A stretch of 44,765 bases of DNA, from positions 1-44,765 of the IMG/VR virus record IMGVR_UViG_3300020152_000001; one strand, given 5' to 3'. Of this stretch, positions 1 to 44,765 are shown in pieces. The DNA is from a virus. Under the pieces are notes generated by a model. It had not been told where the DNA came from. It was given only the letters and a program-made list of their open reading frames with translations, and did no database searches. Made by a program: the position numbers and the translations under genes. Each line of letters begins with the position of its first letter. Positions within the stretch are counted from its first letter, which is position 1.

Positions 1-24
1 AGTTCAGGGAGCTGGGTGAATTTC

Positions 25-222
25 TTAGTCGCCACTGTCGACCTGCTCCGCGATTAGTTGATCACCAGACTCCGTGATCAGCGGTTCGTCGGACTCGGTG
101 ACGAGGGCGAGGAGGCCTACGAAAAACTCGCCGAGGCCTCTGAGGGCTTGAGCCCATGCTGAAGTTGCGAGGACACCTAGGCTGCCGGCCCGGTGAAAGA
201 TTTGATGCCGAGGGAGACGCAT
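25..222 (-). CDS. Small virion-associated protein, unknown
   Basis: 65 aa. The C-terminal half carries two diverged copies of a short repeat, TESDEPLI and TESGDQLI, an acidic ITESGD-type pattern I have often seen in phage virion proteins. It is the last visible gene of the leftward virion operon and starts 9 nt after the preceding stop. No membrane segment, signal peptide or catalytic motif is visible. The function is unknown; placement in the virion module is an inference from context. Confidence 0.7.
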   Translation of the reverse strand: MRLPRHQIFHRAGSLGVLATSAWAQALRGLGEFFVGLLALVTESDEPLITESGDQLIAEQVDSGD

Positions 223-231
223 GGCCGGGCC

Positions 232-552
232 TTACGGCGCGGCGACGGCGACCGCTGAGATGTAGACCGTCTGGTCGTTGATCTCGGTGGGGACAGACAC
301 CCACTCGGTTTGATTGGCAGCCAGCGGACGATTCGTCGTCGCGGCTTCGGCGTTCTCGTCAGTGCTGACGATGAAGTGGCAGGCTTCGGCGGCGAACAAG
401 CGAACGAAGCGCGTGCCCGGTGTGATGGCGACGTTTGCGGCGCCGCCGCTGAAGTCGATCACTTGCTCGTTCACCGGCGGTTCCGCCGGAAACGGAACCA
501 CGACCGCGTTGTTGTCTCGGGCCAGCTCCCGGAATTGTGCGACGTACAGCAT
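232..552 (-). CDS. Hypothetical virion protein
   Basis: 106 aa, mostly predicted beta strand (for example VNEQVIDFSGGAANVAITPG), with little charge and no Cys cluster. It follows the previous gene by about 9 nt and sits downstream of the capsid and decoration genes, so a head or head-tail accessory role is likely by position only. It ends in an alanine/valine-rich tail. No family recognised. Confidence 0.75.
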   Translation of the reverse strand: MLYVAQFRELARDNNAVVVPFPAEPPVNEQVIDFSGGAANVAITPGTRFVRLFAAEACHFIVSTDENAEAATTNRPLAANQTEWVSVPTEINDQTVYISAVAVAAP

Positions 553-561
553 CGGCGGCCC

Positions 562-942
562 TTAGGTGACGTTGACGGTGAGATCGCCGGTGTTGAACCG
601 AACGGCGTTGCCGGCGACGACGGCCTCGTCACCGCCCGTCAGCGCCGCGTAGGCGATTAGATTGCCGGCGACGGCGGCATCGTAGATAGCGAAGTGAGTG
701 ACATCGGCCGCACCTTCGGCGAGACCAAAGTCGACATCGGCATCATTGGCCATGACCCCGTTCGCCGGGGCGCCGAACGAGATGAGCTTGCGGCCCGAAC
801 TATCGATGTCGTCGGTGACTTCGACGCCGGCGCCACTGGGGTCGCCGTCGAAGAGCGCGCAATATGGATCGATCTGCGGGAGGTCCGCGTTGCTGCGGAT
901 CACGTTGCAGATGCTATTGCGAAAGGCGGCGGTGAACGGCAT
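562..942 (-). CDS. Hypothetical virion protein, beta-rich
   Basis: 126 aa. The N-terminal 30 residues look helical and the rest is short beta strands with Gly/Asp turns (FDGDPSGAGVEV, SFGAPANGVMANDADVDFG). That pattern recurs in small phage head- or fibre-associated proteins. It lies in the leftward virion operon. The product is unknown; the strand-rich composition and genomic position support a structural protein. Confidence 0.75.
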   Translation of the reverse strand: MPFTAAFRNSICNVIRSNADLPQIDPYCALFDGDPSGAGVEVTDDIDSSGRKLISFGAPANGVMANDADVDFGLAEGAADVTHFAIYDAAVAGNLIAYAALTGGDEAVVAGNAVRFNTGDLTVNVT

Positions 943-991
943 CAGGTCCTCGTTACGTCAGGCTGACTGTCAGCGGTAAACGCGACTGTCG

Positions 992-1023
992 GACGAAGAC
1001 GAGCCTTAGGCTTCGTCTTCGTC
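992..1023. terminator. Long hairpin over the stop codon of the upstream virion gene
   Basis: GACGAAGACGAGCC pairs with GGCTTCGTCTTCGTC, giving 14 bp with one bulged T and a 3-nt loop. The loop is the TAA stop codon (seen as TTA on plus) of the leftward 90-aa gene. It has no T tract, so it may terminate factor-dependently or simply protect a mRNA 3' end. Confidence 0.5.
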
Positions 1024-1278
1024 GTCGTTGGTGTTGGGCAGGCCCGAACCTTCGCCGATGTTGTCGAGCCACGCTTGGCGCTCTTCGTCAGAACCATCGG
1101 GATTGGGGGTCACGGCGGCGGCTGGGGTTTCAGTTTTGGCGGCCGGTTTTGCGGCGGCGCCGGCGACAACCGGCGGCAGGCGTGAGTAGCCGAGATGCAG
1201 CACGAGGTCATTGGCGTTGAGCGGCGCGACCTCTTTCAGTTCGCCAGTCGGCGACCACACTTTTACTTTTTTCGACAC
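1006..1278 (-). CDS. Small acidic-tailed virion-operon protein
   Basis: 90 aa. Residues 1-35 form a compact segment (KVKVWSPTGELKEVAPLNAND), followed by an Ala/Pro/Lys linker and a very acidic C terminus ending NTNDDEDEA. This two-part architecture resembles small head-completion or adaptor peptides, but no family is recognised. It starts 17 nt after the upstream decoration-like gene. Its last codons form half of a long hairpin whose loop is the stop codon. Confidence 0.75.
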   Translation of the reverse strand: MSKKVKVWSPTGELKEVAPLNANDLVLHLGYSRLPPVVAGAAAKPAAKTETPAAAVTPNPDGSDEERQAWLDNIGEGSGLPNTNDDEDEA

Positions 1279-1294
1279 GTCGTTCTCCGGGAGA

Positions 1295-2032
1295 TTACTT
1301 CCCGACGAATGGGGAAGCGTATGCGTTGAAGGCGATGCTGTTGGTGCCTTGCGTGAACGTCGAGACAGTGGCCGTAGCCGGGTCGTCGTCGTTCGCAGAA
1401 GTCACAGCAGCAGAGCCCATGGGATCGCCCGCGTCGAGGAAGTTGGTGGTGATGGTCACCACTGCGCCATCAACCGTAGCCGTGCAGTCGATGGTCGATG
1501 AGTTGTTGATGGCGTCGGCCAGGGCCTGCGCCGAGTCTTCTTCGTCGGCGCCGGGATCGAGTGTCCCGTTCAAGCCGTCTTCGAAGGTGAAGGCTTCGTT
1601 GGCATCGCCATCGTCGACGGTGATTTCCAGGCCGACGAAAGCCGCTGCGTTGAACGTCACCGTGGCCGAAGAAATGGGGCCGAGTGTCGTGGTGAGTGCG
1701 AGGCGGAGAGCGGCGTCGGAATTCTCTTCGACGGTCTCGCGTGCGATGTTGAAGTAGGCTTTGCCTGCTTCGGAAACTGTGAGGGTCGAGACCACGTCGC
1801 CGCCGATCTCGGCCGCGAACTCGTAGGTCTGTCCGTCGTCAGCGGCGATGCTTTCGACATCCAGGACAACGGTGAATTGATGCTGATCGGCGTGATCGCC
1901 GGCCGAAGCCCAGTACGCAGTGAGGCGATCGAGCGGCAGCTCGTCAGTGTTCACGTCGCTGGTGACTGGGGAAAGACCCGCTGCACGGAGAACAAGCTCA
2001 CCGTCGATGAGAAATCGATTTGAGGCTTGCAT
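1295..2032 (-). CDS. Decoration-like virion protein with an inserted beta domain
   Basis: 245 aa. The first ~110 residues (NRFLIDGELVLRAAG, PLDRLTAYWAS, DQHQFTVVLDVES) and the last ~12 (IAFNAYASPFVGK) align with the neighbouring 146-aa protein, so the two are paralogues. The extra ~100 residues (about 120-230) are a separate beta-rich segment with AQALADAINNSSTIDCTATV, reminiscent of hook-IN or phage-adhesin modules. Its position next to the major capsid gene suggests a head decoration or fibre protein. The paralogy is seen; the role is inferred. Confidence 0.85.
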   Translation of the reverse strand: MQASNRFLIDGELVLRAAGLSPVTSDVNTDELPLDRLTAYWASAGDHADQHQFTVVLDVESIAADDGQTYEFAAEIGGDVVSTLTVSEAGKAYFNIARETVEENSDAALRLALTTTLGPISSATVTFNAAAFVGLEITVDDGDANEAFTFEDGLNGTLDPGADEEDSAQALADAINNSSTIDCTATVDGAVVTITTNFLDAGDPMGSAAVTSANDDDPATATVSTFTQGTNSIAFNAYASPFVGK

Positions 2033-2062
2033 GTGTAGTCTCGTGCCAGGGGTTCAGAGAGA

Positions 2063-2086
2063 CTGGGGCGGCCGAAGCCGCCCCAG
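2063..2086. terminator. Perfect 10-bp hairpin with UUCG loop
   Basis: CTGGGGCGGC and GCCGCCCCAG flank a 4-nt loop that reads TTCG on the minus strand, a stable C(UUCG)G tetraloop. It lies between the two decoration-like genes. With no T tract, it is more likely an attenuator or mRNA stabiliser than a strong intrinsic terminator. Confidence 0.6.
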
Positions 2087-2106
2087 GAGTTTCAGCGCTT
2101 CCGGTC

Positions 2107-2547
2107 TTAGTGGCCGGCGAGCGGCGCCACGTAGGCGTTCCACGCGATCGACGGCGTGGTGCCGCCGACGTTCATGTTCACCGTGAGGTGGGTCGCATCG
2201 GCTTGGGCGGCCTTGAGGGCTTCGCGGGTGACCACGAAGACATGGCGGCCGACGTTGGCGACGCTGCGGCTTTCGAGAACCACGTCCGCGCCGGCTGCGT
2301 CGTTGCCGACAGAGATTTCCGCGACGTAGGTCTCGTTGGTGTCGGCGACATCACGCGACTCGGTTTCGACGATAACCGCGAACTGATGCGGGACCGCACG
2401 TTCGTCGGAGTCGTTCCAATAAGCCGACAGCTTGTCGAGCGCGATGGCGCTGGAGCGGGTGTCAGCGGTGACGGGCGCTTGATCAGCCTCACGCAGCACG
2501 AGGCTGGCGTCAAACTCGAAGCGGTTCAGGGAAGGCTTCACAGTCAT
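2107..2547 (-). CDS. Decoration-like virion protein (short paralogue)
   Basis: 146 aa. It shares N- and C-terminal blocks with the 245-aa neighbour: NRFEFDASLVLREAD, LDKLSAYWNDSD, PHQFAVIVETES, and the ending IAWNAYVAPLAGH. It lacks that protein's inserted domain, so it probably shows the ancestral single-domain form. It lies directly downstream of the major capsid gene behind a GC-rich hairpin. A capsid decoration or stabilising role is inferred from position and beta-rich composition. Confidence 0.85.
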   Translation of the reverse strand: MTVKPSLNRFEFDASLVLREADQAPVTADTRSSAIALDKLSAYWNDSDERAVPHQFAVIVETESRDVADTNETYVAEISVGNDAAGADVVLESRSVANVGRHVFVVTREALKAAQADATHLTVNMNVGGTTPSIAWNAYVAPLAGH

Positions 2548-2592
2548 TTGGGGATTTCCTTCAGAAGAGATGGAGGACGGGCCGTAGGTTGT

Positions 2593-2612
2593 GGGAGGGG
2601 TTGCCCCCTCCC
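2593..2612. terminator. GC-rich hairpin after the major capsid gene
   Basis: GGGAGGGG and CCCCTCCC form an 8-bp stem with a 4-nt loop, just past the capsid stop codon in the leftward direction. It could lower read-through so that the capsid gene is expressed above the genes downstream. Confidence 0.6.
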
Positions 2613-2619
2613 TCAGCCA

Positions 2620-3549
2620 TTAGGCGGTGACGGCCGCGTTGGTGATGCCCCAGATGCGCGCGGCAGCGCGGCCGTGCATGGCCGCGAGGCCAATCAGCCA
2701 TTCGATACGCGTGCGGAAGACCGGCTTCGCGTCGAGTTCGCCGAGGTCTTCGACCTCCATGACGCCGTTTTGCAGGCCCACGATCTTGCCGTCGCCGATC
2801 GACAGGACGTACAGCGACGTTTCCGTCTGCGAGTCCGCCGAAGGACCGGCTTCGTTGAAGTCGATGATGCGCTGGCCCTGGTCGTCGTAGTCGGCGATCA
2901 GGATCGGCAGGTCGTTGTAGCGGGTCACGCGGAAGCCGAACTCGTCGGTGTCCACGGTGATGTCGCCGCCCACGCCTTGGCGAGCCGCAGTTTGCAGCTT
3001 CCGGCGCATGGCCTTCGACATCAGGAGGTGGGTCGGGTTGTCGACGGCATCGATCGCGGCGTCGAGGACTTCGAGCGACAGCGGGCCGTCGACGTTTTGC
3101 GCGGCGGTCGGGCCAAAGAGCTGGCCACCGACGATGCGCTTACGCAGACCGTCGAATTCGCGCGGGTTGGCTTCGGAGTCGCCATTGACCATCTTCGCGG
3201 CGAGGTGGAGGGACAGAGCCTTCACCTTCATGGCTTCGTGCTGCGAGCGCACGCCTTCGCCGCGCGTCTTGATCAGCGCCTTGTCAACGTCCAAGTCGCC
3301 GCCCGCGATGCGGAGCACTTCGACTTGCGGGTTGATGATGCCCGTCGATTCCGAATAGGCTTCGTTGTAGCCACGGAACGCGACGCCAGGGAGCTTGCCT
3401 TCCTGGTTGTATGCGAGCGAGCCGCCCGGAATGTCTTCGAACGGAAGCGCACGCAGCAGGTCGCTGTTGCGCGCGAACATTTCGATGATAGCCGCCCGCT
3501 TGACGTTGCCGTCGTTGAGCTTGGAGGCTTCCATAAGAGTCAGAGCCAC
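2620..3549 (-). CDS. Major capsid protein
   Basis: 309 aa. Position (after a scaffold-like gene, before decoration-like genes) and sequence fit a HK97-fold major capsid protein. The N terminus LMEASKLNDGNVKRAAIIEMFARNS is helical. It is followed by LPFEDIPGGSLAYNQ, a central conserved-looking stretch (DVDKALIKTRGEGVRSQHEAMKV), a helix-rich region (PTHLLMSKAMRRKLQ) and a C-terminal strand region containing RTRIEWLIGLA. No separate protease domain or delta-domain is evident. It would polymerise into the icosahedral shell. It is flanked by hairpins on both sides, consistent with a highly translated separate message. Confidence rests on context and general pattern, not on a database match. Confidence 0.88.
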   Translation of the reverse strand: MALTLMEASKLNDGNVKRAAIIEMFARNSDLLRALPFEDIPGGSLAYNQEGKLPGVAFRGYNEAYSESTGIINPQVEVLRIAGGDLDVDKALIKTRGEGVRSQHEAMKVKALSLHLAAKMVNGDSEANPREFDGLRKRIVGGQLFGPTAAQNVDGPLSLEVLDAAIDAVDNPTHLLMSKAMRRKLQTAARQGVGGDITVDTDEFGFRVTRYNDLPILIADYDDQGQRIIDFNEAGPSADSQTETSLYVLSIGDGKIVGLQNGVMEVEDLGELDAKPVFRTRIEWLIGLAAMHGRAAARIWGITNAAVTA

Positions 3550-3601
3550 GGTGGTCTCCCAGAGGTCAGTTGGACTTACGTTGTCGGGCCAGATTTACTG
3601 T

Positions 3602-3667
3602 CCTCGGCTGGCCCAGCTGACCGAGGTAATTTTGCCTTACGTCGGCAGACGCACTGCGCCCGCCGAC
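3602..3667. terminator. Two tandem hairpins between scaffold and capsid genes
   Basis: CCTCGG pairs with CCGAGG around a 13-nt loop (3602-3626), and GTCGGC pairs with GCCGAC around a 15-nt loop (3641-3667). They occupy the ~160-nt gap between the scaffold stop and the capsid start. They may be an attenuator or processing site that sets the scaffold:capsid ratio. Confidence 0.5.
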
Positions 3668-3712
3668 AAAAGACGTGATGTCACTGAAACCCGGGAAGCG
3701 CGGCGCCGCCGC

Positions 3713-4513
3713 TTATTGCGCACCGAGTTTGTATTGGTGGGCGAGAGCCAGACGCTTCTCAGGAGCGAGCTTGTTGAACTGCTCCATCGTCATGCCGTTT
3801 GGCAGCGTCTTGCCGTTTCCACCGTTGTTGCCGCCGCCGTTGGCACCGCCACCGTTCGACTGCTTGAAGAAGTACGGAGCTTCTTCCTTGAGCTTGCCGA
3901 GCCATTCGAGCGGAGTCATCGCCGAGACGCCGTCTGCGCCATAGATGATGGCTTCGCCTTGCAAGGGGACGACACTGCCGTCATCCTTGACTTTGAAGAC
4001 CTTCGATGCGCGTTCCACGATGTCCGTGAGCGCACGAGCTTCGGCGCCAGACTTCGGGTCGAGCACAGCGTCGGTGATCACGCGATCAATGACCGAACGC
4101 CGATATTTGTTGTCGAACTCACCGGCGTTCTTTTCCGCCGCGACGCGCGCTTGTTCAGCAGCGAGCAGTCGTTGTTCGTAGCCCTGCTTCATCGACTCGA
4201 CACGCCGGGCGACTTCCGCCTCGATGTTGTCCGAGCCCTTGAGCTTGCCGTCCTTCACCTGCTGATCGACCGTCTTCAGACGTTCGACTTCAGTCTTGAA
4301 GCCATCGAAGTCGTCGCCGATCAGCGGCGCCAGAACATCGATCTTTTGCTTCAGACCATCACGTTCCTGGCTGATCTTCAGGTTGTTGTCGCGGAATTCG
4401 TCGAGCTTGGCCTTCGGGACCACGTTGACGACGAACTTGCCTTCAACTTCCTTCGCAGCTTCCTTGAGACCGTCCGGAATCGCTTCCATCGTGTCGAACG
4501 TAATGTCAGGCAT
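3713..4513 (-). CDS. Scaffolding-like capsid assembly protein
   Basis: 266 aa. Residues ~50-135 are strongly coiled-coil (ISQERDGLKQKID, VARRVESMKQGYEQRLLAAEQAR). A Gly/Asn-rich flexible linker follows near residue 220 (SNGGGANGGGNN), and a short C-terminal helical segment (MEQFNKLAPEKRLALA) ends the protein. This is the usual layout of phage scaffold proteins: an elongated helical body and a C-terminal capsid-binding tail. It is the first gene of the leftward capsid operon and lies behind its own promoter with a ~155-nt structured leader. Confidence 0.85.
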   Translation of the reverse strand: MPDITFDTMEAIPDGLKEAAKEVEGKFVVNVVPKAKLDEFRDNNLKISQERDGLKQKIDVLAPLIGDDFDGFKTEVERLKTVDQQVKDGKLKGSDNIEAEVARRVESMKQGYEQRLLAAEQARVAAEKNAGEFDNKYRRSVIDRVITDAVLDPKSGAEARALTDIVERASKVFKVKDDGSVVPLQGEAIIYGADGVSAMTPLEWLGKLKEEAPYFFKQSNGGGANGGGNNGGNGKTLPNGMTMEQFNKLAPEKRLALAHQYKLGAQ

Positions 4514-4668
4514 TCTTACCTCCCCGAGGTATTGAGTTGGACGAGCAGACCCTGCTTGCCGCCTCCCCGACCCTCGGAGAGGACTTTATGGGTTCCGGGC
4601 CCGAGAGCCCGGAGGTGCCGGCGGATGCACCGCGCGGCGTTGATTCCCGTGTGAGGGATACTGACGAG

Positions 4669-4696
4669 AGTTAACCAAACTGACCACAAAGGTCAA
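4669..4696 (-). promoter_or_regulatory. Promoter of the capsid operon
   Basis: On the minus strand TTGACC, 16-nt spacer, TTAACT, with G immediately before the -10. The -35 is preceded by TATA. The transcript would have a ~150-nt leader containing a perfect 7-bp hairpin (TCCGGGC/GCCCGGA, plus positions 4594-4613) before the scaffold start. Confidence 0.65.
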
Positions 4697-4717
4697 TATA
4701 GCTAACGGCTCACCGGC

Positions 4718-5035
4718 TCACTTTTTCTGTCCCGGCATCGCTTGTCCGCAGTGCGGGCACGGCGGCGGGGCGTTTTGTGCCGCGAGCTTCGCCTTCCACT
4801 CTGCGATTGCGCTGTTGCCGTGAGCCGTGACGACGTGATCCTCTTCGAAAGTCTCGGAGACGTAGTAGTCGTCACCGAGAAGCGGCTTCACGTGCCGGCG
4901 ACGAGACTTTAGGCGCCGGATCGTGATCTTAGCCGAGGCCATGTAGCCGTACATCCCGGGCTCATGGTCCTCTTCGATCGAGAGGATGGTCTCGCGAATG
5001 ACGCCGCGAGCGCGATCGGCCATGACGGCCTCCAT
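4718..5035 (-). CDS. Hypothetical protein with C-terminal CxxC motif
   Basis: 105 aa. The N-terminal part is charged (RARGVIRETILSIEEDHEP, IRRLKSRRRHV). The C terminus ends in PCPHCGQAMPG, a half zinc-ribbon that could bind metal only as a dimer or with other ligands. It is the last gene of the tRNA/RNA block, just downstream of tRNA-Pro, and its start lies 9 nt past the tRNA 3' end, so it is probably co-transcribed with the tRNAs. Function unknown. Confidence 0.7.
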   Translation of the reverse strand: MEAVMADRARGVIRETILSIEEDHEPGMYGYMASAKITIRRLKSRRRHVKPLLGDDYYVSETFEEDHVVTAHGNSAIAEWKAKLAAQNAPPPCPHCGQAMPGQKK

Positions 5036-5043
5036 GTGCGAAA

Positions 5044-5120
5044 CTGGTCAGGGCGGAGAGATTCGAACTCCCGACCCCCTGTATCCAAAACAGGTGCGCT
5101 ACCAGCTGCGCTACGCCCTG
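5044..5120 (-). tRNA. tRNA-Pro(UGG)
   Basis: Complete cloverleaf: 7-bp acceptor CAGGCG-type stem (CAGGGCG/CGCCCTG), D-arm GCGC/GCGC, anticodon stem CCTGT/ACAGG with loop TTTGGAT (anticodon TGG), T-arm GGGAG-TTCGAAT-CTCTC, discriminator A, encoded CCA. Confidence 0.95.
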
Positions 5121-5134
5121 ATCTGACCTCTCGC

Positions 5135-5287
5135 TTAGTGCGAGGGTCGCGGTCGAGCGGACGCGCGAGCGCGTTGGTTTTTGCCGAAGCCCCAGCCGTT
5201 ACGCTGGGCGCGAAGAACCGTGCCCCCGTCGAAGACGACGAGAGCGGTGATAAGCAACAGCACTAGCAGCAGGCTGACGAAGTCCAT
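5135..5287 (-). CDS. 50-aa single-pass membrane protein between tRNAs
   Basis: A hydrophobic N-terminal helix (SLLLVLLLITALVVF, residues ~4-18) is followed by a basic, Arg/Pro-rich tail. An AGGA-type ribosome-binding site lies about 8 nt before the ATG. It fills the gap between tRNA-Leu and tRNA-Pro almost exactly, and would be translated from the tRNA precursor or its processed fragment. Function unknown. The composition would fit a small inner-membrane effector, but nothing specific supports that. Confidence 0.6.
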   Translation of the reverse strand: MDFVSLLLVLLLITALVVFDGGTVLRAQRNGWGFGKNQRARASARPRPSH

Positions 5288-5300
5288 CGTCGTGATCCTT

Positions 5301-5378
5301 TGGTGCCGCGTGTGAGTGTCGAACTCACCCTGGACGGTTTCTGAGACCGTTGCCTCTACCAACGTGGGCTAACGCGGC
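5301..5378 (-). tRNA. tRNA-Leu(CAG), unusual short variable arm
   Basis: Acceptor GCCGCGT/ACGCGGC, anticodon stem ACGGT/ACCGT with loop CTCAGAA (anticodon CAG), T-arm GTGAG-TTCGACA-CTCAC, discriminator A, encoded CCA. The variable region is only 5 nt (CCAGG). Bacterial tRNA-Leu normally has a long class II arm, so charging identity is open. Confidence 0.85.
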
Positions 5379-5391
5379 AGAAGAGGGTCGG

Positions 5392-5469
5392 TGGTCGCGG
5401 GGGTCGGATTTGAACCGACGACCTACTGGTTATGAGCCAGCCGAGCTAACCGGACTGCTCCACCCCGCA
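5392..5469 (-). tRNA. tRNA-Met(CAU), initiator-like
   Basis: Acceptor TGCGGGG/CCCCGCG (position 1-72 is a U-G pair rather than Watson-Crick), anticodon loop CTCATAA, T-arm GTCGG-TTCAAAT-CCGAC, encoded ACCA. The overall sequence resembles bacterial initiator tRNA (CGGGG body, GTCGGTTCAAATCC T-arm), but the three G-C pairs expected in the anticodon stem are not all present. Confidence 0.9.
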
Positions 5470-5540
5470 GAAATTGGCGCTCCGAATAACGCCTCGGAAC
5501 TACGGCGACGTGGATTTTGGGCGGCACGTTCGCCCCGAAT

Positions 5541-5618
5541 TGGCAAAGGTCTAGGGAATCGAACCCTACTAGAACGGTTTTGGAGACCGACGCCTAACAC
5601 CAGCCGAGCCCGACCAAT
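5541..5618 (-). tRNA. tRNA-Trp(CCA), degenerate acceptor stem
   Basis: Anticodon loop CTCCAAA in the context GGTCTCCAAAACC, typical of tRNA-Trp; T-arm TAGGG-TTCGATT-CCCTA; G discriminator and encoded CCA. The acceptor is ATTGGTC/GACCTTT, so pairs 2-71 and 3-70 are U-U mismatches, and pair 27-43 is also mismatched. It may be decaying, or corrected by editing or tolerated. Confidence 0.75.
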
Positions 5619-5999
5619 CTCTGATCGGCATGCCGGCCGATCGAGTTAGCGGTTCACCTGCCATCGATGGGCGGGACGCGTCACTGTCTCAAACTCCAAA
5701 TCCGAAAGCCGACGCGTACTCTCGCAGAGGCGTCAGCCGTGTTGTCGAGATCGAGAACTGAAGCCCGTAGGGACTCGGGCTCCCTTTCGCGAGAATTCCT
5801 AATGGGGCGTCGGCCCTTCCCCGACAACGTCGCTCATCAAGGCGACGACCCCTGGTGCTGGGCGCGGGTTCACCGCTTCCCGGAAGCGGCACCTACACGT
5901 GGCAGGGCCGTCAGTATTAGAGGCCGGTACTGACCGCTCATCGCCGCTCTTCTCCGCGAACGGAGCGCATTCAAGCGTGTCGGACTTTCTCGACCTCGC
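5619..5999 (-). ncRNA. Candidate structured non-coding RNA, segment A
   Basis: About 380 nt without a convincing gene, downstream of the tmRNA and upstream of tRNA-Trp in the same leftward transcript. It is dense in perfect stems: GTCAGTA/TACTGAC (5910-5934), AGCCCG/CGGGCT (5762-5781), CTCCG-cgaa-CGGAG (5952-5965), GTCGC/GCGAC (about 5829-5846) inside an outer GGGG..CGTCG/CGACG..CCCC stem, and GATCGGC/GCCGATC (5623-5642). No tRNA T-arm is present. The sequence GAGAAAGTCCG resembles an RNase P signature, but the other RNase P conserved blocks are missing. Family unknown. Confidence 0.55.
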
Positions 6000-6377
6000 T
6001 TCCCGGGCCTCTCGACCCCAGAAGAAGAATTTGGAGCAGGGACGAGGGTTACACTCCCTCGCGAATTTCACCCGACCTCGCGGCCGGCCCCACGTAAATG
6101 CGCCGGGTTCTGTTGCCGGGCCCCGGCGGCCCCGCTCCGCGCCCTTAGGCCGCGCGAGCAAACTCTTGGTTGTCGTTCGCAGTTGAACGCCACCTGCCCC
6201 GCGCCTGTCGATACCTACTTCGCCCCCATCACCTACCCACCGAACACCCTCCACGGGTCCGGGGTCGTGAGGCCCCTGGCGGCCCCGAGTCACGAATGGG
6301 CCGGCCGATGAGTATGTGGTGGAGGCGGCGGGTGCCGCCCCCGCGTCCAGACACAAAGCCCTCGCTTTCGCAAGGAG
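6000..6377 (-). ncRNA. ssrA: tmRNA, circularly permuted two-piece form
   Basis: Acceptor piece first: GGACGCGGG, 7-nt loop, CCCGCC, GCCTCC, ACCA (ends at plus 6317), matching the classic tmRNA 3' end. After ~90 nt of spacer, the coding piece begins GGGGGCGAAG..ATCGACAGG (plus 6227 downward). GGGGGCG pairs with CGCCTCC to close the acceptor stem across the two pieces, which defines the permutation. The tag frame (plus 6180-6145) reads ANDNQEFARAA then TAA, with resume codon GCG. A CCCGGC-AACAGAA-CCCGGC-type pseudoknot region follows. Role: ribosome rescue and peptide tagging for proteolysis. Odd: the T-loop is GGCGGCA, not TTCRANN. The outer boundaries are approximate. Confidence 0.9.
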
Positions 6378-6383
6378 CCGTGA

Positions 6384-6411
6384 TGTAAGCATGCCTTACG
6401 CTTGATGTCAA
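6384..6411 (-). promoter_or_regulatory. Promoter of the tmRNA/tRNA block
   Basis: Minus strand TTGACA, 16 nt, CTTACA with G before it. The spacer carries AAGCGTAAG, the element shared with other promoters here. It overlaps the stop codon of the upstream gene and would start transcription near plus 6377, just ahead of the tmRNA acceptor piece. Confidence 0.75.
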
Positions 6412-6674
6412 GCGTGTTTGCGGCGCGGAATAAAACCGTCGCTGACTTTTATCGCGACGCTGCCTTTCAGCGAGTGGACCTTCGGCGCTTCTGGCGTGCC
6501 GGCCGCGACAGCAACTTCGGCGATGCCAGCGGCGTCGATCGCGCCTTCGGAGATCAGCCTTCGCGCTTCGACGATGTCGACGACGCGAACAGGCGACAGG
6601 CGGCCGTTGTCGAGACGGCGGAGTAGGCGAAAGCGCCCGGCGCGGGCGCGGCTGTGTTTGATCGTCAGACTCAT
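6408..6674 (-). CDS. Hypothetical basic protein translated with thyA
   Basis: 88 aa. The ATG overlaps the thyA stop (ATGA), indicating translational coupling; this start is chosen over longer upstream options, which merely read thyA in another frame. Composition is basic at both ends ([21 protein letters not shown]) with a central helix-forming segment ([24 protein letters not shown]). It could bind nucleic acid, but no family is recognised. Confidence 0.75.
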
Positions 6675-7552
6675 TTGCTCACGGGCGCTTTGATCGTTGG
6701 GTGTGGCTGGTAGCCTACGAGGTTGAAGTCTTCGAAGACGAAGTCGTCGATGTCCTGGCGTGTTGGGTTGATGATCATCTCCGGCGCCTTGCGAGTTTCG
6801 TCCCAGCGGCTGAGTTGAAGTCGCGCCTGATCGAGGTGGTTCTCGTACAGATGGCAATCGCCGATCGTATGGACGAACTCTCCGGGCTCAAGGTGGCAAA
6901 TCTGTGCGATCATCATCGTCAGCAGCGCGTAGCTCGCGATGTTGAACGGAACGCCTAGGAAGAAGTCACCGCTGCGCTGATACAGATGGCAGTTCAGCTT
7001 GCCTTCCTGAACGTAGAATTGGAAGAGCACGTGGCACGGCGGCAGCGCGACATCGGCGAGATCGTCGGGGTTCCAGGCCGTGACTATGTGCCGGCGGCCG
7101 TGTGGGTCCTTCTTGATGCCGTTGATCACGCGCCAGAGCTGGTCGATGCTCTGCTGTCCCCAACAACGCCACTGCTCTCCGTAAACGGGTCCGAGGTCGC
7201 CGTTCTCGTCTGCCCACTCATCCCAGATCGTGACGCCGGCTTCTTGCAGGCTGCGGACATTGGTCTCGCCGCGAATGAACCAGAGGAGTTCGTGGATGAC
7301 GGACTTCAGATGCACACGCTTCGTCGTCAGCAGCGGAAAGCCTTTGTCGAGATCGAAGCGCATCTGCGGCGCGAAGATCGAGATCGTCGGGCCGTTGCGG
7401 GTCTCGGCGCGGACGCCGCGCTCCAAGATCAATTCCAAGACGCGGAGATACTCGTCGTCGAAGACGTTGGTGCAAGGAGATGGGATCGAACCACCGACCA
7501 CAGCATTATCGGTGCTGTGCTCTACCGCTGAGCTATCCTTGCTCGAAATCAT
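6671..7552 (-). CDS. thyA: Thymidylate synthase (ThyA type)
   Basis: Converts dUMP to dTMP with methylene-tetrahydrofolate, supplying thymidine for phage replication. Visible ThyA landmarks are [39 protein letters not shown], the catalytic Cys in [11 protein letters not shown], the dUMP-binding [21 protein letters not shown], and the C-terminal [11 protein letters not shown]. The family core begins at about [14 protein letters not shown]. The only ATG in frame lies 28 codons upstream, on the 5' side of a tRNA-Ile gene, so the N-terminal ~28 codons read through the tRNA. Downstream of the tRNA only TTG codons are available. The true start is therefore uncertain. It is followed by a coupled small gene. 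Confidence 0.93.
7468..7542 (-). tRNA. tRNA-Ile(GAU) overlapping the 5' end of thyA
   Basis: Acceptor GCAAGGA/TCCTTGC, D-arm GCTC/GAGC, anticodon stem CAGCA/TGCTG with loop CCGATAA (anticodon GAT), T-arm GGTGG-TTCGATC-CCATC, discriminator A, encoded CCA. Position 33 is C instead of the near-universal U. It lies inside the only ATG-started thyA reading frame, so tRNA processing would remove that frame's first codons. Confidence 0.9.
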
Positions 7553-7582
7553 ATTTGCTCTGTGTCTTTCTACCGGAGAAAT

Positions 7583-7768
7583 TCAAGCCGCTCCGTGGCG
7601 GACGCGAACTCTCAGAGGTCCAAAGCACCAGAAGGATTCCTTGAGGTGCCGGCGTGGGAATTCCCAGGCCCAGTCTTTCCAAGAGGCGAACAGAGCGTGC
7701 TCTTCGCCCTTCCAATTCCAATAGAGCCAGTAGTTGGCTCCTCGTCGCGGGAACGTGAACCGTTTCAT
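7583..7768 (-). CDS. Small aromatic-rich protein, unknown
   Basis: 61 aa, very rich in Trp, Phe and Tyr (GANYWLYWNWKGEEHALFASWKDWAWEF), ending in a basic tail. ATGA overlap with the upstream gene's stop supports this start and co-translation. No transmembrane segment of normal length. Function unknown. Confidence 0.7.
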   Translation of the reverse strand: MKRFTFPRRGANYWLYWNWKGEEHALFASWKDWAWEFPRRHLKESFWCFGPLRVRVRHGAA

Positions 7769-7968
7769 TTGTGCTCGACGATGCGAACGCGATGACTGCC
7801 GCCGAAGCGACGATCAGCGAACGCTTCCGCTTCTGCCTTGCTGTTGAATTTCTTCGCTGCGGGTTTGATCGTCGTCCAACCGTAATGCGCGAAGAAGCCG
7901 ATCTTCATCTCGCAGTAGAAGAGAGTGCCGGCCAGACGCACGCGATGTTCGATCAGCCAGCAGGACAT
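7765..7968 (-). CDS. Small protein, unknown
   Basis: 67 aa starting MSCWLIEHRVRLAG, two bases after the stop of the Ntn-hydrolase gene. The longer frame upstream is only that gene read out of frame. The C-terminal half (KKFNSKAEAEAFADRRFGGSHRVRIVEHK) is charged and resembles a small alpha/beta module. Co-transcribed with the protease-like gene; function unknown. Confidence 0.75.
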   Translation of the reverse strand: MSCWLIEHRVRLAGTLFYCEMKIGFFAHYGWTTIKPAAKKFNSKAEAEAFADRRFGGSHRVRIVEHK

Positions 7969-7969
7969 C

Positions 7970-8497
7970 TCACTTCCTCTTCGAGCGCACCCGCCATTTG
8001 TCGAGTGGGAGTTTGGTGTCGACGTAATTGATGCCATCGCCACATCCGCTGCTGTGCTTGATGGCAGCGCGGACGGCTTTAATGGCTCCGGAGTCCTTGT
8101 GTGCAAACATGCAGCCGAGCGCGACTGAAGCTCCGGCTCCGCGTGCGAAGTATTCGGGAATCTTCGCACCTCGGTACACGAGCAGCGAGCTGTTGTTTTT
8201 CGAGACCGACGTGAAGTCGATCAGCATCCGCTTCTTGCGGCTGTCTTTCGGTACGGCGACGATGAGAAGTGTTAGGTCGCCGGGATAACTTGGCCGAGCG
8301 CCCGTTTCCACGATCTCTTTCGCCATGGCGACACAGTTGTCGTCGCTGTCGGCGTTGCCGGCCATGCCGACTACGCACTTGTAGTCCTTGGTGCTGAAGA
8401 TCGACAGCTTCGACATCGCCCCCATGGGCATGTCTTCGTCGAAATTGACCCGACGATCAGCAGCAATGACGCCGTCGCGATAGACGAGAACAGTCAC
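7970..8497 (-). CDS. HslV/proteasome-type Ntn hydrolase
   Basis: 175 aa. After Met removal Thr would be residue 1 (MTVLVYRDGVIAADRRV), followed by the Asp of AADRR near 16 and a Lys in the MSKLSIF segment near 30. These are the Thr1/Asp17/Lys33 positions of N-terminal-nucleophile proteases. A strand-rich middle with VVGMAGNADSDD and a Gly-rich GAGASVALGCMFA segment fit the sandwich fold. Phage-encoded homologues of this superfamily are known, though their substrates are mostly undefined. The gene lies between two structured-RNA/tRNA stretches, in the same region as the tmRNA. No unfoldase partner is visible in the window. Confidence 0.85.
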   Translation of the reverse strand: MTVLVYRDGVIAADRRVNFDEDMPMGAMSKLSIFSTKDYKCVVGMAGNADSDDNCVAMAKEIVETGARPSYPGDLTLLIVAVPKDSRKKRMLIDFTSVSKNNSSLLVYRGAKIPEYFARGAGASVALGCMFAHKDSGAIKAVRAAIKHSSGCGDGINYVDTKLPLDKWRVRSKRK

Positions 8498-9192
8498 AGA
8501 GGACCCTTCAGCTCAAAAGAAACTGTGGGCTTGCCGTAGAGTCCCACTACTCCCCCGTGCCCGAAGGCGGCTCATCCGCGTGGCCACGCGAACTCACATG
8601 AGGAACGACGCTATCGGAGTCGCGTCGCGGCATGCTGGGTACTTTCGGCCGCCGGGACCGCCCCGACCTCATGCCTGTTTCACCTTCCCCAGCACTTGCA
8701 GAATTTTGCCGATGACGGTGTCCCCGCCTTCCCTGCTGCCCGGCGACAGCTCTCTCCCTCACACGCGCTACCCGTGCGCTTAGCCAGCTCCACACGGGGC
8801 GGGGAGACGCTGAGACCCGGCCCCCGAGCACTGGCCGCCCAGACAGGGAAAACTCGGTTTCCAATCATCGCCGCCGGTGTCCCCGGAGAACGGCACGATC
8901 GGCACAGCGGTACACTTCAGTCTCGCTTCGGCGATCGGCGACGTACCGGCCTCATGCGGGGAGTCAAAATCAAACGCAGCAGGCGGGTGCGTCCCGCGTA
9001 TCCCTCAGGCGTTGAGGGCGTCCTAGCCTAGACGACCGCCGCGAAATGCTGCCCGGGACGTTCCGCTATGGCGCGGATTTAAGCTCGACGGCCTTGTGTC
9101 GAGCACTCCCGGGACTGCAAACAATCAAGACTTGCGCTTCTGCTTCATCGACTCGCGCTTTCGCCCACGCTGACCGGGGCCGCCTTGACCTT
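8498..9192 (-). ncRNA. Candidate structured non-coding RNA, segment B
   Basis: About 690 nt between tRNA-Tyr and the Ntn-hydrolase gene with no credible protein frame (short frames lack RBS and have erratic composition). Perfect stems include GCTCGAC/GTCGAGC (9083-9104) nested in CCCGGGA/TCCCGGG (9052-9058 with 9107-9113), CCCTCA/TGAGGG (9002-9018) and GCGGG/CCCGC (8983-8997). It includes a tRNA-shaped element. It is part of a leftward transcript starting near 9752. Family unknown; large phage RNAs such as GOLLD and ROOL occupy similar positions beside tRNAs. Confidence 0.6.
8975..9042 (-). other. tRNA-shaped cloverleaf with non-tRNA loops
   Basis: On the minus strand: 7-bp acceptor GCGGCGG/CTGCTGC (two G-U pairs), linker TC, D-arm GTC-TAGGCTAG-GAC, G26, stem CCCTC/GAGGG around AACGCCT, 4-nt variable region, stem GCGGG/CCCGC around a 5-nt loop ACGCA. 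The skeleton and spacing match tRNA, with U8 and a GG in the D-loop. U33, the TTCRA T-loop and a 3' CCA are all missing, so it is not a normal tRNA. Confidence 0.6.
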
Positions 9193-9280
9193 TGGTGCCG
9201 AGAGAAGGAGTCGAGCCTTCGGGGCTCCGAAGAGCAACGCGTTTACAGCGCGCTCCCGCCCCCTACGGGTCTACCTCGGC
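9193..9280 (-). tRNA. tRNA-Tyr(GUA)
   Basis: Acceptor GCCGAGG/TCTCGGC, anticodon stem GCGCG/CGCGT with loop CTGTAAA (anticodon GTA), long class II variable arm (CTCTTCGGAG region) as expected for bacterial Tyr, T-arm GAAGG-CTCGACT-CCTTC, discriminator A, encoded CCA. Confidence 0.93.
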
Positions 9281-9757
9281 AATATCTGGCTCTCAGCAGG
9301 TAGGGTATGTCGCCGAGACTTTCGCTCCGACGCCTTCAAACCGCCCCGCCGGAGACCTGACTAAACTCATCCGGACCCGCCCCACGTGCGGCCACTTACG
9401 CCACCGCCGTGATCTCTCCGGTTAAGACCCCCCACCTGCTTTTTGGTGGAGGAAGGCCGCTCTTGGCTCGACAGCGGGTCCGCGCCGTCGACTTCCGCCC
9501 TGCCATTGCCGCCCCGGCAGGGACCTGTAACTCATGGTGAGCAGGACCTAGAAGCTCGCCTGGGATTTCGTTCCCCGGGGTTAGAAACGCGGAAAATCTT
9601 CCCCGTTCTCCGTAGTCCTGGTGCCGCGTTGACACCCACCTAAAGGCCGGCGTTACCCGGCGAATTCATCGTCGCCTCCCTTGGTCGAGTATCGACAGCG
9701 GGGGTCTTACGCGTTCGTCACGCCGCCCCCGTCTATTCGGTAGCTCAGAGTAAGGGA
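9281..9757 (-). ncRNA. Candidate structured non-coding RNA, segment C
   Basis: About 480 nt between a promoter and tRNA-Tyr, without a credible gene. Stems seen: CCGGAGA/TCTCCGG closing 9349-9421; CCACC/GGTGG (9432-9449); CCCTGCC/GGCAGGG (9498-9522); GCCGG/CCGGC (9646-9661, minus-strand loop GTAACG); GTCGA/TCGAC (9684-9696); CGGGGG/CCCCCG (9699-9731) with inner GCGT/ACGC. It is the first RNA made from the 9758-9785 promoter. Confidence 0.6.
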
Positions 9758-9785
9758 GGATTGCACACGTCAGCGAGACTGTCAA
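9758..9785 (-). promoter_or_regulatory. Promoter of structured RNA C, tRNA-Tyr and downstream genes
   Basis: Minus strand TTGACA, 16 nt, CAATCC with G before it; -35 preceded by GC as in the other promoters. It lies just inside the end of the small gene downstream of the portal. Transcription would begin near 9751 with no protein gene for over 1.2 kb. Confidence 0.65.
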
Positions 9786-9793
9786 GCAGGATT

Positions 9794-9997
9794 TTAGGCT
9801 TCGAGCTGGCGTTCGCAGAAGGCCGCGTAGACGTTGGGTCGATTGGCCCCGGAGCCTTCATGGTTCTCGGCCGAGGTCGCCGCCGCTCGCATGCACTCAG
9901 TCAGCGTGCGGTATTCGCCAACGGGGACCGTAGTCGTTGTGTCCCAGAGCCCGAAGAGCTTCAAGTGGATGACGACGACCAGGACCCAGACTTCCAT
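9794..9997 (-). CDS. Small protein with hydrophobic N terminus
   Basis: 67 aa starting MEVWVLVVVIHLKLFGLW, a short hydrophobic segment that could be a signal anchor, followed by a soluble part (PVGEYRTLTECMRAAATSAEN) with two Cys and ending FCERQLEA. The start overlaps the portal stop (TAATG). Two Cys in a presumably exported segment could form a disulfide. Function unknown. Confidence 0.75.
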   Translation of the reverse strand: MEVWVLVVVIHLKLFGLWDTTTTVPVGEYRTLTECMRAAATSAENHEGSGANRPNVYAAFCERQLEA

Positions 9998-11727
9998 TAT
10001 CTGCGGCCTCCGCCGCCGCCGGCCGGTCGTTGGCCACCGCCCTGGCGCTGCTGCTGCGCCGCTCGAAGCGCGTTGGCTTGTGGCGGCGGCCGTAGTTTGG
10101 CCTCGCGTTCGCGGGCCTTGCGTTCGGCTTCGGCTTGCTCGCTCTCGTGTTCGCGAGTTGCGGCTCCCTCTTCGCTCTCGTGTTCGCGATCGAGCGCGTT
10201 CTCGCCGCGATCGAGATCGGCGTTCTCGTCGTCGATCTCCGACTGCCGGTTCGGGTAGCCGCGCTGGCGGGCTTCGGCGTCCGGCTGCATCGGGAACGAG
10301 TTCGTGCTCGTGAGCAGCTTCTTGAGTTCTTCGATCGACAGCCAGTCGGGGATGACTTCGGCGCGACGCAGGTAGTCGTGAACGACTTCGATCGGCAGGA
10401 TGCCATCGGTATACATCGCGTGGATGGCGCGGAACTCGCGAGCGCTGATGTTGTCGAACAGGAAGTCTTTGTTGCTTTCGACCAGAGCCTTCTCGGCTTC
10501 GGCCGCCGGCACGTCTTGCCAGACCAGCCACCACTGCAGCAGCTGCGTGAAGCCGGTGTCCAGCGTGCTCGACACATTCAACAGCGTCGACTGTTCGTTG
10601 CGCTCTTTGGTCTTGGCGACGTTGTCGCTCTCGGCCGTCGAGCCGCTGCGAAAACCCAGAAGCCGACCGCCGAGGCTCGACACCTGTTGTTCTTTTTGAT
10701 CGAGAGCGGACTCAAGAAACTTGAGACCATGGCCGTTGAATTCAATGACGCCGGGCTTTTCGTTTGGCCCGACTTCCCAGACCGTCGACGGGCCCAGGTG
10801 GTATTCGCTCTTGTCGCTGGCTCCGTTCACCTGCACGTAGTAGATCGGGAGCCCGGTGAAGAAGCGCCCGTGCTCCAGGTGAGCGTAGCTGCGATAGTGG
10901 CTGAGGTTCAGCGTCGCGATGTCATACACCGGCGACTTCTCGACATCGGGGCCGTTGGTGTACGGGCCGAAGAAGACGAAGGGGATGTAGGAGAATGGGA
11001 CGCCGCGATTTTTCGGCGTGAAGACGTTGGACGGGGCGGCGTCGATCGACGCATCCGCGCCTTCGTTCTCGTAGACCTCTTGCACGTAGGCCCAACCGTT
11101 CGAGGTCTCGGACGACTCCACGAGCTTGCAGATGCGATACGTGGTGAAATACTGGCGGCTCTGTCCTTGAGACGCGCGGCTGATCTTGATCTCGCGGAGA
11201 ACGATTTTCGAGAGCACGCAGCGGCCGTCGATGTCCATCGTCTCCCAGTCGACGATGTTCTCGGAGATGTAGGAGCAGAGATACGGCGGCGCGCTGCCGT
11301 TCGCATCCATGTCGAGGAGAACGCCGACACGGCCCATGTGGATGATTTCTTGGGCCACGAGCTTGACGACGAGTTCAAGGCTCTCGTTGCTCTTGCCGAT
11401 CTTCTTCAGTCCCTTCTCCAGGCGCTGAGGAACGCCGGTGAACTTCGCCGGCCGGCGGAAGAGCGTGCCAATCATTCCCGACACAGTGCGACCGACCATG
11501 TTGTAGAACACGGCGCGATCGAGATAGGCCTGATACTCGTCGGTGTCCTGGGTCTCCAGGCGCGGGAGGTAGATGACGCCCTTCCGCTTGACCTCGACTT
11601 CGCCGAGGAAGGTGTCGCGCAACAACGACCACTCCGGCGCCCAATAGGCGTAGTCCGGGTGGGCGAACTCCGGGCCCATGGTCAGAGCCGCGAGAGCGCG
11701 ATTATTTTGCGGGTTCTTTTTGGCCAC
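9997..11727 (-). CDS. Portal protein (DUF4055-like)
   Basis: 576 aa. It would form the dodecameric ring at the capsid vertex through which DNA is packed and ejected. Seen: N-terminal YWAPEWSLLRDTFLGEVEVKR; FYNMVGRTVSGMIGTLFRRP; a strand-rich wing with YISENIVDWE; then SYIPFVFFGPYTNG and DIATLNLSHYRSYAHLEHG, typical of this portal family; and LLGFRSGSTAESDNVAKTKE. The C terminus (about 490-576) is low complexity: acidic coiled-coil (RGENALDREHESEEGAATREHESEQ broken into shorter repeats) ending in Gln/Gly/Arg. A promoter lies ~45 nt upstream. The terminase lies 8 kb away, separated by repeats and accessory genes, which is unusual. Confidence 0.9.
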   Translation of the reverse strand: MAKKNPQNNRALAALTMGPEFAHPDYAYWAPEWSLLRDTFLGEVEVKRKGVIYLPRLETQDTDEYQAYLDRAVFYNMVGRTVSGMIGTLFRRPAKFTGVPQRLEKGLKKIGKSNESLELVVKLVAQEIIHMGRVGVLLDMDANGSAPPYLCSYISENIVDWETMDIDGRCVLSKIVLREIKISRASQGQSRQYFTTYRICKLVESSETSNGWAYVQEVYENEGADASIDAAPSNVFTPKNRGVPFSYIPFVFFGPYTNGPDVEKSPVYDIATLNLSHYRSYAHLEHGRFFTGLPIYYVQVNGASDKSEYHLGPSTVWEVGPNEKPGVIEFNGHGLKFLESALDQKEQQVSSLGGRLLGFRSGSTAESDNVAKTKERNEQSTLLNVSSTLDTGFTQLLQWWLVWQDVPAAEAEKALVESNKDFLFDNISAREFRAIHAMYTDGILPIEVVHDYLRRAEVIPDWLSIEELKKLLTSTNSFPMQPDAEARQRGYPNRQSEIDDENADLDRGENALDREHESEEGAATREHESEQAEAERKAREREAKLRPPPQANALRAAQQQRQGGGQRPAGGGGGRR

Positions 11728-11774
11728 GGGGGTTCCTCAGTGGCGGCGGCGTCGGCTGGTAAGCGAAGCTGCCA

Positions 11775-11802
11775 CGTTGTCATTTTCGCTTACGTTTGTC
11801 AA
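11775..11802 (-). promoter_or_regulatory. Promoter of the portal gene
   Basis: Minus strand TTGACA, 16 nt, ACAACG with G before it. The spacer holds AACGTAAGCGAAAATG, similar to the shared element. It overlaps the 3' end of the upstream HNH gene, so portal has its own message. Confidence 0.65.
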
Positions 11803-12475
11803 GACTACGGACGGCCTTGGACGGGCGAACCTCGTAGCCGTGATTCCGTAGGACTTTCTCGCAGAGGTGGAGGAATTCGCCCAAAGTCATGTCGCCTTTG
11901 GCGGAATTCGCGGTGGCCGTGGTCAGTCCCACGTTCACAAGGGTGTTGGGTCCGCCGCGACTGCGGGGGTGAATGTGATCTAAGGCCCAGCTGTCGGTCA
12001 GGAGGTTGATGGCGTCGCCAGTGAGATAACACCGGGGGTCGGCGTTGATCTTCTCCATGACGGCGTCGAGATCGGCGTCGATGGGCGTGTGGCCGCGCTT
12101 CTTCGCCTTCGACCCCGGGGTAATCCGCATCTGCACGGAGCGGCGGACGGGGTCGCGGCGCTCGACGGCGGTGGTCGCGGCGATCGGCGGCCGGCCCGGG
12201 CGGTTCTTGTGCTTGGTCTCTGCGGCCCGGAATGTCTGGAGCTTCTTCCCGACCTTACCCCTGACCGTGCCTTTGGCCTTGCGGACGCGGGCCCGGGTTT
12301 TGTCCCGGGTGCTGGGATTGAGGTGGTAGGAGACCGTCGAGAGGCTGCAACCCAACGCCGGGGCGATGGCTTTGTGGCTGAGACCCAGAGCCTTCAAGGC
12401 AGCGATCTTCGAGCCCAGGTCCCCGGGGCCATCTACAATCGCGACTACTTCAGCTGTGGCGGCGTTCGCGGACAA
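11780..12475 (-). CDS. HTH-HNH endonuclease
   Basis: 231 aa. Residues ~22-52 form a helix-turn-helix (KIAALKALGLSHKAIAPALG, STVSYHLNP). A long basic linker follows, and a C-terminal HNH domain at ~145-205 shows CYLTGDAI, then DHIHPRSRGGPNTLVNVGL, then ATANSAKGDMTLGEF. The D-H and N residues of HNH nucleases are present. Phage HNH enzymes act in packaging or as homing nucleases. The location next to portal allows a packaging role, while the HTH fits a site-specific nicking or homing enzyme. The intergenic region upstream carries repeated TTCGAA palindromes that the HTH might bind. Confidence 0.88.
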   Translation of the reverse strand: MSANAATAEVVAIVDGPGDLGSKIAALKALGLSHKAIAPALGCSLSTVSYHLNPSTRDKTRARVRKAKGTVRGKVGKKLQTFRAAETKHKNRPGRPPIAATTAVERRDPVRRSVQMRITPGSKAKKRGHTPIDADLDAVMEKINADPRCYLTGDAINLLTDSWALDHIHPRSRGGPNTLVNVGLTTATANSAKGDMTLGEFLHLCEKVLRNHGYEVRPSKAVRSLDKRKRK

Positions 12476-12847
12476 GCGCGGGTCCCAGGTTCAGAGGGGA
12501 TGGGGCCTTGGTCGTTGCGCTTATCGGAATGTCAGTTTGGCTTACCCGAAACCGGGTTCGAAGTCAAGTGGGGGTTTCGAACCGTCTCAACTGCGTTGGG
12601 TTCGAAACCTCGGCCCGGGGTTCGAACTGACCCGATTTCGGCTCAATTTCCAGGACTGACCCAATTTCGGTTCACTGAAGCTAACAGGGGAAGCTCAGGA
12701 CGGTTCCGATTTCGTGTGCAGAAGGTAACGGAAAATGACACTTTACGCAAGTGAGGTCGGTGGCTCAACGGCGGCGCATCTGCGAGGTGCGCCGTATTTC
12801 CCCTCGGCGGCGCATCTGCATTCTCTCTGCAACCTGCGGAGATCGAC
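12476..12847. repeat. Repeat-rich regulatory region upstream of the HTH-HNH gene
   Basis: No gene. Four TTCGAA palindromes at 12557, 12576, 12601 and 12621, mostly as GGGTTCGAA or GGTTTCGAACC; a direct repeat ACTGACCCRATTTCGG at 12626 and 12655; and GGCGGCGCATCTGC at 12770 and 12806. One GCGTTGGGT (12593) lies between TTCGAA copies. This is the pattern of an operator array or binding region, serving the leftward HNH gene, the rightward Tat-type gene, or both. Confidence 0.6.
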
Positions 12848-13330
12848 ATGGGTATTTCACGGCGGGGGCTCATCACGGCCCTAGGTGTTTCAACTGCGTT
12901 GGGTGCGTTGGGTGAGACGCCTGCTGGGGTGCAGACCGTCGACGAAGTTTTTCGACTTGCCGAGCGTTGGGTTGCCGCGAAGGCGGAGCAGACCGCGCTC
13001 GTTCGCAAGTGGCAGCGAGCGGAGACGAAGTTCTTCGCGGCGTTTAAGGCGGCCGAACTGACGTATGAAGACGCCTACCGACGCCGCTGGCCCGAAGTGC
13101 GTCAGATGAAAGCGCTAGATCGCGAGATCAAGCAGCTCGATCGCGTTCTCGACGGGCTTGCACGTGAGATCAGACGCACGCCGGCAACGACTCCGGCCGG
13201 TGCGCTCGCGAAGATCGAGATCGCGCTTCGCATTCAAGATCGCATCGACTTCTACACGCACGCGTGGGAATTGATGTCCTCCGGCCGCGACGAACTAAAG
13301 CTGATGATACCGAATTTGGTATCAAACTGA
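12848..13330 (+). CDS. Protein with twin-arginine-like signal sequence
   Basis: 160 aa. The N terminus MGISRRGLITALGVSTALGA has SRRGLIT followed by a hydrophobic stretch, close to the Tat signal motif S-R-R-x-F-L-K. The rest is helical and highly charged (AAKAEQTALVRKWQRAETKFF, LDREIKQLDRVLDGLAREI), probably a coiled coil. It is a lone rightward gene in a repeat-rich zone, with three copies of GCGTTGGGT in its first 125 nt. This suggests an accessory (moron-like) gene acting in the envelope. Such Tat-type small proteins are common in alphaproteobacteria. Function unknown. Confidence 0.75.
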   Translation: MGISRRGLITALGVSTALGALGETPAGVQTVDEVFRLAERWVAAKAEQTALVRKWQRAETKFFAAFKAAELTYEDAYRRRWPEVRQMKALDREIKQLDRVLDGLAREIRRTPATTPAGALAKIEIALRIQDRIDFYTHAWELMSSGRDELKLMIPNLVSN

Positions 13331-13747
13331 GCGCCTGATATTGTTCTCGATGTCGGGGGCATACTCCCCCTGGGTCCCTCCTGGTCGACAATCAAAAATA
13401 TTTGTCTGCCGGCGGACAGTCGAAATCGGTTGTCGCTCCGGTGCGTACTCCCCCGTGGGTCCCCTCCTCCGGCTTTCACTAGAATCCGCGTTTTCAGCAT
13501 CCGTTGAAAACCGCCGATCGAATGAAAGCGGATGTCGAGTTTTGGTATTACTCCGAGCTGGTAACAGGGGCGCCGAGGCGCCCCATAGGGGTACACCCCC
13601 TAGGGTCCCTAGAGCCGAAAAGGATCGTTAAGTGAATCGAGTCGATTGCTCGAAGCTGAGGGGATAGGGGACGCGTCCCCTATCCCCATTGTTCACACAC
13701 TCCAAAGCAACAGCAATAGGAATGCGGCAATCGCTAGGTTTAAGAGC
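13331..13747. other. Non-coding region with direct repeat and hairpins
   Basis: No credible gene. An imperfect direct repeat (GCRTACTCCCCC, TGGGTCCC, TCCT) occurs at 13359 and 13443. GGGTCCC elements recur here (also at 13602) and in the array at 18.9 kb. A perfect 8-bp hairpin GGGGCGCC-GA-GGCGCCCC lies at 13567-13584, immediately followed by a second small stem TAGGGG-taca-CCCCCTA. Confidence 0.6.
13660..13687. terminator. 28-bp perfect palindrome
   Basis: GGGGATAGGGGACG followed directly by its reverse complement, centred on an MluI-type ACGCGT at 13671-13676. It lies between a rightward gene end and a leftward gene end (convergent genes), which fits a bidirectional terminator. As DNA it could also extrude a cruciform or bind a dimeric protein. 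Confidence 0.6.
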
Positions 13748-14383
13748 TTATCCGTTGGCGGTCTCCCTTGCTTCCTGAGTGAAACTGAGGGCGATTAGGT
13801 GCAGTGCTGACACTGCCCGGCCGTCAGCGAATTTCTGAGGGTACTTCGCAGCGACATAGTCACACCACGAATCCCACCAATAAGCAGAGTCACCATGCGC
13901 GCGCCACGTTGCGTTATAGGTGCGGATTCGCTCTTGAACCGTTGCAACAGTCAGCGTCTTAGGCGTGCGGAAGTGTGTGGCGCTGAGGCCTAGGCGCTGG
14001 AGGTTGTTTCCGTCCAAGCAGGCGCCGCGCCCTATCAGCATTTGCGCAAAAAACGAGGCCTTCACAATCTGAAAGCCCGGAACGCGCATAAGGTCCAATA
14101 CCAGCGAGTCGAGCGCGTCGGGCGCCTTGCTGCGGCGGGCCTTGTTAGCGCGCTTGCGAATCTCTTCAGCGTTCGCAGCAAGGTAGGCGAACCCCTCGCG
14201 CTTCCATCCGAAGAGGTATTGCGAGCGTTCGCCCATAAGCGCGATAGAGCGCATTTGGGACGGCATCAGATAGAACGGCTGACGGATAGACAACAGCGTC
14301 AGCAAGCCGGCGCCGAATACAGCGCGCGAGTCGTGCTCGCATGCGGCGTTAATCGCGGCGCAATGTTCGCGGAAATAGCTCAT
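13748..14383 (-). CDS. Helix-hairpin-helix-like protein, possibly glycosylase-related
   Basis: 211 aa, mainly helical. The segment VPGFQIVKASFFAQMLIGRG, then ACLDGNNLQRLGL, resembles the helix-hairpin-helix and following loop of HhH-GPD DNA glycosylase-like phage proteins (PG-x-G-x-x-KA-x-F pattern). The usual Gly pair and the GPD catalytic Asp are not clearly kept, so a binding rather than a catalytic role is possible. It is translationally coupled to the small basic gene upstream (ATGA). Confidence 0.7.
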   Translation of the reverse strand: MSYFREHCAAINAACEHDSRAVFGAGLLTLLSIRQPFYLMPSQMRSIALMGERSQYLFGWKREGFAYLAANAEEIRKRANKARRSKAPDALDSLVLDLMRVPGFQIVKASFFAQMLIGRGACLDGNNLQRLGLSATHFRTPKTLTVATVQERIRTYNATWRAHGDSAYWWDSWCDYVAAKYPQKFADGRAVSALHLIALSFTQEARETANG

Positions 14384-14523
14384 TGCCGGCGCTCCGATTC
14401 CTTGGCATCGCGTGCGGCCTTGCGCGCTTCGAAGCGTTCGCGCTTGTCTTGCGCGTCATAGTCGCGAGCGGCGGCCGAACGGCGCCCCTCGAATTCATCG
14501 CCGCGCCTGTAGGTCTTGCCCAT
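14380..14523 (-). CDS. 47-aa charged peptide
   Basis: MGKTYRRGDEFEGRR followed by an Arg/Lys/Glu/Ala-rich helix (DYDAQDKRERFEARKAAR). It starts with a GGGAGCT ribosome-binding site behind a dedicated promoter and ends in an ATGA overlap with the next gene. Likely a small nucleic-acid-binding or adaptor peptide; no family recognised. Confidence 0.7.
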   Translation of the reverse strand: MGKTYRRGDEFEGRRSAAARDYDAQDKRERFEARKAARDAKESERRQ

Positions 14524-14549
14524 TGCCTAGCTCCCTAGCGGTCTCTTAC

Positions 14550-14577
14550 GCGTAGCAAGTCCTGCTTACGGTGGCAA
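14550..14577 (-). promoter_or_regulatory. Promoter upstream of the 47-aa gene
   Basis: Minus strand TTGCCA, 16 nt, CTACGC with G before it, preceded by TTTCCGC. A TTAACG site lies ~35 nt upstream of the -35. Confidence 0.6.
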
Positions 14578-14609
14578 GCGGAAATTGCGCACGCGTCAGC
14601 GAAAAGAGC

Positions 14610-14785
14610 GTTAACGGCGGCGGGTGTCTAGGTAGGGTTAACTGCGGCGGGTGCGTTGGGTAAGGTTAACTGGCCGCGTGTCTGAGTTAAGGTTAACGCG
14701 GATCGGGCTAGGGGCTAACGTTAACGGCGGCGGCTGCGGCGTTAACCATGCCTCTTAACTGCGTTGGGTGTTAACGGCGTTGGGT
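14610..14785. repeat. TTAAC cluster, left copy
   Basis: Eight (G/C)TTAAC sites within 175 bp, most as GGTTAACT, GTTAACG or GTTAACC, interspersed with three GCGTTGGGT nonamers (14653, 14761, 14777) and GGCGGCGG blocks. Half-sites resemble CtrA-type TTAACC boxes of alphaproteobacteria, but the canonical N7 spacing is not evident. The right end runs into the 34-aa membrane peptide gene. Confidence 0.7.
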
Positions 14786-14875
14786 TGCGGCGAACGCCGC
14801 GAACCATGCAAGCGCCACAAGCGCGACGCCAGCAAGCGCGAGCGCCGCGCCTGCGCGGTCTAAGGCGCGGCGCAT
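14771..14875 (-). CDS. 34-aa single-pass membrane peptide
   Basis: MRRALDRAG, then a ~18-residue hydrophobic helix (ALALAGVALVALAWFAAFAA), then TQRR. The start lies inside the 3' end of the preceding membrane-protein gene. Charge at both ends with one helix is compatible with a small holin-like or membrane-modulating peptide, but that is only a guess. Confidence 0.55.
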   Translation of the reverse strand: MRRALDRAGAALALAGVALVALAWFAAFAATQRR

Positions 14876-15057
14876 TGCACGGCGCCCGCGACGCCAAACG
14901 CCGCCGCAGCAAGCCCTAGGGCGATAAACAGAATGGCGGCCAGCATGAAGACTCGGCATGCGTTATCAACAAACACGCTGAGGGCGCCGTAAGGCTCCCA
15001 TGCAAGCTCCCATGCGTCGGCGATGCGCTCTAGGCGCGTGAGTTTGCGTTTAGGCAT
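14860..15057 (-). CDS. 65-aa membrane protein
   Basis: A basic N-terminal half (MPKRKLTRLERIADAWELAW) is followed by one strong transmembrane helix (FMLAAILFIALGLAAAAFGVAG). The start overlaps the end of the upstream gene by 8 nt. It forms a mini-operon with the 34-aa membrane peptide, so two membrane peptides are made together. Function unknown. Confidence 0.7.
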   Translation of the reverse strand: MPKRKLTRLERIADAWELAWEPYGALSVFVDNACRVFMLAAILFIALGLAAAAFGVAGAVQCAAP

Positions 15058-15253
15058 GATAGACTCCCTTAGGGCCTGAGTATTCGCGGAGAGCGCGCTC
15101 CAGGTCCGCCATGTTGCGAACGGGGCGCCCGCGCATTTGAGCGGCGCGGATAGCGGCCTTAACGAGGTAGTGACCTTTCGCACCGAGGGCGCCGCGCATA
15201 TGTGCCGAGTCCAGCGCTTTGACGATCGCGTAACCGTTGACTTGCTTGGCCAT
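15050..15253 (-). CDS. 67-aa basic protein, unknown
   Basis: Starts MAKQVNGYAIVKALD; the chosen ATG sits just after a CAACGGGAG ribosome-binding leader shared with neighbouring transcription units. Basic and helical (KGHYLVKAAIRAAQMRGRPVRN). First gene of a three-gene unit with the two membrane peptides. No family recognised. Confidence 0.75.
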   Translation of the reverse strand: MAKQVNGYAIVKALDSAHMRGALGAKGHYLVKAAIRAAQMRGRPVRNMADLERALREYSGPKGVYHA

Positions 15254-15279
15254 TGCCTTAGCTCCCGTTGTGTGTATAG

Positions 15280-15307
15280 GCGTAACACACACTTACGCGA
15301 GGCGCAA
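15280..15307 (-). promoter_or_regulatory. Promoter of the 67-aa gene and membrane peptides
   Basis: Minus strand TTGCGC, 16 nt, TTACGC with G before it, preceded by GGGCGTAAGTTTCGC. The leader ends ACACAACGGGAGCTAAGG before the ATG. Confidence 0.7.
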
Positions 15308-15417
15308 GCGAAACTTACGCCCGCAAGGCAAGAAAGAGGGTCAACGCGAGTTAACGCGTCGACCCTCTCAAGTGAAGGCGCCTAAAACAACGGGAAAGCG
15401 GGCGCCGGCGCTTGTCT

Positions 15418-15648
15418 CTAGCGTTCGCGTTCGCAGGTCAACAGCACCTCGACTCCGCCGCGCTCCGCGACTTCGAGCGCATAAGCGCAATCTTGCGCGC
15501 TTAAACCGGAGTCGAGCGTTTCAGCTTCGAGCGTCGCGCCTTGCGCGTAGTAGCTCACTAGCTCGAAGCGCGGGACGTTGACGCGGTCAACAATCCAAAG
15601 GCAAAGCCAAAGCGCGGCAACGCCGCAGGCGAAACTAAGCCAGCGCAT
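15418..15648 (-). CDS. 76-aa membrane-anchored protein
   Basis: An N-terminal hydrophobic helix (LSFACGVAALWLCLWIVD, residues ~4-21) would act as a signal anchor. The remainder (~55 residues) is acidic with two Cys (QDCAYALEVA, LLTCERER), perhaps disulfide-linked in the periplasm. The ATG overlaps the previous stop (TAATG). Function unknown. Confidence 0.75.
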   Translation of the reverse strand: MRWLSFACGVAALWLCLWIVDRVNVPRFELVSYYAQGATLEAETLDSGLSAQDCAYALEVAERGGVEVLLTCERER

Positions 15649-15998
15649 TATTTCACGCTGACGATTTGGAGGCGTTCGCCGAATTGCGCCTGAGCTTGCT
15701 CTAGGCGCGTCGACTCCTCTGCGGCGTCGAATTCGCGCTTCCAACGCCGCTTAGCGTAGCCGGCGAATGCGCGATCCTTTGCGCCACGCGGCCGGAATTC
15801 AGCCACGAAAAAAGAGCGGCCGGGGTGAGCGCTGCGAACGTACTTGAACGCGGTATCAAGCGCGGCGTTCAATTCGTCAGCGTTGCGCGCTTCGACTTCC
15901 TGCCGATAGGGCATAGGATCGAGCGGGCGATGGGTGCAGGAAGTGTAACCGTCCCGCTTCTCGAATTCGCAGAAGTGAGCGTAAATCAGCACGCGCAT
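15648..15998 (-). CDS. Hypothetical soluble protein
   Basis: 116 aa. It begins MRVLIYAHFCEFEKRDG, followed by a mixed alpha/beta body with a long charged C-terminal helix (KRRWKREFDAAEESTRLEQAQAQF). No catalytic motif. It is coupled to the membrane-anchored gene downstream and overlaps the small gene upstream by ~13 nt. Function unknown. Confidence 0.78.
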   Translation of the reverse strand: MRVLIYAHFCEFEKRDGYTSCTHRPLDPMPYRQEVEARNADELNAALDTAFKYVRSAHPGRSFFVAEFRPRGAKDRAFAGYAKRRWKREFDAAEESTRLEQAQAQFGERLQIVSVK

Positions 15999-16156
15999 TG
16001 CAGAGTCTCCCGTTCCATCTCACGCGCGATAAATCCGCGCTCCAATTCGCTCGAAGCTTGTTCAAGCCACATGCGTTTGAGCTTGCGAGTCGGCGAGGTC
16101 GCAGCAAGGCGGAGAGATTGCTCCGCTTGCTCGAAGTAAAAACGAGAGGCGCGCAT
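15986..16156 (-). CDS. 56-aa helical peptide
   Basis: MRASRFYFEQAEQSLRLAAT, followed by basic KRMWLEQASSELERGFIARE and a Cys-Ala-Cys end. The start overlaps the stop of the preceding gene (TAATG) and its end overlaps the next start, so it is part of the same translationally coupled chain. Function unknown. Confidence 0.65.
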   Translation of the reverse strand: MRASRFYFEQAEQSLRLAATSPTRKLKRMWLEQASSELERGFIAREMERETLQCAC

Positions 16157-16320
16157 TAGCGGGCGCCTTTCGTCAGCTTGGCGCGCATATCAGCCGCCAC
16201 ATGCTTGCCTTGGCGATAATCCGCCACCGGCGGAACCTGAGGGCGAATGTTGCGGCCTTCCCAGTCTTCGCGCGTTTCTTGCGGGGCGCGGATCAGGTCG
16301 GAAACTTTGCCTTTGAACAT
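16156..16320 (-). CDS. 54-aa peptide, unknown
   Basis: MFKGKVSDLIRAPQETRED and a Pro/Gly-containing extended middle (IRPQVPPVADYRQGKH). The ATG at 16320 is preferred over one further upstream because CAACGGGAG lies just before it, as in the sister units. First gene of a five-gene leftward unit. Confidence 0.7.
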   Translation of the reverse strand: MFKGKVSDLIRAPQETREDWEGRNIRPQVPPVADYRQGKHVAADMRAKLTKGAR

Positions 16321-16344
16321 TTTCGTTCTCCCGTTGTGTGTCTG

Positions 16345-16372
16345 TTGTAATTCAGACTTACGCACTAGGCAA
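16345..16372 (-). promoter_or_regulatory. Promoter of the 16.3-15.4 kb unit
   Basis: Minus strand TTGCCT, 16 nt, TTACAA, preceded by ATTTTCGC; the spacer includes GCGTAAG. Leader ends ACACAACGGGAG. Confidence 0.65.
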
Positions 16373-16433
16373 GCGAAAATTGCACGCCAAAGCAGGAAAA
16401 GAGAGTCAACGAAAGTTTAACTAACGCTCCCGC

Positions 16434-16883
16434 TTAGTGGCGCGGATCGACTCCGCGTTGCTGACACGCGGCGCGATAGTCCGCTAAGGCCTTGCGCTTC
16501 ATTGCCACGCGCTCGCGGCGCCGTGTGTGATAGTCGCGGCATTGCTGGCGCCATTTGTTCGCCCAGTCCGACTCCGTTGGCGTCAGTAGCTCCAGGATCG
16601 ACTCCGGACAGCGCGCGATATAGGGCCCCATATCCTCGCTTTGCTCTTTGACTCCGAACGTGTAACCGTCCGCCGCGCTTGGCGCGAATTTCAGAATATG
16701 GGCAGCCGCCCAGACTTTGCGCGTTCCATCCGGCGCCACGTGCTCGACTGCGGCGTAAAATTCGTTCCGCGCCACGATTCCGCTTTTCAGCACGCGGCGA
16801 CTCCCGTTGGAGTCCGTCCAAGTCAAATTGCGCTCTAGGTCCGCTTTGACGTTGGCGGGCTTGGGGTAAAACGTCCAACCCAT
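16434..16883 (-). CDS. DUF6927-like protein (MGWTFYP start)
   Basis: 149 aa. The N terminus MGWTFYPKPANVKADLERNLTW matches a pattern I associate with small plasmid and phage proteins of alphaproteobacteria (DUF6927 group). It is followed by a strand-rich body (FYAAVEHVAPDGTRKVWAAAHIL, FGVKEQSEDMGPY) and a basic C-terminal helix (RDYHTRRRERVAMKRKALADY). Role unknown; such genes often lie with anti-restriction or regulatory genes, which is context rather than evidence. Coupled to the upstream gene by overlapping stop and start. Confidence 0.75.
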   Translation of the reverse strand: MGWTFYPKPANVKADLERNLTWTDSNGSRRVLKSGIVARNEFYAAVEHVAPDGTRKVWAAAHILKFAPSAADGYTFGVKEQSEDMGPYIARCPESILELLTPTESDWANKWRQQCRDYHTRRRERVAMKRKALADYRAACQQRGVDPRH

Positions 16884-17245
16884 TAGGCCGCTCCCGCGCC
16901 AACGGCGCCGGCGGCGCCCAGATAATGCGAGATGTCCAAAATATCCGCGCTCCCGTCCGGATAGCTCACGAAAACCGCTAGCTGCGCTGCGGCGCGGCCG
17001 TGAACGGTAGCAATCTCGCGAAGAGCGGCGCGCGTCTCTTCGGAGTCTTCGCAGGCAATTTGATAGGTGACTCCAGGCTCTTCGAAGAGCTTACCGGAGT
17101 CGTCAATCCATCCGCCGAACGAGTCCAGCGCCGTAAAGCCGCCAAAGCGCTTGGCAATGGCGCGACGCAGTGAGTAGTGGACGGCTTTCAGGTCGGCGCC
17201 GTCGTTATCCGCCTTAGGCAGGATGATTTGAGCGAGTCGCAACAT
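16883..17245 (-). CDS. Hypothetical protein
   Basis: 120 aa, alpha/beta, with an acidic middle (YQIACEDSEETRAALREIATVHG) and an Ala/Gly-rich end. Preceded by the shared leader GACACAACGGGAGCTAAC. No domain recognised. First gene of the two-gene unit with the DUF6927-like gene. Confidence 0.75.
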   Translation of the reverse strand: MLRLAQIILPKADNDGADLKAVHYSLRRAIAKRFGGFTALDSFGGWIDDSGKLFEEPGVTYQIACEDSEETRAALREIATVHGRAAAQLAVFVSYPDGSADILDISHYLGAAGAVGAGAA

Positions 17246-17270
17246 GTGTTAGCTCCCGTTGTGTCAGCAT

Positions 17271-17298
17271 GCGTAACACGTGCAATTCTGACTGACAA
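17271..17298 (-). promoter_or_regulatory. Leftward member of a divergent promoter pair
   Basis: Minus strand TTGTCA, 16 nt, TTACGC with G before it, preceded by TTTCCCGC. Its upstream side faces the rightward promoter 40 nt away, with a TTAAC site between them. Confidence 0.7.
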
Positions 17299-17337
17299 GC
17301 GGGAAACGTGACTAACTCGCCTTAACGTCGTTTTCGC

Positions 17338-17365
17338 TTGCTTTTGGCGTAAGTGTGCGTTACGC
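17338..17365 (+). promoter_or_regulatory. Rightward member of a divergent promoter pair
   Basis: TTGCTT, 16 nt, TTACGC with G before it, preceded by GTTTTCGC; the spacer holds GGCGTAAGTG. The leader CAACGGGAG precedes the ATG at 17390. Confidence 0.7.
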
Positions 17366-17389
17366 GTAAGACCTCAACGGGAGTCTGCT

Positions 17390-17527
17390 ATGAACGCACA
17401 AGCTAGAGAAGGCATCGCCGCAGGCCTCGCGCTTGCCGCAATCGCGCTGAAGCGCGAAAAGGAAGCCAAGGCCGCCGCGTTGCTGGCGTTCGCTCGGAAC
17501 CCTCGCAACGCTAAGGAAGTCCGCTAA
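17390..17527 (+). CDS. 45-aa helical peptide
   Basis: MNAQAREGIAAGLALAAIAL, then KREKEAKAAALLAFARNPRN. An amphipathic helix with a moderately hydrophobic N-terminal stretch; it may associate with membrane. A CAACGGGAG ribosome-binding leader precedes it and the next gene starts 1 nt after its stop. Confidence 0.7.
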   Translation: MNAQAREGIAAGLALAAIALKREKEAKAAALLAFARNPRNAKEVR

Positions 17528-17528
17528 C

Positions 17529-17843
17529 ATGCAACAGCACGAACGCGCCGTAATTTCCAAGATGATCAGCGACGCGCTGGCGCTTGGCTACGTTGTCAGC
17601 ATTTGGGAGGGTGAAGGCTGGGCGATCAAACGCAGCGCCGACAAAGCCGCGATTCTCGCCGCGTGCGCCTCAACCGATTCTGACAATTTCATTTTTCGCG
17701 ACGCCAGCGGCGAACGCGTCGGCGCCGTCCTAGTCGTCTACGGGAACGATGCCGGGGAGACGATCGCCGACAATACCGACAATGAAGCCATAAACGCGCT
17801 CTTGAAGGGCGCGGAAGAGCTGCAGGAAAGGCAAGCCGCGTAG
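17529..17843 (+). CDS. Hypothetical protein
   Basis: 104 aa, alpha/beta: a helix (RAVISKMISDALALGYVVS), strands (SIWEGEGWAIKRS, RVGAVLVVYGND) and an acidic C-terminal helix. The layout resembles small proteins seen on alphaproteobacterial prophages and plasmids. No catalytic motif. Rightward mini-operon with the 45-aa peptide. Confidence 0.78.
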   Translation: MQQHERAVISKMISDALALGYVVSIWEGEGWAIKRSADKAAILAACASTDSDNFIFRDASGERVGAVLVVYGNDAGETIADNTDNEAINALLKGAEELQERQAA

Positions 17844-17881
17844 TTAGCGGCCGGTGACCATGCCGTCGATCGAGGCACATG

Positions 17882-18160
17882 GTTAACCGCCTGGGCGTTG
17901 GGTAGGGTTAACGCCGGCCGCCGCCTGCGTTAACGTTAACGGGCCAGCTCCGGCCCCTTAACCCTACTTTTCAAGCTTAACAGGCCACCGCTGGCCGGTT
18001 AACCTTAACGCCGCAAGTGATCGCGTTAACCTTAACTTTCAACCTTAAGCCATTAACCTTACTTTTTAAGATGAACCGCCCGAGATCGCCGCGTTAACCT
18101 TACCGCTGCCGCCGATCGTCGGATTTTAACCTTAATGCGACCTCCCAAATTAACCCTACC
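17882..18160. repeat. TTAAC cluster, right copy
   Basis: At least twelve TTAAC/TTAAG sites in ~280 bp, many as TTAACCTTA or GTTAACCTTAA, with one GCGTTGGGT (17895). Several pairs are spaced as TTAA-N9-TTAA. Together with the left cluster at 14.6-14.8 kb it brackets the accessory block 14.8-17.85 kb. No gene is present. Confidence 0.7.
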
Positions 18161-18168
18161 TAGTTCGC

Positions 18169-18320
18169 GCCAAAACTCGACCGTGTCATGACTCGCCAAA
18201 ACGCTCCCGTGTCATGATTGGCCAAAATGCTCCCGCGTCATGACGCCCCAAAACGCGCTCGTGTCATGAACTGCCAAAACGCTCCCGTGTCATGATTGCC
18301 AAAACGCTCCGGTGTCATGA
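18169..18320. repeat. Iteron array, six 23-bp units at 26-bp spacing
   Basis: Unit GCCAAAACGCTCCCGTGTCA followed by TGA. Copies begin at 18169, 18195, 18221, 18247, 18273 and 18298 (steps 26, 26, 26, 26, 25). Each ends in GTGTCATGA or a close variant containing TCATGA. Units are directly repeated with only 2-3 nt between them, like replication iterons or an operator array rather than CRISPR. The HTH-like gene at 18584 lies downstream. Confidence 0.85.
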
Positions 18321-18583
18321 TTGTGCTCGGCCGCTGGGACATCGCACCCGCTGCGGGGATCAGCTGGCGCATCTGGACGTTGGGATGGGGCATGACGACG
18401 AACGGCGGGGACGACACGACGCAGCGCAGTCTCCGCTGCAGCACCGGGGTTGAATACGGCGATACCGTGCTCGATCTTAACCAATTCAGGGTGGGCCAAA
18501 GGCGCAACTACACTGGTGCGTTGGGTGTTGGCCTTGGAAGCCCGGCGACTACCGGCGCCGGCTCGACTGGAGTCGTCCTGCCG
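18321..18583. other. Region without a clear gene
   Basis: About 260 bp between the iteron array and the HTH-like gene. Open frames exist on both strands but none has a clear ribosome-binding site or convincing composition, and some read through the iterons. One GCGTTGGGT occurs at 18518. It may hold the leader of the downstream gene. Confidence 0.4.
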
Positions 18584-18853
18584 ATGCCGATGCGCTCGGA
18601 CACAATGTCGCCCGAGAAGTTCCGCGAGTGCCTTGCCGTGATCTTCGGCGGCCACGGCGCCCAGACGATTTTCGCCCGAGGCGTCGGGCTCAACTTCTCC
18701 ACGGTGCAACGCTACCTCAGCGGCAGCCTGCCTATCCCCCAGCACATTGTCGTGCTCGTGCAGGCTCTCTACCAGCTGCGAATGGCTGGCCAGGAGCTGC
18801 CGCCGGCCTTCCGGCAACGGCGGGACGATCGCCGTCGAGCTGACGGCGGCTAA
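18584..18853 (+). CDS. Small HTH-like DNA-binding protein
   Basis: 89 aa. MSPEKFRECLAVIFGG, then GAQTIFARGVGLNFSTVQRY, then LSGSLPIPQHIVVLVQAL looks like a Cro/C1-type helix-turn-helix in which FARGVGLNFSTVQRYLSG spans helices 2-3. The C terminus is basic and Arg-rich. The start is chosen at the first of three nearby ATGs, with GGAG ~12 nt upstream. Lying between two repeat arrays, it is a candidate binder of one of them. Function inferred. Confidence 0.65.
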   Translation: MPMRSDTMSPEKFRECLAVIFGGHGAQTIFARGVGLNFSTVQRYLSGSLPIPQHIVVLVQALYQLRMAGQELPPAFRQRRDDRRRADGG

Positions 18854-18881
18854 ATCGCACGTTTTGACCCCGGCCCATGTT

Positions 18882-19013
18882 AAAATGGCCAGGGTCCCTG
18901 CCCCATCTCAAAATCTAAAGGGTCCCCGTTCCAAAATCGCGAGGGTCCCCGGTTGAAAATGCCCAAGGTCCCCGGCGACATCTAGGGCCCCCTTCGAGAT
19001 CGCAAGGGTCCCC
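18882..19013. repeat. AAAAT/AGGGTCCCC direct-repeat array
   Basis: AGGGTCCC(C/T) or close variants at 18891, 18919, 18942, 18965, 18984 and 19005. The first four are each preceded by AAAAT exactly 9 nt upstream (18882, 18910, 18933, 18956). Spacing is mostly 23 bp. The GGGTCCC core is near-palindromic and also occurs at 13.4-13.6 kb. Position: downstream of both the terminase gene and the HTH-like gene. Confidence 0.75.
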
Positions 19014-19071
19014 AGGGGGACAGAAAATCCTTGTTTTAGGACCGGCACAAAAATCCAATGATTTCACGCGT

Positions 19072-19105
19072 TTAGGCCCCCGGTCAGAAAAACCGAGGGC
19101 CCTAA
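19072..19105. terminator. Hairpin after the terminase gene
   Basis: On the minus strand TTAGGGCCCTCGGT pairs with ACCGGGGGCCTAA around a T-rich loop (TTTTCTG). It lies just past the terL stop in the leftward direction and would also face rightward transcription from the HTH-like gene. Confidence 0.65.
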
Positions 19106-19131
19106 GTGTCAGAAAATGTGCAGGTTTTTGG

Positions 19132-20904
19132 TTAATTGACCACTTTTGCCGCCTCGGCGGCGGCGGCCCGGGCGGCGGCGACGAGTTCATTGACCTCGCC
19201 GGGCGTGCCCATCTGGGCGGCCTTGGGGGCGTCTTCGGATTCGACGCGGGTCCCCTGCTGGGCGCCGGCGTGCGCCGCCCCCTTCAGCTTCTTGGTCCCG
19301 CCGCTGCGCTTGTTCCGGGCCCACGCGAGGTACTGCGATGTCGAGTCGACTTGGTCGTCATAGGCCGTCGAGCCCTCGCCCGCATACTCGAAAACCTCCT
19401 TCTCGTACTCGGCCAGCCACAAGGCGCGATTGGGGAGGACGACTTCGCCGAGGCCGAACATCGGAGACACGCCATCGAAGCGAAATTCCTTCGACAGGTT
19501 CGTGATCTCGATCGGGATGATGATCGCCGGCGCCAAGCCGCGCCGTTGTTGGATGTATTGGGTCCCTGAGCCTCGGTCTTCGACCAGGATAGCCGTGCTC
19601 ACGCCTGGGAATTCGTTCTGCCACGCCCGTGTCGTGTTCTCGATCAGGGAGATCAGGTCATCGAACTCGACCTTGGTCCGCTTCACGTCGACGAGGTAGT
19701 GCCGGCGGTCAGTGGTCTCGATCCAGACGGTTACGACCGTGTAATCGTGCCGCTCCTGGGCCTTGTTGGCGGAGTCGACAGAAATCGTCAGCCGGCGGAC
19801 GATCGGCAGCTCGCCTGGGAGGTTTCTCGGCAGCTCGTCGTACCGGGCGATCTCGCCCTTAACCATACCCCCGCCTTCATTCGTCGGGGACCCCTGATAG
19901 AGCGAATTCCAGTCGCGTGCGGGGATACTCGCCTTCAAAGCGAGCAGGTATTCCAAATCGAAAAGCTCTGGCCAAAGTGCTTCGCCTTCGGCTCGGCCAA
20001 GCGGGTCGTTAGGCCCGGCGACGGCCGGCAGGTTGATGATCGTCCAGGGGTAGCCCTTGCGCTGCTTGTGCAGCTCTTCGACACGGCCGCAGAGATCGTC
20101 CTCATGCCACCGTGTTGCCACGATATACATCGGGCTCCGGGGCAGCAAACGCGTTGTGAAGTCAGCGGAAAACCAGTCCCAGACCTTCTTGCGAACGATC
20201 TCGGATTCGGCGTCCTCACGGCTGGCGAACGGGTCATCGACGCCGGCGCAATGGGCGCGATAGCCGGCGATGCCTTGGCCGACGCCTTTAGTCGCGTAAC
20301 TGCCACCAGTGGTGAGCGCCCAAAACCCGGCAGCGTTGCTGTCACGGGTAATCCCCACATCAGGGAAAACCAGTTTGAACTTCTCTGACCGCACGATTTC
20401 TCGCACGGGTTTTGAGAGTTGGTCCTCGCAGAACTTCTGAGTGTGGCCCGCCTGGATGAATCGCCGACGAGGATTCCGGCCAAGCCACCATGCAGGAAAG
20501 CGGTGACTCGAATACGTCGACTTCGCATGCCCTGGTGGCATGCTAATCATCAGTCGGATGATCTCGCCTCGCGACATCGCCATGAGGTTGTCGCAGAGGA
20601 AAAGATGGTGACGTGCCGGCGGCTCTTCCGGGTTCATGAACTCCGAAAAGGCGCTGAAGTCGTCGTAGCTGGCCTCGCAGAGCTTCGTCAGATACTCAGC
20701 TTCGAAGCGCTGATGCATCTCTTCGAGCGCCATGAAAGCGCTCTCGGGATCATCGGTGCCGGTGAGTTTTTCGACGTGCGGAAGTATCGCGGCGTCGATC
20801 GGCTTCCCCTGCTGAAGAGAAGCTTCGACGCTGCGTTGCCACGTCACCATCCGGGCGAGTGCCGAACGATAACGGATGCGCTCTTTTATCGGGAGGTGAG
20901 CCAT
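19132..20904 (-). CDS. terL: Terminase large subunit
   Basis: 590 aa. ATP-driven DNA packaging motor with nuclease. ATPase: Walker A MPPGHAKST at ~122-130; GVDDP Walker-B-like at ~221-225; coupling motif VATRWHEDDL at ~262-271. Nuclease: SVDSAN with Asp ~377, LVEDRGSG with Glu ~442, YDDQVDSTSQYL with Asp ~517/520. The C terminus (~540-590) is a low-complexity Ala-rich tail. Preceded by the small-subunit-like gene with adjacent stop and start, as in many phages. The separation from portal by 8 kb of repeats and small genes is atypical. Confidence 0.97.
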   Translation of the reverse strand: MAHLPIKERIRYRSALARMVTWQRSVEASLQQGKPIDAAILPHVEKLTGTDDPESAFMALEEMHQRFEAEYLTKLCEASYDDFSAFSEFMNPEEPPARHHLFLCDNLMAMSRGEIIRLMISMPPGHAKSTYSSHRFPAWWLGRNPRRRFIQAGHTQKFCEDQLSKPVREIVRSEKFKLVFPDVGITRDSNAAGFWALTTGGSYATKGVGQGIAGYRAHCAGVDDPFASREDAESEIVRKKVWDWFSADFTTRLLPRSPMYIVATRWHEDDLCGRVEELHKQRKGYPWTIINLPAVAGPNDPLGRAEGEALWPELFDLEYLLALKASIPARDWNSLYQGSPTNEGGGMVKGEIARYDELPRNLPGELPIVRRLTISVDSANKAQERHDYTVVTVWIETTDRRHYLVDVKRTKVEFDDLISLIENTTRAWQNEFPGVSTAILVEDRGSGTQYIQQRRGLAPAIIIPIEITNLSKEFRFDGVSPMFGLGEVVLPNRALWLAEYEKEVFEYAGEGSTAYDDQVDSTSQYLAWARNKRSGGTKKLKGAAHAGAQQGTRVESEDAPKAAQMGTPGEVNELVAAARAAAAEAAKVVN

Positions 20905-21452
20905 TAGCTGGCTCCGTCAGCGGCCTCGGCGTCGCGCTGAAGTTCGTCGTTGAGTTGTGCGTTCTCAGTGAGGTTGTCGAACTCATCGAGAAGCGAACGA
21001 GGCGGTGGTTTAGCGCCTGCTGGTTGTTGCCGCTGTTGCGTCGTGCGAGCACCCGGCGGCGGATTTTTTGGGTCTTGCGGCGGGTCGTCGTAGCCTTTGA
21101 GCTTCGCCAATTCCTTCAGCGCGGAGACGGCGGCGGCCGGTGATTTTTTGTTCAGCTGGAAGTCTTCGACGATCTCTTTGTAGCGGTTGATGATCCACTC
21201 TTTGTTGATGCCGTCTTCGGTCTCGGTTTCGGCATTTAGATCGGCGGCGGCGGCGCGGCGGCGCTCTTCGAGATCATGGAGTTCGTTCTTGATCTCTTCG
21301 ACGCGTTCAAGGATTTCCGGCCGGCGAAACAGCTCGGATGCGTTGCCGTTGTTGCGGGCATAGCCCGCCTTCTCATAGGCATCGGCCTGCGTCATACCGC
21401 GAGCGCGATATTGGCACGCACGCTCTTGGCGATCGTTGGCGAGTTTAGGCAT
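20904..21452 (-). CDS. Terminase small subunit-like protein
   Basis: 182 aa. An N-terminal HTH-type segment (RQERACQYRARGMTQADAYEKAG, ARNNGNASELFRRPEILERV) with the Terminase_2-like pattern A-Y-x-x-AGY, a central charged helix with an acidic stretch (AETETEDGINKEW), and a Pro/Gln-rich C-terminal tail. It recognises phage DNA ends or pac sites and hands them to the large subunit. Immediately upstream of terL with overlapping stop and start. Confidence 0.85.
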   Translation of the reverse strand: MPKLANDRQERACQYRARGMTQADAYEKAGYARNNGNASELFRRPEILERVEEIKNELHDLEERRRAAAADLNAETETEDGINKEWIINRYKEIVEDFQLNKKSPAAAVSALKELAKLKGYDDPPQDPKNPPPGARTTQQRQQPAGAKPPPRSLLDEFDNLTENAQLNDELQRDAEAADGAS

Positions 21453-21491
21453 GGAGGATCACAAGTATTAGGCGCCGTGCGGCTGCGAGTT

Positions 21492-22052
21492 TCAGCTGCC
21501 GACGAGGAGGACTGGAGAGGCATCGCGGAGCGCTCCGCGAGGCATGAGCCCGAGATCAAGGCAGCCGTAGAATGCGATCATCGCGGCCTCGGCCTTGTCA
21601 GGCGTGGTGATGGAATTGGCGCAGAGCGGAAACAACTCTTTCGCCCGGGCCTTGCTCTCTTGCTTGTCGCGCGGTGCCCGGAGTTTCGCCTTCCAGGTTT
21701 GCGGTCGCACGTAGCTGATGGGGATGTCTCGACCGACGAGTACGCCCTTCACGCCGAAGGCGTTGGCTCCGAAGTTGAACGCCGAAGTCACGCCCATCTG
21801 CGGCGATGCGCTGACCTCTTCGATGTACGCGTGCGTTGGGTTCTTCAGGCCGATGAGCCGGCGGATTTCGTGGAGGTCGACGTAGTCCTTCGTCTTCGTT
21901 CGCGTGATCGAAAACTTCGGCATCGCGTAGATGCAAAGCGTCGACCGCTCCGGGTCGATAAAGGCCAGGGCCCCGTTCTTGCCGGGGTCAATGCCCAGGA
22001 CGCAGGGCGAGGACGTTTGGTCCGAAGAGTGAGACAACATTCGAGGAGGCAC
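21492..22052 (-). CDS. RuvC-like Holliday-junction resolvase
   Basis: 186 aa. RNase H-fold acidic residues: LGIDPGKNGALAF (Asp near 22), AYIEEVSASPQMG (Glu), and DKAEAAMIAFYG (Asp) near 165. This matches the phage RuvC-like group that resolves branched replication products before packaging. The start could be MPPRML or MLSH four codons later; both overlap the upstream gene by about 50-65 nt. The family core begins at CVLGIDPG. Confidence 0.88.
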   Translation of the reverse strand: MPPRMLSHSSDQTSSPCVLGIDPGKNGALAFIDPERSTLCIYAMPKFSITRTKTKDYVDLHEIRRLIGLKNPTHAYIEEVSASPQMGVTSAFNFGANAFGVKGVLVGRDIPISYVRPQTWKAKLRAPRDKQESKARAKELFPLCANSITTPDKAEAAMIAFYGCLDLGLMPRGALRDASPVLLVGS

Positions 22053-22338
22053 CGCTTTCGAGTTCCTTGGCGCCTTGTCGAAGTTTCGCTTCCACGGCCT
22101 CGGCCTTGATGAGGATCAGGACCAGGGCCTTATCGACCGGCCACCCGTGATGGAGGTCGAGATGCCGGGCTCGCTCGTAAGCGTCCGCGCTTTCACGCAG
22201 CGCCGACCGCAGGCAGCCGCGTATCCACACAGGACAGGCGACGTTCTCAGCGGCGAACCATAGGGTGACTTCCGGCAGCAGCTCACCGGCGATGAGGTCA
22301 TCGAGCACGGGCTGCGGCGGAATTGCGTGTTCCGGCAT
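21988..22338 (-). CDS. Hypothetical protein heading the terminase operon
   Basis: 116 aa, mostly helical (PVLDDLIAGELLPEVTLWFAAE, HGWPVDKALVLILIKAEAVEAKL). Its ATG lies only 9 nt beyond the -10 box of the promoter at 22348-22375, so its message would be almost or entirely leaderless. Co-transcribed with the resolvase and terminase genes. Function unknown. Confidence 0.75.
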   Translation of the reverse strand: MPEHAIPPQPVLDDLIAGELLPEVTLWFAAENVACPVWIRGCLRSALRESADAYERARHLDLHHGWPVDKALVLILIKAEAVEAKLRQGAKELESGASSNVVSLFGPNVLALRPGH

Positions 22339-22347
22339 GCCTGACGA

Positions 22348-22375
22348 CCATGTCAGCCAGACTAACGCTTGTCAA
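22348..22375 (-). promoter_or_regulatory. Promoter of the resolvase-terminase operon
   Basis: Minus strand TTGACA, 16 nt, ACATGG with G before it; TAAGCGATA precedes the -35 and a TTTTAACG site lies further upstream. The start codon is ~9 nt from the -10. Confidence 0.7.
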
Positions 22376-23061
22376 TATCGCTTACGGCTCAAAGAGCGTT
22401 AAAAGCGTTCAGAGGTCGCGAATTGTCCTCAGGCTGGAGTGAGGGACGGCTGCGTATCAGCCAACCCAACGCCCCAGTACCCTTTGACCCAACGCCCCGA
22501 TACCCTTCCACGCTCTGTTTCGCCATAATTCTCTTCCCAGTAGAACTGCTACAGTAATCTCCATTACAGTAACATTTCTGTAGCACTTCTGTATCCAACA
22601 TCTAGTACCCAACGACCCAACACACCCACTATATCTATTACTTCTTCTCCAATTAAGATATGTTGTTACAGTGCTACAGGAAAATCACCTCTGACCTCCT
22701 CGGCCGCCTCTTCCCACCTAAAAGCGAATTTCATTTGGGGAATTCCCCCGTCTCTCCACCCCAAATGCCCTGGAAAATCCCAGCGACTGGAGGCGGCATT
22801 TTTTCTGTAACACTGTAGCAGCTCTACATATAGTAGACCCAACGCCCCAATACGCATCAAAACCACTATATCGTGGATACAGAAGTGCTACAGAAGCGAC
22901 TTCGCATCTGTAACACCTGTAGCAGCGTCCCCCGCTCCGACTTCGAGGTCATCGGAAAAAATCTGGTCTCACCCGCGTTGACCGTCCGCGCTCTCGGAGG
23001 CCTTGACGGCGTTGGGTCGATGTTAACGCCCTTCAGGCAGTTTTACCGCCGGAGGGACCAA
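22376..23061. repeat. Divergent intergenic region with inverted and direct repeats
   Basis: About 690 bp between leftward and rightward transcription, AT-richer than its surroundings. A 22-bp perfect inverted repeat (core TCTGTAGCACTTCTGTATCC) lies at 22576-22597 and 22874-22895. Direct repeats: TAGTA(GA)CCCAACGMCCCAA at 22603 and 22831, and CCACTATATC at 22626 and 22863. CTGTAACA/CTGTAGCAG motifs recur at ~22650-22680, 22805 and 22910. A 9-bp stem CATTTGGGG/CCCCAAATG lies at 22732-22767. ACCCAACGC occurs three times. Possible replication origin or control region. Confidence 0.65.
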
Positions 23062-24063
23062 ATGCGTTTATTCGCCGCCGCCGTGGTTTTGGCTCTAGGG
23101 GCTTGCGCCAGCAGCGAGACCATGCGCGGTCTCCAGGCGCCAGAGCCCGCGCCCCGTGGCCTCATCATCTTCCCCGAGAGCCATCGCTTCCGCGACAGCG
23201 TCTACATCGAATACATCTCCGGCGTCAGCGAACACTCCTATGTCTTCGCCGAACCCAACGCCAATATCATGAGGCAGCTTCTGTATCGCGCCCTGGAGAA
23301 CTCCGGGGCCCGAGCGGCGACGATGACCAGGGCCCGCTATGGCCTCCGCGTCGAAGTCTCCGAAGCCCAGGGGCCGGGCCCCGGGACCGATTTCACCTCC
23401 CGCCTCCGGACCACCTACATCCTCGTCGAGCGCAACAGCGGTCGCGAAGTCTGGCGCCATGAAGCCACCTCGGAGGGTTTCGCCAACTACGTCTCCTGGA
23501 ACGAGAACGACCTCCGAACGGCGACACAGCGGAGCTGGCGGGCGACGCGGGCCGCCGCTGTCGCCGGCCTCCTGCCGGCGGGACTAGACCTCGCCTTCGA
23601 TGTTGAAGGCAGCATCAACGACTTCGAAGATCGCAGCAACGATGAGACGGGACCCTGGCGGGGCTACGACGAGTGGACAGAGGCCGATTGGGATGCGTTC
23701 TGGCAAATCTACAGCCAGACGCTTTTGGCCTCCGCCCTCTACGGCCCCGTGACCGTCGTCGGCGAGAACGTCAACCCCTGGAACTTCCTCCCCTGGGCCG
23801 ATGACGAAGCCGCCGCGATCGCCGCCTCTTCGAGTGGGACCTGGAGAAACGAGCGCGTCGGCAGCGTGCGTGCGGCCCGCGCCAATTATCGAGCCGCCAG
23901 CCACAACGTCACCTCTTTCCTCATGGCCTTCACCGAGTTTTCGGATGTCGAACTCACGCCGGTGTTGCCTTGCTACGGCGACGCCGAAGTCGAGGCCCTT
24001 AAGCTCGCGCTGATGGCGAGAGGCCATGGCTTCAGGACGGACTCTTGCCGCCTCCGGCGCTAG
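23062..24063 (+). CDS. Secreted lipoprotein
   Basis: 333 aa. MRLFAAAVVLALGACASSE is a lipoprotein signal (lipobox LGAC, Cys 15). The start is chosen by GGAGGGACCAA just upstream; a longer frame exists but lacks this signal. The mature part is mixed alpha/beta with FPESHRFRDSVYIEYISGVSE, RYGLRVEVSEAQG, TYILVERNSGREVWRHEA, resembling cellular periplasmic lipoproteins more than phage structural proteins. First rightward gene. By analogy with other phage lipoproteins it could alter the host surface or block superinfection; this is an inference. Confidence 0.82.
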   Translation: MRLFAAAVVLALGACASSETMRGLQAPEPAPRGLIIFPESHRFRDSVYIEYISGVSEHSYVFAEPNANIMRQLLYRALENSGARAATMTRARYGLRVEVSEAQGPGPGTDFTSRLRTTYILVERNSGREVWRHEATSEGFANYVSWNENDLRTATQRSWRATRAAAVAGLLPAGLDLAFDVEGSINDFEDRSNDETGPWRGYDEWTEADWDAFWQIYSQTLLASALYGPVTVVGENVNPWNFLPWADDEAAAIAASSSGTWRNERVGSVRAARANYRAASHNVTSFLMAFTEFSDVELTPVLPCYGDAEVEALKLALMARGHGFRTDSCRLRR

Positions 24064-24096
24064 GCAGGCTCCACGCCTTCTAGTACCATCGTCGGA

Positions 24097-24432
24097 ATGA
24101 ACCCGCCTAAGATCATGGCCGCTCTTGCTCGCGATCTCGTCGCCGCGCAGGCCGAAGTCAAAAACTTCATCGCCAGCGTCAGGCCCGGCGACAAATACTC
24201 GCCGGCTAAGCTCTTCCCCGAACCCCGCCGCCGGGCCTTGTTCAAGCAGCTCCTGCGCGTCTACGCCCCGGGGTTCAAAGCCAGAGCCGGCGTCATCGTC
24301 GAAGTCGGCGTCATCGACATCAAGGCCGGCGACGATCTCGTCGTCGAGGCCTCTGGACTCTACCGGCGCATCGCCCGCATGGACTCCAGAAGCTTCGAGC
24401 TGCTGTCTTCGATGATCAACATCCCCACGTGA
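24097..24432 (+). CDS. Hypothetical protein
   Basis: 111 aa. A helical N-terminal part (IMAALARDLVAAQAEVKNFIASV) and strands near the C-terminal end (AGVIVEVGVIDIKAGDDLVVEAS). It is the last gene before the next promoter and has no recognisable domain. Confidence 0.75.
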   Translation: MNPPKIMAALARDLVAAQAEVKNFIASVRPGDKYSPAKLFPEPRRRALFKQLLRVYAPGFKARAGVIVEVGVIDIKAGDDLVVEASGLYRRIARMDSRSFELLSSMINIPT

Positions 24433-24458
24433 TTAACTCCCTTCGGCGTAAGTTTGAC

Positions 24459-24486
24459 TTGACGGCCGCTAGTCTCCGTGACATAA
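24459..24486 (+). promoter_or_regulatory. Promoter
   Basis: TTGACG, 16 nt, ACATAA with G before it, preceded by GGCGTAAGTTTGAC. GATTAACT lies ~20 nt upstream. It drives the Cys/His protein gene. Confidence 0.75.
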
Positions 24487-24525
24487 CCTTCGCAACTACG
24501 AAGCGAAACGGAGAGACACGACGGC

Positions 24526-25212
24526 ATGACGAAGCGCTACCCCGACCCCTCTGAGCCCGTTGCCGATTGGATGCTGTCGGGGTTCACGTTCGGCGAGCGC
24601 GCTGAAATCCGCCGGCGCCGGAAGGCGTGGCTGGCGCAGAACCGCGAGAAGCTCGAAGCCGAGAAGAAGCGCACGGCCCGCACCTGTCAGATTTGCGGCC
24701 GGCCTATTCACGCCGAGACCGGCGTCATCGCCCATCATGGATACACCCGCCCTTATCCCGGCGTCCAAACGAATTCCTGCTTCGGCGCCCGGCATCCCAG
24801 CTGGGAGCGCAGCCGTGATTGCCTCGGCGAGTGGATTGCCATGGTCACGCGCTGGCGCGATCTCGCCTTCGCCGCCGCCAAGGCCACCCGCGAAGAGACA
24901 CAGCCGGCCTATTACGGCGTCCGGTATTACAGTCGCGGCCACGTCCTCGCCGACAAGAGCGGGTACGTGACGCAGTCGTTCCCAGTCACCCGCGAGACCT
25001 TCGCCTGGGTGCAGGGCATCGCTCTGGCCCGCATTCACGCCATCCTCCCCTATCGTCCGGAAGAGTACCTGAAGACCTTCGAGACCGTCCGCGATGAGAC
25101 CGCCGCCGGCTATGATCGCGATGGCGAACGCTGGGAGATCGAGCGCAAACACTGCCAGGAACGCTACGACTCCTGGGTCCAGCTCGAAGGCGACGACGGG
25201 CAGCCTCTATAA
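24526..25212 (+). CDS. Cys/His-rich putative zinc-binding protein
   Basis: 228 aa. A Cys/His cluster at ~52-100: TCQICGRPIHAETGVIAHHGY, CFGARHP, RDCL, giving at least four Cys and several His as zinc ligands. The remainder is helical and charged (TRWRDLAFAAAKATREE; ERWEIERKHCQERYDSW). Similar Cys/His proteins occur in phages and plasmids of alphaproteobacteria. A nucleic-acid-binding role is likely, but no substrate can be named. Sole gene of its promoter-led unit; RBS GGAGAG ~15 nt before the ATG. Confidence 0.8.
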   Translation: MTKRYPDPSEPVADWMLSGFTFGERAEIRRRRKAWLAQNREKLEAEKKRTARTCQICGRPIHAETGVIAHHGYTRPYPGVQTNSCFGARHPSWERSRDCLGEWIAMVTRWRDLAFAAAKATREETQPAYYGVRYYSRGHVLADKSGYVTQSFPVTRETFAWVQGIALARIHAILPYRPEEYLKTFETVRDETAAGYDRDGERWEIERKHCQERYDSWVQLEGDDGQPL

Positions 25213-25237
25213 AGAGAGTTAATCGCGTAAGTTTCGC

Positions 25238-25265
25238 TTGCATGATGTCAGCTTGTATGACACCA
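25238..25265 (+). promoter_or_regulatory. Promoter of the 25.3-30.0 kb operon
   Basis: TTGCAT, 16 nt, ACACCA with G before it, preceded by GCGTAAGTTTCGC; AGTTAATC lies ~15 nt further upstream. It leads a long run of overlapping genes. Confidence 0.65.
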
Positions 25266-25296
25266 TGCAATCACTGAAAGCAAAGGGGAGCCACGA

Positions 25297-25416
25297 GTGA
25301 AGTTCAAAGTCTGGACGCCGCGTCCCCGGAAGTTCTCGACCATGGTCGAAGCCAGCGCCCATGCGCAGGCCTACTTCCAACGCACAGGCATCGTCGTGGC
25401 TATCACCGATGCCTAA
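25297..25416 (+). CDS. 39-aa peptide with GTG start
   Basis: VKFKVWTPRPRKFSTMVEAS, then AHAQAYFQRTGIVVAITDA. GGGGAG lies 8 nt before the GTG. Its stop overlaps the next gene's start by 8 nt. A small beta-alpha-beta-like peptide. Function unknown. Confidence 0.65.
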   Translation: MKFKVWTPRPRKFSTMVEASAHAQAYFQRTGIVVAITDA

Positions 25417-25861
25417 GGCCAGCGCCGAAATCCACGCGAAGGTCGCGGCCATGGATGCCGGCGATCTCGCGCGTCTGGTTTTCGCCAAGGCCGGCGCCGC
25501 CGCCTGGGAGCCGCCGGAGCCCAATCACCCGACTATCATCAAGCTCATCGATGCCGGCTACCTGCGACGCTGCGACATGCGCTGCGGCTTCGAGCGGTTT
25601 CGAGACACCGGCGTCAAGTGGACTGAAGCCGGCCTCGCCGTCGTCCGCCCGCAGATCGACTGGAAGCAGCGAGCCGAAGCCGCCATCGATGCCGCTGAGA
25701 AGCATCTGAGCAAGGCGAGTATGCGCTCGTCGGCGGAACTAGCCCTCGACGACGCAAAGCTCTGGCACGCGCGGGAGTGTTTCGACACCGCTGTGGCCCG
25801 AGCCCGCGATAGCCTCGCCTACAGCGTCGGCGTCTTCCATGAGGACTATCGCAACGCATGA
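25409..25861 (+). CDS. Hypothetical helical protein
   Basis: 150 aa. The N-terminal half resembles a winged-helix-like segment (PTIIKLIDAGYLRRCDMRCGFERFRDTGVKWTEAGLAVV broken into helix-turn-strand), and the C-terminal half is a helical hairpin (AEAAIDAAEKHLSK, AKLWHARECFDTAVARAR). The DAGYL..VKWTEAGL pattern is like that of small phage proteins with marR-like wings; DNA binding is possible but unproven. ATG overlaps the preceding gene. Confidence 0.75.
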   Translation: MPKASAEIHAKVAAMDAGDLARLVFAKAGAAAWEPPEPNHPTIIKLIDAGYLRRCDMRCGFERFRDTGVKWTEAGLAVVRPQIDWKQRAEAAIDAAEKHLSKASMRSSAELALDDAKLWHARECFDTAVARARDSLAYSVGVFHEDYRNA

Positions 25862-26097
25862 ACCGCTTCATCGTCTCTCGCACCTATTTCGATCGCCGGC
25901 ACGAGCAGGATGTCACCGAGTATCTTCGGATCGACATCAACTTCGGCACCTTTCTTTGGGGCCACCGCAGCAGCGCCGCCGATATGACGCTGGTGGAGGC
26001 CGCGACGCTCGTCCGCATGTTCGAATCCGTCCCCAACAGTGACGGCGACAGCTGGGGCGACTTCGACAAACCCAGCTATGGAGTGTCGCGCCTGTGA
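25858..26097 (+). CDS. Hypothetical protein
   Basis: 79 aa: FIVSRTYFDRRHEQDVTEYL, IDINFGTFLWGHRSSAADM, ending in an acidic Asp/Ser/Trp stretch. ATGA overlap with the upstream stop. No domain recognised. Confidence 0.72.
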   Translation: MNRFIVSRTYFDRRHEQDVTEYLRIDINFGTFLWGHRSSAADMTLVEAATLVRMFESVPNSDGDSWGDFDKPSYGVSRL

Positions 26098-26489
26098 TGA
26101 ACGCCGCCGACCTCTATCTCGCGCTCTCGGCGCAGCCTTCAGACCAGCCCGTGTACGTCGAAGTCTCGGGAAAGTGGCTGAAGCTCGTCCACGCTGATGA
26201 GTCGCTGTCGCATCGGATTCTCGGAGTCCAGGGGCCGGTCTTCGTCCTGCACGCGCTACCGGAGACCGCCGACTTCGATCTCTGCGTCTACAAACACTCG
26301 CGTGGTTGGGCCATTGCCAGACGCGGCACCCAACGCGCCCGAGCCGTCTTCACAGGCGCATCGGCGAAGCAGAAGGCGCTCACCCGCGCCCGCCGCATCG
26401 CCACGCTTCACTATCGCCAGAACGGCGTCCATCCCCGCATCTTCGTCCATCGCAGCGACGGCCTAGTCGAAGCGGTGATCGCGCAATGA
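26097..26489 (+). CDS. Hypothetical protein
   Basis: 130 aa. A strand-rich N-terminal half (PVYVEVSGKWLKLVHADESL, GPVFVLHALPETADFDLCVY), then basic helices (GTQRARAVFTGASAKQKALT). It contains an in-frame ACCCAACGC (codons for Thr-Gln-Arg). It begins at an ATG overlapping the previous stop; a GTG one codon earlier is an alternative. Unknown function. Confidence 0.73.
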   Translation: MNAADLYLALSAQPSDQPVYVEVSGKWLKLVHADESLSHRILGVQGPVFVLHALPETADFDLCVYKHSRGWAIARRGTQRARAVFTGASAKQKALTRARRIATLHYRQNGVHPRIFVHRSDGLVEAVIAQ

Positions 26490-26668
26490 AGAAGCTCACC
26501 CGCAAACAGCTGCTGAACGTCGTCGTTCAGTGCCAAGTTCTCTTCGGAGAAATCCGAGGTGCCTATGACAACGATCGAGGCATCGATCGCGCGTCCCTCA
26601 TCCACGCAAAGACGCAAGTCGGAGAGCAACTCTGCATCGACGCCCTGACGGCGGAGGACCCGCAATGA
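26486..26668 (+). CDS. 60-aa helical peptide
   Basis: MKKLTRKQLLNVVVQCQVLF is a basic-amphipathic helix, followed by an acidic C-terminal part. ATGA overlap on both sides. Unknown function. Confidence 0.7.
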   Translation: MKKLTRKQLLNVVVQCQVLFGEIRGAYDNDRGIDRASLIHAKTQVGEQLCIDALTAEDPQ

Positions 26669-26982
26669 CGTTCTCTCGCCTTGCGCCGACGCCCTACGAC
26701 CAGCTGCCGGAGCAGCGTGTCGTCAGCTATCGCACTCGTGGCGGCGACGCCGGCATCGTCCTCATCGGCATCGAGCCCGGCGACGGCGGCGACAGACTTA
26801 TCTACGAACGCGCCACGCGATCCGCCGGTGCGTGGCAACGCGCCGTCAGAGCTTGGTTGCCCGAGCACGCAGAACAACAGCCGGCCTTCTATCTCGACAG
26901 CGACGGCGACCATCACTTCATCGGCAGCGCGATTGAAATCATGCCGCCTTGGTTTCGAGACAAAGAGGTACTGACGGCATGA
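26665..26982 (+). CDS. Hypothetical protein
   Basis: 105 aa, alpha/beta; acidic Gly-rich turns (GDAGIVLIGIEPGDGGD) and an aromatic C-terminal part (HHFIGSAIEIMPPWFRDKE). Coupled to both neighbours by ATGA. No family recognised. Confidence 0.72.
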   Translation: MTFSRLAPTPYDQLPEQRVVSYRTRGGDAGIVLIGIEPGDGGDRLIYERATRSAGAWQRAVRAWLPEHAEQQPAFYLDSDGDHHFIGSAIEIMPPWFRDKEVLTA

Positions 26983-27353
26983 AAAACAACTTCGTCAAAG
27001 CGCCATCTCGCCAGAGACTCGTTGAACTCCACGCATGGTGGGAGCGTAATTGCTTCAGCACCGATCAAAGCCATGAGTTTTCGTCTTTGGCGGGCAAGCT
27101 CTTCGCCTACATCGCAGAGGTCGACCCCGACCTCGCGCGTGAATTCGAAGCCAACAACCCGCCACCACCGCCGCCGGCGCCGAAGAAGGCCGGCGACCTT
27201 CTCAGCGACGAAGAGGCCAAAGCCATCGTCCTCCTCGGCGGCGTCGTCGAACCCTACGACCCAACGCTCCACTGCGATAACAAATGTCTCAGACGCGGCG
27301 CCTGCGACAGCTGCCCGCACCATCGCCTCGTCACTCCGCCGGTGTTCGCCTGA
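26979..27353 (+). CDS. Protein with C-terminal Cys/His cluster
   Basis: 124 aa. The N-terminal half is helical (QRLVELHAWWERNCFS, AGKLFAYIAEVDPDLAREFE). A Pro-rich linker (NNPPPPPPAPKK) separates it from a C-terminal Cys/His motif HCDNKCLRRGACDSCPHH that could coordinate zinc. Possibly a nucleic-acid- or protein-binding adaptor. The ATG overlaps the upstream stop. Confidence 0.75.
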   Translation: MKNNFVKAPSRQRLVELHAWWERNCFSTDQSHEFSSLAGKLFAYIAEVDPDLAREFEANNPPPPPPAPKKAGDLLSDEEAKAIVLLGGVVEPYDPTLHCDNKCLRRGACDSCPHHRLVTPPVFA

Positions 27354-27835
27354 TGTCGAGACCCGGAAAGGCAAAGCGCGAGGCCCGCCGCCAAAAGCGG
27401 ATTGCCGAAGGCCGCACCGAGGACAAGCTCGTGCCCCTCGGCGTCGTCACCGGACCCGCGTCTGAGCAACCTCGACGCATGCGCGAACTCGCGGCCAACC
27501 TCTGCGCCCGGGCCCGTGCCTTCGATCGCGGCGACGTGTCCAACACCAGCACCGGGCTTCTCTACAACGCCGGCTCCGCACTCGCGTATGCCGCCGATCG
27601 TCTTGACGCCGTCGACCTGAAGTACGGCACCCGCGTTCGCCTTCGCGTCGCCAAGTGGGGACGGGAAGAGCGCCTGAACAACGACGTGCAACTCAAAGCC
27701 GGAGAAGAAGGACGCATCACCGAAGTTCGACGCTGGGGTCCGAAGCCCGACAACGTCGAATACGAGGTCAGCATCGACGCGCGGCCGGGTGTGGTGACGA
27801 AGTTCGACGGCGTCATTGGTTTCGAGGTCATCTGA
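27353..27835 (+). CDS. Tandem paralogue 1: helical head plus beta-barrel-like C terminus
   Basis: 160 aa. A basic N terminus (RPGKAKREARRQKRIAEG), a helical middle, and a C-terminal ~70 residues (GTRVRLRVAKWGREERLNND, AGEEGRITEVRRW, IGFEVI) shared with the next two genes. The V-R-x-G-x-x-G-x-I-strand pattern resembles SH3/KOW-type barrels. TGATG overlap with the upstream gene. Confidence 0.75.
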   Translation: MSRPGKAKREARRQKRIAEGRTEDKLVPLGVVTGPASEQPRRMRELAANLCARARAFDRGDVSNTSTGLLYNAGSALAYAADRLDAVDLKYGTRVRLRVAKWGREERLNNDVQLKAGEEGRITEVRRWGPKPDNVEYEVSIDARPGVVTKFDGVIGFEVI

Positions 27836-28227
27836 TGTCTGAGACACTGCCCCTCTTCTCGTCACCGCTGCCAAAATTCCTGGAGCAAGTGGAACGCCGC
27901 GTCGACGAACGCACGACATTGGCCGGCCTCAGCGTCGAAGACTATCGCAGCCGCATCCCCATGGAGCCCGCGATTGTAACTCACATGTGCCGAGAACTCC
28001 GCAAGCGCGCGGTGACGATCGGCAGCCGGCTTCGCACGCTGAAGACCACATACGGCAGCGTCTATCGCGGTGGCGTCGCTCATCGTCTCGAAGCCGGCGT
28101 CGAAGGCGTGGTCGTGCAGATGAACCGCGTCGACTATGACGACGGGATCGAGATCACGATGGCCTGCGACGACACCTATAGGATGATCTCGCTGACGAAG
28201 GCCGAGGAATACGAGGTCATCGGATGA
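27835..28227 (+). CDS. Tandem paralogue 2: beta-barrel-like protein
   Basis: 130 aa. A helical N-terminal half (PKFLEQVERRVDERTTLAGL, IVTHMCRELRKRAVT) then the shared C-terminal module: IGSRLRTLKTTYGSVYRGG, EAGVEGVVVQMNRV, AEEYEVIG. Begins at a TGATG overlap. Function unknown; the repeated module suggests a binding domain. Confidence 0.78.
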   Translation: MSETLPLFSSPLPKFLEQVERRVDERTTLAGLSVEDYRSRIPMEPAIVTHMCRELRKRAVTIGSRLRTLKTTYGSVYRGGVAHRLEAGVEGVVVQMNRVDYDDGIEITMACDDTYRMISLTKAEEYEVIG

Positions 28228-28667
28228 GCGAACGCTGGCAATGGCACGGTGACTACCTGAAGATCGGAGACCCGGACTGGGTCGCCGAAGCCACAGAGCC
28301 GACTGCTAGCGCGCTGTCGTTCGGCGTCTTCGACGGCGGCATGGCCGTGAACACACCACGAGGCCGGCAGCGCGCGCGTTCCGGAGATTGGCTGTATCTC
28401 GCCGACAACGGCGACGTTTGGCTGGTGCCGCAGGCATTGTCTGATGTCCTAGGCGCAAGCAGACTTTCGATCGGCAGCCGCGTCCGCACCAAGATCGAGA
28501 CCTACGGCGGCAGCTACGTGGGTTCGACGACGTTTCACTTCAACGCCGGCATCGAGGGCGAAGTCGTCCGCCTGACGAAGAACTCCACCGGCGTCACCGT
28601 CGACATCCTAAGCGACGGAGCCGTTTACATCAGCGCCGACGCCGAAGCCTTCGAGGTCATCGGATGA
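28224..28667 (+). CDS. Tandem paralogue 3: beta-barrel-like protein
   Basis: 147 aa. A strand-rich N-terminal domain (GDYLKIGDPDWVAEATEP, GDWLYLADNGDVWLVPQ) then the shared module IGSRVRTKIETYGGSYVGS, NAGIEGEVVRLTKN, AEAFEVIG. The C termini of paralogues 2 and 3 are the most alike (EVIG ends in both). ATGA overlap. Confidence 0.78.
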   Translation: MSERWQWHGDYLKIGDPDWVAEATEPTASALSFGVFDGGMAVNTPRGRQRARSGDWLYLADNGDVWLVPQALSDVLGASRLSIGSRVRTKIETYGGSYVGSTTFHFNAGIEGEVVRLTKNSTGVTVDILSDGAVYISADAEAFEVIG

Positions 28668-28900
28668 GCGGCTTCAGCGTCAGCGAAAAGTGGCTCTGGT
28701 ATACTCTCGGCTGTCAAGTCCGCTGGAGTTATCGAGAGGTCCTACGCTGCGTCTACAGAAACATTCCCGATCGCTATCGGACGCGGGAGCATCGAATAGA
28801 ACGTCATCGCATGCTCCGGCGGGTCTTAGATTATCACCAGCGCCGCCGAGATCACTTCGTCAAGATTTTCGGCCGCAACGCCAGGAGCTATCTGCGATAA
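28664..28900 (+). CDS. Small very basic protein
   Basis: 78 aa, strongly positive and helical (REVLRCVYRNIPDRYRTREH, MLRRVLDYHQRRRDHFVKIF). It probably binds nucleic acid, judged by composition only. ATGA overlap upstream and TAATG downstream. Confidence 0.72.
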   Translation: MSGFSVSEKWLWYTLGCQVRWSYREVLRCVYRNIPDRYRTREHRIERHRMLRRVLDYHQRRRDHFVKIFGRNARSYLR

Positions 28901-29118
28901 TGCCGCTGAACCACGGAAGCCGTCAACAGAGATACAGCTACGTTCGCCCCGATGGCATCGGCGGCGTCGCCAGGACCTACGGTGTCGACTCCGCCGCCGC
29001 GTATGTCATGTGCATTCGCGGTGACGACGGCCGCTGGCGATCGAACGGCGTCTGGTCGGAGCCCACCGGCATCGCCAACGACAACATCGTCTTCGTCGAA
29101 GCCAAGAAGGTCTCATGA
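28900..29118 (+). CDS. Hypothetical protein
   Basis: 72 aa, strand-rich with Gly/Asp turns (YSYVRPDGIGGVARTYGVDS, GDDGRWRSNGVWSEPTG). Small single-domain protein of unknown function within the overlapping gene chain. Confidence 0.7.
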   Translation: MPLNHGSRQQRYSYVRPDGIGGVARTYGVDSAAAYVMCIRGDDGRWRSNGVWSEPTGIANDNIVFVEAKKVS

Positions 29119-29315
29119 ACAAAATCGATCACGCCATCTACACTCGCGTCGGCAGCAGCTGGGTCTACAGCGCCCAGCGCCTGCTTGAGGGGACGCCGAG
29201 TCGCGGCGACAGGATTACGATCGACAATAAATCCTACGTCGTTCATCAGGTCGCGTGGCCTTACGGAGCGCCGACCCTGTTTCTGCGCCGTCCTCTCATC
29301 AAAAGGATTATCTAA
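29115..29315 (+). CDS. Hypothetical protein
   Basis: 66 aa, strand-rich and basic (YTRVGSSWVYSAQRLLEGTP, ITIDNKSYVVHQVAWPYG), ending LIKRII. Coupled by ATGA upstream; its TAA overlaps the next ATG (TAATG). Unknown function. Confidence 0.7.
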   Translation: MNKIDHAIYTRVGSSWVYSAQRLLEGTPSRGDRITIDNKSYVVHQVAWPYGAPTLFLRRPLIKRII

Positions 29316-29419
29316 TGAAGAACTACAACATCGGTGACGTTCTGTTCGGCGTCGGCATTTTCATAGCCATGATCATGCCGGCGATCTACGCACTCGTCTT
29401 CCATGTCACAGGTCGCTGA
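29315..29419 (+). CDS. 34-aa single-pass membrane peptide
   Basis: MKNYNIGDVLFGVGIFIAMI, then MPAIYALVFHVTGR: one transmembrane helix spanning nearly the whole peptide. Tightly packed between neighbours (TAATG before, TGATG after), which argues it is real despite its size. Confidence 0.68.
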   Translation: MKNYNIGDVLFGVGIFIAMIMPAIYALVFHVTGR

Positions 29420-30012
29420 TGCATCTGATTGAGCACGCATACGGCTTTCGCCAGGGCACACGCGTGCTCTTCTTGAAGGCGCGATGGAAAGACGGCGTCG
29501 AAGAGCAGCGCTCGATCGCGCGCATCACCCATGACGAAGATCAGCATCGCGCCGCCGTCATCGAACTAGCGGCGATGGCCCGCCCCGGCGAGCGCATCTA
29601 CGGCAGCGTCAACGCTCGCGATGTCGGCAAAGCCGCGAAGTACCTGAAGCTCGCCATGATCGAAAACGACTACGCTGGCGGCGACCAGCTCGAATTCTAC
29701 CGCCGGCTTTCGGCACGATGGGAATCGGCGCTGATGCAACCCAGCAGCCGCGCCGACAAAGCATGGTTGTGGGATTGCGACGAGCCCGGCCAATATGAAG
29801 CCATCTCTGCGGCCTTCTTCGAAGCCATGCCGCAGTATTCCCCCTATCGCTATGAGACCGTGAACGGTCTCCACCTGATTACCCAGCCCTTCGACATGCG
29901 GAAGGTGCCGCCCGAGCTTCACAAACTCCGCGACGACAACGCGATGATGCTCTGGGGCTTTTGGAGGAAAGAGGCCAATGACCACCACGGAGAAACAGCG
30001 TTAACGGCGTAA
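29419..30012 (+). CDS. Hypothetical alpha/beta protein, possibly nucleotidyl-transfer related
   Basis: 197 aa. Segments RIYGSVNARDVGKAAKYLKLA, QPSSRADKAWLWDCDEPGQY and RYETVNGLHLITQPFD resemble a phage family with an acidic strand (LWDCD) and a later Asn-Gly-His-Leu strand. That arrangement is reminiscent of primase/polymerase-like or RNA-ligase-like folds, but no motif is certain. It is the last gene of its block, just before a new promoter. Assigned as unknown. Confidence 0.78.
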   Translation: MHLIEHAYGFRQGTRVLFLKARWKDGVEEQRSIARITHDEDQHRAAVIELAAMARPGERIYGSVNARDVGKAAKYLKLAMIENDYAGGDQLEFYRRLSARWESALMQPSSRADKAWLWDCDEPGQYEAISAAFFEAMPQYSPYRYETVNGLHLITQPFDMRKVPPELHKLRDDNAMMLWGFWRKEANDHHGETALTA

Positions 30013-30019
30013 GTTTCTC

Positions 30020-30046
30020 TTGCTTTTCGTCGGAAACGTGATACCT
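30020..30046 (+). promoter_or_regulatory. Promoter of the 30.1-34.0 kb operon
   Basis: TTGCTT, 15 nt, ATACCT with G before it, preceded by GGCGTAAGTTTCTC. GTTAACG lies ~20 nt upstream, inside the end of the preceding gene. Confidence 0.62.
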
Positions 30047-30084
30047 ACTTACACAACGACGAATTGCAAGGAGAAACGGGTGAA

Positions 30085-30297
30085 ATGAGCGAAGCGACCG
30101 CCAGCTACGAATTTGACGAGGACGCACTTGGCCTCGGTCAGTTTATCCAAGATCAGTTCGAAGCCATGGGCGACGACGTGTCTCCTGTCGTCTACGTAGA
30201 GGACGGCGAAGGCCGCGCCGCGACAAAAGCGGAGTGGATCGTTCGCACGTTGACGGACGGCACCAAGGTTGCCGAATTGCGAATCACCTTCGACTGA
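30085..30297 (+). CDS. Small acidic protein
   Basis: 70 aa, acidic (SYEFDEDALGLGQFIQDQFE, PVVYVEDGEGRAATKAEW). AAGGAGA precedes the ATG by ~11 nt; a TTG start further upstream is possible. First gene after the promoter. Unknown function. Confidence 0.7.
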   Translation: MSEATASYEFDEDALGLGQFIQDQFEAMGDDVSPVVYVEDGEGRAATKAEWIVRTLTDGTKVAELRITFD

Positions 30298-30301
30298 AGC
30301 C

Positions 30302-30700
30302 ATGATTTACGACGACGCAAAAGTCCACGCCGCGAAGATTGCTATGGCAATGAACGCCGACGCGCGTCGCGCCGCCGCGCAAAGCGTCAGCGCTTCTCTC
30401 GAAGCCGTCCGCAAGCACGCTCCCGAACTCAACGACACTACGGCCGAGCACGTCGCCGCCGCTCTCTATCGCCTGACGTTGTCGGCCCCCTCCGAAGGCT
30501 TGGACTTCGCCAAGGCCGAACTCGCGTTCATCGCTCGCATGGTCCCGCACATCGAAGCCGGCAAGTCGTTTGACGAAGCCGCCCAAGCCGTGCTCGACGA
30601 CGACCAGCGTCTCTACGAAAAGCTTCACGGCCCCGAGCGCACGTACATCGTCGACGCTCTGTGCCAGCACGTATATCACGCAGCGCGGGGTGCCCGCTGA
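30302..30700 (+). CDS. Hypothetical helical protein
   Basis: 132 aa, almost entirely helical and Ala-rich (DAKVHAAKIAMAMNADARRA, EAVRKHAPELNDTTAEHVAA, SFDEAAQAVLDDDQRLYEKL). Probably a small bundle; no motif. Its stop overlaps the next ATG. Confidence 0.75.
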   Translation: MIYDDAKVHAAKIAMAMNADARRAAAQSVSASLEAVRKHAPELNDTTAEHVAAALYRLTLSAPSEGLDFAKAELAFIARMVPHIEAGKSFDEAAQAVLDDDQRLYEKLHGPERTYIVDALCQHVYHAARGAR

Positions 30701-31113
30701 TGTTCGCGATAGTCGCCTTCAACCCAACGCGCCCAAGAGGCCAACGTGTCCTCATCCACCGTGGCCTAGCCTCGGCTGAAGCCGCATTCCTAGAATGCTG
30801 GCACGGCGCCAGAGTTCCGGCGTCGTCTTGGCAGCAAATCGGTGACAGCTTCATCGCCGGCCACGAAGGCCGCAGCTACTACGTCATCAACGATGAAGAC
30901 GAACTCGTGAAAGAAGTCGCTGATGCCGCCGACGACGACCGCATCAGCATGGAATTCAAAGACATCAACGACGGTCGGGCATTCCTCCGAGCCAACGGTC
31001 TGGAGATCGTCGGCAGCAAAGGTTGGATTGGCGGCGGGCGTCTTGGTAGTTTGACCTTCAATTCCGAGAGCCGCAAATGGGCGGCGACCTGCTGGAAATC
31101 GGAGGCAGCTTGA
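30700..31113 (+). CDS. Hypothetical protein
   Basis: 137 aa. Mixed alpha/beta: VAFNPTRPRGQRVLIHRG, GDSFIAGHEGRSYYVINDED, and an acidic helix (KEVADAADDDRISMEFKDIN). Contains an in-frame ACCCAACGC. TGATG start overlap. Function unknown. Confidence 0.75.
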   Translation: MFAIVAFNPTRPRGQRVLIHRGLASAEAAFLECWHGARVPASSWQQIGDSFIAGHEGRSYYVINDEDELVKEVADAADDDRISMEFKDINDGRAFLRANGLEIVGSKGWIGGGRLGSLTFNSESRKWAATCWKSEAA

Positions 31114-31298
31114 ACCTTCGCGACCTCTCCACCGACGACCGCAGCGCCGTGGTTCTCTCCGAACTCGCGATGCAGCTCGTCGTCGTCGCTGAACTCCGCT
31201 GCGACGCTGCGAAACGCGCCGAAGTCGTTGCATATCTCCGTTCGCAGAACGAGAAGAACTTGACCCTCGTCGCCGACGCCATCGAGCGGATGGAGTAA
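31110..31298 (+). CDS. 62-aa helical protein (TTG start)
   Basis: LNLRDLSTDDRSAVVLSELA, then MQLVVVAELRCDAAKRAEVV. The TTG start overlaps the upstream stop (TTGA), matching the operon's coupling style; an in-frame ATG 33 nt earlier (31077) is the alternative. Amphipathic helices; unknown function. Confidence 0.65.
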   Translation: MNLRDLSTDDRSAVVLSELAMQLVVVAELRCDAAKRAEVVAYLRSQNEKNLTLVADAIERME

Positions 31299-31301
31299 CT
31301 T

Positions 31302-31484
31302 ATGGCCGTCTACAAAGTCGTCCTCAAGCGCGTGATCGAAGTCCACTTCGAGATCGATGACGAAGGCCAGGGACCTAAGGCCTTGCGCCAGCGCATCAAC
31401 GACAACATCGACGACATGCTCCACGAGGGCAACGTCATGGTCGACGACCCAAAAATCCAATCGATGAAACGAAAGGAAGCCTGA
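31302..31484 (+). CDS. 60-aa hypothetical protein
   Basis: YKVVLKRVIEVHFEIDDEGQ, then an acidic helix DNIDDMLHEGNVMVDDP and a basic end. Beta-hairpin-plus-helix layout. Starts 3 nt after the preceding stop and overlaps the next start by 1 nt. Confidence 0.72.
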   Translation: MAVYKVVLKRVIEVHFEIDDEGQGPKALRQRINDNIDDMLHEGNVMVDDPKIQSMKRKEA

Positions 31485-32161
31485 TGCCGATCGTCGCCCA
31501 TCCGAATTTCAGTGCGTCTCCGTGGCCGCGACCAAGCGATCATCTGGCCATGTACGAAGCCGAGCAGTGCAAGCGTCAAGCTGTGACCGTCGATTGGCTG
31601 TTCCAATTCATGGCCGAGCACGACCTCGTCGCTTGGCACTTCGTCGAAGAATGCATCGACACCGACCCGTGGCGAGAGATCACTGGTATCGACGCTCAGA
31701 CTGACTTCGCTGAATTCTACCTCGACATCGCCGGAACCACACGCACGCTTGATGTCGAACCCAAAGACATCGTCTTCGTGCAGGTTCGCGACCTCGATCG
31801 CATCCAACCGGGCTGGCGGCAACATGTAGCCCACGCCGCCGGTCTCGAAGTCAAAGGTTTTTACGACTTCATGGCCGCGCTTCGCGACGGCCGCAGCGGT
31901 CACGCCAGCGAGTGGCTTGAGTACGAGCCCAATCGCAAGTTTCTGCTTTCGCTGTTGAAGACGGAGTTCGTGGCCTCGAAGTCGGGCTTTCATCCGATGC
32001 AAACGGCGCCGCTGAAGACCTGGGTCGAGCTGCTGTTTGAAGACCGCGTCACCGTGGTCGAGGCCACGCTCGACAGCCGTTACAGCGATGTCGACTGGGT
32101 GGGGCGAGATCATAGGCCCCTTGGAAAAGTCTATGCCGGTTGGAGGTTCATCTCGAAATGA
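31484..32161 (+). CDS. Hypothetical protein
   Basis: 225 aa. Helical N-terminal half (AEQCKRQAVTVDWLFQFMAE) followed by mixed alpha/beta (DIVFVQVRDLDRIQPGWRQ, TWVELLFEDRVTVVEATLD). Several Trp and acidic residues; no metal or nucleotide motif. One of the larger unknowns of the right arm. Confidence 0.78.
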   Translation: MPIVAHPNFSASPWPRPSDHLAMYEAEQCKRQAVTVDWLFQFMAEHDLVAWHFVEECIDTDPWREITGIDAQTDFAEFYLDIAGTTRTLDVEPKDIVFVQVRDLDRIQPGWRQHVAHAAGLEVKGFYDFMAALRDGRSGHASEWLEYEPNRKFLLSLLKTEFVASKSGFHPMQTAPLKTWVELLFEDRVTVVEATLDSRYSDVDWVGRDHRPLGKVYAGWRFISK

Positions 32162-32355
32162 ACGACATCCTCAAAGCCATGCTCGTGAAAAACGTCGAGC
32201 AATCGCTGTCGACGCTGGAGGCTCAGGCCACGGCGCTGAAGTCGATGTTCGACATGGGCCAACACACCGACGCCACCGAGGCCTTCCGCGCGGACATCGA
32301 GAACCGCGCCGCCGAACTCCGGGCCGCTCTCGATCGCTTCAAGGCCGAGGCCTGA
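32158..32355 (+). CDS. 65-aa coiled-coil peptide
   Basis: MNDILKAMLVKNVEQSLSTL and EAFRADIENRAAELRAALDR show heptad-like spacing over most of the length, so it probably oligomerises. ATGA overlap upstream. Unknown function. Confidence 0.7.
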   Translation: MNDILKAMLVKNVEQSLSTLEAQATALKSMFDMGQHTDATEAFRADIENRAAELRAALDRFKAEA

Positions 32356-32681
32356 TGGACATCAACAATCCCCCCCACATGCTGGCCTTTTGCTTCGCGG
32401 CGTCAGTGGCTATCCTCGCCGTCATCTACGGCGTCGCCTACGCCATCCGCCTCGGCCACCGCATCGCCAACAAGATTCGCTTGGGTCCGGCTCCGCACAC
32501 CTACCTCATCGCCATCCGAGATGATGGCAGCAAAGAAACGGCGACGTTGCGTGGCGACGCGGTGACGCTCCGCGAGATCAAACGCGAAGCCGCCCGTAAT
32601 TTCCGCATGTGGAAGGAAATCGTCGCCATTGAAGCCGTCGACGGACGCCACCACGGACTTCGCATCGAGCGTCCGGCATGA
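32355..32681 (+). CDS. Membrane-anchored protein
   Basis: 108 aa. One transmembrane helix at ~9-32 (MLAFCFAASVAILAVIYGVA) followed by a soluble domain (APHTYLIAIRDDGSKETATL, RNFRMWKEIVAIEAVDG). Function unknown. TGATG start overlap. Confidence 0.75.
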   Translation: MDINNPPHMLAFCFAASVAILAVIYGVAYAIRLGHRIANKIRLGPAPHTYLIAIRDDGSKETATLRGDAVTLREIKREAARNFRMWKEIVAIEAVDGRHHGLRIERPA

Positions 32682-32911
32682 TCAAGGAACGCTTCATCGA
32701 AGGCGTGGGAACGATCGCCGGAGCCTTCGCACTTGTTGCCACCATCGTCTGGGCTGCGTTTGATCGCGTCTGGAGGAAGGTCAGCTATCGTCCTCGCACC
32801 AGCATCGACATCGAGTGCGTCGACCCGGATCACCCGTGGGTCTCGCTCATTGGCGTGAACGATGGCGTCAGCCCTACTTACTTCGTCGAGGTGCCACGTG
32901 AGGAACGCTGA
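32678..32911 (+). CDS. Membrane-anchored protein
   Basis: 77 aa. A transmembrane helix at ~8-27 (EGVGTIAGAFALVATIVWAA) then a soluble tail with strands (TSIDIECVDPDHPWVSLIGV). Follows another membrane-anchored protein; coupled by ATGA. Confidence 0.72.
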   Translation: MIKERFIEGVGTIAGAFALVATIVWAAFDRVWRKVSYRPRTSIDIECVDPDHPWVSLIGVNDGVSPTYFVEVPREER

Positions 32912-33098
32912 CACTTACAAGCTAACGTCGAAGAGCGACAGCCGTCGCGACTTCAGCACGCATTGCTTCCGCAGCTTCGGCAAGGTCGCACGCGAGGCCA
33001 TACGCCGATACGGAGTCTCTGATTTCTACTTCGAAGGCGACGGCGTCGAACTCGATCCCGTTGAAGACCTCGGCATCGAGGCGGAGCTGCTGACATGA
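32898..33098 (+). CDS. 66-aa hypothetical protein (GTG start)
   Basis: VRNADTYKLTSKSDSRRDFS, then REAIRRYGVSDFYFEGDGVE with an acidic end. The GTG overlaps the preceding gene by 14 nt; this is the only start that fits the usual short overlap. Function unknown. Confidence 0.68.
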   Translation: MRNADTYKLTSKSDSRRDFSTHCFRSFGKVAREAIRRYGVSDFYFEGDGVELDPVEDLGIEAELLT

Positions 33099-33289
33099 TC
33101 GCCGCTGTCACCGGAGTCGTCTGGGCACTGTTCAGTGCCGTTATTGTCGGAGCGGGCTTGATCATCGGAGCTGCCGCCGCTGTCTGGATCATGTACGGCG
33201 CCGTCCAGCTTACGTTGAAGATCAAACGCAGCGTCCGCAGTTTCATGTGGATGCGCCGGCAACGTCGATTGAACCGGAGGAAAGCGTGA
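33095..33289 (+). CDS. Membrane peptide
   Basis: 64 aa. A long hydrophobic stretch of ~35 residues (AVTGVVWALFSAVIVGAGLI, then IGAAAAVWIMYGAVQL) that could make one long or two short helices, followed by a strongly basic tail (RSFMWMRRQRRLNRRKA) expected in the cytoplasm. Unknown function. Confidence 0.72.
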   Translation: MIAAVTGVVWALFSAVIVGAGLIIGAAAAVWIMYGAVQLTLKIKRSVRSFMWMRRQRRLNRRKA

Positions 33290-33696
33290 GCGCAGTAGAA
33301 TTCACGGCGACGTTTGGGATCACTCCCGGTTACAGCTTCGCCGACTTCAGCGAGATCACCCGTGACGACGGGCCGGCTCTTGACGCTTGGACGATCGCCA
33401 TGGAAGCCGAGTACGAGCGCTCCGGCATCGTCGTCGGCGCTATGGCCTCCGCTCAGCGCGTACTCTACCCGAAGAAGTTCGGCTGCCCGCCTCGTGGCGA
33501 ACTCGTTGTCGTCTTCACCGGCGTCAGCAACCCCAACTTCGTCGACCGCATCGCCTTCAAAGAAGCGGTGCAGAGAGTCGTCGCCGCCGTGAAGGCCAAG
33601 CTGAAGCAAGAACGCGTGACCTTGACCTTCGTCGACGTGCGTCGGCATGTCTACTTCGACGGCGACAAAGTCAGCGCATTCGAAGGCCGGAGCTGA
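33286..33696 (+). CDS. Hypothetical protein (GTG start)
   Basis: 136 aa. GGAGGAAAGC immediately precedes the GTG, which overlaps the previous stop (GTGA). Sequence: FTATFGITPGYSFADFSEIT, VVVFTGVSNPNFVDRIAFKE, then a basic helix and a final strand (VTLTFVDVRRHVYFDG). Alpha/beta fold likely; function unknown. Confidence 0.75.
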   Translation: MSAVEFTATFGITPGYSFADFSEITRDDGPALDAWTIAMEAEYERSGIVVGAMASAQRVLYPKKFGCPPRGELVVVFTGVSNPNFVDRIAFKEAVQRVVAAVKAKLKQERVTLTFVDVRRHVYFDGDKVSAFEGRS

Positions 33697-33698
33697 CC

Positions 33699-34013
33699 AT
33701 GCACGTCATCACCTTCTGCAACGTCGAGCGCGAACCCCAACACGCGTTCAAGGGCTCTGAAGCGCAGCCGTTCGATGTCGCGCCCGAGAACCAATTCTTC
33801 TGGATCAGCGCCAGTCGCGGACCCAGGATCAACAACACGTGGCGCGGCAACGTGAAGTCGGACCCGACGTGCGTCATCGTCGTCGACAAAGGCTTGCGTG
33901 TTCACGTGTGGCCGCAGACCCCGCCCCTTCTCGAATTCGAAACCGCGACTCACGAACTCCAACGTCGCATGAGCACGATCCCGGCGATGCTAGAATACAG
34001 GAGCAAATACTGA
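33699..34013 (+). CDS. Hypothetical protein
   Basis: 104 aa. MHVITFCNVEREPQHAFKGS, PENQFFWISASRGPRINNT, TCVIVVDKGLRVHVWPQTPP; alternating strands and turns. No recognisable motif. Starts 2 nt after the preceding stop and overlaps the next ATG. Confidence 0.74.
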   Translation: MHVITFCNVEREPQHAFKGSEAQPFDVAPENQFFWISASRGPRINNTWRGNVKSDPTCVIVVDKGLRVHVWPQTPPLLEFETATHELQRRMSTIPAMLEYRSKY

Positions 34014-34066
34014 TGCAAGCGAAATGGGAAGAGGTCGACAGGACCACGATCGAACGCCTGAGGTAA
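34013..34066 (+). CDS. 17-aa leader-like micro-ORF
   Basis: MQAKWEEVDRTTIERLR. TGATG coupling to the upstream gene suggests translation, but its size leaves real doubt. It ends just before the next promoter. Confidence 0.35.
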   Translation: MQAKWEEVDRTTIERLR

Positions 34067-34073
34067 TTATCGC

Positions 34074-34101
34074 TTGACTTCTGGCGTCAGTTTTGCTTAC
34101 G
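34074..34101 (+). promoter_or_regulatory. Promoter of the 34.1-40.7 kb operon
   Basis: TTGACT, 16 nt, CTTACG with G before it; the -35 is preceded by TTATCGC and the spacer contains GGCGTCAG. GTTAAC lies just downstream at 34126. Confidence 0.68.
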
Positions 34102-34131
34102 CTATGCAACTGAAACGGAGGAACGGTTAAC

Positions 34132-34833
34132 TTGGACAGGAAGATGGACAGGCCTTGGTTCACGGCGTCGCCGTGCAACTTCGCTATCGGCATGCTGCTG
34201 ATGGACCCGGTGACCTCGTCCATGGGCCGTGTGATGCCGCTCCAGGAAGGCGAGCGTCGCCTCGGCTGGTTCATCCTCCCTGCATTCCAACGCCCGGCAG
34301 TCTGGACGCGGCAGCAGCAGGTGCTCTTCATCGAAAGCATCTGGGCCGGACTGCCGATCGGAGTCTGGATTTACAACCGTCTCGAAAATCAAAACTCACA
34401 GTGGGACGGGGTTCTGCTCGACGGCCAACAGCGCATCGGCGCCATCCTGGCCTACGTCAACAACGAGTTTCGGGTTCACGGGTATCTCTGGTCCGAACTC
34501 ACGGACATCGATCGCCGCTGCTTCGCGATGTTCCACTTCGCCAGTCTCGAAACCCATATCGACGACGAAGCGCGGCTGCGGGACATCTACAATCGGCTCG
34601 CTTACGGCGGGACCCCACACGCTGCCGCTGATCGAGATACGGGACGCCGCACGTCCTACATCACCTACGAAAGCGTCCAGTACGCCGTCGACCTGGAGGA
34701 TGGCGTCGCCGTCAAGGTGACGCGCCTGGGCCAGAAGGCACGCGGCGAGATGGGCGAAATTCAGTGGCAGTTCGGCGGCGAAAAGAACGCCCGCATCCTC
34801 CACATCATCTTCGCGGCCGAGAACGATGTCTAA
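34132..34833 (+). CDS. DUF262-like (ParB/GmrS N-terminal fold) protein
   Basis: 233 aa. Motifs typical of DUF262: FILPAFQRPAVWTRQQQVLF (the P-x-F/Y-Q-R-x-x-V-W element), SIWAGLPIGVWIYNR, and LLDGQQRIGAILAYVNNEF (the D-G-Q-Q-R nucleotide-binding/catalytic loop). It is much shorter than GmrSD-type enzymes and has no attached DUF1524/HNH nuclease domain. DUF262 alone can bind or hydrolyse NTP or nick DNA. As a phage gene it could act on host restriction or DNA, but that is an inference. Start TTG at 34132 (GGAGG 10 nt upstream) or ATG at 34144. Confidence 0.85.
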   Translation: MDRKMDRPWFTASPCNFAIGMLLMDPVTSSMGRVMPLQEGERRLGWFILPAFQRPAVWTRQQQVLFIESIWAGLPIGVWIYNRLENQNSQWDGVLLDGQQRIGAILAYVNNEFRVHGYLWSELTDIDRRCFAMFHFASLETHIDDEARLRDIYNRLAYGGTPHAAADRDTGRRTSYITYESVQYAVDLEDGVAVKVTRLGQKARGEMGEIQWQFGGEKNARILHIIFAAENDV

Positions 34834-35176
34834 GCGCATCGTCCGCCGCCACAAGAGGCGCCCGCCGAAGGCGCAGTGCCAACGCCTGCACGCGATCAAG
34901 CGCGGCATCCAGCGCCACGGTATCCAATACACCTCGGATGATCTCAGCGCCTTCGCTACGCAGATCACGCGGGGTGCCGGCGTCCACGTGAGGAAAGAGA
35001 CCAATCGCATCAGCATCTGGGATGTCTGGTGCGACAAGAAAAACGGCTGGCTCCGCGTCGCCTACGATCGCACGCGTCACAGCATCGCCAGCATCTATCC
35101 CGAAATCGAGAGCACCCAACGCGCCAACGACAACGAAGCGTCTTACATCGAATGCCATCTCGCGAGGCCGACATGA
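34826..35176 (+). CDS. Basic hypothetical protein
   Basis: 116 aa. A strongly basic N terminus (SKRIVRRHKRRPPKAQCQRL), a helical middle, and a strand-rich part (RISIWDVWCDKKNGWLRVAY). It overlaps the DUF262-like gene by 8 nt. Possible nucleic-acid binding; unknown. Contains one in-frame ACCCAACGC. Confidence 0.75.
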   Translation: MSKRIVRRHKRRPPKAQCQRLHAIKRGIQRHGIQYTSDDLSAFATQITRGAGVHVRKETNRISIWDVWCDKKNGWLRVAYDRTRHSIASIYPEIESTQRANDNEASYIECHLARPT

Positions 35177-35379
35177 GCGCGGCCCGCAACTGGCGTCACC
35201 AACCCTTCGACAACGGGTCCGAGCCCCGTGCGGAGGTCCAAGCAAATCGTCGCCGTCGTCGGCGCCGGCGCAGCGACAGTCCGGCGGCTTCGTTCGGCAT
35301 GTGGCTCTGCGTCCTCAGCGCCTGGGGTCTGGGTGGGGCCACTGTTCTCAGCTTCATTTTCTTCGGGGTGCTGCAGTGA
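35173..35379 (+). CDS. Arg-rich membrane peptide
   Basis: 68 aa. An N-terminal hydrophilic part with a run of eight Arg (ANRRRRRRRRSD) and a C-terminal transmembrane helix (SFGMWLCVLSAWGLGGATVL). The Arg run would hold the N terminus in the cytoplasm. Function unknown. Confidence 0.7.
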   Translation: MSAARNWRHQPFDNGSEPRAEVQANRRRRRRRRSDSPAASFGMWLCVLSAWGLGGATVLSFIFFGVLQ

Positions 35380-35621
35380 TTGTGCGGCTGATCCCCATGC
35401 CTTTCCGCATCGGCGAGAACCCCGATGTCGAGATGCCGGCGCTGCCGCGTCGTGGCGACTTCCTGGAACTCTGGGAGCCCGGCCTTCGTGGGCGCTTCTT
35501 CCGCGTGGCCAAAGTCGTGCATCGCGTCGACCTCGTCGAAGGCCAAACCAAAGTCGAAGTCTATCTTCGGTCTCGTGGGCCGATCATGTGGCTGCTTGAA
35601 AAGCTGGCGGCGTTCTCATGA
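35376..35621 (+). CDS. 81-aa protein (GTG start)
   Basis: VIVRLIPMPFRIGENPDVEM, FRVAKVVHRVDLVEGQTKVE. Strand-rich and rather basic. The GTG overlaps the upstream stop. Function unknown. Confidence 0.7.
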   Translation: MIVRLIPMPFRIGENPDVEMPALPRRGDFLELWEPGLRGRFFRVAKVVHRVDLVEGQTKVEVYLRSRGPIMWLLEKLAAFS

Positions 35622-35749
35622 TCGCGGGCATTGGTCTCTTCATCTTTACGGCGGTGATGCTCCGCGTCATCGGCGACAGCTACACGCAGTCGGCCGACGC
35701 CTGCATCGAGCACGTGCAGCGTATCTGCGCAGAGGTCACCGATGCCTAG
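35618..35749 (+). CDS. 43-aa membrane peptide
   Basis: MIAGIGLFIFTAVMLRVIGD at the N terminus is a short hydrophobic helix; a soluble tail with two Cys follows (DACI, RICAE). ATGA overlap with the previous gene, and the next start lies inside its last codons. Confidence 0.65.
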   Translation: MIAGIGLFIFTAVMLRVIGDSYTQSADACIEHVQRICAEVTDA

Positions 35750-36068
35750 ACCCAACGCACCCAAAAAGCCGAAACTGACCCCGTGGGAGTTGCATGTTCT
35801 CGGCACCGCGTATGAGTCCTTCCGCCGGCAGCCTTTCGGCTACAGGCACGGCGTCATGGCGGCGCAGATCGTCAGCGATGTCTGGGACGGCCTCTTCACT
35901 CGCGACGAAGTCCGCTCTCTGGTGAAGAAGAAGAAGATCGTCTTCGAAATTCCCGTTGGCCGAGGCCACAACGGCGTCAGCACCGTGACCTGGGAGCTGA
36001 CGGCCTACGGACTGGAACTCTTCCGCTGGTGGTTTGAAATGGAGGCTACCCGTGCCCGAGCAGCCTGA
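35742..36068 (+). CDS. Winged-helix-like hypothetical protein
   Basis: 108 aa. Begins PRPNAPKKPKLTPWELHVLG; the segment ALT-type helices with GVMAAQIVSDVWDGLFTRDE, SLVKKKKIVFEIPVGRGHNG, STVTWELTAYGLELFRWWFE resembles a winged-helix in which KKIVFEI..VTWELT would be the wing. DNA binding is possible; not proven. Confidence 0.72.
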   Translation: MPRPNAPKKPKLTPWELHVLGTAYESFRRQPFGYRHGVMAAQIVSDVWDGLFTRDEVRSLVKKKKIVFEIPVGRGHNGVSTVTWELTAYGLELFRWWFEMEATRARAA

Positions 36069-36609
36069 AGTCTACAATCCCCGCGAAGCCGCCTTCAAGC
36101 TCATCGAAGAGCTGATCGAGAAGATGGACTACGTCGGCACCGGCAACAGCAGCCGAGCGGCAGCGCAAGAGCAGCGCGAGGACGAATCCCGCCTCGCCGC
36201 CATCAAGGCCGCCTTCGCTGCGGAGGCGCCGGCGGACGCCACGAAGTTATTCTTTCTGAGCGCGTCCGCTGGCGAATACGACGACTTTAGAGAGTGGCCG
36301 GTCGCGAACTACCGCGACTACGACACGGCGCAGCGTGACGCCGAACTCGCGGTGCAACAGCAGAAGGCTTACGCGAAGGCGCGGCGAAAAGAGGACAAGC
36401 GACACGACGACGCCGTGACGAAGCTCCAGCGCGAGTACGGCCGCAACTCCGACCGCGACGCCTACAATGAAGCCTTCGGGACTCTCTGGGAGCAACACCA
36501 AGCGCGCCTGAAAGAACTCGTCGCGGCGCACCTCATCATCGATCCCGATGCCGAGTCATACGTCTTTCACGAAATCAATTACGCAGTATCGGAACTACCC
36601 CTGAGATGA
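36052..36609 (+). CDS. Hypothetical helical protein (GTG start)
   Basis: 185 aa. The GTG is chosen because GGAGG lies ~6 nt before it; an ATG 18 nt upstream is the alternative. Helical body (NPREAAFKLIEELIEKMDYV) with a long charged coiled coil (QQQKAYAKARRKEDKRHDDA, AVTKLQREYGRNSDRDAYNE). Function unknown. Confidence 0.75.
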   Translation: MPEQPEVYNPREAAFKLIEELIEKMDYVGTGNSSRAAAQEQREDESRLAAIKAAFAAEAPADATKLFFLSASAGEYDDFREWPVANYRDYDTAQRDAELAVQQQKAYAKARRKEDKRHDDAVTKLQREYGRNSDRDAYNEAFGTLWEQHQARLKELVAAHLIIDPDAESYVFHEINYAVSELPLR

Positions 36610-37148
36610 GCGAAGAAAAGAAAGAAATCATCGACGTTCTCCAAGGCTGCATCGACAGCCTGAAGTACGTCAACGACGAGTTCGAAGGCCTCAGCGGCTG
36701 GGGCGTTCGCGCCGAGCGCATGGGCAAGGCCGCTCAGCTCATCGAGAAGCTGAAAGTCGAACCCCAAGGCATGCGTCTGGCCGAATACATGATGCTCAAA
36801 GAATACGAGCGCGACCTCTTCGGCTACACGCTGACGAAGCTCCTGACGCCGGAGGCCGCAGATGCCCGGGTCACCGCCTACGGCAACGTCTACATCGTAC
36901 CCATGGCCTACAGCTACGCACATGGCCTCGGCATCGACATCCACATTCACGACCATCCCGGCAGCGTTCCGCCCTACGCGTCGGTGCCGTGCCATAACAC
37001 CCGCGTCTGGCGCGTGAACGTGCCCCGTTATCAAATTACGGACTCGATGCTGGCGTGGGCTCTGCGCCGCCGTTTCGAGATCGACCACTACGACAGCAAG
37101 TGGCGCATGGAATTGGCGCAAGCGGCTTCGGGGAAAGTCGTTGTCTGA
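36606..37148 (+). CDS. Hypothetical protein with HxHxH segment
   Basis: 180 aa. An N-terminal helical part (IIDVLQGCIDSLKYVNDEFE), then a His-rich stretch (LGIDIHIHDHPGSVPPYASV) that could bind metal but has no matched family, and a C-terminal basic part. Overlaps the next gene's start by 8 nt. Function unknown. Confidence 0.76.
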   Translation: MSEEKKEIIDVLQGCIDSLKYVNDEFEGLSGWGVRAERMGKAAQLIEKLKVEPQGMRLAEYMMLKEYERDLFGYTLTKLLTPEAADARVTAYGNVYIVPMAYSYAHGLGIDIHIHDHPGSVPPYASVPCHNTRVWRVNVPRYQITDSMLAWALRRRFEIDHYDSKWRMELAQAASGKVVV

Positions 37149-37716
37149 GTCCCAACCCATTTCCGGCGAACGCATCGAGCGCGTTCTCGGCATGCTGACG
37201 ATGTCGAGCGTGGCCTCGTGCTCATGCGATACCAAGTCACCTGACCCCAACTTCCACGCGGTCACGTGCTTGTATCGCACGCTCCAAGAAGCCTACACTC
37301 TCATCTCCGAACTCGTCGGCCGCAATCCCGGCTGGCAGATGCCCAACCTCTTCGATCCGCCGGACACGTTGCCGAAGCCACTGGGGCCGCCGTTTGCCCC
37401 GGTGTCGCCGATCGAGATGCCGCCTTACGAATTCCAGCAAGGCGAAGGGCCATCGCAAGTGTCGTCGACGCCGGACACTCACTCGTTGCCACCGGGAATC
37501 ACGGTGACCGTGGTGCCGCCGCCGCAGAGCTACTATGTCGACCCCACGGCCGCAGAAATTCAGTATCGCCGGCTGACGACAGGGCAAGGCCTGAAAGCCT
37601 GCGAACGCGAACTCGTGCGAGATCGAGCCATCGTCGCCATCAAGAGCCTCGACGGCGGACCTCGTGACCTCCCCACCATCAAAGACATTCTCACGGTTTT
37701 GATCAGAGCCCAATGA
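37141..37716 (+). CDS. Hypothetical protein (TTG start)
   Basis: 191 aa. N-terminal helices (ERIERVLGMLTMSSVASCSC) with a CSCD..CLY pair of Cys, a long Pro-rich middle (~75-140: PPDTLPKPLGPPFAPVSPIE), then a helical C-terminal part (GLKACERELVRDRAIVAIKS). The Pro-rich region suggests an extended linker. Function unknown. Confidence 0.74.
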   Translation: MSESQPISGERIERVLGMLTMSSVASCSCDTKSPDPNFHAVTCLYRTLQEAYTLISELVGRNPGWQMPNLFDPPDTLPKPLGPPFAPVSPIEMPPYEFQQGEGPSQVSSTPDTHSLPPGITVTVVPPPQSYYVDPTAAEIQYRRLTTGQGLKACERELVRDRAIVAIKSLDGGPRDLPTIKDILTVLIRAQ

Positions 37717-38615
37717 CGACGATTCCCACCTACTGCTCCGTTGAAGACAACATCCCCGAGGACTGGCGGGACTATGAAGTCTACGACCGAAAAGCCGGCC
37801 TTGTGTTGAAGGACGTTGTCGAGGTCGACACCAACTGTTCGAAGCCGTGGGCGCGCGTCTACATTCTCGACTCCAAGGGCAATTTGCAGTTCGACAAGTG
37901 GGGCGCAGCTCTCACCGAGATCAAGCACGGCGACTTCGAGATACGTCTGAGCGATTGGGCCAAGGAACGCCGCGACGCCGAGAAGAAGGCCGGTGAAGTC
38001 AGGCTGAGCTACGTCAGCGAATCCGACTTCGGGCGCTTCCTGAAGACTCCGCTGCCTCCTGGGAAGTTCGTGCCGTTGTCTCGGAGTCTCGCACAGGGCG
38101 GCAGCGTCACCGGCCGCTCGTCGGCGAAAGACGCCAACGGCAACGCTCCTGGCGCCGCAGCACCTGCGCCTGTAGTCAACGGCGGCGTCACGATCACTAT
38201 CAACTCGAAGGACCTCGCTGACGATTACAAGAAGGGCGCCTTCGATCTCGATGCCAAGATCAAAGAAATGGTCGCTCGCAAGGCCAAGCAACTGGACCGT
38301 GATCTCGCACGCTTCGAAGACGACGGCGGACCCTCAGGCGACCGCATTGTCACCGTACATCCTCGCGCTCTGGAGCTGCTCAACGATGACGAGCGTAGCC
38401 ACCACGACGCTTTGATGAACCACGTTGCCGGCGAAGTTGTCGAGCAAACGGCGGAGACGATTCTCAAAGCCATCTTCGCTCAGTTTCCCGAATACGAATT
38501 CGTGCGCGTCGATCGTCGCTCCAGCGAGCCCGTAGCCGTGCTCCGCCGCCGCGATCCCCAGTCGCTGATCGGCGACAGCGGGGCCGAATTCACGTGGCCG
38601 GGTTGGATTCGATGA
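37713..38615 (+). CDS. Hypothetical protein, largest unknown of the right arm
   Basis: 300 aa. Residues ~1-90 are mixed alpha/beta (DYEVYDRKAGLVLKDVVEVD, PWARVYILDSKGNLQFDKWG), then a Gly/Ala/Pro-rich linker (~130-150), then a helical acidic part (DLDAKIKEMVARKAKQLDRD, HHDALMNHVAGEVVEQTAET) and a terminal strand region with RRSSEPVAVLRRRD. The two-domain layout joined by a linker is clear; the activity is not. Confidence 0.78.
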   Translation: MTTIPTYCSVEDNIPEDWRDYEVYDRKAGLVLKDVVEVDTNCSKPWARVYILDSKGNLQFDKWGAALTEIKHGDFEIRLSDWAKERRDAEKKAGEVRLSYVSESDFGRFLKTPLPPGKFVPLSRSLAQGGSVTGRSSAKDANGNAPGAAAPAPVVNGGVTITINSKDLADDYKKGAFDLDAKIKEMVARKAKQLDRDLARFEDDGGPSGDRIVTVHPRALELLNDDERSHHDALMNHVAGEVVEQTAETILKAIFAQFPEYEFVRVDRRSSEPVAVLRRRDPQSLIGDSGAEFTWPGWIR

Positions 38616-39061
38616 AGCGGATTGTCTTCCTCGAAGTCACGAGCTGGCGCGGAATCAGCATCGGAGCCGAGCACTATTACGGCCACCTCATCTCCTACAA
38701 CGGAGAGGGGCTGGACAAGGTTGAACTGAAGAGGAAGCTCACGGCGAAGGATGCCGTTGCTCTGAATAAAAAAGACAGCAGCATCACGTCTCATTCTCGG
38801 TGGAAGGCCGGCGAAGAGGTCGGTCGCTTCGACACACGCGAGCAAGTAAAAGTCGCAGCCTTAAAAGCCTTCGCCGAGCGCTTCAACAGCGACGACATCC
38901 TTCTCATGGGCCGCTATGTCGGCGGTGTCCCCGGAGAGCAGCCGTTGTCCGTGCCCGAGGAATGGGAGCGTAAGTTCGCGGCGCTGCGAGGGCCCAACCC
39001 CGACTACAAAGCCATCTCTGCTCTTGAGAAAGAGCTTTTTGAAGCCGGGTATCGCACATGA
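38612..39061 (+). CDS. Hypothetical protein
   Basis: 149 aa. MKRIVFLEVTSWRGISIGAE and HYYGHLISYNGEGLDKVELK, followed by a helix-rich charged part. The ATG overlaps the previous stop. No motif recognised. Confidence 0.76.
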   Translation: MKRIVFLEVTSWRGISIGAEHYYGHLISYNGEGLDKVELKRKLTAKDAVALNKKDSSITSHSRWKAGEEVGRFDTREQVKVAALKAFAERFNSDDILLMGRYVGGVPGEQPLSVPEEWERKFAALRGPNPDYKAISALEKELFEAGYRT

Positions 39062-39627
39062 GTGACGACTTCTCCGGCGACAACGTCGAATTCCATCGCG
39101 GCGAAGCTGCTGAAATCAAGAACTCGCTGACGGCGAAGCAGCGAACTCTCACGCCTAAGGCCTGGGCCGCTATCGTTCGCGCCAATCCCGGTATCCCCTT
39201 CGACGAACCCTATGTCGACACTCCGTCTCGTCGCTGGCGCGTCGTCAACTCCGAAGAGTTTCAGCACGAGCTCTACGCGCATCTCAAGCGCATCGGCGCC
39301 GGCCGTTTCAAATCCGTTACGGGTCCCGGCCGCAGCGGCGCCGTGGCCGCAGTCTTCGCCAGCCACTGGCTGGGGATTCCCTACGTACCGCCGCAGGGGC
39401 AATTCCCTCCGGCATTGCGTCCGGTTCTCATCATCGACACCGCCGAGTGGACTGGCGCCACTCTTCGCAAGGCTCAACGCAAACTCACCGAGCGCGGCAT
39501 CGAGAGCGAACGTCACGCCGTCTTCAACGAGAAGGCCAACGGCCTCGTGAAGTTCTGGTACGAGGACGCCGTTGTCCGGCGTCGTAATTTAGACCTACAA
39601 CCGTCAGGAGGAATTGACATTGTCTGA
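39058..39627 (+). CDS. Phosphoribosyltransferase-like protein
   Basis: 189 aa. GPGRSGAVAAVFASHWLGIP and PVLIIDTAEWTGATLRKAQRKL match the two signature segments of type I phosphoribosyltransferases: the helix after strand 1 and the PRPP loop hD(T/D)xxxTG(A/G)T. In the PRPP loop the usual second acidic residue is replaced (IIDTAEWTGATL). The substrate base cannot be told from sequence. With thyA this gives the phage two nucleotide-metabolism genes. ATGA coupling upstream. Confidence 0.78.
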   Translation: MSDDFSGDNVEFHRGEAAEIKNSLTAKQRTLTPKAWAAIVRANPGIPFDEPYVDTPSRRWRVVNSEEFQHELYAHLKRIGAGRFKSVTGPGRSGAVAAVFASHWLGIPYVPPQGQFPPALRPVLIIDTAEWTGATLRKAQRKLTERGIESERHAVFNEKANGLVKFWYEDAVVRRRNLDLQPSGGIDIV

Positions 39628-40093
39628 TAGCGCAGCACCCAACACAGATGAAGAGCTGGCGCAGGAGCGCGCCGAACACGCCGAGGAAATGCGGAAGCTC
39701 CGCGAAGCCCAAGAACGCGACACCGCAATGTGCTTGGGCTTCGGTCGGGCCGTGTCCAAAGTCGCGATGCAGCTTCGCGAGATGATCGATGCCGGCTATT
39801 TCAAAGCCTATCTCAGCGAGGAAGGCAGCAACGGCTTCGCCGTGCTCTCGCACCTCTGCAACGACTTCGATCGCGTGGCCTTCTGTGGTTTCTTCCCCAG
39901 CCGCAACCAAGCCATCAATCACGCAGTCGGCATGTCCAATGGTCCTGGCATGGGGCCCTACACGATCGTCGGCGTCACCGCTGACGGCGTCTGGATCGAA
40001 AGCGTCGGTCGCGATTACTGGGAAAAGGAATCACGACGCCGCGCCGAAGAGCAGAACCGCCAGCGACGCATTCGCTTGGCCGAGATCGGCTGA
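39620..40093 (+). CDS. Hypothetical protein (TTG start)
   Basis: 157 aa. CAGGAGGAA lies before TTG 39614 and TTG 39620; spacing favours 39620. An N-terminal charged coiled coil (EELAQERAEHAEEMRKLREA), then a folded part (YFKAYLSEEGSNGFAVLSHL, NDFDRVAFCGFFPSRNQAIN) and a basic C-terminal helix. Function unknown. Confidence 0.74.
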   Translation: MSDSAAPNTDEELAQERAEHAEEMRKLREAQERDTAMCLGFGRAVSKVAMQLREMIDAGYFKAYLSEEGSNGFAVLSHLCNDFDRVAFCGFFPSRNQAINHAVGMSNGPGMGPYTIVGVTADGVWIESVGRDYWEKESRRRAEEQNRQRRIRLAEIG

Positions 40094-40314
40094 TGAAGCG
40101 CAGCGAAGCCCGGCGGCGCGGACTCAAGAAGTACGCCCCCGATCAGCCGTGCGTTCACGGTCACCGCCTGCGCTACACTAGCACCGGCGGCTGCGTCGCC
40201 TGTCAGCAAGCAGCGAACGAGAAAACGCAGGCACAAACTCCCTACCACGAACGCGTCACCGGCGGCGGCGTTTGGGGCACCGAAATCGATGAGTTCTTGA
40301 ACGCCTATGAGTAG
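40093..40314 (+). CDS. Zinc-binding small protein
   Basis: 73 aa. PCVHGHRLRYTSTGGCVACQ gives C-x2-H-x12-C-x2-C (with an extra His), like the N-terminal zinc knuckles of phage endonuclease VII-associated or HNH-accessory proteins. Basic N terminus (KRSEARRRGLKKYAP). Possible nucleic-acid binding; unproven. Confidence 0.78.
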   Translation: MKRSEARRRGLKKYAPDQPCVHGHRLRYTSTGGCVACQQAANEKTQAQTPYHERVTGGGVWGTEIDEFLNAYE

Positions 40315-40681
40315 CGTCCGCGAAGCTCCGAAATACAAGCGCCCGCCGATGGTGGTGGTGGAGCGAAGCCGAGAAGAGCGAATTCTCGGCCGCTTCGATG
40401 CCGACGATCGCGATCTCTTTCGCTTTAGCGAACCCGTGAAGCTCCGCGCTCCATCAAAAGGCCGGCGTCTTCGCGTCGTCGCGATTGAGCCCATGGGCGG
40501 CTACTGGCGCGTCACCGAGGCCTTCAGCGTCCGCACCAGCGAAGAGGTTCGGCTTCTCGACGGTCGGTCTCTCGATGTCCGCAATAGCGAAATCGAAGAG
40601 CGGACCCGGGATGTCTTCGACGCTGACGAGATCGACTACCTCCAGCGATGCATGGAGACCGGCCGCCGCCCAGACATTTGA
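40307..40681 (+). CDS. Hypothetical protein
   Basis: 124 aa, basic and strand-rich (RPPMVVVERSREERILGRFD, GRRLRVVAIEPMGGYWRVTE), with an acidic C-terminal helix (DVFDADEIDYLQRCMETGRR). Last gene of its block, just before the next promoter. Confidence 0.75.
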   Translation: MSSVREAPKYKRPPMVVVERSREERILGRFDADDRDLFRFSEPVKLRAPSKGRRLRVVAIEPMGGYWRVTEAFSVRTSEEVRLLDGRSLDVRNSEIEERTRDVFDADEIDYLQRCMETGRRPDI

Positions 40682-40706
40682 ACCCGTTGTTAACTCTCTT
40701 TTACGC

Positions 40707-40735
40707 TTGCAATTTTCCCTGACCTCTTGTAGGTT
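40707..40735 (+). promoter_or_regulatory. Promoter of the 40.8-42.7 kb operon
   Basis: TTGCAA, 17 nt, TAGGTT with G before it, preceded by CTTTTACGC; GTTAACT lies ~12 nt upstream. A second GCTTACAT site lies 10 nt further down. Confidence 0.58.
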
Positions 40736-40768
40736 CAGCTTACATTCGAGAGAGACGGAGAAACGGGA

Positions 40769-41404
40769 TTGGCTTACGCGGTTCAAAATGAAAAACGCCA
40801 GGATGGCCGCTACGCGGCCGTAATCGCGAACGACAACGGCAGGCTCTACGCCGTGGGCTTCGATGATCAAGGCGTCCTCCGCGAAAGCCATCGCCTGATC
40901 ATGCGCCGAGCCCGCAACTGGCGCCGTAGCAGCATGACCGACTACGCCCAGAAGTGCCCGATGAAGGCCGACAACCCCGAGATCATCGCCGTGGCGAAGT
41001 TCATTCGCGACGACCTCGGCGTCCCTGTGATCGTGCCGGCGACCCAGCCGAAGGCCAAGCGCCGCCCGCCGATGAAGGGCATCGCCGCTGAAGCCGTGAT
41101 CGAGGAAGCGTTCGCCGCCGCACGCGAAGCCAGCTTCCGCCAGTGGCTCCGCGACGGCCAGCAGGACATCGGCGCCTGCGGTGGCTACATGCTCAACATC
41201 GACGCCCGCAGCCCCGTGGCCAAACTCCTGCTTGAGCAGAAGCGGGGCTACCGCGCTCACAAGGGCGTCGGCGTCATGTATCCGCGCCACGACGACATCC
41301 GCAGCCAGCACATGGAAATCTGCGTCCAAGCCGGCCGCGCCGCCAAGGCCGTCTTCGAGAAGTACGGCGTCCGCATTCTCGAAGCCCGGAGCTATATCGA
41401 CTGA
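40769..41404 (+). CDS. Hypothetical protein (TTG start)
   Basis: 211 aa. GGAGAAACGGG precedes the TTG. Strands first (YAAVIANDNGRLYAVGFDDQ), then a basic helical part (LIMRRARNWRRSSMTDYAQK), and a helical C-terminal half (GIAAEAVIEEAFAAAREASF, HMEICVQAGRAAKAVFEKYG). Function unknown. Confidence 0.76.
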   Translation: MAYAVQNEKRQDGRYAAVIANDNGRLYAVGFDDQGVLRESHRLIMRRARNWRRSSMTDYAQKCPMKADNPEIIAVAKFIRDDLGVPVIVPATQPKAKRRPPMKGIAAEAVIEEAFAAAREASFRQWLRDGQQDIGACGGYMLNIDARSPVAKLLLEQKRGYRAHKGVGVMYPRHDDIRSQHMEICVQAGRAAKAVFEKYGVRILEARSYID

Positions 41405-41601
41405 TGTACGGCTCCGTCTTCGATACACCCCGCGCTGTCTCGGGCCCGGCATCCGGGCCCTATTACGCCAACGTTCGCACGGTCACCGGCTGGACGAAGA
41501 TGACGCCGTATGAGGTCCGCCGCTATCACGGCCTCTACTCGATCGCCGCACATAATGAGTTCATGAACGAGCACTATCCGACGACGGAACTGCCGCAATG
41601 A
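41404..41601 (+). CDS. Small hypothetical protein
   Basis: 65 aa, Tyr-rich (MYGSVFDTPRAVSGPASGPY, MTPYEVRRYHGLYSIAAHNE). TGATG coupling upstream, ATGA downstream. Unknown function. Confidence 0.72.
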   Translation: MYGSVFDTPRAVSGPASGPYYANVRTVTGWTKMTPYEVRRYHGLYSIAAHNEFMNEHYPTTELPQ

Positions 41602-41792
41602 ATGCCCTACCTGTAGAACGCGAGATCGACCTCGTTATCACCTCTCGCGACCACACCCACCTCGCCGGCGCCTTCGTTTGGGATAGAACGATTGAGGGCC
41701 GCGAATACTGGAACGCACGCTTCGAAGGACGAGAACCCATCGACGATGAAGTCGTGGCCAAGCTCCAACGCATCAAGCAGGACGGCCGCTAA
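41598..41792 (+). CDS. Small hypothetical protein
   Basis: 64 aa. NALPVEREIDLVITSRDHTH, LAGAFVWDRTIEGREYWNAR. Strand-rich; unknown function. Coupled on both sides. Confidence 0.72.
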   Translation: MNALPVEREIDLVITSRDHTHLAGAFVWDRTIEGREYWNARFEGREPIDDEVVAKLQRIKQDGR

Positions 41793-42061
41793 TGTCGATG
41801 TCTCCCAAGGATGCGTGGCTCTACGCCGCGAGCTGGGGCAGCTACATACGTGCTGGTGACCCTGGCGCCTGCATGTACGGCTTCAACGAGAACTTCCACG
41901 TGCAGTCGGAAGATCACCGCGCCGCCTGTCTGAAATACATTTCTGACTGCCGGCTCCAAGTCGAAGCCAACCCCGACCACTACGAGCCCGACGAGCTTGA
42001 GCAAATGGATGCCTTCGTGGCCGCGCTGAAGGCGGCTCCGGCGGCGCAGCGTGCGGCATGA
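41792..42061 (+). CDS. Hypothetical helical protein
   Basis: 89 aa, helical with acidic surface (CLKYISDCRLQVEANPDHYE, PDELEQMDAFVAALKAAPAA). Unknown function. Confidence 0.72.
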   Translation: MSMSPKDAWLYAASWGSYIRAGDPGACMYGFNENFHVQSEDHRAACLKYISDCRLQVEANPDHYEPDELEQMDAFVAALKAAPAAQRAA

Positions 42062-42240
42062 AGATGCGCATGACGCTTATCGTCGAGTATGACGCCGATC
42101 CTACTTGGTACGGCAAGGCCGCAGGCAATCCTGAAGCCATGGCCGCCGTCGACAAAAACAACTTCAGCGACCCATTTGAGATCGCTGGATTTCTGGAAAG
42201 CAAAGACTTCGAGGTCAAAGTAGAGGTTCTGCCTGAATGA
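42058..42240 (+). CDS. 60-aa protein
   Basis: MKMRMTLIVEYDADPTWYGK then an acidic helix and a final strand (FEVKVEVLPE): ferredoxin-like beta-alpha-beta layout. ATGA overlap. Unknown function. Confidence 0.72.
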   Translation: MKMRMTLIVEYDADPTWYGKAAGNPEAMAAVDKNNFSDPFEIAGFLESKDFEVKVEVLPE

Positions 42241-42470
42241 CCGACGAGATCGCGATCATCGCCATGAACCTCACAGGCCCGGCCAAGCGCTTCATGCTCT
42301 GGGTCACCGGCAGCAAGCGCGTTGACGGCAAGGCCGTCGCCTGGATCGACCATGGCGAGAGCGAAGAGTGCCTGAACTACGGCCTCGTCACTCGCACAGC
42401 AACTGACGCCTACGCGACCGAACGCGGCGACGAAGTCGGCCGCTATCTCCGCCAGATTGGTTTCAAATAG
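42237..42470 (+). CDS. Hypothetical protein
   Basis: 77 aa. EIAIIAMNLTGPAKRFMLWV then GKAVAWIDHGESEECLNYGL. Small alpha/beta; function unknown. ATGA overlap. Confidence 0.72.
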   Translation: MTDEIAIIAMNLTGPAKRFMLWVTGSKRVDGKAVAWIDHGESEECLNYGLVTRTATDAYATERGDEVGRYLRQIGFK

Positions 42471-42478
42471 AGGACTTC

Positions 42479-42676
42479 ATGACTCACGCTCAAGACACCG
42501 CGCCCACTGAAAAAGACCTCGCCGACGCCGTCCGGGAAGCCGCCAAGACCCTGAACCGCGCCGCCGCCAACGCCGCTGCTGCCGACATCGCCGTCGAGTA
42601 CGAGATCGACGACATCCACGTCCACGGTACGCTGACGCATCCGGAAATCCGAGCCAGCGTCTTCAAGCAGCTCTAA
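42479..42676 (+). CDS. 65-aa acidic helical protein
   Basis: EKDLADAVREAAKTLNRAAA, then ADIAVEYEIDDIHVHGTLTH. Starts 8 nt after the preceding stop. Last gene of its block. Unknown function. Confidence 0.7.
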   Translation: MTHAQDTAPTEKDLADAVREAAKTLNRAAANAAAADIAVEYEIDDIHVHGTLTHPEIRASVFKQL

Positions 42677-42691
42677 TCTCGTAAGTCTCGC

Positions 42692-42719
42692 TTGACAGCG
42701 CTTGCGACCTGAGGTAAGT
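42692..42719 (+). promoter_or_regulatory. Promoter of the exonuclease-BCS1 operon
   Basis: TTGACA, 16 nt, GTAAGT with G before it, preceded by CGTAAGTCTCGC. The same GTAAGTCTCGCTTACA element recurs at 42714, directly before the ATG, so the leader is very short or absent. Confidence 0.62.
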
Positions 42720-42728
42720 CTCGCTTAC

Positions 42729-43481
42729 ATGTCCCGATTTGATTTCATCCCCGAGAACGAGGTCTGGATCGTCGTCGACGTAGAGTCTGACGGCCCAGCC
42801 CCCGGCATCTACTCGATGGTGAGCTTCGGGGCGGTGGTCGTGGCTCCGGGCTTTCAGCAGACCTTCTACGGGAAGACTCGACCGCTCCCCGACGCCAAGT
42901 GGCAGATGGCCGCTCTCGCCGTCAGCGGCTTCACTCGTGGCGAGCACGAAGGCTTCGACGACCCGAAGCACGTGATGATGCAGTTCGATCGGTGGCTGAC
43001 CGAAATTCACGATCGCATCCCCGCGTTCGCCGGTGGCCGGCGTCTCGTTTTCTGGTCGGACAATAATGGCTTCGACTGGCAGTTCATCAATTATTACCTC
43101 CACCGCTTCGTCGACAACAACCCCTTTGGCTACAGCAGCCGGCGCATCGCCGACTACGCTGCTGGTATCGGACTTCGCGGGTGGAAGCATCTCCGCGTCA
43201 CCGATCACACGCACAACCCCGTCGACGACGCCACGGGCAACGCTGAAGCGCTGGCGAAGATCATGGAAATGGGTTTGCCGCAGACGCCACGGAAACCCAC
43301 CGCCGCGATCACCGAAATCACCCCCAGCCACAAGAGCGTTGCCGGGCAAGCCAGCGATCTCGAAGTCGCGGCGCAGCTCCTCGATAGCGGCAGCCTCTAT
43401 CCCCTAGAGCTTCGCGCCTTTCGCGTTCGGCAAGCGGCGCGGACCCTCATCGAACTCGCAAAACAAGCAGGTATGAAATGA
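42729..43481 (+). CDS. DEDDh 3'-5' exonuclease
   Basis: 250 aa. Exonuclease motifs: VVDVESDGPAPGIYSMVSFGA (Exo I, D-x-E), SDNNGFDWQFINYYL (Exo II, Asp), and HNPVDDATGNAEALAKI (Exo III, H-x4-D). The domain spans ~10-190 and resembles the RNase T/DnaQ-type fold; the last ~60 residues are a helical tail. It could trim DNA or RNA ends, for example in recombination or tRNA/tmRNA maturation, but substrate specificity cannot be inferred. The start ATG is chosen 27 nt inside a longer frame, close to the -10. Confidence 0.88.
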   Translation: MSRFDFIPENEVWIVVDVESDGPAPGIYSMVSFGAVVVAPGFQQTFYGKTRPLPDAKWQMAALAVSGFTRGEHEGFDDPKHVMMQFDRWLTEIHDRIPAFAGGRRLVFWSDNNGFDWQFINYYLHRFVDNNPFGYSSRRIADYAAGIGLRGWKHLRVTDHTHNPVDDATGNAEALAKIMEMGLPQTPRKPTAAITEITPSHKSVAGQASDLEVAAQLLDSGSLYPLELRAFRVRQAARTLIELAKQAGMK

Positions 43482-43789
43482 GATCGACCATGGTCCTGGC
43501 CGCAGCTGCGGCGTTGGCAATGTCCGGCAGGATGATGTGCGAGCCCGGCCTCGGCAAGACCCTCGAACCGCCGGAGCCCGTCGACCCTGAACCCCAACGC
43601 CCACCGAAACGCACGACGCGCGTCGAATACACGGTCGACGCCAACACCGGCACCCAACGCACCCACGCGAGAACGCGGGAGATGCAACGCTACGCGCGTC
43701 AGCAAGCCCGCATCGCCGAAAAACGCGCAGCGCGCGCCGCCAAAGAAGCGGCGGAGAAGGAAAACGATAATGGCGGAAGCGAAGGCTAA
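43478..43789 (+). CDS. Exported basic coiled-coil protein
   Basis: 103 aa. MRSTMVLAAAAALAMSGRMM is a possible signal sequence. A Pro/Glu-rich linker (EPPEPVDPEPQRPPKRTTR) follows, then a highly basic helix (REMQRYARQQARIAEKRAAR). Contains an in-frame ACCCAACGC. Function unknown. Confidence 0.7.
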   Translation: MRSTMVLAAAAALAMSGRMMCEPGLGKTLEPPEPVDPEPQRPPKRTTRVEYTVDANTGTQRTHARTREMQRYARQQARIAEKRAARAAKEAAEKENDNGGSEG

Positions 43790-44027
43790 GCCCAAGAAGC
43801 AGCTCGCCTACGAGCAAGTGCTAACCCTTGTCGAAGTCTCAGTGATCATGCTGACTTCGAAGCCCGGCGACGACATCGCGCGATCGAAACTCGTCGGCGA
43901 GTTTCGCGAGATGCTGCCGCCGAACACCAGCTACCGCGACGAAGACTTTGACCGCGCCGTCAATGAAACCTGTGTCTGCGTCGACAAGGGTCCGAGCGGC
44001 GGCGCCACGTATCGGATGCGTCGATGA
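43770..44027 (+). CDS. Hypothetical protein
   Basis: 85 aa. A helix-rich part (AYEQVLTLVEVSVIMLTSKP, IARSKLVGEFREMLPPNTSY) and a short C-terminal hairpin with one Cys pair (ETCVCVDKG). It overlaps the previous gene by 20 nt. Possibly a small winged-helix; unproven. Confidence 0.72.
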   Translation: MAEAKAKPKKQLAYEQVLTLVEVSVIMLTSKPGDDIARSKLVGEFREMLPPNTSYRDEDFDRAVNETCVCVDKGPSGGATYRMRR

Positions 44028-44200
44028 TCACTTACGAAAGCGCGAAAGAACGCGCCGAAGACATCCACACTCGCGTGCGTGAACTCAACGCCGCGATCGA
44101 CCGCGCGCGGAAGCTTGGCCTGGATGTCAGTCCCAGTGTCAACGAAGAGCACAAGGACGGCCCCATCAACGTCTTCATTCGGTTCATCACCAGCCTCTAA
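44024..44200 (+). CDS. 58-aa helical peptide
   Basis: MITYESAKERAEDIHTRVRE, LNAAIDRARKLGLDVSPSVN, ending FIRFITSL. Amphipathic helix plus short strand; ATGA overlap upstream and TAATG downstream. Unknown function, probably co-translated with the BCS1-like gene. Confidence 0.7.
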   Translation: MITYESAKERAEDIHTRVRELNAAIDRARKLGLDVSPSVNEEHKDGPINVFIRFITSL

Positions 44201-44765
44201 TGTTCGACATCATCGCCTTCATCACGCAGCTGATCCCGCAGCTTATCGAGAACGTCACCTCCTCCGACGTTGCTCTCGGCATGGCGTCGGCAGCAGTCAT
44301 CGGCTCTCTCGTCTTCCTGCTGCGAGAAATCCCGAACAAGATTTGGCAGTCGGTCAAGTATCACTTCGTCTTGACGATGACGATCTACCACGACGATGCC
44401 TTCTATCGGTACGCGTCTATGTGGTTGTCGCAGCACATGGACCCGCGCCGCAGCCGCAACGTCTCCGTGGGTTCGACTTGGGACGAAGATTCCGAGCGCG
44501 AAGTCCATGCGCTTATACCCGGCCCCGGCCTTCACCTCATCCGCTACAACAAGCGCTTCTGGCTGGTGAACCGAGAAGTCGAGAAGCCCGGCGACAAAGA
44601 CAACTCGTGGCTGATGAAGCGCAACGAGACCCTGACTATCCAGACTTTCGGCCGAGACCAAGCCATCCTCAAAGAGCTGATGGACAAGGCCCTGTCGTCG
44701 TTCGAAGACCGCTCGACGATTCCCGTCTTCTTCTGGAACTCCGGCCGTTTCGAAATGGCCGGCCG
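44200..44765 (+). CDS. BCS1-like AAA+ ATPase, N-terminal part (window-truncated)
   Basis: At least 188 aa, cut by the window end. Residues ~25-45 form a transmembrane helix (MASAAVIGSLVFLLREIPNK). Then come YHDDAFYRYASMWLSQHMDP, ALIPGPGLHLIRYNKRFWLV, and NETLTIQTFGRDQAILKELM. These match the BCS1 N-terminal domain pattern: D-x-a-Y-x-x-l-x-x-W-l; p-G-x-G-x-H-x-x-x-Y-x-g-x-x-x-x-v; E-x-L-x-i-x-t-x-G-R-d. In mitochondria BCS1 extracts the Rieske protein across a membrane; in phages its role is unknown. The AAA+ module with Walker motifs would lie beyond the window, so the family call rests on the N-terminal domain. Confidence 0.78.
   Translation, partial: MFDIIAFITQLIPQLIENVTSSDVALGMASAAVIGSLVFLLREIPNKIWQSVKYHFVLTMTIYHDDAFYRYASMWLSQHMDPRRSRNVSVGSTWDEDSEREVHALIPGPGLHLIRYNKRFWLVNREVEKPGDKDNSWLMKRNETLTIQTFGRDQAILKELMDKALSSFEDRSTIPVFFWNSGRFEMAG

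Follow-up and report, generated by a model that had tools for sequence, protein, structure and literature searches.

The window, a 44,765-nt stretch of a 132,731-bp virus record, very likely carries a working phage-encoded gene for a circularly permuted α-type tmRNA that has lost pseudoknot 1 (PK1). The gene lies on the minus strand from position 6375 to ~6102 and comprises, in order, an acceptor piece, an 89-nt spacer and a coding piece. A search with Rfam models matched it to both alpha_tmRNA (RF01849; 6351-6205, minus strand, 52.4 bits, E 7e-12, cut-off 50) and tmRNA_permuted (RF04321; 6369-6145, minus strand, 50.7 bits, E 4e-7, cut-off 47). Both scores are close to the threshold, and the RF01849 alignment covers the tRNA-like part only (model positions 85-169 of 355); as both exceed their cut-offs, a chance origin of the permuted tmRNA match is excluded. 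ARAGORN, run on the window, missed the gene. The first-pass annotation had placed a tmRNA at 6000-6377 and proposed a covariance search with the α-tmRNA model; that search finds the gene, in its tRNA-like part, while the lower end is at ~6102 and not at 6000. The RNA is of a known kind and very probably functional; what appears to be new is its PK1-less structure, which recurs in viruses.

The tmRNA is located among phage genes. It sits in a minus-strand tRNA gene cluster between scaffold/capsid and thymidylate synthase/portal genes, and the window also encodes a terminase. Among the phages matched by the portal gene are Lacusarx, EliS-L02, DSS3P8, RcXuper and the phiCbK group; the virus is one of an alphaproteobacterium. 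Three sister phages found through the capsid protein (L014, L015 and L016; 81-82% identical) have a syntenic tmRNA, that of L015 being the same as that of L016, in the order Ile-tmRNA-(Trp)-Met-Leu-Pro seen in the window, where a thymidylate synthase gene is present in addition and the Trp copy is degenerate. This copy (5541-5611, minus strand) is a tRNA-Trp-like sequence with a CCA anticodon and acceptor-stem mismatches that ARAGORN missed, and the sister phages have an intact tRNA-Trp at this place. A more distant capsid relative, L022 (70%), also carries a tmRNA; the remaining 18, mostly short contigs, gave no tmRNA match. A second RNA in the window, at 9536-9644 on the minus strand, is the Rhizobiales sRNA Atu_At1 (RF02496, 69.1 bits), also found in another IMG/VR contig (L410, 4696-4804, 94 bits), an example of phages carrying a bacterial sRNA family.

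Table 1. Features of the tmRNA gene and its putative promoter in the window.
Feature	Position	Strand	Basis and remarks
Candidate sigma-70-like promoter, TTGACA-17 nt-TTACAT	6380..6411	-	Sequence; -10 ends 34 nt before GGAC
Hairpin CCTTGC-GAAA-GCGAGG, 5' end of acceptor piece	6360..6375	-	Minimum-energy fold
P2 helix, 5' strand GCTTTGTGTCTG	6348..6359	-	12 bp including G-U; partner 6196-6207
Acceptor piece, 3' part	6317..6348	-	Rfam match and pairing
GGAC	6348-6345	-	Sequence
T arm GCGGG-GGCGGCA-CCCGC	6344-6328	-	T stem 5/5 bp; α-type 7-nt loop
Acceptor 3' strand CGCCTCC	6327-6321	-	Acceptor stem 7/7, G3.U70
ACCA	6320-6317	-	Sequence
Intervening spacer, 89 nt, 3' end TGAT	6228..6316	-	The two ends can base-pair
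Coding piece 5' end: acceptor 5' strand GGGGGCG (6227-6221), then ATCGACAGG	6207..6227	-	
D-arm remnant to TCGAC, ending at 6207	within 6207..6227	-	
P2 helix, 3' strand CAGGCGCGGGGC	6196..6207	-	Fold
Linker, 15 nt, replacing PK1	6181..6195	-	Alignment; A at -4 from resume codon
Tag frame GCG AAC GAC AAC CAA GAG TTT GCT CGC GCG GCC TAA (ANDNQEFARAA, stop)	6145..6180	-	
3' hairpin of coding piece, GCCGGG..CAACAG..CCCGGC, AACAG loop	6102..6127	-	

The DNA itself shows the architecture and its pairing, the tag frame and the missing PK1 (Table 1), and sequence comparison shows that the gene is conserved in related phages. All elements named in the first-pass annotation are present, on the minus strand, with the acceptor 3' end encoded ahead of the coding 5' end, and the pairing it had drawn between GGGGGCG and CGCCTCC is complete, with G.U at the third pair. 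The tag and its stop also read as described, but GCG, which had been taken as a separate resume codon before the tag, encodes the first alanine. Overall, the architecture supports the proposal of a phage-borne permuted α-type tmRNA that has what rescue and tagging require. In the minimum-energy fold of the precursor alone, the acceptor stem and T arm form, as do the 12-bp P2 with its G-U pairs and the 5' hairpin; a hairpin at the position equivalent to 6360-6375 is also part of the alpha_tmRNA model. The fold energy is modestly below that of shuffled sequences (z -1.6), which is not exceptional. Relative to L014, both sides have changed in two of the five T-stem pairs with pairing kept, and the same is true of four of the six pairs of the 3' hairpin relative to L014/L015. 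Counting against the preferred reading, a hairpin that might form, CGTTC-AACTGC-GAACG, would overlap with the resume codon. The tag ends in RAA rather than the usual LAA, which is unique among the tags compared, and degradation could therefore be weakened.

Judged by alignment, the absence of PK1 is an unusual feature, and one that the first-pass annotation did not mention. The gap between the D-arm TCGAC and the resume codon is 26 nt, compared with 60 nt in L014/L015; the phage isolates that were measured have 60-69 nt, and four bacterial tmRNAs (Paracoccus, Sinorhizobium, Bosea and Shinella; chromid- and plasmid-borne copies) have 64-66 nt. The missing stretch corresponds to the location of PK1, which is typical of this RNA class but dispensable for activity in E. 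coli, and leaves the P2 3' strand and 15 nt. For the window this observation comes from one metagenome contig, and no second copy of the ANDNQEFARAA tag was found in IMG/VR, from which near records may be left out. As the sister phages and L022 keep PK1, its loss took place in the lineage leading to the window, independently of a group of short viral forms. Gap lengths across viruses fall into three groups, 23-28 nt (at least 45 unique loci), 37-47 nt (at least 49) and 57-75 nt (at least 123); the 26-28-nt form occurs in at least about 40 unique viral loci other than the window. Nearly all of the short-form loci are virus records, mostly of a single, AT-rich type with tags such as ANDNFAPSGFALAA, whose gene and promoter style suggests marine phages. 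Among the matches listed, the acceptor was found in 43 of 45 short forms, where acceptor and T stems are perfect, and the A at -4 is kept in 45/45, as it is in the window; the equivalent base in E. coli, A86, sets the frame (PMC2481249). A short pattern (gap 16-34) that demands an α-type 5' end, and whose fit to bacteria was checked on four plasmid/chromid copies and the Rfam consensus, gave one match in 84,980 bacterial/archaeal species, SAR11 hosts aside. This match lies on NZKY01000164.1, a misbinned 8-kb contig with phage-like genes (desaturase, oxygenases) in an Opitutia MAG, and is the sole permuted tmRNA there. In named phages, blastn with short PK1-less forms matched only the ends of long forms, and a literature search for PK1-less phage tmRNAs found none. 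A natural, recurring PK1-less form fits mutant work in E. coli, in which, as cited in one paper, PK1 can be replaced with activity retained (PMC2481249, citing Tanner 2006). We tentatively suggest, as a possibility short of an expectation, that a minimal two-piece tmRNA without PK1 evolved repeatedly in phages, is unused by bacteria, and is kept for better ribosome rescue than the host tmRNA provides during infection, or for tagging with a different end.

Permuted tmRNAs are widespread in the relatives of this phage. RF04321 scored above its cut-off in 10/10 named phages tested, mostly portal-gene relatives (RpAliso, V10, RcXuper, DSS3P8, XM05, Cp1R7A-A1, EliS-L02, Lacusarx, CcrRogue and phiCbK), among which an annotated tmRNA was seen only in Lacusarx, a relative of the window phage (PMC5648845). 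The unannotated copies include those of phiCbK (JX163858.1, 104215-104533, minus strand, 71.4 bits), with the tag ANDNDVVAFASAREAIAA if the resume codon is the GCC before AATGAC, and CcrRogue (JX100814.1, 102546-102864, 88.2 bits); the 2012 genome paper reported that Rfam gave no RNA besides tRNAs (PMC3556154). The presence of the tmRNA in all ten named phages, and at the same place in the nearest relatives, indicates a regular, old accessory inherited within the phages. These data speak against a recent capture and do not support the proposal of the first-pass annotation that the phage took the architecture from its host; its statement that only one-piece phage tmRNAs are known is superseded by the two-piece forms published in 2022 with phage Melnitz, where unique two-piece phage tmRNAs stand at 53/133 (PMC9004378). 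The overlooked phiCbK copy brings the question of phage tmRNA into Caulobacter, in which Keiler and others demonstrated a working two-piece tmRNA in 2000, as cited in PMC9004378; deletion and tagging tests are therefore practical.

A wider survey compared anchored sequence patterns with IMG/VR, the counts being of matches listed and hence lower bounds; a tag-and-D-arm pattern lacking the 5' anchor proved too permissive, and the anchored patterns took its place. At least 262 matches, at least 217 of them unique by linker and tag, were obtained, with the acceptor strand upstream (permuted) in 209 unique sequences. There are thus at least about 200 unique two-piece phage tmRNAs, mostly in IMG/VR contigs. 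In a set chosen solely by GGAC-N24-ACCA upstream, the seven acceptor pairs and G3.U70 are conserved in all 194 unique sequences among the matches listed, and every one of the four Watson-Crick types is seen at T-stem pairs 1 and 2. The surveyed sequences are related, so these counts are not independent events, yet the pairs are clearly kept. Of the 213 stop-terminated phage tags among the matches listed, 183 end in LAA. These data point to strong selection keeping phage tmRNA chargeable and in frame. Two copies were unusual in other respects. One phage tmRNA (L205, 4098) has a 31-residue tag, ANDNVAQPKFMKKRNTFARKVGFTKGMALAA, and plasmid pBSY19_1 (about 631 kb) of Bosea sp. RAC05 carries a permuted tmRNA with tag VNDNNAGYALAA, resume codon GTC and a 95-nt spacer, closer in length to phage copies than to other bacterial ones.

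Pairing between the two ends of a spacer is stronger than between swapped partners, at a mean of -14.1 versus -6.7 kcal/mol across 164 phage spacers listed, and would present the two cleavage sites; 139 of these 164 end in TGAT. Pairing of a conserved spacer GTGGAG with the acceptor-end CTCCAC, seen in a few phages, was rejected (5 of 206 spacers listed, ~4 expected). Upstream of the gene, TTGAC-N17/18 with a -10 box ending 34-40 nt before GGAC also occurs in L014, L015, phiCbK, CcrRogue, XM05 and EliS-L02. This sigma-70-like promoter is weak in each single sequence (shuffle fraction 0.085 in the window), and no such site was found in the window under a stricter rule; the positional agreement across relatives is suggestive. 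A T4-type late promoter, TATAAATA, lies at a fixed distance upstream of 124 of 219 IMG/VR tmRNAs listed (about 4 expected), and 75 of 122 late-promoter copies listed also have a TTGACA-like -35 box 16-18 nt upstream (2.4 expected). The fusion of late promoter and -35 box suggests use both early and late. The Melnitz tmRNA itself has this fused form.

The role of the RNA is most likely rescue with host factors, as suggested by the lack of a phage SmpB, the alanine identity, and the retention of frame signal and tag. The precursor probably starts at the host-type promoter just upstream and would fold into one tRNA-like domain, from which host tRNA-processing enzymes may cut out the 89-nt spacer; if so, 6228-6316 would be absent from the mature RNA. 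The predicted products, an acceptor piece and a coding piece of about 59 and 126 nt, respectively, would be joined by the acceptor stem and P2. Host AlaRS would charge the RNA via G3.U70. Neither the window's virus record nor any of the 30 phage records checked yielded an SmpB; the host protein must therefore serve, presumably as with SsrA. The tmRNA may then enter ribosomes stalled on broken mRNA, resume at GCG and add (A)ANDNQEFARAA, and during infection the phage could benefit from additional rescue capacity or from capacity with a different tag. In mycobacteriophage Wildcat the tmRNA is the most highly expressed lytic gene (PMC7474061), making strong use in infection plausible by analogy.

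Other explanations were considered for the reduced structure. The loss of PK1 and the low Rfam scores (51-52 bits, against 79-117 in the sister phages) might mark a tmRNA becoming a pseudogene, like the tRNA-Trp-like sequence nearby with its mismatched acceptor stem. Such decay is very unlikely given that every part of the tRNA-like domain is intact and includes two-sided pair changes, that the tag frame is open up to its stop, and that neither the A at -4 nor the 3' hairpin has been lost; moreover, aligned-base identity to L014 (175/240) is similar to the values for the neighbouring tRNAs, which are intact (59/77 to 63/76). It is similarly improbable that a GC-rich stretch collapsed during sequencing or assembly and that PK1 is missing for this reason from an ordinary permuted phage tmRNA. 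A single contig, with PK1 present in the sister phages, would be consistent with such an artefact, but P2 is 12 bp (with G-U) against about 6 bp in the sisters, the divergence consists of many substitutions across the whole region and not of a clean deletion, and the 26-28-nt form recurs in the other viral loci described above.

A somewhat less remote, though still unlikely, explanation is that the phage RNA is a decoy or regulator that binds host SmpB and ribosomes, blunting or redirecting the host tmRNA by competition or through a less-degraded RAA tag. Inhibition of host tmRNA has been reported for the tRNA-like-domain-only RNA of phage DS6A (PMC4131195, PMC11915505), the authors of the Lacusarx study propose that host tagging is counteracted (PMC5648845), and the RAA end has no equal among the compared tags. 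A pure decoy, however, would not need the conserved tag frame, resume signal and 3' hairpin, and the predominance of LAA ends in phage tags also argues against this role. A working tmRNA that lost PK1 is the reading we prefer.

The window tmRNA shares with alphaproteobacterial ssrA (RF01849, RF04321) its gene order, a 7-bp acceptor stem with G3.U70, the ACCA end, the α-type T loop, the P2 between pieces, the ANDN start of the tag, the A at -4 and a 3' hairpin with AACAG. It differs from these bacterial genes in lacking PK1 (gap of 26 versus 64-66 nt), in a tag that ends RAA and in a record with no smpB, and its stretch from stop to 3' hairpin is shorter than in the Rfam consensus. The tmRNAs of Melnitz, a Methylophilales phage, and related marine phages are likewise phage-borne, permuted and α-type with a complete tag (PMC9004378), but Melnitz has a PK1-length gap of 62, an adjacent glutamine riboswitch and a TATAAATA-type promoter, none of which is found in the window. 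The ten named phages, including Mesorhizobium phage Cp1R7A-A1, keep the long pre-resume stretch in those measured, and their tmRNAs are mostly unannotated and mostly located elsewhere in the genome than that of the window. The tmRNA of mycobacteriophage DS6A is also reduced but has no tag frame, whereas the window RNA keeps the frame and has lost PK1 only.
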